34,623 nt of DNA from Campylobacteraceae bacterium. GTDB taxonomy: Bacteria; Campylobacterota; Campylobacteria; Campylobacterales; Sulfurovaceae. Under the pieces are notes generated by a model that was not told the DNA's origin, searched no databases, and worked only from the letters and a program-made list of their open reading frames with translations. The position numbers and the translations under genes were made by a program. Position 1 is the first letter of the stretch, and each line of letters opens with the position of its first letter. This document shows positions 1 to 34,623 of this stretch, piece after piece. Where the stretch lies: positions 1 through 34,623 of the forward strand of contig JALWKP010000155.1 of the NCBI GenBank assembly GCA_027081355.1, given 5' to 3'.

Positions 1-2
1 AA

Positions 3-506
3 AATTCTAAAGTAATACGCGAAATGAGCGAAGCCGGAGTTATTGCAATATTTTTAATATTCATCTCGCTAGTTTTAATGTTTAACTCTTTAACTCTTTC
101 GTTAATTACATTAAGCGTAATTCCTTTATCTATTTTAGGCGCATTAATAGGAACAAAAATAATGGGGCTTAACTTAACAATGCCGGGATTAATGGGAATT
201 GTAGGACTTGCAGGAGTTGTGGTAAACGATGCAATTATTATGCTTGATTTCATAAAAAACTCTAAAAATTACAGCGATTTGGCACATAAAGCTTCTACCA
301 GAATCCGCCCTATTATGCTAACTTCCGTAACAACTGTTTTGGGTCTGTTTACCCTTATTTTCTTTGCAAGCGGACAAGCTTTGGTAATTCAGCCTATGGC
401 GGTCTCTCTCGGTTACGGAATTGCATGGGCTACGGTTTTAAACTTGATTTTTATCCCGCTTCTTTATGCAATAATTTATAAGGTTAAAGATGAAAAATTT
501 ATATAA
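3..506 (+). CDS. RND-family efflux transporter, C-terminal end (partial)
   Basis: This is the 3' end of a gene that enters from the left edge; the frame is open from base 3. The visible 167 residues are strongly hydrophobic, with about four membrane spans. They contain the conserved C-terminal RND segment around GLAGVVVNDAIIMLDF, followed by RIRPIMLTSVTTVLGL. Both are hallmarks of the proton-relay transmembrane domain of AcrB/MexB-like or heavy-metal RND pumps in the inner membrane. The substrate cannot be read from this part. The stop lies 17 bases inside the next gene, so the two are probably co-transcribed. The family is certain; the subfamily is not. Confidence 0.9.
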   Translation, partial: NSKVIREMSEAGVIAIFLIFISLVLMFNSLTLSLITLSVIPLSILGALIGTKIMGLNLTMPGLMGIVGLAGVVVNDAIIMLDFIKNSKNYSDLAHKASTRIRPIMLTSVTTVLGLFTLIFFASGQALVIQPMAVSLGYGIAWATVLNLIFIPLLYAIIYKVKDEKFI

Positions 507-1146
507 TGCACTAATGTTAAAAAAGCTTTTAAGTTTAAAAGAGTTAGGGTTTAATTATGTTGAACCGATTCAAGAGTTTAAAGATGACAATATCAGCCTG
601 CCTAACGATTTAAATACGCTGCGGCAAATTGTTTTAAACTGCCACCTTTGCGAACTATCTAAAACGCGGCGAAATGTAGTTTTTGGCGAAGGAAATGTAA
701 ATGCCGATATAATGTTTGTAGGCGAAGGTCCGGGTGCCAGCGAAGATGCGCAAGGTCGCCCGTTTGTAGGAAGAGCAGGAGAGCTTTTGACAAAAATGAT
801 AGAAAATGTTTTGCACATCCCAAGAAGCCAGGTTTACATTGCAAACATAGTAAAATGCCGCCCTCCCAAAAACCGCACCCCTTTGCCAAAAGAAGCCCTA
901 ACCTGCCGCCCCTACCTATTTAAACAGATAGAGCTTATCAAACCGCGCCTTATAGTGGCACTCGGTTCAACCGCCTACCGCTACCTTACAGACGACACAA
1001 CCCCAATAAGCCGCGTGCGCGGACACATAATCCAAAAAGAAAACTACAAAATAATCCCAACCTACCATCCAAGCTACCTTTTGCGCAACCCATCAGCCAA
1101 AAAAGAGGCTTATGCAGATATGCTAAAAGTTAAAAGTTTTCTGTAA
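490..1146 (+). CDS. Family 4 (Fe-S) uracil-DNA glycosylase
   Basis: This 218-residue protein should excise uracil from DNA as the first step of base excision repair. Motif A (GEGPGASEDAQGRPFVG, residues 78-94) and the C-terminal TYHPSYLLR (191-199) are typical of the UDG superfamily. Four cysteines, C51, C54, C123 and C139, are placed as in family 4 enzymes, where they bind a [4Fe-4S] cluster. The N-terminal 45 residues form a short extension before the core. The start overlaps the upstream RND gene by 17 bases; a start at the Met nine codons later would also be possible. Codons in the second half are richer in C than those of the neighbouring genes, but the protein looks intact. Confidence 0.93.
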   Translation: MKNLYNALMLKKLLSLKELGFNYVEPIQEFKDDNISLPNDLNTLRQIVLNCHLCELSKTRRNVVFGEGNVNADIMFVGEGPGASEDAQGRPFVGRAGELLTKMIENVLHIPRSQVYIANIVKCRPPKNRTPLPKEALTCRPYLFKQIELIKPRLIVALGSTAYRYLTDDTTPISRVRGHIIQKENYKIIPTYHPSYLLRNPSAKKEAYADMLKVKSFL

Positions 1147-1163
1147 AATCAAAAAATTTTGGA

Positions 1164-1169
1164 TATAAT
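1164..1169 (+). promoter_or_regulatory. Candidate -10 box for the restriction-modification genes
   Basis: A perfect TATAAT lies in the 50-base gap between the glycosylase stop and the methyltransferase start, 27 bases upstream of that start. No convincing -35 box is visible, which is common in Campylobacterota. The assignment rests only on match and position. Confidence 0.5.
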
Positions 1170-1196
1170 AAAGTATAGTAAATTAAAAGGAAAAAA

Positions 1197-2363
1197 TTGA
1201 GTTTATTTGCAAAAGATACTATTTACGATATATCTAATTTATATAGTATTAATGAATTTTGGACATCTAAGCAGAGACAGGGCAACAGCATACATGAAAT
1301 TTCTTACAGAGCCTGTTTTAAACCTCAATTGCCTAATTATTTTATAAAAAACTATACCAAAGAAGGGGATATTATATACGACCCGTTTTCCGGAAGAGGA
1401 ACCACTATTTTAGAAGCTGCTTTATTAAACAGAAAAGTTATAGGAAACGATATTAATCCATTAAGCCAAATATTGAGTGAAGCAAGATTTACGATACCGG
1501 ATATAGATGAGTTAAAAAACTACTTATATAATATAGAATTTAACAAGAATTTAAAAGCAGATATAGATTTGTCTATGTTCTACCACAGAGATACCGAAGG
1601 GGAATTAGTTTCATTAAGAAATTTTATTTTAGAAAAAGAGGAAAACGGAACCTTAAATAGTTTAGACAGCTGGATAAGAATGGTCGCTACAAATAGACTT
1701 ACCGGACACTCTAAAGGTTTTTTCTCAGTTTATACAATGCCGCCAAATCAAGCAGTATTGCCACATAGACAAATTATTATCAATAAAAAAAGAAACCAAA
1801 AACCTGAATATAAAAATATAAGAGAAATTATTATAAAAAAGAGTAAATCTCTTATTAGAAATATAACTCAAAAAGAAAAAAAATTACTAAAACAGATACA
1901 CAAAAGCGCTTTATTTTTAAATTGCGATGCAAGAGATACTAATAATATAAAATCCGAAAGTGTAAATTTAACAGTAACATCGCCTCCTTTTTTAGATATT
2001 GTAAATTATGAAAATGATAACTGGCTAAGATGCTGGTTTAACGGAATTGACAGCAAAAAAGTGGGAGAAAAAATAACTATGGCTAAAAATGTCCAAGAGT
2101 GGTCAAAAATTATGCAAGATGTTTTTTTAGAACTGTTTCGCATAACAAAAAAGGGAGGTTACTTAGCTTTTGAAGTAGGAGAAGTAAAAAAAGGAAAAAT
2201 TAAACTAGAAGAATATGTAATTCCTATTGGTTTAAATGCAGGTTTTAAGATAGAAAAAATTTTAATTAATAAACAAAATTTTACAAAAACTTCTAATATT
2301 TGGGGTATTAAAAACAATTCCAAAGGGACAAATTCAAATAGAATTGTTCTGTTTAAAAAATAA
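1197..2363 (+). CDS. DNA amino-methyltransferase (N4-cytosine or N6-adenine) of a probable type II R-M system
   Basis: This 388-residue protein should transfer a methyl group from SAM to an exocyclic amino group in DNA. The SAM-binding motif I is DPFSGRGTT (residues 62-70) and the catalytic motif IV is TSPPF (261-265). The SPP form favours N4-cytosine but does not prove it. Motif I comes first and the two are separated by about 190 residues, which leaves room for a target-recognition region between them. The start is TTG at 1197, preceded by AAAAGG seven bases upstream; no ATG start is available in this region. A PD-(D/E)XK nuclease gene follows 22 bases after the stop. The gene is very AT-rich and bounded downstream by a MITE-like element, so recent acquisition is plausible. 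Confidence 0.88.
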   Translation: MSLFAKDTIYDISNLYSINEFWTSKQRQGNSIHEISYRACFKPQLPNYFIKNYTKEGDIIYDPFSGRGTTILEAALLNRKVIGNDINPLSQILSEARFTIPDIDELKNYLYNIEFNKNLKADIDLSMFYHRDTEGELVSLRNFILEKEENGTLNSLDSWIRMVATNRLTGHSKGFFSVYTMPPNQAVLPHRQIIINKKRNQKPEYKNIREIIIKKSKSLIRNITQKEKKLLKQIHKSALFLNCDARDTNNIKSESVNLTVTSPPFLDIVNYENDNWLRCWFNGIDSKKVGEKITMAKNVQEWSKIMQDVFLELFRITKKGGYLAFEVGEVKKGKIKLEEYVIPIGLNAGFKIEKILINKQNFTKTSNIWGIKNNSKGTNSNRIVLFKK

Positions 2364-2385
2364 AAATAAACCAAGAGGAAAAATT

Positions 2386-3039
2386 ATGAATGATATTTCT
2401 AATGAATTAGAAAGAGTAATATCGCAAATGTCAAAACCGTTAAATGAGCTTCCTTTAGAATTTGTTATAGAAAAACTGTCAGGAAAAAAAGTTATTCCTT
2501 TTGACAAAAACAATAAAATGGATATTGAAGTGCTTGAAGTTTTAAAAAATACTGCAGGCAGAGTTTTGGAAAAAGTAAATACAAAAGGAATATTAAGACC
2601 AAGAGCAAATGAAGTAGGAAACGATATTGAACCGTTTGTAAAAGAGGCATTAAAATATTTTGGATATAAAGCAGATACTCCAAAAACAGCCAATGGAAAG
2701 AAAAAATCAAGCGGTTACCCTGATATTGAATTTATAGATAAATTTAATAGAATAAATTATTTAGAATGTAAAACTTATAATATAAAAAATATAAATACAA
2801 CGCAAAGAAGCTTTTTTATATCACCATCTAATGAATTTAAAATAACTCAAAATGCTCATCATTTTGGTATATCTTTTGAAGTCTATGTAGAAAAGAGTAT
2901 CAGAAATAAACATTTGTATAAAATTAAGAGTTGGAAAATATTAGATTTATCTAAATTAAAATTAGATATAAAATATGAATTCAATTCTGATAATAAAAGA
3001 ATGTATAATAAAGATATGATTATTGGTCAGCAAATATAA
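2386..3039 (+). CDS. Probable type II restriction endonuclease, PD-(D/E)XK fold
   Basis: This 217-residue protein follows the methyltransferase directly and is probably its cognate nuclease. A PD-(D/E)XK active site is readable: P112-D113 in SGYPDIEF, then E127-C128-K129 in NYLECKT, with the hydrophobic spacing expected for the core beta strands. I chose ATG 2386 because AGAGGA sits six bases upstream. The frame is open upstream to 2344, which would overlap the methyltransferase and has no ribosome site. I do not recognise the specificity family. The stop is 13 bases before the MITE-like repeat at 3053. Function is inferred from the motif and the pairing. Confidence 0.78.
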   Translation: MNDISNELERVISQMSKPLNELPLEFVIEKLSGKKVIPFDKNNKMDIEVLEVLKNTAGRVLEKVNTKGILRPRANEVGNDIEPFVKEALKYFGYKADTPKTANGKKKSSGYPDIEFIDKFNRINYLECKTYNIKNINTTQRSFFISPSNEFKITQNAHHFGISFEVYVEKSIRNKHLYKIKSWKILDLSKLKLDIKYEFNSDNKRMYNKDMIIGQQI

Positions 3040-3052
3040 TAATATATTTTTT

Positions 3053-3216
3053 GAGACCACTGCACAATAGTTAGTTCCAAAGTATGGTGCTAGAAAGTAT
3101 CAGAAATTAAATAAAATTACTCGAAAGCCTAGCCAAAGCTAAGCCCAGAGGAATTTTTTTGATTTATGATATTTTATTAGTGCCATAATTTGGGCTTACT
3201 ATTGTGCAGTGGTCTC
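3053..3216 (+). mobile_element. MITE-like element, copy 1 (164 bp)
   Basis: The ends are inverted repeats: GAGACCACTGCACAATAGT at the left, and its exact complement at the right. A near-identical copy lies at 14735-14897 in the same orientation, differing by a handful of substitutions and one short indel. There is no room for a transposase, so it would have to be mobilised in trans. An internal 8-bp inverted pair (TAAGCCCA 3140-3147 and TGGGCTTA 3191-3198) could fold. The flanks are T-runs, so a target duplication cannot be read. The end sequence recalls IS5-like elements, but that family call is weak. Confidence 0.85.
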
Positions 3217-3343
3217 TTTTTATTTCAGATTGATCTCCAAATCACACAATTATAATATATCTAAAATATTGGAATTGCTAATATAAAAATTGGACTAAAG
3301 CAGAAGGAAAAATTGTAAAAGAGATTAGCAAAAACTATATAAA
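3217..3343. other. Intergenic AT-rich stretch with no recognised feature
   Basis: Together with the MITE-like element this fills the 304-base gap between the nuclease gene and the next gene. The remainder is AT-rich, with no start codon plus ribosome site, no clear hairpin and no repeat that I could match elsewhere in the window. Confidence 0.4.
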
Positions 3344-3802
3344 TTACTTATTTGTGCCATTTTGTTCTAATATTGGAAAAACTTTTTTATTAGCAGTTAA
3401 ATTTCTGGAAGCTATTTTTCCGCTTTTAATTAAATATGTTGAATTATTCTCAACAAATATCAACTCTAACGGCAATTTTTTATTATTGTCAATTACTGTG
3501 CCGGTTACATTTACCTCGTTATTATTTTTACTGTAATCTTTTAATGTAAATTTATAATCTTGGCTCAACCTTAATGCTTGACAGAAATTTTCTATATCTT
3601 CAATTGAAGTCTGCTTTTTGTTTTTTAAAGTTAATTTTTCTTGCAGAGCAAAATAATCCTGATGTTTTATGTCATTTAAAACTTTATCCACCTGGGCATT
3701 TAAAAAAGCTACATATTTAGAATCATCAAAATATCTTTTATATATTATAAAAACTAAAATTAATGCTACTATAATATACCCCGGTTTTTTGAATATTCTC
3801 AT
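3344..3802 (-). CDS. Hypothetical single-span membrane protein
   Basis: I do not recognise this 152-residue protein. It starts with a short basic stretch and one membrane segment (about residues 9-24), and the remaining 125 residues are soluble. They look like an alpha/beta domain, with two helical blocks (about 28-80) followed by beta-rich sequence, so the protein is probably anchored in the inner membrane with its domain in the periplasm. It is the last gene of a minus-strand run, five bases after the next membrane protein, and is likely co-transcribed with it. AT content is high, as in its neighbours. Confidence 0.6.
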   Translation of the reverse strand: MRIFKKPGYIIVALILVFIIYKRYFDDSKYVAFLNAQVDKVLNDIKHQDYFALQEKLTLKNKKQTSIEDIENFCQALRLSQDYKFTLKDYSKNNNEVNVTGTVIDNNKKLPLELIFVENNSTYLIKSGKIASRNLTANKKVFPILEQNGTNK

Positions 3803-3807
3803 AAATT

Positions 3808-4341
3808 TTATAACCTTTTTTGATAATTTACAAAATAAAATATAGCTATTAAATTCGGTAAAAACAGTGTTGGAATATAATACAATTTATCCAAATTCCC
3901 GCTTTTAAGCAAGAGTAAAAAAATTAAAACAAAAACACCGTATGCCAACAGCCTTATTGGGTTAAAAGCTCTTGCGGTATCTTTAAAACTGTTTAAAAAA
4001 CCTCTTCTGTTCTGCTTTAACAGCTTTTTTTCTTCTTTTATTATATCTTTTATACTTTTATTTTCGTTTATTTGTGTCAAAATACCATTTTCTTCATCAT
4101 ATAGATTAAAAGGATCGTCTATTTTATCTATGGCATCTTGGCTGCCAATATCATACATACCGCTTGCAAGGCGGCTTTTAACCATATTTGCATAATTTTT
4201 AAAAGAGGCTAATATAACAATAGCAGAAGATAGATATGCAGCTGCAAAACTTGCCATTTGCGCTTTTGTAGAAAACGGCAATAAAACACCCGCAAGCAGC
4301 AAAAATATTGCCAAAAGCACTAAAATTAGTCTAAAAAACAC
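3808..4341 (-). CDS. Conserved membrane protein of unknown function next to the AtpI-like gene
   Basis: This 177-residue protein has two hydrophobic segments at the N-terminus (about 3-22 and 30-48), a charged middle (about 50-125) with a KEEKKLLKQNRRG stretch, and two more spans at the C-terminus (about 130-170). The start is a GTG that shares one base with the stop of the upstream AtpI-like gene (TAGTG). GAGGA about ten bases upstream supports it, and the coupling suggests co-translation. I know no function; a link to ATP synthase assembly is only suggested by the neighbour. Confidence 0.65.
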   Translation of the reverse strand: MFFRLILVLLAIFLLLAGVLLPFSTKAQMASFAAAYLSSAIVILASFKNYANMVKSRLASGMYDIGSQDAIDKIDDPFNLYDEENGILTQINENKSIKDIIKEEKKLLKQNRRGFLNSFKDTARAFNPIRLLAYGVFVLIFLLLLKSGNLDKLYYIPTLFLPNLIAIFYFVNYQKRL

Positions 4342-4631
4342 TAATAATCATCCTCTTCATCGCTATTATCATAAACTCTTCTTGCATATTTAGGGTCATT
4401 TGCCAATTCGTCCAACTCTTTTTTCTGTTTTTTATACGCTTTGTAAACATTTAAAACTGCGCCCCCTACTCCCCAAAAAACTCCCAGCCAAAAGAGCCAT
4501 TTGTATCCAAAAAGTTTGCGCATTCCATAACCCAAGCCGACCCCTATTGCAACTGCTACAACAATAGATATGCCAAGACTCAAATCGTTTGCGGCAACCA
4601 CAATTTTTTTATATTTAGGTTCTTGCTCCAT
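4341..4631 (-). CDS. AtpI/AtpZ-like small membrane protein
   Basis: This 96-residue protein has two membrane spans (about 15-36 and 43-63) joined by a short basic loop, followed by a charged, acidic tail. Size, spacing and glycine-rich spans resemble the AtpI/AtpZ proteins that help assemble F-type ATP synthase or carry Mg2+/Ca2+. Here the gene is not next to ATP synthase genes but follows hemL. I chose ATG 4631 because AGAGGA lies just upstream; it begins one base after the hemL stop. A longer frame reaching 4670 would overlap hemL and has no ribosome site. The family assignment is moderate. Confidence 0.7.
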   Translation of the reverse strand: MEQEPKYKKIVVAANDLSLGISIVVAVAIGVGLGYGMRKLFGYKWLFWLGVFWGVGGAVLNVYKAYKKQKKELDELANDPKYARRVYDNSDEEDDY

Positions 4632-4632
4632 T

Positions 4633-5919
4633 TTATCCTCTAATTTCGCGCATTGTCTCATATGCGGCAATAATTGCCTGCTCTATCATCTCATCACTCA
4701 TAACCGTGCTTATAAATCCGGTCTCAAAAGCTGAGCAAGCTAAATAAACTCCTCTTCTTAACATTCCGCTGTGAAATTTTGCAAAAGTTTCTGTATCTGT
4801 TGCTAGCGCATCATCAAAATTTCTAACCTCATTTTCGCTAAAGAAATATCCAAACATAGAGCCTCTCACCTCTGTAACTAAAGGAATCTCTTCTGCATCG
4901 GCTGCGGCTTTAAAGCCTTTCATAAGCCGTTTTGCTTTTTTGCCAAGCTCCACATAAATTGCAGGATTATATTTTAATTTCCGTAAACTGGCAAGCCCGG
5001 CTGCCATTGCAACAGGGTTTCCGCTTAATGTTCCTGCTTGATATACCGGACCCTCAGGAGATAGTTTTTCCATAATCTCAATTCTGCCGCCAAAAGCCCC
5101 GACCGGCATTCCTCCGCCTATTACTTTGCCAAGAGTTACCAAATCGGGTTTAACTTGGCTAATGCCTTGCGCGCCTGTTAGAGTTGCTCTAAATCCGCTC
5201 ATCACCTCATCAAAAATCAAAAGTGTGCCGTGCTCGTCGCAAAGTTCTCTTAAACCTTCTAAAAACTCTTCGCTAGCAGGCACTAGCCCCATATTTCCGG
5301 CAATTGGCTCTATAATTATACAGGCAATATCATCACTCTCTTCAAAACACTTTTTAACGCTTTCTAAATCATTATAAGTTGCCAGCAGAGTGTGTTTTGT
5401 AAGGTCTTGCGGAACTCCCGGACTGCTTGGCGCTCCAAAAGTTGCCGCCCCGCTGCCTGCTTGAACAAGCAAAGAGTCGCTGTGCCCATGGTAACAGCCT
5501 GCAAATTTAACAATATCGTTTTTGCCTGTAAATCCGCGTGCAAGCCTTAAAGCGCTCATTACCGCTTCGGTTCCCGAATTTACAAATCGGACTTTGTCTA
5601 TGCTGTCAAAAAGCGCCGTTATCTCTTTTGCAAGCTCGGTTTCAAGCTCTGTCGGAGCACCAAAACTCAAACCCTTTTTAGCTGTTTCTATTACTGCATT
5701 TTCTATATCGCTGTCGCAGTGCCCAAAAATCAAAGGACCCCAGCTTTGCACAAAATCGATATATTTATTGCCGTCTATATCAAAAAGATAAGCCCCCTCG
5801 CCTCTTTCTATAAACGGCGGAGTCCCGCCCACACTGCCAAATGCGCGAACCGGCGAATCTACTCCTCCGGGAATATATTTACTCGCTTCTTCAAATGCCA
5901 ATTTGCTTTTTTCTAACAT
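4633..5919 (-). CDS. hemL: Glutamate-1-semialdehyde 2,1-aminomutase
   Basis: HemL converts glutamate-1-semialdehyde to 5-aminolevulinate in the C5 pathway of tetrapyrrole synthesis. The protein is 428 residues, the normal length. It shows the N-terminal [11 protein letters not shown] signature (17-27), the SGTEAV pyridoxal phosphate phosphate-binding segment (115-120), FDEVMSGFR (236-244), and the cofactor lysine K265 in [22 protein letters not shown] stands ahead of the ATG start. It is followed one base later by the AtpI-like gene. The upstream gap holds one of the stop-adjacent repeat tracts. There is nothing odd in the protein. Confidence 0.97.
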
Positions 5920-5939
5920 AGTTATCCTTTCAAGTATAA

Positions 5940-6104
5940 AAGCTTAGAGCTAAGAGCTAATTGTGCGGCTTCATTCGAAAAACGGAAAGCTGAAAACAGA
6001 AAACGGATAAATTCTGTTGTCTGTTTTCCGTTATCCGTTTTCAGTATGCGAAGCCACCTTATTAGCTTTATGCTTTAGGCTTTTAGCTTTATGCTTTTGC
6101 ATAA
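5940..6104 (-). repeat. Stop-adjacent word repeat with long inverted repeat (tract 1)
   Basis: This fills the gap between hemL and the HAD phosphatase gene. Next to the phosphatase stop, read on the minus strand, are repeated words of the type AAAGCTAA / AAAGCATAA; they run into the last codons of the gene. The centre is an inverted repeat: GAAAACGGATAA (5999-6010) pairs with TTATCCGTTTTC (6031-6042), and GGCTTC (5967-5972) with GAAGCC (6050-6055). The hemL side carries roughly complementary words. The whole unit could fold as one long imperfect hairpin. Confidence 0.75.
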
Positions 6105-6724
6105 TTATACAAAAAAAACTCTTCTATCTCTTTTGCAAGCTGCATTGGAGAGTTTAAAAGTTTTAAATTTCCTGTGCTAAATGCTACGCGTATAAATTTA
6201 ACTCTTGCTGCTTTGGCTGCCAGTTCGTCTCTGTCGCTGTCGCCGACAAAAACTGTGGTATTTGGAGTTTCACAGTTTCTTTGCATTAATTTAATCAGCA
6301 TTTCGGGCGATGGTTTGCCCTCTTTAACATCATCCCAGCAGATTATATCATCAAAATATCTGTCTATTTTTAAATGTTTTAATGCTTCAAGAGCTGAGTT
6401 TCTATAAGCATTTGTAGCAATTGCCAGTTTAATTTTTAAAGACTTCAACTCTTTTAGCATCTGCTCTATGCCGTCAAACAAAACAATCTCTCTATCGTGC
6501 ATAGCGCTGTAATACTCTTGAAACCACTTCTCATGTATTGGCTCTATCTTATCTATACCGTAAAAAAATTGTGCCAAATTGCAAGATGGGTTATTTATCT
6601 GTTCTAAAACGGTTTTAGAATCAAGCGGTTTTAAGCCAAGCTTGCCCCTGACATAATTTATTGCATTTGTCAAAACAACAGAGCTGTCAATCAGCGTGCC
6701 ATCCATATCAAAAATAGCCAGCAC
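6089..6724 (-). CDS. HAD-superfamily phosphatase, phosphoglycolate phosphatase-like
   Basis: This 211-residue protein is a HAD hydrolase with a helical cap between motifs I and II. Motif I is FDMDGTLID (5-13), the motif II threonine lies in ATNAYRNS, the motif III lysine in GKPSPEML, and motif IV is VGDSDRDELAA. The set resembles Gph/PhnX-type small-molecule phosphatases; the substrate is unknown. The start is a GTG that shares one base with the upstream stop (TAGTG), so translation is probably coupled to the PDC-sensor gene. The final residues, AKA, are encoded by the beginning of the repeat tract that follows. Confidence 0.85.
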   Translation of the reverse strand: MLAIFDMDGTLIDSSVVLTNAINYVRGKLGLKPLDSKTVLEQINNPSCNLAQFFYGIDKIEPIHEKWFQEYYSAMHDREIVLFDGIEQMLKELKSLKIKLAIATNAYRNSALEALKHLKIDRYFDDIICWDDVKEGKPSPEMLIKLMQRNCETPNTTVFVGDSDRDELAAKAARVKFIRVAFSTGNLKLLNSPMQLAKEIEEFFLYNYAKA

Positions 6725-7629
6725 TACTTTTTACTCCGGTTTAATGCAAATATATAAATAGCCAAACCGATAATCAAAGCAGTAATTGCTAAAATTAAGC
6801 CTCCGGCATAAAGCAGCTTAGAAGAGTCGATTATTGCAAATTTAAATACCAGCATAAGCGCTTCAATAGAAAGAGCAATAATAATAGAGCCCAAAAAGCG
6901 CACCATAGTTTTGTGTATATCACTCTCGTGCTGTTTTCTGTGCTCGCCTAAAACCTCTTCTTCAAAAAGCGCTTTAACCAAATCGAAAATTGCTAATGAG
7001 AGAGTCAGCAAAATTGTAGATTCAAAAACATTTTTAATATCCACCTCTTCTATATGAATTCCCATTGTAAAAAAGCTCACAACCCCTTTTATAAAAAGCA
7101 TTAAAGCCACAAAAAAAAGCGCAAAACTAAATGCAGCATAAATATATCTTGCAGCTTTTCCGCTTATAGATTCTATCGAAGAGCGGTTTACAATTTTCAA
7201 AATATTTTCCAGCGATACATCTACACATACAATATACATCAATCTGCCTTTTTCATCAAAAACCGGATATGCCGCAGTTACTACTAAAGAGTTGCTTTCT
7301 ATAGAAGGATACGGATCTGTTAAAACACACTTTTTATCTCTAATAACCCTGTAAAAATAAGCTCTTGAACTTCTGCTCTCGCCCGCTCCTTTGCGTGAAT
7401 ATTTAGGATTTAAACTGATAGTGTTTATAACCTGTTTTCCATTTGCATCTAAAATATATAAAGCTTCTACATATTTTATAGTTTTTGCTATGCCTTTTAA
7501 ACCGACTTTTAAATCTTTTAATTCAATACCCGGCACCCTGTTTGGAACGGAACGGCTGATTATATAACAAAAGTATGCTCTCGCTTTTGTTCTGATTAAT
7601 GAAAATTCATCAATCTCTTTAATTGTCAT
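6724..7629 (-). CDS. PDC/Cache sensor-like protein with C-terminal membrane spans
   Basis: This 301-residue protein has a PDC/Cache-like N-terminal region (about 20-145). It includes YILDANGKQV and YPVFDEKGRLMYIVCVDVSL, the strand pattern of small-ligand sensing domains. Four hydrophobic segments follow (about 160-188, 205-222, 245-267 and 272-295). There is no kinase, methyl-accepting or cyclase output domain, and no N-terminal membrane span precedes the sensor, which is unusual. Homologues next to psd in related genomes are, as I recall, labelled PDC-sensor or glycosylation-related proteins, but no activity is established. The start overlaps psd by 11 bases. Confidence 0.75.
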   Translation of the reverse strand: MTIKEIDEFSLIRTKARAYFCYIISRSVPNRVPGIELKDLKVGLKGIAKTIKYVEALYILDANGKQVINTISLNPKYSRKGAGESRSSRAYFYRVIRDKKCVLTDPYPSIESNSLVVTAAYPVFDEKGRLMYIVCVDVSLENILKIVNRSSIESISGKAARYIYAAFSFALFFVALMLFIKGVVSFFTMGIHIEEVDIKNVFESTILLTLSLAIFDLVKALFEEEVLGEHRKQHESDIHKTMVRFLGSIIIALSIEALMLVFKFAIIDSSKLLYAGGLILAITALIIGLAIYIFALNRSKK

Positions 7630-8440
7630 TAAGCTCTCCTATAACATCTCCGAAAGTTACTTTTTGATTTAAATTTACATTCCATTTTACAGCATCTTTT
7701 TGGCTTAAAATCACTATAGTAGAGCCCATTTCAAACCACCCCATAAGCTCCCCTTTTTTAAACTCTTTAGCTCTATCGTATTTAAAAAGAACCGGTTTAA
7801 CAGCATCGGAATTGGTTTTTAATTTCGGCTCAAATATTACAACCATTTTTCCGACATTAAGCGCCCCTACAAGCACAATAAAATGTTTATGGTTGAATCT
7901 GTCGATAACTTCTAAAATTACTCTTTCATTTTCTACATAAAGATTTTTTTTATTTTTTAAAAGCGGAATATTAACAGGAAAAAGCTTGCCCGGAATATGC
8001 AAAAGAGACAGCACTTTTAAATCAAACGGAAAGTGATACCTGTGGTAATCTTTGGGCGATAAGTAAAAATTAATAAACTCCCCGCCCTCTAAAACTTTAT
8101 AATTATTCCCAAATAACCCTAGCAGTTCATTGGTATTATACTTCATACCCTTAATTTGATACGCTTGATTATTTTCAATACGCCCAAAAGCTACAATCTG
8201 CGCATCGCAAGGAGATATTACAGAATTTACCCTTGCATCAATCACAGGCTCTTTTTCCAAAGCCCTGGTAAAAAGGGCTTCGAGCGAACTGTATTCTTCG
8301 GGTTTTTTAAATCTGCTCATATCAAGCCCCATAAGTTTAACATAAGCGCTGTTTATAATATTTTGGAAAGGTTTGGCAAACTTTTTTGTTGCAAATTTGC
8401 CAAAAGCATAAGAGAATGCAGAGCTAAAATGCCTACCCAT
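7619..8440 (-). CDS. psd: Phosphatidylserine decarboxylase proenzyme
   Basis: This enzyme converts phosphatidylserine to phosphatidylethanolamine at the inner membrane. The proenzyme cleaves itself at the G-S-T site to form the pyruvoyl cofactor; here this is G239-S240-T241 in EMGSTIVIL, near the C-terminus as usual. Catalytic D79 (SPCDA) and the histidines of DYHRYHFP (131-138) are present. I chose ATG 8440 (273 residues) because AAGGAG lies six bases upstream and the start overlaps the preceding stop by eight bases (ATGGGTAG). An in-frame ATG at 8467 would be deeper in the upstream gene and lacks that site. Confidence 0.95.
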   Translation of the reverse strand: MGRHFSSAFSYAFGKFATKKFAKPFQNIINSAYVKLMGLDMSRFKKPEEYSSLEALFTRALEKEPVIDARVNSVISPCDAQIVAFGRIENNQAYQIKGMKYNTNELLGLFGNNYKVLEGGEFINFYLSPKDYHRYHFPFDLKVLSLLHIPGKLFPVNIPLLKNKKNLYVENERVILEVIDRFNHKHFIVLVGALNVGKMVVIFEPKLKTNSDAVKPVLFKYDRAKEFKKGELMGWFEMGSTIVILSQKDAVKWNVNLNQKVTFGDVIGELNDN

Positions 8441-9272
8441 CAAGCTCCTTTTTTTCGTAATAAGCAAGGGCTTCTTTCATTAACTCTATATGATAACTCT
8501 CTTGGTTATTTATAAAATCAAAAAATCTTGCAAGCTCTTCAGTGTCTCTTCCTACCGCAGCAGACAAATCACGGCACATCTCTTTTGCTGCTGTCTCTTC
8601 TTCTATGCCGTCTTTTAAAAATTGAACCACATCTTCAATTTGATAAAGAGATTTATGCAAAGTTCTAGGAACAGCCAATATTCCCATTTCTGCCATCATA
8701 TTGCCAAAACTTTTCAAATGGAACATACTCTCATCAACCAAAATTTGAAAAATCTTATTTAAAAAATCATCATCAAAATGGGCTTTTAAATAATTGTAAA
8801 TCATAATAAGCTCATACTCTTTATAACTTTCATCAAATAAAAAGAGTGTAAACGCATCAACCGCCTCTTTACTCAAATTGTAATTTTTATATGTTCTATT
8901 CATATCAAATGCAGTAACTTTTTCATCATTTAAAATATTGACTCTAAATTTCATATAATCCCAGTCAGACTCCAACCTTATTCGAAGCTCTTCATTATCT
9001 ACCGAACTTAACATCAATTCCATATCTGTTAATCTTGTAGAAATATTGCTTAAAATAACTTTTAAACTATCAACTTTTATAGGCAGATTTCCCCTGTTGT
9101 AATCATAATCTTCGCCTCTTTTTATTAAATCTCTCTCTATCCAGGTAAGATTTCTAAACAAAATATCGCTAAAATCATTCAAGACCCTTTTTGACTCTGC
9201 ATTATTGCTCATAAAAGATGCCATTAATGTAACCAACCATACTTCGTGTGTTTTTACTAGCAGTTTTTGCAT
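8433..9272 (-). CDS. All-helical protein, possibly ferritin-like, coupled to a NifU-like gene
   Basis: I do not recognise this 279-residue protein with certainty. It has no signal peptide or membrane span and appears helical throughout. The C-terminal half has a pattern reminiscent of a ferritin-like diiron bundle: E148-E154 in one helix, DESMFH (180-185), EEETAAKE (224-231) and the ExxH of NQESYH (258-261). The second element has E and H four residues apart rather than three, so metal binding is not secure. It starts behind GGAGGAG and overlaps the NifU-like gene by 16 bases, which implies a joint role, perhaps in iron or Fe-S handling. Confidence 0.6.
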   Translation of the reverse strand: MQKLLVKTHEVWLVTLMASFMSNNAESKRVLNDFSDILFRNLTWIERDLIKRGEDYDYNRGNLPIKVDSLKVILSNISTRLTDMELMLSSVDNEELRIRLESDWDYMKFRVNILNDEKVTAFDMNRTYKNYNLSKEAVDAFTLFLFDESYKEYELIMIYNYLKAHFDDDFLNKIFQILVDESMFHLKSFGNMMAEMGILAVPRTLHKSLYQIEDVVQFLKDGIEEETAAKEMCRDLSAAVGRDTEELARFFDFINNQESYHIELMKEALAYYEKKELDG

Positions 9273-9736
9273 TGTTTCTCCTCCTGTGGCTCTATGCTAA
9301 ACTCTTTATCCGGCGAGCAGCTATGCCCGATTTTATAAATTAAAGTCTGTTTCTCCCCCTTCTCTTGACTTAAAAGATAGCCGTCTATTGCGGCTTTAAG
9401 AGCCACAGCAACCATTTCCGAACATGCTGCTTCTTCGGGCGGAACATTTTCTAACATTCCTAAAGTTACCGAAATCAGCTCTTCGCACTTGCTAAAAGTT
9501 ATATCTCTGGCTTCTTGCGTAATAATCGAGCCTGCAACTACGGTAGTCATACAGGCAATTGCTTCAAAAGCAATATCTGCAATTACATATTCTCCGCTGC
9601 AGTCTTTCTCTACGTCTATATATACTAAAACCTTTTCGCCGTTTTGCGGGTTTTCTCCTATTCCTATACTGTCTGCATCTTCTATTCTTCCGTAATTATT
9701 CGGATTAGACATATGCTGTATAATCTCTTTATCCAT
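9257..9736 (-). CDS. NifU/IscU-like iron-sulfur scaffold homologue lacking one usual cysteine
   Basis: This 159-residue protein resembles the IscU/NifU N-terminal scaffold: HMSNPNNYG at the N-terminus, GIGENPQNG (25-33), FEAIACMTTVVAGS (57-70) and CSEMVAVALKAAIDGY (105-120). Two of the three cluster cysteines are in place (C62, C105). The first, expected in ENPxCGD, is replaced by Q31/N32. An extra CKNC tail (156-159) ends the protein. The start at 9736 fits the family alignment. GTG at 9742, with AAAGGA seven bases upstream, is an alternative, and the frame is open to 9784 without a ribosome site. It heads an operon with the helical protein. Confidence 0.78.
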   Translation of the reverse strand: MDKEIIQHMSNPNNYGRIEDADSIGIGENPQNGEKVLVYIDVEKDCSGEYVIADIAFEAIACMTTVVAGSIITQEARDITFSKCEELISVTLGMLENVPPEEAACSEMVAVALKAAIDGYLLSQEKGEKQTLIYKIGHSCSPDKEFSIEPQEEKQCKNC

Positions 9737-9865
9737 TTCCACAGCTGTTTCCTTTAAAATAATTTTCTTAACGATATTATACATATAATATTGCCAAAAT
9801 TAGATTTTTTTTATAAAAGTTTTTATATTTTTCCAAGAATAGTTTATTTTTTTCTATTTTAGAGG

Positions 9866-9890
9866 TATAATTATTAAAACTTTTTAGGAG
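9866..9890 (+). promoter_or_regulatory. -10 box and ribosome site ahead of the channel operon
   Basis: TATAAT stands at 9866-9871 with a T-rich stretch upstream and no obvious -35 box, as is common in Campylobacterota. AGGAG at 9886-9890 precedes the ATG at 9895. It lies in the gap divergent from the NifU-like gene. Confidence 0.65.
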
Positions 9891-9894
9891 AAAT

Positions 9895-10275
9895 ATGAAT
9901 ACTCAAAAAGTAATTTCCGGTTTTTTTATTATTTTGGCAATGACTTTAAACTTTGGCTTCTTTTATGGCGATATTGACAATTTTGCCCACCACAGCCCCT
10001 ATGAGCTTTTTGCTACAATTGTTGTAAACTTTATTGCAACTGTTTTAAAACTTGGCGATAAAACACAGCTTGGCTCAGTGCTTTTGGCTACAAGTTTAGT
10101 TGCCGATATTCAATTAATTGCTGCTTCGATTGTTTGGGGTATTTCGTTATATGTGGCAAATAACGGAATTACCGATAGTGCCCAAATCATTGTTTCATTA
10201 TCCGGCGGAGCGCTTATGGCAAATATTGTTTCTGTTATTCTATTTATGGGCGATACCTTAAAATCTAAAAGATAA
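9895..10275 (+). CDS. Small membrane protein (DUF6394-like) upstream of a K+ channel gene
   Basis: This 126-residue protein has about four membrane spans: residues 5-24, 35-50, 62-88 and 98-118. The loops are short, with one GDIDNFAHHSPYE stretch after the first span. I associate it with the uncharacterised DUF6394 family from memory of similar Campylobacterota proteins, with moderate certainty. The gene stops two bases before the start of a potassium channel gene, so the two are almost certainly translated from one message. It may act as an accessory or small subunit of the channel; that is an inference from position only. Confidence 0.7.
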   Translation: MNTQKVISGFFIILAMTLNFGFFYGDIDNFAHHSPYELFATIVVNFIATVLKLGDKTQLGSVLLATSLVADIQLIAASIVWGISLYVANNGITDSAQIIVSLSGGALMANIVSVILFMGDTLKSKR

Positions 10276-10277
10276 CT

Positions 10278-11975
10278 ATGCACTCTAGCAATATTTTATG
10301 GATAATCATCCGCAGAATGCGGACGCCTTTTATTGTTATTATTGTTACATTTGCTATTACCATTTTGGGTTTGGTAATAATTCCAGGTGTCGATAATCAA
10401 GGTCACCCTTACCATATGAGCTTTTTAGATGCTTTCTATTTTGTTACATTTATGGCTTCAACCATCGGCTTTGGCGAAATTCCTTATGAATTCACCTACG
10501 CTCAGAGATTATGGGTGCTTTTTTCCATATATATTGCGGTTATCGGGTGGTTTTATGCAATCGGTGCGCTAGTTGCGCTAATACAAGACCAAAAACTTAT
10601 ATCAGAACTTCATTTGGCAAAATTCAGCCGTAAAATCAAAAGCTTAAAAGAACCGTTTGTAATTATATTAGGCTACAACAATACAACAAAAGAGTTAATC
10701 CGCCACTTAAACGAAGATGGCAAAAGAATTGTTGTAATAGATAAATCGCAAGAAAAAATAGAAGAGCTGGAGTTAGAAAACTTTATGCCCGAAGTTTATG
10801 CCCTAAAAGCAAATGTCAATTCTCCCGATACCTTAAAACTGGCAGGTATTACAAAAAGAAACTGCAAAGCAACTGTAACCCTTTTTGACAACGATTTTAA
10901 AAACACAAAAATTGCTCTGCTTGTTAGGCTTTTGAATCCAAAAATGAATGTAATTGTAAAATCTTCTACAAAAGAACAATCCGAACATTTAAAAAATTTG
11001 GGAATCAAAAGTTCCGTAAACCCTTTTACCCTGGTAGCAGAGCGCTTTTATTTAGCTCTTGCCTCACCCAATTTATGGAACTTAGAAATGCTGCTTTTTC
11101 AGCATAAGCAATATGTAAAAAGTTACGAAGAGTTTCCAAAAGGAAAATATATAATATGCGGTTACGGTATAATGGGAACAGTATTAAAAGATGCTCTCGA
11201 TAAAGCCAAAATGGAATCTGTATTTATAGATTTAAAATCAAGTAATCACAAACTTAAAAAGAAAAGTGCAATTTTTGGTGATTCACAAGATTATAAACTG
11301 CTCTTAGAAGCCGGTATTAAAAATGCGGCAGCAATTATTGCAGCAACTAGCGATGATTTAATTAATCTTACAATTTTGCTTACGGCAAAAAAAATAAATC
11401 CCGATATTTACACAATTGCAAGAGAAAATACAAACGACGATATCACAATTTTCAACTCTGCAAAAATAGACAGGGCATATGTTATAGAAGAGGTTGTCTC
11501 AGAACACGTCCATCGTCAAATTTCTCAGCCGCTTGCAGACAGATTTTTAAAAGAACTGTATAAACAAACCGATGAATGGGGCTTAGAATTAAGCAAAACA
11601 ATCAGAACAACAACTGGCTACAACCCTGAACTTTTTGAAATAAGAGTGGTAAAGTCTCAAGCTTTTGCACTTACAGATTATTTAAAAAACGGCGGAAGCG
11701 TAAATTTAGGTTTAATTGCCAGAGATTTAAGCGATAGAAGCAAAAGGGCAAAACTTATCTTTTTAATGGTTAAAAACCGAAAAAAAGAAATCACCCTGCT
11801 TCCAGATGACAATTACGAAGTAAAAGTAAGCGACAGATTTTTAATAGCCGCAACAAAAGAGGCAAAAGATAATTTTGAACTCCTAGTTAATAATTTAAAT
11901 GAATTTCATTACGCCATAACAGGCAAAGAGTTAAAAAACTGGGCATTAAAAATTTTTGAAAAAAAGGAGAGTTAA
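10278..11975 (+). CDS. Potassium channel with two TrkA-N (RCK) domains
   Basis: This 565-residue protein has one span at about 17-36, a pore helix and filter with T62-I63-G64-F65-G66-E67, and a second span at about 76-102: the two-span K+ channel layout. Two cytoplasmic RCK/TrkA-N domains follow. The first begins with FVIILGYNNTTKEL (127-140) and VVIDKS; the second has YIICGYGIMGTVLKDAL and VFIDL. A C-terminal TrkA-C-like region ends the protein. The first Rossmann loop, GYNNTT, deviates from GxGxxG, while the second, GYGIMG, fits. It probably gates K+ flux in response to nucleotides or ions. Its stop overlaps the start of the next gene by one base. Confidence 0.9.
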   Translation: MHSSNILWIIIRRMRTPFIVIIVTFAITILGLVIIPGVDNQGHPYHMSFLDAFYFVTFMASTIGFGEIPYEFTYAQRLWVLFSIYIAVIGWFYAIGALVALIQDQKLISELHLAKFSRKIKSLKEPFVIILGYNNTTKELIRHLNEDGKRIVVIDKSQEKIEELELENFMPEVYALKANVNSPDTLKLAGITKRNCKATVTLFDNDFKNTKIALLVRLLNPKMNVIVKSSTKEQSEHLKNLGIKSSVNPFTLVAERFYLALASPNLWNLEMLLFQHKQYVKSYEEFPKGKYIICGYGIMGTVLKDALDKAKMESVFIDLKSSNHKLKKKSAIFGDSQDYKLLLEAGIKNAAAIIAATSDDLINLTILLTAKKINPDIYTIARENTNDDITIFNSAKIDRAYVIEEVVSEHVHRQISQPLADRFLKELYKQTDEWGLELSKTIRTTTGYNPELFEIRVVKSQAFALTDYLKNGGSVNLGLIARDLSDRSKRAKLIFLMVKNRKKEITLLPDDNYEVKVSDRFLIAATKEAKDNFELLVNNLNEFHYAITGKELKNWALKIFEKKES

Positions 11976-13192
11976 TGAAAAATACATTAATAATCGGAGC
12001 CGGCGGAGTGGGCAATGTGGTTGCCTTTAAATGCGCAATGAATAAAGATAGTTTTGGCAATATTACGCTTGCAAGCAGAACCAAAGCCAAATGCGACAAT
12101 ATTGCCAAAAATATTAAAGAAAAAATAGGTGTTGATATTGCAACAGCAGCAGTAAATGCCGATAACACCCAAGAAGTTATAGATTTAATTAAAAAAACTA
12201 GTGCTGATATTGTTATAAATGTCGCCCTGCCCTATCAGGATTTAACAATTATGGATGCTTGCAGCGCTACAAAAACTGCATATTTAGATACAGCAAATTA
12301 TGAGCATCCAGATACCGCAAAGTTTGAATACAAAAAGCAGTGGGAAAGAGACGAAGATTTCAAAAAAGCTGGCACTATGGCGCTTCTTGGCAGCGGCTTT
12401 GACCCGGGCGTAACAAATGTTTTTTGCGCTTATGCCCAAAAGCACTATTTTGACGAAATAGAAACAATAGATATATTAGACTGCAACGCAGGCGACCACG
12501 GCTACCCTTTTGCAACCAACTTTAACCCCGAAATCAATCTTCGCGAAGTAAGCGCAAAAGGGCGTTATTGGGAAGATGGCAAATGGATTACAACCGAGCC
12601 GATGGAAATTAAACAAATTTGGAATTACCCGGAAATAGGTCCAAAAGACAGCTATCTGCTTTATCACGAAGAGATGGAAAGTTTAGTAAAGCACATAAAA
12701 GGTTTAAAAAGAATCAGATTCTTTATGACATTTGGAGAAAGCTACTTAACCCATATGAAATGCTTAGAAAATGTAGGAATGTTAGGAATTGAACCGGTTG
12801 TTCATAACGGGCAAAAAATTGTTCCAATCGAATTTTTAAAAACTTTGCTGCCCGACCCTGCAACTTTAGGTCCTAGAACCAAAGGCAAAACAAATATTGG
12901 AATTGTAGCAACAGGTTATAAAAACGGCAAAAAGAGAACCATTTATATTTATCAGGTAAGCGACCACGAAAAGTGTTACCAAGAGGTGCTAAGCCAGGCA
13001 GTAAGCTACACAACCGGCGTGCCTGCAATGATTGGCGCAAAACTTATGTTAGAAAAGAAATGGTGGAAAGAAGGGGTTTATAATATGGAACAATTCGACC
13101 CCGATCCGTTTATGGAAGAGCTAAACAAACAAGGCTTGCCATGGCAAATAAAAGAGTTAAACAGCCCGGATGAGTTGATGGTTGATAGTTAA
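11975..13192 (+). CDS. Carboxynorspermidine/carboxyspermidine synthase (saccharopine dehydrogenase family)
   Basis: This 405-residue enzyme should condense aspartate semialdehyde with a diamine, using NADPH, in the alternative spermidine/norspermidine pathway. The N-terminal Rossmann motif GAGGVG (8-13) begins the protein. NVALPYQDLTIMDAC, YLDTANYE and GSGFDPGVTNVF are typical of this branch rather than lysine-pathway saccharopine dehydrogenase. ATG follows GGAG, and the start overlaps the channel stop by one base. The last codons (residues MVDS) are built from the same GTTGATGG-type words as the repeat tract downstream, so the true ancestral C-terminus may have been slightly different. Confidence 0.9.
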   Translation: MKNTLIIGAGGVGNVVAFKCAMNKDSFGNITLASRTKAKCDNIAKNIKEKIGVDIATAAVNADNTQEVIDLIKKTSADIVINVALPYQDLTIMDACSATKTAYLDTANYEHPDTAKFEYKKQWERDEDFKKAGTMALLGSGFDPGVTNVFCAYAQKHYFDEIETIDILDCNAGDHGYPFATNFNPEINLREVSAKGRYWEDGKWITTEPMEIKQIWNYPEIGPKDSYLLYHEEMESLVKHIKGLKRIRFFMTFGESYLTHMKCLENVGMLGIEPVVHNGQKIVPIEFLKTLLPDPATLGPRTKGKTNIGIVATGYKNGKKRTIYIYQVSDHEKCYQEVLSQAVSYTTGVPAMIGAKLMLEKKWWKEGVYNMEQFDPDPFMEELNKQGLPWQIKELNSPDELMVDS

Positions 13193-13332
13193 TAGTGATA
13201 GTTGATGGTTGATAGTTATTTGTAGGGGCAACCCTTGTGGTTGCCCTTATATTTGCCCTCTATCCTCCATCCTTCATCCTAAATCCTAATTCCTCAAACC
13301 TCAAACCTAATTCCTCAATCCTCACCTCTCTT
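13177..13332 (+). repeat. Stop-adjacent word repeat with REP-like hairpin (tract 2)
   Basis: It starts inside the last codons of the carboxynorspermidine synthase gene with C-free words (GTTGATAGT and variants) holding stop codons in all frames. At 13221-13246 is a hairpin: GGGCAACC, loop CTTGT, GGTTGCCC. After it comes a long G-poor, C-rich stretch of words such as ATCCTAA and CCTCAAACC. The upstream gene's message would therefore end in a C-free part, a hairpin and a C-rich part. It lies before the DUF2892-like gene. Confidence 0.8.
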
Positions 13333-13389
13333 AATCTTTTTTTAATATTTTAATTGTATATTTATAAAAATATTATACAGGAGTAAAAA

Positions 13390-13593
13390 ATGGCAATAAA
13401 TGCAAAGAAGTTAGCAAAATTTTGCAGACCTTTTAGGATTGTTTTAGGATTAATCTTAATAGGAATAGCTGTATATACAGGTAATAAATGGTTTTATTTA
13501 GGTATCATTCCTCTTATTGCAGGAATTGTAGGTTTTTGCCCTGCTTGTGCAATAACAGGTCAATGCACAATTTTAGGCAAGGATAAAGAATGA
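13390..13593 (+). CDS. DUF2892-like small inner-membrane protein
   Basis: This 67-residue protein has two membrane spans (about 14-29 and 31-47) and a short cysteine-containing tail (C50 and C53 in CPAC, then C59). It resembles the DUF2892 membrane domain found alone or joined to rhodanese in YgaP. GGAG lies seven bases before the ATG. The stop overlaps the next gene by four bases (ATGA). Its function is unknown; the paired cysteines suggest sulfur or redox chemistry, which is only an inference. Confidence 0.8.
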   Translation: MAINAKKLAKFCRPFRIVLGLILIGIAVYTGNKWFYLGIIPLIAGIVGFCPACAITGQCTILGKDKE

Positions 13594-14036
13594 AAGTCAT
13601 CTTAAATATTTTAGGATGGCTTCTTGGCACAATATTAGTATTACAATTTATACAAATCAAAATACCTCCTGCCCCAAAGGCAACAAAAGCCGATGAAATA
13701 AAAGCCCCTAAAGATGTTATGGCAATTTTAAAAACCAGTTGTTATGATTGTCACTCTAATGAGACAAAAATGCCTTGGTATGGCAATATATCTCCTATTT
13801 CTATTGGAGTTCATTCCAATATCAAAGAAGGAAGGGCTTGGCTTAATTTTTCTATTTTCAATAAATACAATGAACAGAAAAAACAAAAAATTTATAAAGG
13901 TATAGTTGATTCTTTAAAAGTAAAAAAAATGCCCCCGCCTGAATATCTCTTAATACATAGAAATGCAAGATTAACAAAAGAGCAAGTAAAGACTTTAAGC
14001 AATTGGGCACAAAGCTTTATAAAAGAAGATAAATAG
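13590..14036 (+). CDS. Haem-binding domain protein (c-type, membrane-anchored)
   Basis: This 148-residue protein has one N-terminal membrane span or uncleaved signal (about 5-22). A periplasmic domain follows with a c-type haem site C51-Y-D-C54-H55, then NETKMPWYGNISPIS and GRAWLNFS. These segments match the small haem-binding domain family that carries a single CxxCH. It probably serves as an electron-transfer or sensing cytochrome in the periplasm. The start overlaps the DUF2892-like gene by four bases. The stop codon lies inside a strong hairpin terminator. Confidence 0.85.
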   Translation: MKVILNILGWLLGTILVLQFIQIKIPPAPKATKADEIKAPKDVMAILKTSCYDCHSNETKMPWYGNISPISIGVHSNIKEGRAWLNFSIFNKYNEQKKQKIYKGIVDSLKVKKMPPPEYLLIHRNARLTKEQVKTLSNWAQSFIKEDK

Positions 14037-14065
14037 GATAAATTTTATCCTATTTAAATTTTTTT
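14031..14065 (+). terminator. Intrinsic terminator overlapping the stop codon of the haem-domain gene
   Basis: AAATAGGATAAA (14031-14042) is followed almost directly by TTTATCCTATTT (14044-14055), giving a 12-bp perfect inverted repeat, and then a run of seven T (14059-14065). The TAG stop codon at 14034-14036 is part of the left arm. Confidence 0.85.
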
Positions 14066-14069
14066 ACGC

Positions 14070-14075
14070 TATAAT
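14070..14075 (+). promoter_or_regulatory. -10 box of the superoxide reductase gene
   Basis: TATAAT stands just after the upstream terminator and 32 bases before the ATG at 14108, with the ribosome site AAAGGA in between. The gene is therefore probably expressed on its own. Confidence 0.7.
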
Positions 14076-14107
14076 TGGCTTACCAAAACCAAAATAAAGG
14101 AAAGAAA

Positions 14108-14494
14108 ATGCCAACTATCAACAGATACCAAGACATTTCAGAAATCGACAGAGAGGCTAAAAAAGATTATATAGACAGACACTCTCCATTTGTCAGCTGC
14201 GAATCAACAGCAAAAAAAGGCGAACTTTTTGAAGTAACTGTTCAAATGGGTCAAGAATACACTCATCCGGATGATTTTGACCACTATATCGAATCAATTA
14301 CACTATTTGACGGAGAAACAAAACTTGCTCAAACAACTTTTGTTCCGGGAACTTTCGGCAATGAAAAATCTCATGCAAAAGTAACATTTTACATAAGACC
14401 AATGAAAAGCAAACTTAAATTAACAGCTATGGCTTACTGCACTAAACACGGAGTATGGGAAGGTCCGACTGTAGAAGTTGAAGTAGCAGAGTAA
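14108..14494 (+). CDS. Superoxide reductase (neelaredoxin type, one iron centre)
   Basis: This 128-residue cytoplasmic enzyme should reduce superoxide to peroxide without releasing oxygen. All five ligands of the Fe(His)4(Cys) centre can be placed: H25 (RHSPFV), H53 (YTHP), H59 (DHYIESI), C111 and H114 (CTKHGVW). There is no N-terminal rubredoxin-like desulforedoxin domain, so it is the one-centre class. The usual E-K-H motif before the first ligand reads D23-R24-H25, which changes the conserved Glu and Lys thought to help in catalysis. The start is ATG 14108 behind AAAGGA; the frame is open a little upstream without support. It ends at an intrinsic terminator. Confidence 0.92.
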   Translation: MPTINRYQDISEIDREAKKDYIDRHSPFVSCESTAKKGELFEVTVQMGQEYTHPDDFDHYIESITLFDGETKLAQTTFVPGTFGNEKSHAKVTFYIRPMKSKLKLTAMAYCTKHGVWEGPTVEVEVAE

Positions 14495-14500
14495 TTTAAC

Positions 14501-14527
14501 AAAAGGGGTGTTTTTTGCCCTTTTTGC
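14501..14527 (+). terminator. Intrinsic terminator after the superoxide reductase gene
   Basis: AAAAGGG (14501-14507) pairs with CCCTTTT (14518-14524) across a T-rich loop, and the T-run continues to 14525. It lies six bases after the stop codon. Confidence 0.75.
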
Positions 14528-14734
14528 TTTCTTTCTAATCCTATCTATTTAATCTTCCAAAAACTTTAACTTTTTTTACTCAATCCTCAAAATTCAAGAC
14601 GGTCTATATCGCTAAAACAGAAATTGCACAATACTGCTTTTCCCTAAACATAGCATATAGATAACATTTGTATTTTTATAAAATAAGAAATTTCATATTT
14701 TAAGCACCGCACATCTGCAATACGGTGCAATAGT
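14528..14734. other. Intergenic stretch with no recognised gene
   Basis: It lies between the terminator and the second MITE-like element. It is AT-rich, with no start codon plus ribosome site and no repeat that I could match elsewhere in the window. Confidence 0.4.
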
Positions 14735-14897
14735 GAGACTACTGCACAATAGTTAGTTCCAAAGTATGGTGCTAGAAAGTGTCAGAAATTAAATAAAATT
14801 ACTCGAAAGCCTAGCCAAAGCTAAGCCCAGAGGAATTTTTTTGATTTATGATATTTTATAGTGCCGTAATTTGGGCTTGCTATTGTGCAGTGGTCTC
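14735..14897 (+). mobile_element. MITE-like element, copy 2 (163 bp)
   Basis: This is the second copy of the element at 3053-3216, in the same orientation, with ends GAGACTACTGCACAATAG and CTATTGTGCAGTGGTCTC. It carries one mismatch between its ends and one in the internal hairpin arm (TGGGCTTG), so it is slightly more decayed than copy 1. No target duplication is clear. Confidence 0.85.
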
Positions 14898-14946
14898 CTT
14901 AGTTTTAAATTAAAATTCTAAATTACAGATTGGACAATTTTTTAAT

Positions 14947-15609
14947 TTATTTAGTTAAATCAACATTTACCGTATCACTGCCAAATACTGAAATTTTCTT
15001 TGCAATTCTTATACTTTTAACTTTGGAATATCCGCACTGCTGCCCGCATTTAACTACGCCTATCAAATAGTAACTTCCGCTTGGAACATTTAAAAATTCA
15101 AATTTACCGTTTTTATCCGATGTAGTAAATTTTAAATAATTGTAAAGTCGAGGATCCACTTTAGACATTTTAGCCCCGCCTAAATAACTCTCTTTATACC
15201 ACTGTGTAGAATAACTGGTTTCCGGATTTAAATATAACCTTGTCTCTTTACCGTAAATTTTTGTGCCGTCTTTAGTAACTAAATATATATGCCCAGTAAC
15301 TGTTCCGCTGCCTGTTTTGGCTAAACTTTGATACTCCGCCTCAGGAAAAGGAATTCTTTGCACGATAGTTTTATTTGTCTGTTTTATAGGATTTTTCTTA
15401 ATGGGAGTAACTTGCTGTGTCTGTTCCGTCTCTTTTGGCATAACTGTTGAATTATCTACAATAGGCTGTTCTTGAGTTACCGTTTCTGTATTGACAGTCG
15501 GAGTATAAGGTGTTGGAATTACCATTTGTCTATAAATATTGCAACCGCTTAATAAAAAAGCAGCAGCAAGTGAAAAAGCAACAGTCTTTGCTAAATTTAT
15601 TCTCATCAT
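14947..15609 (-). CDS. Lipoprotein with carboxypeptidase regulatory-like (beta-sandwich) domain
   Basis: This 220-residue protein has a lipoprotein signal with lipobox LLSGC (C23), so it is probably anchored in the outer or inner membrane. A low-complexity Thr/Pro/Gln-rich linker spans about residues 30-90. The C-terminal part (about 98-218) looks like a carboxypeptidase regulatory-like fold, with GTVTGHIYL, TTSDKNGKFEFLNVPSGSYYLIGV and a final DTVNVDLTK. CGQQC near residue 190 could form a disulfide. Two adjacent ATG codons follow GGAG; the first is given. It stands alone between a MITE-like element and a palindromic element. Its function is unknown. Confidence 0.75.
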   Translation of the reverse strand: MMRINLAKTVAFSLAAAFLLSGCNIYRQMVIPTPYTPTVNTETVTQEQPIVDNSTVMPKETEQTQQVTPIKKNPIKQTNKTIVQRIPFPEAEYQSLAKTGSGTVTGHIYLVTKDGTKIYGKETRLYLNPETSYSTQWYKESYLGGAKMSKVDPRLYNYLKFTTSDKNGKFEFLNVPSGSYYLIGVVKCGQQCGYSKVKSIRIAKKISVFGSDTVNVDLTK

Positions 15610-15630
15610 TTTTCTCCATCTGTTTATATT

Positions 15631-15701
15631 AGACTTGTTGCGATATAAGTATGCATCACAGCCTTGTATATTATGGTGCGTCTTTATATCGCAACAAGTC
15701 T
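15631..15701. mobile_element. 71-bp palindromic element with perfect 18-bp inverted ends
   Basis: AGACTTGTTGCGATATAA (15631-15648) is repeated exactly as its complement at 15684-15701, enclosing 35 bases. It lies between the lipoprotein start and the mnmE stop. One arm occurs again alone at 20310-20327 with a single change. Size and form fit a minimal MITE or the remnant of an insertion sequence; it could also act as a strong hairpin after mnmE. Confidence 0.75.
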
Positions 15702-15766
15702 GTTAAAGAAATTATACAAAATTTTTTATTTTATTATCACATAAATCTTTACTATTTAAACTTTTT

Positions 15767-17107
15767 TTACTTCCCAAGACAAAATTCGCTAAACATTTTG
15801 TCTAAAAGCTCTTCGTGGCGATACGGCCTGGTTATTTCATTAAGTGCATCTATAGCTGAATTTATATGATAACTAAAAAACTCCAATTCCATATTTTTCA
15901 ATGGCTCTTTTGCATTTTCTATTTCTGCAAGCGCTTTTTTAACAGATTCTATCTGCCTGCTTGAAATAAGCATCAATTCATCTGTTTTAGAAATCGTATT
16001 TAAAATTGTTTCTATCTCTTTTATCAAAGCTTCTACCGATTCTTTCGCACTTATTTTAACAGTTATAAAATTTTTAAAATAGTTAAAATCAATATTTTGA
16101 GCTTTGTCTATTTTATTTAAAACCACAATAACTTTTGTCTCTTTTGTATTTTTAATTAAATCTAAAACTTTTAAATCTTCGTCATCTAAAGGGTTGGAAG
16201 CATCAAATACAGCAACAACGATATCAGACTCTTCAAGCCATTTAATAGAGCGCTCTACCCCTATTTTTTCTATAATATCACTTGCATCTCTAATTCCGGC
16301 GGTATCTGCTACTCTAACAATATGCGAACCGATTTTAATCTGCTCTTCGATTGTGTCTCGTGTAGTTCCTGCAATATCGCTGACTATTGCGCGCTCATAA
16401 TTTAGCATTTTATTTAAGATAGAACTTTTGCCGACATTCGGTTTTCCCACAATTGCCAGCCAAAAGCCTTCTATTAAACCTTTTCTTCTAATACTTGATT
16501 TAACAATATTTTCCAAATTTAAGCGGACTCTTTCAAGTGTGTCTGCTAACTGCTTTGCCAAATCTTGTGGAATATCCTCTTCGGCATAATCTATCATTAC
16601 TTCTGAATGAGCCATTAAACCGATTAAACTAGCTCTTGCCTGTTCTATAAATTCTCTCAATTCGCCTCTTAGCTGTCGTGCCAAAACTTTTGCACCGTCA
16701 ACGCTTTTACTCTCTATCATTTTAGCAATAGCTTCAGCTTCGCTTAAATCTATTTTTCCGTTTAAAAAAGCTCTTTGGGTATATTCTCCCGGCTTAGCCA
16801 GCACTGCCCCAAAATGCAAAAGAGTATCTAAAATCTCTTGAGCTATTACAATACCGCCGTGACACTGAAACTCTACAATATCTTCGCCCGTAAAGCTGTG
16901 AGGAGCTTTAAAGTAAATAACTATTGCTTTATCAATTAAATCCCCGTCTTTGTTGTAAATAGAGGTTAAAGTTGCATAACGGTTTTTAAGTTTTCTGTTT
17001 TTAATTAAATTAGAAGAAATTTTAAGCGAGTCTGCTCCGCTCACCCTTACTATGGCAATAGAACCGACCCCGCTAGCTGTTGCGATTGCAACTATTGTCT
17101 TACTCAT
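15767..17107 (-). CDS. mnmE: tRNA uridine-5-carboxymethylaminomethyl modification GTPase MnmE
   Basis: With MnmG, MnmE modifies the wobble uridine of several tRNAs. The 446-residue protein has the N-terminal tetrahydrofolate-binding domain (1-118), a helical domain and an inserted G domain. The latter shows G1 GKPNVGKS (221-228), G3 DTAG (268-271) and G4 NKID. The C-terminal catalytic cysteine motif FCLGK is intact (C443). The gene is the last of the rpmH-rnpA-yidC-jag-mnmE run and begins where jag ends. Confidence 0.97.
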   Translation of the reverse strand: MSKTIVAIATASGVGSIAIVRVSGADSLKISSNLIKNRKLKNRYATLTSIYNKDGDLIDKAIVIYFKAPHSFTGEDIVEFQCHGGIVIAQEILDTLLHFGAVLAKPGEYTQRAFLNGKIDLSEAEAIAKMIESKSVDGAKVLARQLRGELREFIEQARASLIGLMAHSEVMIDYAEEDIPQDLAKQLADTLERVRLNLENIVKSSIRRKGLIEGFWLAIVGKPNVGKSSILNKMLNYERAIVSDIAGTTRDTIEEQIKIGSHIVRVADTAGIRDASDIIEKIGVERSIKWLEESDIVVAVFDASNPLDDEDLKVLDLIKNTKETKVIVVLNKIDKAQNIDFNYFKNFITVKISAKESVEALIKEIETILNTISKTDELMLISSRQIESVKKALAEIENAKEPLKNMELEFFSYHINSAIDALNEITRPYRHEELLDKMFSEFCLGK

Positions 17108-17946
17108 CAGCGTTTGTTAAAATCGTTAATTACAATGTATCTTTCACCGTTTTGGCTCTTTTTAATTGCAACATATTTATTAGGAAATACTTCCCTCAAA
17201 TACTCTAAAGCAATTTGAACCAAAATACCGTTAAGCTCACGGGTTTTTCCCCATCCGTGCTGATTAACATGTTCAATAACTTGCTGCATCTGGTATTTTA
17301 TCATATCTTGCTGTGAAGCTAAAAATTGTGCAATTTCTAATTTTAAATATAAACCGTAAGTTGGATTAATCCAATTAAATAAAAGGTAAGAAAGCGCATT
17401 ATATCGATACCCCTCTTTACCTATAAGCAATGCCGCATCATTGCCGTCTATAAAAATATATGCCGTATTATCTTCTATATCCACTTCAATTGTATCTATA
17501 TCAAAACAGCTATGAGAAAAAAGCTCTTTTATTTTGTTTTCCAAAGTCGAAGCATCTATACTCTCTTTTTTAATTTGCTCAGGCTTTTTAGGGGTATATT
17601 CTTTTTTACTGTTTTTCCCAAAAAAAGAATTTACAATTTCAGTATCAACATTTATTGATGACCCCTCCCCTTCCGTATTTTTAAAAGTTTCATCATTTTG
17701 CTCTTCTTTTTTTGAAATTAAATCTTCTTTTTCCGTTTTATTCTCTTCTTTTTGCTCATTTTTAGGCTCAGTTTGCTGCGGCTTTTTCATTGCAACTATT
17801 ATTGCCTGTTTTGCAAAAAGACCAAACATTCCTTTTTTAGGATATTGAACTATATTATATTCCAAATCTTCTATACTGCATCCTAACTCTTTAGATGCCT
17901 GCGCACAAGCTTCAGCTAAAGTCGGCGCTTCAAATTTTTTCATCAT
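17107..17946 (-). CDS. jag: Jag/KhpB-like RNA-binding protein
   Basis: This 279-residue protein begins with the Jag N-terminal domain (about 1-50: FEAPTLAEACAQASKELG and KKGMFGLFAKQ). A long charged, low-complexity linker rich in Glu and Lys follows (about 55-130), then a KH-like domain (about 135-210, with DGNDAALLIGKEGYR). The C-terminus, where an R3H domain would be expected, lacks a clear R-xxx-H motif, so that domain is absent or highly divergent. Homologues bind RNA and affect cell-wall synthesis in Gram-positives; the role here is unknown. It starts two bases after the yidC stop and ends at the mnmE start. Confidence 0.9.
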   Translation of the reverse strand: MMKKFEAPTLAEACAQASKELGCSIEDLEYNIVQYPKKGMFGLFAKQAIIVAMKKPQQTEPKNEQKEENKTEKEDLISKKEEQNDETFKNTEGEGSSINVDTEIVNSFFGKNSKKEYTPKKPEQIKKESIDASTLENKIKELFSHSCFDIDTIEVDIEDNTAYIFIDGNDAALLIGKEGYRYNALSYLLFNWINPTYGLYLKLEIAQFLASQQDMIKYQMQQVIEHVNQHGWGKTRELNGILVQIALEYLREVFPNKYVAIKKSQNGERYIVINDFNKR

Positions 17947-17947
17947 T

Positions 17948-19558
17948 TTAAGACTCCGTATTTTTTTGTGCTTTCATTTTTAATTTATGTTTTTGATATG
18001 CCTTATTAATATAGTATTGCTGAGCAATTGTCAAAATATTATTAACCAGCCAGTAAAGGACAAGCCCTGATGGGAATGTCAAAAAGAAGAAAGTCATAAT
18101 TACCGGTAAAAATTGGAATACTTTTTGCTGCGTCGGATCAGTCATTGTATTTGGTGTAACTTTTTGCTGAATGAACATTGTAACACCCATTAAAATAGGC
18201 AAAATATAATATGGGTCTTGACGAGAAAGGTCGGTAATCCAGCCAATCCACGGCGCTCCTTGCAACTCATCTGCATTTAAAAGAACACGGTAAAGCGCAA
18301 AGAAAATAGGAACTTGCAATAACATAGGCAAACAGCCCCCCATCGGATTTGCCCCGTGCTTTTTGTAAAGCTGCATCATTTGCTGATTCATTTTAGCAGG
18401 ATCTTTGCCGTATTTTTCTTTAATCTCTTGCATTTTAGGAGCAAGATCTTTCATTTTTTGCATAGACATTAACCCTTTATAAGAAAGAGGGAAAAGAACA
18501 GTTTTAACTAAAAGAGTAAACAGAACAATCGCCCATCCCCAATTTCCTACAAATTTATAAATTGCAAACATAACTTTAAAGAATGGTCTCGAAAGAAAAG
18601 TAAACCACCCAAACTCTATTACATTTTCTAATCTCTTATCTATAGAGCTAAATAATTTCCACTCTTTTGGTCCTACATACCCTAAAAAATTTTCACTCCC
18701 TTTTACATCAATAAATACAATAGGTTCTTCTTCATAATTCTTTATACCAGATTTTGTCACAAAAGCTGTAAACTGACCTTTTCTCTTCATTAAAAGAGAA
18801 GTATAATATCTGTCTTCCGCCGCTGCTATTACAGCATTGCTAAATATTTTTTGCTCTTTTACATCTCCTTTTTCAAAAGTTTTAGAAATTCCGTCTGAAT
18901 TGTAAATTAGCACACCTCTTACAACCAAATACCTGCTTTTGTCTGCTGTAGGTCTAAAGCCCGGTGTAATATAATACTCCTTATTGCCGGCTTCTATTTT
19001 TAAATCATAATTTCCTTCAGGGTAAAATTTAATAATTTTTTTCAATTTTACAGAACCTAAATTTTGCTCTAAAATTAATTCTTTACTGCCGTTTGTTGCA
19101 TCCACTTCGCTTGCATTTGCAGTATAGTCTGTTTTAAAAGCCAAATTGTTTAATTCACCGTTTTTAAATCTTACTTCCAATGGCTTAACTGTATTTTTAT
19201 TGATTAAATCCAATGGTTTGTTATCTGCAGTTTTATACTTTTTCTCTTTTAAAACAACACTGTCTATTCTTCCTAACGAATCTATTTTAAGTGTGTATTT
19301 TTTTGTTTGAACCGTAGCAATAATTTTTGCTTTTTTCTTTTCCGTTACAGGTGCAGCTTTATTCATTTCTTGCACCTTTTTGTGCTCTGCCATAGGCGCT
19401 TTTGGAGCACTATCTTTTGCTGTTTTAGCAACAGCCTCTGTCTTATTCCCCTCCGAATTAAATGCTTTTTTAGGCATTAAATAGCTAAATCCTGCTAAAA
19501 CCAAAGCCGATAAAACTAATGCCAAAAGCAACCTCTTATTCATATCCGCATTTTCCAA
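17948..19558 (-). CDS. yidC: Membrane protein insertase YidC
   Basis: YidC inserts and folds inner-membrane proteins, alone or with SecYEG. The 536-residue protein has the Gram-negative layout: an N-terminal span (about 10-26), a large periplasmic beta domain (about 60-315), and the conserved C-terminal hydrophobic core (about 325-520). LFPLSYKGLMSMQKMKDLAPKM, GGCLPMLLQVPIFFALYRVL and SGLVLYWLVNNILTIAQQ are partly or wholly visible signatures of that core. The start given is TTG 19558 behind AAAAGG. The ATG five codons later lacks a ribosome site, and the longer form fits the N-terminus of relatives. No yidD gene lies between rnpA and yidC. Confidence 0.95.
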   Translation of the reverse strand: MENADMNKRLLLALVLSALVLAGFSYLMPKKAFNSEGNKTEAVAKTAKDSAPKAPMAEHKKVQEMNKAAPVTEKKKAKIIATVQTKKYTLKIDSLGRIDSVVLKEKKYKTADNKPLDLINKNTVKPLEVRFKNGELNNLAFKTDYTANASEVDATNGSKELILEQNLGSVKLKKIIKFYPEGNYDLKIEAGNKEYYITPGFRPTADKSRYLVVRGVLIYNSDGISKTFEKGDVKEQKIFSNAVIAAAEDRYYTSLLMKRKGQFTAFVTKSGIKNYEEEPIVFIDVKGSENFLGYVGPKEWKLFSSIDKRLENVIEFGWFTFLSRPFFKVMFAIYKFVGNWGWAIVLFTLLVKTVLFPLSYKGLMSMQKMKDLAPKMQEIKEKYGKDPAKMNQQMMQLYKKHGANPMGGCLPMLLQVPIFFALYRVLLNADELQGAPWIGWITDLSRQDPYYILPILMGVTMFIQQKVTPNTMTDPTQQKVFQFLPVIMTFFFLTFPSGLVLYWLVNNILTIAQQYYINKAYQKHKLKMKAQKNTES

Positions 19559-19723
19559 AACAAAACCTTTTCAAAAATATTTTAAAACAAATAGAATTAT
19601 ACCCAAATATGACTAAAGAGGAACTATTATATAGGTTTATTAAAAATTATATAAAAAAAATTTTTTAAAGATTACCAAACTTAACTATTTTGCTGTATTA
19701 AGATATTGATTATTTGTGTATTT

Positions 19724-19770
19724 ACTAACACTAATCACTAATCACTAATCACTAATCACTAATCACTAAT
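19724..19770 (-). repeat. 7-bp tandem repeat at the rnpA 3' end (tract 3)
   Basis: About six copies of ATTAGTG (minus strand) run from inside the last rnpA codons into the gap before yidC. The words contain TAG and TGA in several frames. There is no hairpin core and no complementary second half. The final LVISD of RnpA is encoded by this repeat. Confidence 0.85.
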
Positions 19771-20096
19771 TTAAGTTTTCTATAAATATATTTAAATGTT
19801 TTTGCTATTTTTTTAAAATCGCTGTTTAAAATAGGCTTTTTTGCCACAAAAATATATTTACCGTTTTTAAGTTTTGAAGAATTTTGAATAAAGTGAGCTT
19901 TTAATAATCTTTTTGCCCTGTTTCTAGCAACTGCATTCCCTACCTTTTTGCTAGCCACAAATGCAAACTCTTTACTGTCTGCTTCTTTATAGAAAAGCAC
20001 GAACCACTCCGTATGCCAACAGTGTGTCGGCTCAGAGTAAATTCTGTTAAACTCTTTAGATGAGTTTAAACTTTTAAAATCTCTTACGCGGCTAAT
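19752..20096 (-). CDS. rnpA: Ribonuclease P protein component, with non-canonical start
   Basis: RnpA is the protein subunit that helps RNase P mature tRNA 5' ends. The core has [20 protein letters not shown] and GKYIFVAKK, and the typical N-terminal segment [12 protein letters not shown] is encoded upstream of the first GTG (20000). Starting at that GTG would remove about 30 conserved residues. Between that GTG and an in-frame stop just upstream of 20096 there is no ATG, GTG or TTG. The candidates are ATT at 20094-20096 (given; AAAGG nine bases upstream; 114 residues) or GTA at 20085-20087, where relatives have their Met. It overlaps the end of rpmH. The last residues lie in a tandem repeat. 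Confidence 0.85.
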
Positions 20097-20218
20097 CTCT
20101 TTCTACCTTTAGCGCGTCTTGCATTGATTACTTTTCTTCCGTTTTTAGTTTTCATTCTCGCTCTAAAACCGTGAGTTCTTTTGCGAGGCGTATTGTGCGG
20201 TTGATATGTTCTTTTCAT
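20084..20218 (-). CDS. rpmH: 50S ribosomal protein L34
   Basis: This 44-residue basic protein begins [18 protein letters not shown] and ends GRKRLAA, matching L34 along its whole length. AAGGAACAGGCA precedes the ATG. It is the first gene of the rpmH-rnpA-yidC-jag-mnmE block. In many bacteria this block lies near the replication origin; dnaA and oriC are not in this window. The TAA stop overlaps the presumed start region of rnpA, so translation of the two genes may be coupled. Confidence 0.97.
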
Positions 20219-20248
20219 TGCCTGTTCCTTAAAAAAATTGTGCGTATA

Positions 20249-20267
20249 TTAGGAGTTGCACCCCTAA
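20249..20267 (-). promoter_or_regulatory. Leader hairpin upstream of rpmH
   Basis: On the minus strand TTAGGGGT, loop GCA, ACTCCTAA gives an eight-pair stem with one G-U pair. It lies about 30 bases before the rpmH start, with a run of seven T between. It could be a leader structure or weak attenuator; there is no other support. Confidence 0.35.
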
Positions 20268-20309
20268 AAATGTTCGCAATACTACCTAAAATATACTTAA
20301 AAGTTATTT

Positions 20310-20327
20310 AGACTTGTTGCAATATAA
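20310..20327. repeat. Solo copy of the 18-bp end of the 71-bp palindromic element
   Basis: AGACTTGTTGCAATATAA differs from the arm at 15631-15648 by one base. No matching complement is nearby, so it is a single end or a remnant. It directly abuts the far end of repeat tract 4. Confidence 0.7.
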
Positions 20328-20427
20328 GGTAGAAGGATGAAGGAAGAAGGCAGAAGAGTTAATTTACAAACTCTTCACCCTCCAATTATCCATTATCCAT
20401 TATCAATTATCAATTATCAATTAAAAC
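20328..20427 (-). repeat. Stop-adjacent word repeat with hairpin (tract 4)
   Basis: Read from the fabI stop on the minus strand, C-free words TTGATAA and TGGATAA come first. A hairpin follows (GAAGAG and CTCTTC around an AT loop), then pyrimidine words such as CTTCATC and CTTCTACC. It separates fabI from the rpmH leader. Confidence 0.75.
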
Positions 20428-21258
<831 letters not shown>

Positions 21259-21325
21259 TTAAAATTTTTTTTGCTATTTTAACATAATTTTATCTCTAAA
21301 TCTATAAATATTACAAAGGTTTGCA

Positions 21326-21814
21326 ATGAATAATACATTAATTCTCTCAACAGGCGGAACTTTTAATAAAATCTATAATCCAAAAACAGGAAACTTAGAT
21401 ATAGATGCAAAAAATAGCGCCGTTAAATCTATTCAAAAACATTGGCTAAGCGATTATAAATTTGACACTGTCATAAACAAAGACTCTTTAGATTTTACCA
21501 ATTTAGACAGAGAAGAACTTTTTAAATATGTAAAAAACTGCAATTACGAAAAAATTGTTATTATCCACGGCACCGATACAATGGATTTAAGTGCAAAATA
21601 TCTGTCTGAAAAAAATATTCAAAAATGTATAGTTTTCTGCGGTGCAATGGTTCCTTTCAGCATAAACCCCATAGAAGCGACAGCCAATTTGGCTATGGCT
21701 TTGGGGTTTATAAAGAATGCAAAAAACGGCATATACATCTCTATGAACGGAACTGTTGATATTTTTAACAAGGTTATAAAAAATAGAGAAATAGGAAAGT
21801 TTGAAGAGATGTAA
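21326..21814 (+). CDS. Asparaginase-like single-domain protein
   Basis: This 162-residue protein matches only the N-terminal catalytic domain of type I/II L-asparaginases, which are usually about 330 residues. It has STGGTFNKI (8-16) with the nucleophile Thr12, and HGTDTMDLSA (81-90) with the second Thr-Asp pair (T83, D84). The catalytic-lysine region is less clear; CGAMVPFS stands where TGAM is usual. The C-terminal domain that completes the active site in the normal dimer is absent. The stop is immediately followed by a repeat tract. It may be a genuine small family rather than a truncation, because the sequence is clean and ends on a charged tail. Confidence 0.8.
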   Translation: MNNTLILSTGGTFNKIYNPKTGNLDIDAKNSAVKSIQKHWLSDYKFDTVINKDSLDFTNLDREELFKYVKNCNYEKIVIIHGTDTMDLSAKYLSEKNIQKCIVFCGAMVPFSINPIEATANLAMALGFIKNAKNGIYISMNGTVDIFNKVIKNREIGKFEEM

Positions 21815-21911
21815 GTGATTAGTGATTAGTGATTGGTGATTGGTGATTCGTTTTTTCGCAAATCACTATTCACTATTCACTATTCACTAATCACTATTCA
21901 CTAACTACCAA
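21812..21911. repeat. Convergent word-repeat tract with inverted halves (tract 5)
   Basis: It fills the gap between the convergent asparaginase-like and PBP2 genes. Left half: GTGATTAGTGATTAG-type words starting at the stop. Right half: complementary AATCACTATTCACT-type words. The centre is CG, six T, CG. Each gene's transcript would thus end in a C-free first half followed by its complement, and a long hairpin could serve both directions. Confidence 0.85.
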
Positions 21912-23735
21912 TCAATAAATATCTTTAAGCAGCCTCGGTGTAATCATTTCTCCAAAATAGCCTTTTTGATACATCCACCTGTAAATTTTTGCTGCAATGG
22001 GTCCTGCTGTGCTTCCGCCGTGCCCGCCGTGCTCAACCAAAACGGTAACTACATATTTAGGGTCGTTAAACGGTGCAAATGTTGTCAGCCAAGCGTGAGA
22101 GCGGTGAAAATATTCCAATTCACTCTCTTTAGCCCTTCGTTTAACATCTTGCGAAATAGAAGTCACTTGCGCCGTTCCTGTTTTGCCTGCAATAACTATC
22201 GGCATTTTATGAAGCGCTCTGTAAGCTGTTCCTCTTCTATTATTGCAAACATCATACATACCGCTTCGGACAATATTAAAAATATTAGGGTCAAACCAAA
22301 CTTTTTTTGACTTCTCAACATATGGCTTGCCGTCAATTTGCGTAGCAAAATGAGGAGTAACCAAATATCCTGTTGCTAAAAAAGCCGTATATCTTGCAAT
22401 TTGCATAACAGATACATTGGTATATCCCTGTCCAATAGCTGCAATAGCAGTTTCTCCCTTATACCAAGGCTGTTTATATCTTTTTTGCTTCCACTCTTTA
22501 GTCGGCACTACGCCTTTATATTCACGAGGCAAATCCACACCTGTTCTTACCCCTAAGCCAATAGAATTTAAACCTTTTGATAAATTATCTATGCCAATGC
22601 CCAAAGCCTTATCATAAAAGAAAACATCGCAGCTTTCTCTAATTGCCTTTCTTAAATCTACATCCCCATGTCCCCAATGAGACCAGCATCTGAATTTGTG
22701 CTTGCTCTTGCCTATATGAATATAACCTCTGCAAAACTCATGTTTTAATATATAATTTCCTGCAACCTTAGATACCGCCAAAGCATCGCCCATTTTTATG
22801 GTAGAACCCGGAGGATAAAGCGCATGAACCAGTTTATTTGTAAAAGGATGCTCTAAATTATTTTGTATTTTTTTCCAATCTTTAGAACTGATTCCATCAA
22901 CAAAAAGATTCGGGTCATAACTAGGTGTGCTCACAGCTGCTAAAATTTCTCCGCTTGTCTTCATAACTATTACAACAGCTGAGCGGTTTTCATCTTCTAA
23001 AGTATCATAAATAAATTTTTGCAAATGCGCATCTACGCTTAATTTTAAATTTCTATTTCCTTTTGGGGGAATATATTTTAAAACCTTTAACTCTTTATTA
23101 TAAGCATTGACTTTCACAACCCTTTCACCCGGTTCCCCTTGCAAAACTTTATTGTAATATTTCTCTAATCCGGCTTTTCCAACCTTTCCTACAATTTTAA
23201 CAATTTCATCTTTTTTTATATCTTTTTGATTTGCTTTTCCGATATATCCGATAATATGAGCCATATATTTGCCGTAAGGATAATACCGCTTTGTTGCAGC
23301 ATCTATTTTTATATCACTGTTTAAACTCAATACAGGATAAACCCTTAACATGTCTTCATAAGGAATAAAATCAATTACCTGAATATATTTATGATTATAA
23401 GGAGAATTTTTCTTTTTATAAACCTTTTTTAACAAATCTATATCAATATTGCTAAAAGATTTTTTAATAAGTGCTAAAATTTCATTAAACTGCTTGCTGT
23501 TTATTTTTAACCTAGGTTTAATAGCTAAAGAAAAACCTATTTTATTGCTTGCCAAAAGATTATTTTCCCTATCTAAAATCTCCCCTCTAGTCGGTTTAAT
23601 TTTACTTGACTGCTCAACATTTTCTTTTGCCAATCTCTCGTAATAAAAATTCGATTTTATACTTATATTATAAAGCCTGTTAATCATAAGAACCCATATG
23701 ACAATCATAAGCAGAATAATTAATTTATATTTCAT
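21912..23735 (-). CDS. mrdA: Penicillin-binding protein 2 (class B transpeptidase)
   Basis: PBP2 cross-links peptidoglycan during cell elongation. The 607-residue protein has one N-terminal span (about 4-20). The class B dimerisation region carries the TRGEILDRENNLLASN motif (49-64). The transpeptidase domain has S311-T-I-K314, S368-C-D370 (a variant of SxN) and K518-T-G520. The start overlaps the upstream MreD-like gene by four bases (ATGA), as expected for a rod-shape operon. It ends the large minus-strand envelope block. All catalytic motifs are intact. Confidence 0.95.
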   Translation of the reverse strand: MKYKLIILLMIVIWVLMINRLYNISIKSNFYYERLAKENVEQSSKIKPTRGEILDRENNLLASNKIGFSLAIKPRLKINSKQFNEILALIKKSFSNIDIDLLKKVYKKKNSPYNHKYIQVIDFIPYEDMLRVYPVLSLNSDIKIDAATKRYYPYGKYMAHIIGYIGKANQKDIKKDEIVKIVGKVGKAGLEKYYNKVLQGEPGERVVKVNAYNKELKVLKYIPPKGNRNLKLSVDAHLQKFIYDTLEDENRSAVVIVMKTSGEILAAVSTPSYDPNLFVDGISSKDWKKIQNNLEHPFTNKLVHALYPPGSTIKMGDALAVSKVAGNYILKHEFCRGYIHIGKSKHKFRCWSHWGHGDVDLRKAIRESCDVFFYDKALGIGIDNLSKGLNSIGLGVRTGVDLPREYKGVVPTKEWKQKRYKQPWYKGETAIAAIGQGYTNVSVMQIARYTAFLATGYLVTPHFATQIDGKPYVEKSKKVWFDPNIFNIVRSGMYDVCNNRRGTAYRALHKMPIVIAGKTGTAQVTSISQDVKRRAKESELEYFHRSHAWLTTFAPFNDPKYVVTVLVEHGGHGGSTAGPIAAKIYRWMYQKGYFGEMITPRLLKDIY

Positions 23736-24175
23736 ACAACCACCGCCGCAATAATGTCATAAATAAATGAAAATATCAATAAATGGTCATAATTTACACT
23801 GCTTTGGTCTGTTATAAAATCGTATCCCCCCAAAAGCACAAAATAGATAAAATTAATCAAAAGCACAGTTGCAACATAAACACACTTTTTGCAAAGTTTT
23901 ATATATGCCAATTTATGCTTAATAAAAAAATAAAAAATAAGTGTAGATATTGGCATTAAAATTAAAGGCAAAGATAAATTTAATTCCAAACTAAACATAT
24001 AAAGCAATGCATATACTATATAGTCATATCTCTCTTTCTCCAACCCCAAAACCAAAACAAGCCCGGAAAACCCTACAAATAAAGGCAATGTAACATATAT
24101 AGAAATTAGCATTGGATAAAATACAACCAAAGCTACGATTAATAAAAATTTTAAACTTTTTACTACCTTATCCAC
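23732..24175 (-). CDS. Small polytopic membrane protein, MreD-like
   Basis: This 147-residue protein is strongly hydrophobic with about five spans and a short N-terminal basic stretch. Size, topology and its four-base overlap with the PBP2 gene match MreD, the rod-shape membrane partner of MreC and PBP2. The sequence itself is too hydrophobic and divergent for a firm assignment from motifs. mreB and mreC are not in the window. It follows the GNAT gene by nine bases. Confidence 0.6.
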   Translation of the reverse strand: MDKVVKSLKFLLIVALVVFYPMLISIYVTLPLFVGFSGLVLVLGLEKERYDYIVYALLYMFSLELNLSLPLILMPISTLIFYFFIKHKLAYIKLCKKCVYVATVLLINFIYFVLLGGYDFITDQSSVNYDHLLIFSFIYDIIAAVVV

Positions 24176-24184
24176 TTGCCTTCC

Positions 24185-24643
24185 CTAAACTTTATAAATT
24201 AAAGACACTTCATTACATACCGGAAAATGAATACATTTAACACAATCCAGCCAAATTTTATGTTCTGGAATTTTCTCTTTTTCTATCTCTTTAAATCCCG
24301 CTTTTTTAAAAAATTCGGGAATATAAGTTAAAACCAAAATCTCTTCTGCGCCCAACTCTTTTGCCTCTTTTTTGCAATACTCAAGTATCTGTTTGCCTAT
24401 TCCTTTGCCTCTTGCATCTTCGCGGACAATAAAACTTCTAAATTCTGACAATTTAGGCGAATGGATATGAAGCGCTCCGTAACCCAAAAGTTCGCCGTTT
24501 TCAAAAGCTAAAATGTAACTTCTTATATTTGTAGCAACCTCATCGTTGCTCCGTTTTAAAATTATTCCATCTTTTATCTCTTTAAGAACCATTTTTTGCA
24601 TTTTAGGTATATCTTTTAAAGTTGCTTTTCTTAATTCAATCAA
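24185..24643 (-). CDS. GNAT-family N-acetyltransferase, possibly a short N-acetylglutamate synthase
   Basis: This 152-residue protein has the GNAT acetyl-CoA site V..DARGKGIGKQIL (about 74-86), beta strand 4 before it and EEILVLT after it. The C-terminal segment EHKIWLDCVKCIHFPVC resembles the end of ArgA-type acetyltransferases, where a similar W-x-DC-x-x-C stretch occurs. Stand-alone short N-acetylglutamate synthases are known, and such a role in arginine synthesis is plausible but not proven. The start overlaps engB by eight bases. Confidence 0.75.
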   Translation of the reverse strand: MIELRKATLKDIPKMQKMVLKEIKDGIILKRSNDEVATNIRSYILAFENGELLGYGALHIHSPKLSEFRSFIVREDARGKGIGKQILEYCKKEAKELGAEEILVLTYIPEFFKKAGFKEIEKEKIPEHKIWLDCVKCIHFPVCNEVSLIYKV

Positions 24644-25253
24644 ATTCCACCCCGAAAATATAATTTAAAATCTCTTTGTGCACCCTCTCTTGTCCCGTCT
24701 TTTTTAAATTTGAAATTACAATAGAGCCTGGATAATCCCGCTTTAATTTCGCCATCTCTTTTTGCTTTAACTTGTCGCCCTTGGTAAAAACGGTTAAAAG
24801 TTTTTGGTCATCTCGTAAATTGTTTTTTAAAAACTCTTCAACTCTATTATCTATTTCGGTTCTTGGATGCCTTGCATCGCGCAAATGTATAAAGAGCCTG
24901 ATTGCAACTCTGTGCTTAATAAATTCAAGCAGATTTTTCTGCCAAATCTCTTTTGTGCTTTTAGAAACTTTTGCATAGCCAAAGCCCGGCAAATCCACAA
25001 AATAGAGCGGATAACGGTTTTGATTATACAGATACTCAATATCAAAAAAGTTAATAAGCTGCGTTTTCCCCGGCGTTGCAGAACTTTTTGCCAAAGCTTT
25101 TCTGTTAGTCAGCAAATTTATCGTAGAGCTTTTGCCGACATTAGAACGCCCCATAAAAACAACTTCGCTTCGGCTCTCATCAACACTGTCTCTAATACTT
25201 TGAGCCGATTTAACAAATTCAGCTTTTACAATTTTTGGATACTCTTTTTGCAT
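24636..25253 (-). CDS. engB: Ribosome biogenesis GTP-binding protein EngB/YihA/YsxC
   Basis: EngB is a GTPase needed for 50S subunit assembly. The 205-residue protein shows G1 GRSNVGKS (35-42), the G2 threonine in SATPGKTQ, G3 DLPG in FVDLPGFGYAKV, and G4 TKGD. The length is normal. It begins directly after the lptA stop and overlaps the GNAT gene by eight bases, inside the envelope operon as in C. jejuni. Confidence 0.95.
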   Translation of the reverse strand: MQKEYPKIVKAEFVKSAQSIRDSVDESRSEVVFMGRSNVGKSSTINLLTNRKALAKSSATPGKTQLINFFDIEYLYNQNRYPLYFVDLPGFGYAKVSKSTKEIWQKNLLEFIKHRVAIRLFIHLRDARHPRTEIDNRVEEFLKNNLRDDQKLLTVFTKGDKLKQKEMAKLKRDYPGSIVISNLKKTGQERVHKEILNYIFGVEFD

Positions 25254-25715
25254 TTACTTTTTACTCTTTACCTTAAAAATAAATTTAACAGGCTGTTTAC
25301 TGCTGCTTTTTGCATAACTCTCACCTTTTTTATTATCTAAAATTACCTCGTCTCCAAAAACTTTTCGTTTATTTAAAATATCATTCAAAAAAACATTTCC
25401 AGTTAAAATATACCTGTCTTCATCTGGAAAATAAACTAAAATATCACACTTGCCTTTAATATCTTTTTTATCGGTTTTAATTTCAAAATCAACATTTCCT
25501 GTTGCTTTATATTTTTTAGCTTCGTTTTTTTCATCTAAAAAAACGGTTAATTTATCTGCTTTTATAATACTGGCATCCTTTTTAGCCACAACATTTCCGC
25601 TAAATTGAGCCTTATTCTCACCATCTTTATAAAAGAAATCATTAGAAGTTATTTCCAAATTACCCGCAAACAAAAAAACCGTGCAAAAAATCAGAAAAGT
25701 AAAAATAAATTTCAT
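25254..25715 (-). CDS. lptA: Lipopolysaccharide transport periplasmic protein LptA
   Basis: LptA bridges the periplasm and carries lipopolysaccharide from LptC to LptD. The 153-residue protein has a signal peptide (about 1-18, ending LFAG). The rest is an OstA-like beta-jellyroll with repeated short strands: QFSGNVVAKKDASIIKADKLTVFLDE, then KATGNVDFE and YILTGNVFLND, spaced as in the family. It is next to lptC but separated from it by a 224-base gap holding a repeat tract. The stop abuts engB. Confidence 0.88.
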   Translation of the reverse strand: MKFIFTFLIFCTVFLFAGNLEITSNDFFYKDGENKAQFSGNVVAKKDASIIKADKLTVFLDEKNEAKKYKATGNVDFEIKTDKKDIKGKCDILVYFPDEDRYILTGNVFLNDILNKRKVFGDEVILDNKKGESYAKSSSKQPVKFIFKVKSKK

Positions 25716-25788
25716 AAATATTCCTAACTGTTTTTAAAAGATATTATACTCTAAGAAACTTTGTTTATAAGTAAATCATTATAAAAAT

Positions 25789-25939
25789 TAGGATTGAGGT
25801 TTGAGGTTTAAGCATTAAGAACTGAGGTTTGAGCACTGAGGAAATAGATTTAAGGAATATTCAACTGTAAAAGAACAATACTAGAGTGACCACAAGGGCT
25901 ACCCCTATCTTCTCAACCCTAAATCCTCACTCCTCACCC
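25789..25939 (-). repeat. Stop-adjacent word repeat between lptC and lptA (tract 6)
   Basis: Read from the lptC stop (minus strand), C-free words such as GGGGTGAGGAGTGAGG come first. A decayed hairpin core follows (25884-25907, TAGGGGTAGCCCTTGTGG form), then a spacer. Last come words such as CCTCAAACCTCAATCC that are close to the complement of the first part. It interrupts an otherwise tightly packed operon. Confidence 0.8.
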
Positions 25940-26458
25940 CTACTTCTTCTCTTTTAATTTAAATGTTCCATTAACATCTTTAGCTCTTGTTACCTTGCTT
26001 TTAACATCATATTGCAAATTAACGCCTCTTACAATATCACTTCCCCTTTTGATTGTAAATTTTTTCGGGGTATCCAGCTTTTTCTTTTTTAAATCATAAA
26101 TTGCATGCTCGCTTCTATAAATAGTTCCATCAACTTTTTTGGCAACCACTTTATCGAAAAATTCAATTTTATTACTATCTGCAATGGAGCGTTTGGAACT
26201 TAAGCTTTTGATTTTATCAGTAGTAACATTAGGCTCTTTTAAATACCACTTTTCATTAATCTCTTCAGCGCTTTTTGCTTTTAAAGTATGCTGCAAATTT
26301 GTAGAGTTTATTTCAAATTCCGTAAAATTATTAATTTCGCTGCTTTTTTGTTTCAGCTTTTTAGGCGCTAAACTCTTATTGCTTATCTTTATTCCCAAAG
26401 GAAGAAGAGAAACAAAGGCAATTGCAGCTATTAAAATATACTCTATTTTGCTTCCCAT
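25940..26458 (-). CDS. lptC: LPS export protein LptC
   Basis: LptC is the inner-membrane anchored link between the LptBFG transporter and LptA. The 172-residue protein has one N-terminal span (about 7-24). A periplasmic beta domain follows, with NNFTEFEINSTNLQHTLKAKSAE, FFDKVVAKKVDGTIYRSEHAIYDLKKKKL and FTIKRGSDIVRGVNLQYDVKSK partly showing the repeated strand pattern. The start overlaps kdsC by 16 bases, with GAGGAG ahead of it. The C-terminal lysines run straight into the repeat tract. Confidence 0.88.
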   Translation of the reverse strand: MGSKIEYILIAAIAFVSLLPLGIKISNKSLAPKKLKQKSSEINNFTEFEINSTNLQHTLKAKSAEEINEKWYLKEPNVTTDKIKSLSSKRSIADSNKIEFFDKVVAKKVDGTIYRSEHAIYDLKKKKLDTPKKFTIKRGSDIVRGVNLQYDVKSKVTRAKDVNGTFKLKEKK

Positions 26459-26943
26459 AAATCCAAAAACTCCTCATAAATACCTTCTTTTTTAAGAAGA
26501 TACTCTATCATTTCCCTAACAGCACCTTCGCCGCCTTTGGTATTTAAGACTACGCTTACTTTATTTTTTAAATACTCATATCCATTACTTGGCACAAAAG
26601 ACAAGCTTGCTCTTTTTAGCATAGAATAATCATTCAAATCATCTCCTATTGCGGCAACATTTTCCCAGCCTATGTTTAACTCTTTAAGTATCTCTTTGGC
26701 TTTTTTATCTTTTTGCTTTATCTTTTGGTAAAAATGTTTAATTCCAAGCTCTTTTGCTCTTTTTTCTACAATTTTAGACTCTCTGCCCGTAATTATCGCA
26801 ACTTCGCGCCCCAGCCTTATCCAGCTTGCAATCGCCAAGCCGTCTTTTACGCAAAAACTTTTTAACTCTTCACCGTTATTGCCGTAAGTAATTTTACCAT
26901 TGGTCATTGTGCCATCAACATCTAAAATAAGCAATTTTATCAC
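26443..26943 (-). CDS. kdsC: 3-deoxy-D-manno-octulosonate 8-phosphate phosphatase KdsC
   Basis: KdsC releases phosphate from KDO 8-phosphate in lipopolysaccharide core synthesis. The 166-residue capless HAD protein has motif I LILDVDGTMTNGKI (5-18; Asp8, Asp10), motif II ITGRES, and motif IV IGDDLNDYSML. Absence of a cap domain and the length match the tetrameric KdsC family. It overlaps hisB by four bases and lptC by 16, which ties it to LPS export. Confidence 0.93.
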   Translation of the reverse strand: MIKLLILDVDGTMTNGKITYGNNGEELKSFCVKDGLAIASWIRLGREVAIITGRESKIVEKRAKELGIKHFYQKIKQKDKKAKEILKELNIGWENVAAIGDDLNDYSMLKRASLSFVPSNGYEYLKNKVSVVLNTKGGEGAVREMIEYLLKKEGIYEEFLDLWEAK

Positions 26944-27512
26944 AATACGCCTTTTGTGCTAGGCACTTCTATTCTCTCATTTTTTGCAACCGCTCGGCGC
27001 AAAGCAACCGCAAATGCTTTAAATGCTGCTTCTGCTATATGGTGGCGGTTTGTTCCGCGGTTAAAAGTAAGGTGCAGATTCAAAGGCATATTAAACGCCA
27101 CCGATTTAAAAAACTCTTCTGCAAGTTCCAAATCAAAACCGTTAATAGCGCCATCTAGCGGTAAATCATAAACTAAATAAGCTCTGTTAGAAAGGTCAAT
27201 ATCGCAGCTTACGCTCGCTTCATCCATAACAACCGTTGCATTGCCGTAACGCTCTATTCCTTTAGCAGGATAAACAGCTTCGCCCAATGCCTGCCCAAGC
27301 ACAATGCCGACATCCTCTACACTATGATGCGCATCTATGTGCAAATCGCCTCTGCAGCGCACTTTTAAATTAATTAAAGAGTGTCTTGCAAATGCATCTA
27401 GCATATGGTCAAAAAAACCTATGCCTGTATCGATATCCGCTTCGCCTTTTCCGTAAAGTTCCAATTCTACGGTAATATCTGTCTCTTTTGTTTTTCTGCT
27501 TTTGCTAACCAT
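26940..27512 (-). CDS. hisB: Imidazoleglycerol-phosphate dehydratase
   Basis: This enzyme dehydrates imidazole glycerol phosphate to imidazole acetol phosphate in histidine synthesis. The 190-residue protein is the single-function form, without the histidinol phosphatase domain. The metal-binding histidine motifs are clear: FFDHMLDAFARHSL (33-46), DAHHSVEDVGIVLG and NRHHIAEAAFKA. It is three bases after rlpA and overlaps kdsC by four bases, so an amino-acid gene sits within an envelope operon. No other his gene is in the window. Confidence 0.96.
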   Translation of the reverse strand: MVSKSRKTKETDITVELELYGKGEADIDTGIGFFDHMLDAFARHSLINLKVRCRGDLHIDAHHSVEDVGIVLGQALGEAVYPAKGIERYGNATVVMDEASVSCDIDLSNRAYLVYDLPLDGAINGFDLELAEEFFKSVAFNMPLNLHLTFNRGTNRHHIAEAAFKAFAVALRRAVAKNERIEVPSTKGVL

Positions 27513-27514
27513 TT

Positions 27515-28360
27515 TTAATTCCTTAAAATAAATGCACCCGGAATATTGTTATTGTCAATAAAGTCTTGCGCCTCGTCACGAGAACCAAATCCCATTACAA
27601 CAACGGTATTTAACTTGCCTTTATGTGTCTCTCTAGGCTTAATCTCAACACGCAATTTGCTGCAAATTAAACTTTCATACTTTTTCTTAGCATTTTCGGC
27701 ATTAGCCATAACCGCAAATGCGCCCACTTGAACACCAAAATTCGTAAGCTTAACTCTAGGTTTAGGTTTGCCGCTGCTAGCATGGTAAATTTTACCCGCA
27801 AAACCGACAACCTCCAATTTTACCCTGCAAGTGCCCTTCTTGTCAATACCTATATCTTTTGCAACAGCATATGAGCAATCCACAATCCTGCCCGGAACAA
27901 AAGGACCCCTGTCGTTAATACGCGCAATTGTGCTTTTGCCGTTATCTAAATTAGTAATTTTAACCATCGTATCCATAGGCCAGGTTTTATGAGCTACGGT
28001 TTTATCATACATATTGTATGTTTCGCCGTTGCTTGTTTGCAAACCGTGGAAATTAGGACCATACCAGCTTGCAATACCTGTCATCGTATCACCCACGGAT
28101 ACATAAGTTGGATTATACACTTTGCCGCCTACACAGTATGTTTTCATGGTTGCTTTAAATCTTGCCGGACTTGTATATCCTCCGTTTTTATATCTTATAG
28201 GTTTATTTCCGCTTCTTACAGTGGTATCAGGCTCTATATCTTCACCTTCTATATAGTATGGAGTCGAAGACGAAAAAGGATTCAAACTGCTTAAACTCCC
28301 CGTGCTGCATCCATTTATAAAAAATAAAACTGCTATTAATAAAAAATATCTAATTTTCAT
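27515..28360 (-). CDS. rlpA: RlpA-like septal ring lipoprotein with SPOR domain
   Basis: RlpA-type lipoproteins act on or bind denuded glycan strands at the division septum. The 281-residue protein has a lipoprotein signal with lipobox FINGC (C18). The double-psi beta-barrel (about 85-185) contains GIASWYGPNFHGLQTSNGE, the TVAHKTWPMDTMVKI region and RINDRGPFVPGRIVD. A SPOR-like domain at the C-terminus (about 203-281) starts VKLTNFGVQVGAFA. All are typical. It appears to be the first gene of the run rlpA-hisB-kdsC-lptC. Confidence 0.92.
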   Translation of the reverse strand: MKIRYFLLIAVLFFINGCSTGSLSSLNPFSSSTPYYIEGEDIEPDTTVRSGNKPIRYKNGGYTSPARFKATMKTYCVGGKVYNPTYVSVGDTMTGIASWYGPNFHGLQTSNGETYNMYDKTVAHKTWPMDTMVKITNLDNGKSTIARINDRGPFVPGRIVDCSYAVAKDIGIDKKGTCRVKLEVVGFAGKIYHASSGKPKPRVKLTNFGVQVGAFAVMANAENAKKKYESLICSKLRVEIKPRETHKGKLNTVVVMGFGSRDEAQDFIDNNNIPGAFILRN

Positions 28361-28408
28361 TCATAATCCTAATAAGCCAAAAGTTTATATTAAATAATTT
28401 TAACTTTT

Positions 28409-29179
28409 CTAGCTTAAAGTAAAGAGTTTTAGGCTGTTTTGTAAAACTATATTTTCCATCTCTTTTAAATCTATATTGCTAAGTTCACTCATCTTTTCCA
28501 AAACCAAACGGCAATATGCGGGTTCATTTCGTTTGCCTCTGTGCGGATGCGGCGTTAAATACGGAGCGTCGGTTTCTACAACCAGTTTATCAAGCGGGAT
28601 TTTAGGATAAACCTCTACAAGTTTTTTCGCATTTTTAAAAGTAAGCACCCCGCCGATTCCAAAGTAAAAGCCTCTATCAGCCATTTCCAAAAGCCCCTCG
28701 TTGGCGTTATAGCAGTGCAGCACACCTCCGACTTTTGCGTGTTCTTTTAAAAGATTTTTAGAATCCAAACTAGCCTCGCGAATATGCACGATAAGCGGTT
28801 TACTGTAAGTATTAGCTAAATCTATCTGGTCTATAAACACCTCTTTTTGCAGCTTTTTCTCTGCTGCTTTTTCATTCTCATCTTTTGGCAAACGGTAATA
28901 ATCAAGCCCGCACTCTCCAACCGCAACGCATTTTGGATGGGTTATATATTTTTCTAAAAATTCTCTGTCGTAATTTTTCGCATCATAAGGATGCACCCCC
29001 ACCGCAAAATATATTTCATCATAACTCTTAGCCAACTCAACCGCACAAGCCAAAGTCTGCGGGTCAGCTCCTGGAATAACAAAACGCTCAACCCCAGCCT
29101 CTTTTGCCCTATGTAAAACCTCATCTAAATCTTCGTTATATCTATTATCATCCAAATGGCAATGTGTATCTATTATCAT
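28409..29179 (-). CDS. TatD-family metal-dependent deoxyribonuclease
   Basis: This 256-residue TIM-barrel hydrolase begins MIIDTHCHLDD, with the two metal histidines H6 and H8. It also has VGEC(G)LDYYRL with the metal Glu, IVHIREA and LHCYNA with further histidines, and ETDAPYLTPHPHRGKRNEP with the Asp of the active site. The set matches YcfH/TatD nucleases that remove damaged 3' ends of DNA. The 5' side is separated from recN by a repeat tract. The TatD versus YcfH subfamily cannot be settled by eye. Confidence 0.92.
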   Translation of the reverse strand: MIIDTHCHLDDNRYNEDLDEVLHRAKEAGVERFVIPGADPQTLACAVELAKSYDEIYFAVGVHPYDAKNYDREFLEKYITHPKCVAVGECGLDYYRLPKDENEKAAEKKLQKEVFIDQIDLANTYSKPLIVHIREASLDSKNLLKEHAKVGGVLHCYNANEGLLEMADRGFYFGIGGVLTFKNAKKLVEVYPKIPLDKLVVETDAPYLTPHPHRGKRNEPAYCRLVLEKMSELSNIDLKEMENIVLQNSLKLFTLS

Positions 29180-29236
29180 TATTCTCCTCTCGACTTTAAA
29201 GCTAAGTATTTAAATTATTTTCAATCAAAACCAAAA

Positions 29237-29356
29237 GGGCAGGCACAAGACCTGCCCCTACAACCCACCAATAACCAATAACCAATAACCAATAACCAAT
29301 AACCAATAACCAATAACTAATTACTAATAACTAATTACTAATAACTAATTACTAAT
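29237..29356 (-). repeat. Stop-adjacent word repeat with REP-like hairpin (tract 7)
   Basis: Starting inside the last recN codons (minus strand), words ATTAGTAATTAG change into repeated GGTTATT units, all without C. They end in a hairpin: GGGCAGG, TCTTGTG, CCTGCCC (29237-29257), with the TGTAGGGGC lead-in. No complementary second half follows; the tatD-family gene starts 57 bases further on. Confidence 0.85.
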
Positions 29357-30871
29357 CACAATTTTCTTAGCAAACTCCAGCGACTCTTTATTAAAATTCT
29401 CGCCGCCTACTATTCTTGCTATCTCTTTTACTCTCTCTTCTTTATTAAGCGCCTTTATATAGCTGCCATTTTTATTTTTTGTAACCAAAAAGTGCATATT
29501 GGCTTTAGAACTTAAATGTGCTTGGTGCGATATTGCGAAAATTTGGTAGCTTTGCGATAGACGGCTTATCATATTTGCAATCGCAATCGATTCATCTCCG
29601 CTTACATTTGCATCTATTTCATCCAAAATAATCACGCCCTCTTTTGCACTTGTCTGCGCACTCACCGTAAGCAGCGCCAGCCTTACCCTGTTAAATTCAC
29701 CGCCGCTTAACTGCTCTATTTTAGCACCCTGCATCGAAACAGAAAGCCTGTCTATCCCATGCTCATACAGCCCGCACTCTTCAAATTCAAACACGATTTT
29801 TGGCAGTTTTAACTCTTGCAAATAGTGCGCAATCTCTTTTTCTATCTCTAAAGCTGCTTTTTTTCGCGCTGCAGAAATCCCTTTAGCCAATTTCAAAAGC
29901 TCTTTTTCTCTCTTACTTATAAACTCTTCTAAATGGCTTAAATCTTCGTTAATAGTCTCAAAAGATGCAAGCTCCTGCTCCTTTTCGCGCAAAAATTCCA
30001 AAGCTTTGCCAATAGAGCCGAAACGCTTAATCAAACTGTTCAGCTCTTCTAAACGGTTTAGCACGCTTTCTATATCGACTTCACTAAGCTCTTCGCTTAA
30101 AGCTTCTATATCTTCCATATCGCTTCGCAGCTGATTCATCGCATCGCTAAAGTAAGAACTCTCTTTATCAAGCAGTGCAAACAGTTCGCCCACTTCATCT
30201 TCGTAAGCAAAAATAGGCTCGATATTTTGGGCTATTTCGTTAATTTTATCAATTTTAGAAAGCTGCTTTTTAACGGTTAAAAGCTCTTCGTATTCCCCCT
30301 CTTTGGGGTTAAGATTTTTAATTTTATCTATTTCAAATTTTAAAAACTCAACCCTCTCGTTAGACTCTTTAATCTTTTGCTTAATCACATTAAGCTCGCC
30401 CAATTTTTGCTGATACTCGGCAAAAAGCTCCCCGTAACTAGCAAGCTTTTTGGCAAAACTATTATCTTTTGAAGCAAAAGAATCCACAATCCCAAGCAGA
30501 TTCTCACTCTCAAACCCGCTTTTATCACGCACGCTAATGTAAGAAACATAAGGGCTAAACATCTCTTTTAGCGCCTTTTTGGAAATATTCTGCCCGTCTA
30601 TAAAAAAACGCGCCCTGTCTTTTTTTATCGCTTTTATAACAATTTCATCTTCAAGCTCATACAGTTCGCTGTCTAAATCTGCAGGCTTTTTTACCTCTAT
30701 TTCGCAAAGCTTAGCCTCTTGAGTCCCAAGACCGAAATTTGCAAGCATAGAGCCGATAAACACCGATTTACCCGCCCCGCTTGGACCTGTTATAATATTT
30801 AACCCCTTGCTAAATTCTATATCTATTAAACCAAATCCCAAAAGCTCTTTAATAAGCGCTCTTTGCAGCAT
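29345..30871 (-). CDS. recN: DNA repair protein RecN
   Basis: RecN is an SMC-like ATPase in double-strand break repair. The 508-residue protein has Walker A GPSGAGKS (29-36), long coiled-coil regions (about 150-215 and 230-345), the ABC signature LSGGEFNRVRLAL, and Walker B VIILDEIDANVSG followed by a switch histidine in FAISHQAH. It is a little shorter than the E. coli protein, as is usual in this phylum. It starts directly after the nadK stop. The last residues VISN are encoded by the repeat tract. Confidence 0.95.
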   Translation of the reverse strand: MLQRALIKELLGFGLIDIEFSKGLNIITGPSGAGKSVFIGSMLANFGLGTQEAKLCEIEVKKPADLDSELYELEDEIVIKAIKKDRARFFIDGQNISKKALKEMFSPYVSYISVRDKSGFESENLLGIVDSFASKDNSFAKKLASYGELFAEYQQKLGELNVIKQKIKESNERVEFLKFEIDKIKNLNPKEGEYEELLTVKKQLSKIDKINEIAQNIEPIFAYEDEVGELFALLDKESSYFSDAMNQLRSDMEDIEALSEELSEVDIESVLNRLEELNSLIKRFGSIGKALEFLREKEQELASFETINEDLSHLEEFISKREKELLKLAKGISAARKKAALEIEKEIAHYLQELKLPKIVFEFEECGLYEHGIDRLSVSMQGAKIEQLSGGEFNRVRLALLTVSAQTSAKEGVIILDEIDANVSGDESIAIANMISRLSQSYQIFAISHQAHLSSKANMHFLVTKNKNGSYIKALNKEERVKEIARIVGGENFNKESLEFAKKIVISN

Positions 30872-31735
30872 TTACTCTTCTCCCCACGAAAGTTTATCTC
30901 TTAAAACCCTAAAGTAATTGCGCTCTTTTCTGTGCAAAAGTTTAGCGCTTTTGTCTGCACCTTTAATTTCGAGCACATCGTCTTTATCCAATTCGTAACT
31001 GTCCTGCCCGTCTATTACAACTAAAAGCTTCTTATCGGGCGTTTTAATATTTATCGTAAAATCAGCCGGCATTACAAGCGGGCGCTGAGTTAAAGAGTGC
31101 GGACAAATCGGCGTTAAAATAAATGCTTTAGTCAGCGGATACATCACCGGACCGTCTGCAGCTAAATTATAAGCCGTAGAGCCCGTAGGCGTAGAGATAA
31201 TAAGCCCGTCTCCGCGGTATTTATTTATAATCTCCCCCTCTACGCAAGTTTCTATCGTCGCCATTTTAGAAACAGTATCGCGCGTAACTACAACATCATT
31301 AAACGCATAAAAATTTATTTCTTTATTTATACCCTCAATACGCCCGCTTATCATCATCCGCTCATCAATTCTGCACTCGCCGCTTTTTAACTGCTTTAAA
31401 AAATTTTCTGTTTCCGAAATAGTTACATCAGCCAAAAATCCCAAATTACCTGCATTTATCCCCGCAACAGGCTTATTGTATTTATAACTTCTGCGCACAA
31501 GCGAAAGCAGCGTTCCGTCACCCCCAAGCGAAACAAAAAAATCACACACTTTGCACATCTCTTTAAAATCAATCCCCTCCAAACCTATCATTTTGGCAGA
31601 GCGCTTTCCTATATATACTTTTATACCGTAATCTTCAAATTTTTTCTTAATATCCAAAAAAGTCTGCTTCAACTCCGGCGCATTAGGCTTAAGCGTAAAC
31701 CCAGCACTCGAATACTCTTGAATTTTCTTTTCCAC
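30872..31735 (-). CDS. nadK: NAD kinase
   Basis: NadK phosphorylates NAD to NADP. The 287-residue protein has GGDGT (71-75) with the catalytic Asp73, AGINAGNLGFLADV, the ATP/NAD-binding STPTGSTAYNLAADGP, and a C-terminal VVIDGQDSYEL segment. The start is GTG with AAGG ahead of it. It is divergent from the first toxin-antitoxin pair and ends directly at recN, with which it is probably co-transcribed. Confidence 0.95.
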   Translation of the reverse strand: MEKKIQEYSSAGFTLKPNAPELKQTFLDIKKKFEDYGIKVYIGKRSAKMIGLEGIDFKEMCKVCDFFVSLGGDGTLLSLVRRSYKYNKPVAGINAGNLGFLADVTISETENFLKQLKSGECRIDERMMISGRIEGINKEINFYAFNDVVVTRDTVSKMATIETCVEGEIINKYRGDGLIISTPTGSTAYNLAADGPVMYPLTKAFILTPICPHSLTQRPLVMPADFTINIKTPDKKLLVVIDGQDSYELDKDDVLEIKGADKSAKLLHRKERNYFRVLRDKLSWGEE

Positions 31736-31813
31736 CGATAAACCTTATATTACTTTGTCTTTTTTAATACTAAAGATACCATAACAGCGCTTTGATTTGG
31801 ATTATTTTTTAAT

Positions 31814-31842
31814 TTGTAAAATCAGCTTAATTTTGTTATAAT
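31814..31842 (+). promoter_or_regulatory. Promoter of the first toxin-antitoxin pair
   Basis: TTGTAA (31814-31819), a 17-base spacer and TATAAT (31837-31842) make a good sigma-70 type promoter 29 bases before the antitoxin start. AAAGGA is the ribosome site. Confidence 0.7.
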
Positions 31843-31871
31843 AATTAAATCCTGCAAAAAAGGAATACATT

Positions 31872-32087
31872 ATGCAAATAACTATAAATTTTCAAAACGA
31901 TACGGTAGCGCAAAAAGTTTTATGGATGCTGGAGCGTTTTAAAAACGACGGAGTAGAAATAATAAAAATTGACAATAAAGATGATGAAATCATCAAAAAT
32001 TTCAAAGAAGGATTGCAAGAAATAGAACTTATAAAACAGGGCAAATTAAGCTCAAGACCTGTTCAAGAGTTTTTAAATGAATTATAA
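31872..32087 (+). CDS. Putative antitoxin of a RelE/ParE-type pair
   Basis: This 71-residue acidic protein starts with a short beta segment (MQITINFQND) and continues with helical, charged sequence ending VQEFLNEL. No helix-turn-helix is evident. Position, size and an 11-base overlap with a RelE-type toxin gene identify it as the antitoxin; the sequence alone would not. Such proteins usually neutralise the toxin and repress the shared promoter. Confidence 0.75.
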   Translation: MQITINFQNDTVAQKVLWMLERFKNDGVEIIKIDNKDDEIIKNFKEGLQEIELIKQGKLSSRPVQEFLNEL

Positions 32088-32346
32088 AATCGAAACAATC
32101 CCAAGATTCGAAAAAGATGTCAAAAGATTAAAAAAGAAATTTCCTAAAATTAAAAATGATTTAACTGACTTGGTTAATCAACTCTCCTCAATCCCCGCAG
32201 GAAAAAGCGGAGGATTTAGAGTTATTACCTATTACAAAACCGAAGATACGCTCTATTTAGTTACTATTTATTCAAAAACTGAACAGAGCAGCATTTTAAC
32301 AGAAAAACTCAAACAGATTATTAAAGAAGAAATTAAGAAAATATAG
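32077..32346 (+). CDS. RelE/ParE-family toxin with apparent internal deletion
   Basis: This 89-residue protein resembles RelE/ParE-type toxins. IETIPRFEKDVKRLKKKFP at the N-terminus and GKSGGFRVITYY, LVTIYSKTEQSSI at the C-terminus are typical. Relatives I remember have about 20 more residues between the proline after the second helix and GKSGG (a strand pair with a YKIRLA-like segment). Here SSIPAGKSGG joins directly. Loss of that part would remove a central strand and basic residues, so the toxin may be inactive although the frame is intact. Confidence 0.8.
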   Translation: MNYKIETIPRFEKDVKRLKKKFPKIKNDLTDLVNQLSSIPAGKSGGFRVITYYKTEDTLYLVTIYSKTEQSSILTEKLKQIIKEEIKKI

Positions 32347-32380
32347 TCACCTATATACTGTTTATTTTTTAATTTATAGA

Positions 32381-32527
32381 GGTCAACCTATGTGTTGACC
32401 CGTTAGTTCAAATTGCAATTGTAACATTCAATTCAAACAATCGGGGCGACACACAGGTCGCCCCCTACATCCTGCATCCTACACCCCATATCCTGTATCC
32501 AAAATCCTCAAATCTCAAACCTCATCT
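32381..32527 (-). repeat. Stop-adjacent word repeat with two hairpin cores (tract 8)
   Basis: Read from the methyltransferase stop (minus strand), nearly C-free words such as GATGAGGTTTGAG and GGATACAGGATAT come first. Hairpin GGGGCGAC-ACACAG-GTCGCCCC (32443-32464) follows, then about 40 plain bases, and a second hairpin GGTCAAC...GTTGACC (32381-32400). It lies between convergent genes. Confidence 0.8.
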
Positions 32528-33511
32528 CTAACCCCTATAAACCGCAATCTTAAGCCCCTCTTTAGGCTCTTTATTACAATACTCTCTAACAGGTTCTATC
32601 TCTTTTATTTTTACAAAATCTGTATGTTTTTTATACAAATCATCCAAAAACCCATAATCTAAATAGGGCGTATTTAAAGCGCTGATTACCAAGCCATCTT
32701 CTGCTAAAAGAGATGGCAGTTTTTTTACGATTTTTTCGTAATCTTTCTCTATTTCAAAACTGCCTCTTTGAAATGTAGGCGGGTCTAAAATAATAATATC
32801 ATACGGGGCTTCGCGCTTTAATTTAGGAAACGACTTTAAAATATCCAAATGCCAATACGACACCCCTTTTGCCAAGCCGTTAATAGTATGGTTTTTCATT
32901 CCCCTAGCAAGCGCCCCTTTACTCATATCTACATTAATAACACGGCTTGCACCTCCCCTTTTTGCAAAAAGGCTAAACCCGCAGCTGTAAGCAAAAAGAT
33001 TTAAAACCTTTTTACCCTCTGCCACACTCTCCACAAAAGCCCTGCCGTTTTTCATATCGCCAAAATACCCGATATTTTGGTTTGTAAAATCAAGCAAAAA
33101 CTTCATACCGTTTTCAACAGCAAAATTCTCTTCTTCCAGCTTCCCGCTTACAACTTCCAACTTATTATCATACCTGCTTTTAAAAAGCAAAGTATCATGA
33201 GGGCTAGTTTTTATATACTCTTGCAAAGCGCTCAAAAGCTTATCTTTATACCCAATCTCTTTGTAAACCTGCACAAAAAGTATATTATTTATCGAATCAA
33301 CTGTAATATCCTCAAACCCCTCAAAACACTTCCCCCGCCCGTGAAAAAGGCGTTTAAATTCGCTATTTAAATTTTTAGAATTCTCTTTTATTATTTTTAA
33401 TACTGTTTGCAAAACCGATCCTTTTAAACCTTTTGCGTTATTATATTCATTATCTAATAAGATAGGTTTGTAATTTACATAACTATGCTTATATATTTTA
33501 CAAAAAGGCAA
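32528..33511 (-). CDS. Class I SAM methyltransferase, RlmI-like (COG1092 type)
   Basis: This 327-residue protein has a SAM-binding core with VLNLFAYSCGFSLFA, RVINVDMSKGALARG and DIIILDPPTFQRGS. The DPP(T)F motif and order match the RlmI/RlmK group that methylates cytosine or guanine in 23S rRNA. The N-terminal PUA-like region of RlmI is not obvious; the first 120 residues have divergent sequence. The specific target is therefore uncertain. Its 3' end carries a repeat tract and faces the toxin gene. Confidence 0.85.
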   Translation of the reverse strand: MPFCKIYKHSYVNYKPILLDNEYNNAKGLKGSVLQTVLKIIKENSKNLNSEFKRLFHGRGKCFEGFEDITVDSINNILFVQVYKEIGYKDKLLSALQEYIKTSPHDTLLFKSRYDNKLEVVSGKLEEENFAVENGMKFLLDFTNQNIGYFGDMKNGRAFVESVAEGKKVLNLFAYSCGFSLFAKRGGASRVINVDMSKGALARGMKNHTINGLAKGVSYWHLDILKSFPKLKREAPYDIIILDPPTFQRGSFEIEKDYEKIVKKLPSLLAEDGLVISALNTPYLDYGFLDDLYKKHTDFVKIKEIEPVREYCNKEPKEGLKIAVYRG

Positions 33512-33651
33512 GTTTTCAAAGCAGAGTTTAAAATTATTTTAAGTGCATTTTAAATTTTAGCTGTCAAGTCTTATCTCTATGATTAATCTTTATATCACAT
33601 TAACTGTTTGACAAGAATTGCAACAGGTAATACATTACTCTTTTTGGAACA

Positions 33652-33677
33652 AAAGTTGGTATTGCAATACTAACTTT
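33652..33677. promoter_or_regulatory. Near-perfect 26-bp palindrome downstream of the second antitoxin
   Basis: AAAGTTGGTATTGCAATACT followed by AACTTT is its own complement except for one mismatched pair. It lies in the gap between the RlmI-like gene and the antitoxin stop, 41 bases after that stop in the antitoxin's direction. It could be a protein-binding site or a terminator stem; no T-run follows. Confidence 0.45.
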
Positions 33678-33717
33678 GTTATCAAAGTTGGCAGTTTATT
33701 GGTAATTTAATTGTATA

Positions 33718-34011
33718 TTATCTTAAACCTACCTCAAGCTTTTTTCCAAGTGCTTCGGCATATTTAATTAATGTTGCAAGGTTTGGCATATAGTTATTAT
33801 TTAAACTTTCCAATCTTGAAATATTAGATTTGGAAGTCCCTATTTTTTTAGCAATTTCATCTTGAGTAAAACCCTTTTCTAAACGGGCTAATACCAAAGC
33901 TTTTTTAATTGTAAAAAGAGGCTTTAAAGCATCATACTCTTTTTTAACCTCTTTATTTTGCAATGCTTTTTTCTTAAAATCTGCAAATGCAGGTCTTTTA
34001 GCAGTTTGCAT
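33718..34011 (-). CDS. XRE-type helix-turn-helix antitoxin (HigA-like)
   Basis: This 97-residue protein has a clear helix-turn-helix, GFTQDEIAKKIGTSKSNISRLES (about 47-69), followed by helices ending LGKKLEVGLR. It overlaps the toxin gene by 14 bases and follows it, the toxin-first order of HigBA-type pairs. It probably binds the toxin and represses the operator at 34338-34355. Confidence 0.88.
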   Translation of the reverse strand: MQTAKRPAFADFKKKALQNKEVKKEYDALKPLFTIKKALVLARLEKGFTQDEIAKKIGTSKSNISRLESLNNNYMPNLATLIKYAEALGKKLEVGLR

Positions 34012-34330
34012 TGTCTATCTCCTTTTTGCGTTTTAAAGCAATTTCAAGCTCTTTTTTCGGTGTTTTTTGATCCTTCTTTACAAAAGTGTGCAGTATTATA
34101 ATTTTTTGTCCTTTTTGATAACAATAAATGCTCCTTCCTATCCCCTCTTTTCCTTTTGCGCGCACTTCAAATAAACCATTATTAAGCGGTTTTGTATAAG
34201 GTTCCCCCAACTGTGCGCCTGCCACTTCTATCAATTCAAATATATGCAGCATTTTTGCTAAAATCTTTGGAGGCAAAGAAAGAGCTTCTTCTTCTACTTT
34301 TTTATCAAAAAACACAATTGTCCAACTCAT
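33998..34330 (-). CDS. HigB/Gp49-like toxin (RelE superfamily)
   Basis: This 110-residue protein has the Gp49/HigB pattern: VEEEALSLPPKILAKMLHIFELI, LGEPYTKPLNNGLFEVRAKGKEGIGRSIY and IIILHTFVKKDQKTPKKELEIA. Such toxins cleave mRNA on the ribosome. The GLFEVR(A) and HxFxKK elements are intact, so it may be active. The ATG has no ribosome site and lies right at the expected transcription start. The antitoxin gene overlaps its end. Confidence 0.88.
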   Translation of the reverse strand: MSWTIVFFDKKVEEEALSLPPKILAKMLHIFELIEVAGAQLGEPYTKPLNNGLFEVRAKGKEGIGRSIYCYQKGQKIIILHTFVKKDQKTPKKELEIALKRKKEIDNANC

Positions 34331-34335
34331 ATGTT

Positions 34336-34364
34336 ATGTTATCATATTTGATAACTTTTGTCAA
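34336..34364 (-). promoter_or_regulatory. Promoter and operator of the HigBA-like pair
   Basis: On the minus strand TTGACA (34359-34364), a 17-base spacer and TAACAT (34336-34341) form the promoter. Inside it is an inverted repeat GTTATCA-TATT-TGATAAC (34338-34355, plus strand) with perfect 7-bp arms covering the spacer and part of the -10 box, placed for repression by the antitoxin. Confidence 0.75.
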
Positions 34365-34423
34365 GAGCGTTTCTTTTTTAGCATAATCACACTTTTATTT
34401 TTTATAGAACAAAATTCAACAAA

Positions 34424-34599
34424 ATGTCCGTTATTGTCAGGATTTTACAAATCAAGGAACACTTAATGTCCATTAATAACGGTATAGCCACCTAAAAGGA
34501 CATAAGCAATAGTTATATTATACAAAAGAATTAACTTTTTGGCTCAAAATGTCCCATTTTGCTACTTTTTAAAAAATAATAGGACATTTAAAATGTTCC
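34424..34599. repeat. Cluster of ATGTCC/GGACAT motifs at the window's right edge
   Basis: Five exact copies of ATGTCC occur in both orientations: plus at 34424, 34466 and 34549, minus at 34498 and 34582. An ATGTTCC variant lies at 34593, making a palindrome with the last copy. No gene is visible here. They could be protein-binding repeats, such as the end of a mobile element that continues beyond the window. Confidence 0.5.
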
Positions 34600-34623
34600 T
34601 TCAATTTGCAAATATTAGGCTAA

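What the first reader, a model, noticed from the sequence alone, without database searches (positions are those of the whole stretch)
8433..9736. NifU-like scaffold missing a cluster cysteine, coupled to an uncharacterised helical protein
The scaffold homologue keeps C62 and C105 but has Q31/N32 where the first cysteine should be, and it gains a CKNC tail. Its partner gene overlaps it by 16 bases and codes for an all-helical protein with possible Glu/His metal positions. Together they may form an iron-storage or transfer pair distinct from normal Fe-S assembly.
Basis: partly seen in the sequence, partly recalled or inferred. Interest (0 to 1): 0.5.

Follow-up and report, generated by a model that had tools for sequence, protein, structure and literature searches.

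The report
Altered iron-sulfur scaffold with ferritin-like partner
Two overlapping genes of vent and sediment bacteria make an iron-sulfur scaffold protein whose metal-binding cysteines have been rearranged and a two-bundle ferritin-like iron protein; the genes stay together across much of the group and probably pass iron or electrons to each other.

Summary
The scaffold homologue (9257-9736, minus) lacks the first IscU/NifU cysteine (N32). In 105 distinct paired loci position 32 is never Cys, while C62, C105 and an unreported tail cysteine, C140, are Cys in 104 of 104 readable copies each; the CKNC tail is private to the window. The partner (8433-9272) is a tandem ferritin-like protein (AF2 pLDDT 94.6; profile match to solved 'Bacterioferritin' 9viw, E 6e-17); its second bundle keeps a six-residue diiron set. 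The genes are linked in 35 of 249 genomes of the class (35 of 44 that have the partner) and in 79 of 80 named loci. Best explanation (inferred): the diiron protein hands iron to a rewired scaffold, as YtfE does with IscU; an electron-transfer couple is the main rival. No intact U-type scaffold was found elsewhere in the genome: its three-domain NifU lost all three scaffold cysteines and the NifS beside it lost its PLP lysine and catalytic cysteine. Nitratiruptor has no class-V aminotransferase match at E <= 1e-10. New variant of a known kind.

The parts
9257..9736 (-). NifU-like scaffold gene, 159 aa, single NifU_N domain
   Evidence: ORF; NifU_N 52.4 bits; AF2 pLDDT 89.8 and Foldseek to IscU 7cnv_A E 4.4e-11
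8433..9272 (-). tandem ferritin-like protein gene, 279 aa
   Evidence: ORF; AF2 pLDDT 94.6; VIA; 9viw E 6e-17
9257..9272 (-). 16-base overlap of the two genes
   Evidence: sequence
9280..9285 (-). AGGAGG, 7 bases before the ATG of the ferritin-like gene, inside the NifU-like gene
   Evidence: read from the sequence
9641..9643 (-). codon N32, in place of the first scaffold Cys
   Evidence: profile alignment; never Cys in 105 loci
9635..9637 (-). codon E34, in place of the scaffold Asp
   Evidence: Glu in 102 of 102 readable
9551..9553 (-). codon C62, second scaffold Cys
   Evidence: 104 of 104 readable
9422..9424 (-). codon C105, third scaffold Cys
   Evidence: 104 of 104 readable
9317..9319 (-). 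codon C140, family-specific tail Cys
   Evidence: 104 of 104 readable
8817..8819 (-). codon E152, diiron ligand candidate (helix A of second bundle)
   Evidence: 106 of 106
8718..8732 (-). codons E181 to H185, diiron ligand candidates (helix B)
   Evidence: E181 and H185 106 of 106 each
8595..8597 (-). codon E226, diiron ligand candidate (helix C)
   Evidence: 106 of 106
8490..8501 (-). codons E258 to H261, diiron ligand candidates (helix D)
   Evidence: E258 105 of 106, H261 106 of 106
7619..8467 (-). phosphatidylserine decarboxylase gene, next downstream (neighbour, not part of the core pair)
   Evidence: PF02666 E 3.4e-53; a similar gene at this place in 67 of 92 loci

Best explanation
The pair is a conserved two-gene iron/iron-sulfur module of Campylobacterota. 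The ferritin-like protein binds a diiron centre in its C-terminal bundle. The NifU-like protein binds iron or a small Fe-S cluster with a rearranged ligand set (C62, C105, C140, perhaps E34) in place of the usual three Cys and Asp. They are translated together and work together: the diiron protein supplies iron, possibly after reacting with O2, H2O2 or NO, to the scaffold for Fe-S assembly or repair, much as RIC/YtfE supplies IscU. Shown here: linkage, fold (predicted, with a solved relative), residue conservation, absence of Cys1. Inferred: metal binding, C140 as a ligand, a physical complex, the direction of iron flow, repair as the purpose.
For: Linkage in 35 of 44 genomes with the partner and in 79 of 80 named loci; all 34 genomes with a strong NifU-like match also have the partner. 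Position 32 never Cys, C62/C105/C140 in 104 of 104 readable. Six diiron ligands kept, also in the distant relative L157. Ferritin-like fold and profile match to solved 9viw. Scaffold fold of IscU. Precedent: YtfE, a diiron protein, binds IscU and promotes its cluster (PMC8117158, abstract).
Against: No experiment. Coordinates of the models were not available, so the distance of C140 from C62/C105 is unmeasured. YtfE belongs to the hemerythrin-like class (PMC9268430 abstract, search listing), not to the ferritin-like one. Eight genomes have the partner without the NifU-like gene, and other NifU-like paralogues (L143-L149) occur without the partner. The genes do not sit with Fe-S machinery in the loci clustered; no Fur-box signal.
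Confidence: 0.4

Rival explanations
1. Electron-transfer couple: the NifU-like protein holds a stable [2Fe-2S] cluster and passes electrons to the diiron site, which works as a peroxidase or oxidase, like rubrerythrin with its redox module on a separate chain, or Bfd with bacterioferritin.
For: Diiron ligand set, sub-threshold Rubrerythrin match in 12 of 30 members, fixed pairing with a Cys-bearing protein. The rubrerythrin and Bfr/Bfd precedents are recalled.
Against: The partner is a scaffold fold, not a ferredoxin or rubredoxin; no Bfd domain in it.
Confidence: 0.27
2. Zinc-dependent or persulfide relay: the NifU-like protein works like SufU, moving sulfur, and the ferritin-like protein is a co-regulated neighbour.
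For: All 30 members match the SufU model TIGR01994; Cys62/105 kept.
Against: Cys1 is missing in all readable copies; in seven Nitratifractor-like genomes the NifS beside NifU is degenerate, so the usual sulfur donor is gone there; strict pairing with a diiron protein is unexplained.
Confidence: 0.1
3. Iron storage pair: the ferritin-like protein stores iron and the NifU-like protein loads or empties it.
For: Bacterioferritin and Dps are among the nearest folds; the solved relative is named 'Bacterioferritin'.
Against: Two bundles in one chain, one with a full ligand set; nothing here shows cage assembly, and it was not tested.
Confidence: 0.07
4. The NifU-like protein binds no metal and is a structural or regulatory subunit of the ferritin-like protein.
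For: Scaffold Cys have been lost wholly in other NifU-like proteins of the class that stay intact as ORFs (L143-L146; NifU of 13 genomes).
Against: Three cysteines and E34 are fixed in the paired family, which a structural role does not explain.
Confidence: 0.1

Closest known systems
IscU / NifU N-terminal (U-type) Fe-S scaffold (PF01592; TIGR03419, TIGR01999, TIGR02000)
   Same: Fold and sequence family; second and third scaffold Cys kept
   Different: First Cys absent, Asp replaced by Glu, extra invariant C140; score far below the curated cut-offs of the equivalog models
RIC/YtfE with IscU
   Same: Proposed working: a four-helix diiron protein that gives iron to a U-type scaffold (PMC8117158 abstract)
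   Different: YtfE is hemerythrin-like (PMC9268430 abstract in listing); here the fold is ferritin-like, tandem, and the gene is fused in translation to its own scaffold gene
Bacterioferritin-Bfd and rubrerythrin
   Same: Ferritin-like diiron protein working with an Fe-S or Fe-Cys module (recalled)
   Different: No Bfd-like or rubredoxin domain found in either protein; two bundles in one chain with one full ligand set
PDB 9viw 'Bacterioferritin' (306 aa)
   Same: Full-length relative of the ferritin-like protein, E 6e-17; in the printed alignment the positions of E181, H185, E258 and H261 carry the same residues
   Different: Organism and neighbours not known to me; linkage to a NifU-like gene not testable here

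Membership tests
U-type Fe-S scaffold (IscU/NifU_N) | NifU_N profile match above the curated cut-off | tested here: met
   52.4 bits, cut-off 22
U-type Fe-S scaffold (IscU/NifU_N) | IscU fold | tested here: met
   AF2 model, Foldseek 7cnv_A E 4.4e-11
U-type Fe-S scaffold (IscU/NifU_N) | three scaffold Cys plus Asp (recalled) | tested here: not met
   Cys1 absent and Asp replaced by Glu in all readable copies of 105 loci
U-type Fe-S scaffold (IscU/NifU_N) | curated NCBIfam equivalog cut-off (NifU_clost, IscU, NifU_proper, SufU) | tested here: not met
   window protein 64.2 bits against 187.9 for the best model
U-type Fe-S scaffold (IscU/NifU_N) | binds and transfers an Fe-S cluster | not testable with these tools
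   needs purified protein
ferritin-like diiron superfamily | four-helix bundle of ferritin type | tested here: met
   AF2 pLDDT 94.6, VIA Z 13.3-14.8 in the 50 rows shown, profile to 9viw E 6e-17; Foldseek alone gave no E below 0.001
ferritin-like diiron superfamily | Glu/Glu-His/Glu/Glu-His ligand set (recalled) | tested here: met
   E152, E181+H185, E226, E258+H261; spacing in helix B is ExxxH; geometry not measured
Rubrerythrin (PF02915) | profile match above the cut-off | tested here: not met
   18.2 bits, cut-off 22.8, for the window protein
Rubrerythrin (PF02915) | C-terminal rubredoxin Cys4 domain (recalled) | tested here: not met
   the protein has one Cys, C233 (translation)
Bacterioferritin-Bfd couple | partner with a Bfd-type [2Fe-2S] domain | tested here: not met
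   only NifU_N matched above its cut-off in the partner; the alignment with NifU ends before its Bfd domain
RIC/YtfE | hemerythrin-like fold | tested here: inconclusive
   no hemerythrin among the rows shown, but only Foldseek's top chains were aligned

The most novel reading that the evidence does not exclude
In Nitratifractor- and Nitratiruptor-type bacteria Fe-S biogenesis runs without any cysteine desulfurase: the NIF pair has become a pair of pseudo-enzymes or has gone, SufBCD uses environmental sulfide, and the rewired scaffold plus ferritin-like protein is a dedicated route that combines delivered iron with free sulfide. The loss of Cys1 and gain of C140 would then mark a scaffold re-engineered for sulfide instead of persulfide.
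Probability: 0.15. Interest if true: 0.85.

Novelty: new variant of a known kind. Interest (0 to 1): 0.55.

Why it matters
It gives a natural scaffold in which one cluster cysteine is missing and another, elsewhere in the chain, is fixed, together with its own iron-protein partner. That makes the open question of who donates iron to Fe-S scaffolds testable with two small genes. It also points to free-living bacteria, including the cultured Nitratifractor salsuginis and Nitratiruptor sp. SB155-2, in which no working cysteine desulfurase could be found.

Tried and rejected
Fur-type regulation: the best match to a Fur box near 108 NifU-like starts was no better than shuffled sequence (mean 11.24 against 11.21).

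A link to denitrification or to SUF: strong over 249 genomes (Cytochrom_D1, the NirS-type family, 26 of 35 paired against 11 of 214 unpaired; SUF 19 of 35 against 17 of 214) but not significant within families f1, f7 or f8, where numbers are small (p 0.15 to 1.0), so probably ancestry.

C140 as a remnant of the Bfd domain of NifU: the profile alignment ends at residue 126 and gives no support.

Internal duplication of the ferritin-like protein: hhalign of the two halves gives probability 0.2%. The two bundles are seen in the model, not in the sequence.

Co-evolution by distance matrices: r 0.86 over 105 loci, 0.63 among 83 close ones; not corrected for species history, so not used.

Phage or plasmid carriage: no relative in viral contigs or, for the ferritin-like protein, in the plasmid collection.

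Wider spread: the one genome-contig scan found 263 relatives and kept the best 80. Of these 79 bear Campylobacterota-type names and one (L111) only 'bacterium'. The other 183 were not seen, so presence in other phyla is not excluded.

Papers: 10 searches, PMC open-licence papers only. Searches were the ones aimed at the pair and showed no paper on it. One search found no paper holding three of Nitratifractor, Nitratiruptor, desulfurase, SufS. The N. salsuginis genome paper has no occurrence of nif, iron-sulfur, ferritin, rubrerythrin or desulfurase.

Full report
WHAT IS THERE. On the minus strand a NifU/IscU-like gene (9257-9736) overlaps a second gene (8433-9272) by 16 bases. The second gene has AGGAGG 7 bases before its ATG, inside the first gene. 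The first protein matches NifU_N at 52.4 bits (cut-off 22); the second gives only a sub-threshold Rubrerythrin match (18.2 bits, cut-off 22.8).

THE CYSTEINES. Profile alignment with intact three-domain NifU of the class puts N32 opposite Cys1, E34 opposite the Asp, C62 opposite Cys2 and C105 opposite Cys3. I gathered 113 paired loci; after dropping 8 whose ferritin-like protein repeats another's, 105 remain. Position 32 is N in 85, T in 15, S in 2, unreadable in 3, never C. C62, C105 and C140 are Cys in 104 of 104 readable copies each; the unreadable ones come from L062 and L160, whose NifU-like ORFs are broken or cut short. E34 is Glu in 102 of 102. C140 stands in a weakly conserved stretch: the commonest residue reaches 26-63% at 137-139 and 30-60% at 141-145. 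Six loci have a Cys elsewhere within about residues 18-46, never at 32. The window's CKNC tail is private. So the family lacks one scaffold Cys and has another fixed in its tail. Whether C140 reaches the old site is not known, since no coordinates were available; AF2 (pLDDT 89.8, pTM 0.82) puts a short strand, 132-135, before it, with mean pLDDT 89 for residues 131-140 and 48 just after.

THE PARTNER. AF2 gives a confident model (pLDDT 94.6, pTM 0.91) of two helical bundles. VIA-align 2 matches residues 1-118 to a bacterioferritin chain (9h1u_B, Z 14.6, rmsd 2.2, 117 residues) and roughly 125-279 to bacterioferritin, Dps and ferritin chains (rows shown: Z 13.3-14.8). The tool warns that helical bundles can reach such Z without kinship, and Foldseek gave no E below 0.001, though the rows it lists are ferritins, Dps, bacterioferritins and a manganese catalase. 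The independent support is sequence: a profile of 30 members matches the solved chain 9viw ('Bacterioferritin', 306 aa) at E 6e-17 over positions 8-269. In 106 sequences (those of the paired loci plus L106, whose neighbour is cut off by the contig end) E152, E181, H185, E226 and H261 are invariant and E258 is 105 of 106. The distant relative L157 keeps exactly these six while losing E148, E154 and E225; the seven f4 sequences have Asp at 181. The first bundle is degenerate by comparison: position 38 is Glu in 7 of 106, and position 41 is His in 105, the window's N41 being the exception.

LINKAGE. A search of 249 genomes of the class found the ferritin-like gene in 44. All 30 loci fetched at once have the NifU-like gene directly upstream. 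Of the other 14, four fetched later have it (one, L160, truncated), one has it by coordinates (G031), eight lack it in the stretch fetched (seven of family f4, among them Nautilia profundicola, and one of f10), and one (G149, E 2.6e-4) was not recovered by the profile and is probably chance. So 35 of 44. Conversely all 34 genomes with a NifU-like match above 160 bits have the ferritin-like gene. Weaker NifU-like paralogues (54-105 bits, seven fetched as L143-L149) have none nearby. In a scan of named genome contigs the best 80 of 263 relatives were kept; 79 have the NifU-like gene abutting or overlapping and the 80th (L106) is cut by the contig end. The two sets share some genomes, so they are not independent. 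NifU-like lies upstream on the same strand in 104 of 105 by ORF start; the exception, L059, has an over-long ORF start.

CONTEXT. In 67 of 92 loci examined the next gene downstream belongs to one cluster whose representative resembles the window's psd, often followed by Cache-like and HAD-like genes (families of the window's own genes). Many loci end close to the pair and those of other families were mostly fetched with short flanks, so how general this is remains open. The pair is absent from f2 and f3, apart from the doubtful G149; that these are the Helicobacter- and Campylobacter-type families is my inference.

IS THERE ANOTHER SCAFFOLD? G000 has two NifU_N proteins: this one and a three-domain NifU at G000:C156. 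At the aligned positions that NifU has G, E and F in place of the three scaffold Cys (a Cys lies two residues before the first), and has lost three of four Cys of the Bfd-like domain, while keeping the CxxC of its last domain. The NifS beside it, a relative of the epsilon NifS model at 235 bits (cut-off 588), has Ala for the PLP Lys and Phe for the catalytic Cys. With other replacements, all seven genomes of the two Nitratifractor-like genera that I aligned (G000, G208, G096, G238, G058, G003, G131) lack the three scaffold Cys, the PLP Lys and the catalytic Cys; the Bfd-domain Cys are lost only in the first three. In the same alignments 38 NifU keep all eleven residues checked and 38 NifS keep Lys, His and Cys; 30 of each came in as the best NifU_N matches of the class, so they are not a random sample. 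The degenerate genes are intact ORFs. dN/dS could be estimated for 1 of 8 NifU and 4 of 8 NifS comparisons, at 0.10-0.19, against 0.02-0.06 in 4 of 6 for intact ones; dS is near saturation in several. This fits purifying selection on pseudo-enzymes. A second group, f6 g12 (6 of 6 aligned), lacks the scaffold Cys too, within 2 kb of sufB/D matches; the one searched, G008, has a strong class-V aminotransferase there (E 3.9e-122). Nitratiruptor SB155-2 (G036) and G013 give matches only to the last NifU domain, one NifU_N match each of the strength of the variant, and no class-V aminotransferase match at E <= 1e-10. N. salsuginis has one at that threshold, the degenerate NifS. G000 has a second, a transaminase closest to BhcA and PhnW-type models, and three weaker matches (18-29 bits) that I did not identify; G000 is 95.6% complete. 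SUF is present: PF01458 in 36 of 249 genomes, these included. In G000 sufB, an ABC gene, sufD, sufE and a DUF59 gene stand in a row without a sufS; in G036 and G013 sufB, an ABC gene, sufD and a DUF59 gene, read by eye. How they obtain sulfur is unknown. Sulfide can replace IscS in E. coli, and this needs IscU (PMC13015791, abstract).

HOW IT MAY WORK. A diiron protein fixed beside a cysteine-bearing scaffold suggests passing iron or electrons. The nearest worked example is YtfE, a diiron protein that binds IscU and promotes its cluster (PMC8117158, abstract). I take iron donation to the altered scaffold as most likely (0.4), an electron-transfer couple next (0.27). The pair also occurs in genomes with intact NifU and NifS (G219, G221, G225, G139), so it is an addition to the main machinery, not simply its replacement. 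Links to NirS-type genes or SUF are strong overall but not significant within families.

VERDICT. The function is inferred. The side finding on lost cysteine desulfurase may matter more than the pair itself.

Noticed in passing
L230:6039-8164 (G000:C156:6039-8164): The genome's NifS and three-domain NifU are intact ORFs that have lost the PLP Lys, the catalytic Cys and all three scaffold Cys; the same in seven of seven Nitratifractor-like genomes aligned, with low dN/dS where measurable.
   Followed up: yes
G036 and G013 (Nitratiruptor SB155-2 by length, and a relative): No class-V aminotransferase match at E <= 1e-10, hence no cysteine desulfurase found, although SufB/SufD are present.
   Followed up: partly
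L245-L250 (G187, G008, G030, G127, G237, G106): A second group of three-domain NifU without scaffold Cys but with the Bfd and last-domain Cys, encoded within 2 kb of suf genes.
   Followed up: partly
L143:5828-6370, L144:6468-7004, L145:2773-3306, L146:5465-6058: NifU-like paralogues that lack all three scaffold Cys but keep a Cys at the C140 position, in a CPYSxxxC-like tail; no ferritin-like gene nearby.
   Followed up: partly
L150-L156 (family f4, includes Nautilia profundicola): The ferritin-like gene occurs without the NifU-like gene, with Asp for E181; in the three loci viewed it follows a gene that looks like pdxA by eye.
   Followed up: partly
window 6089-8467: psd, a Cache-like membrane protein and a HAD hydrolase lie downstream of the pair on the same strand, an order shared by many loci.
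   Followed up: partly
window 9150-9152: The window's ferritin-like protein has Asn at position 41, where the other 105 of 106 sequences have His.
   Followed up: no
L251 (G145:C1:52938-53756): The three-domain NifU of G145 is a pseudogene with seven stops inside the match, while the same genome keeps the NifU-like/ferritin-like pair.
   Followed up: no
L148:5423-5905 (G225): Another short NifU-like gene stands beside what look by eye like anaerobic ribonucleotide reductase genes.
   Followed up: no
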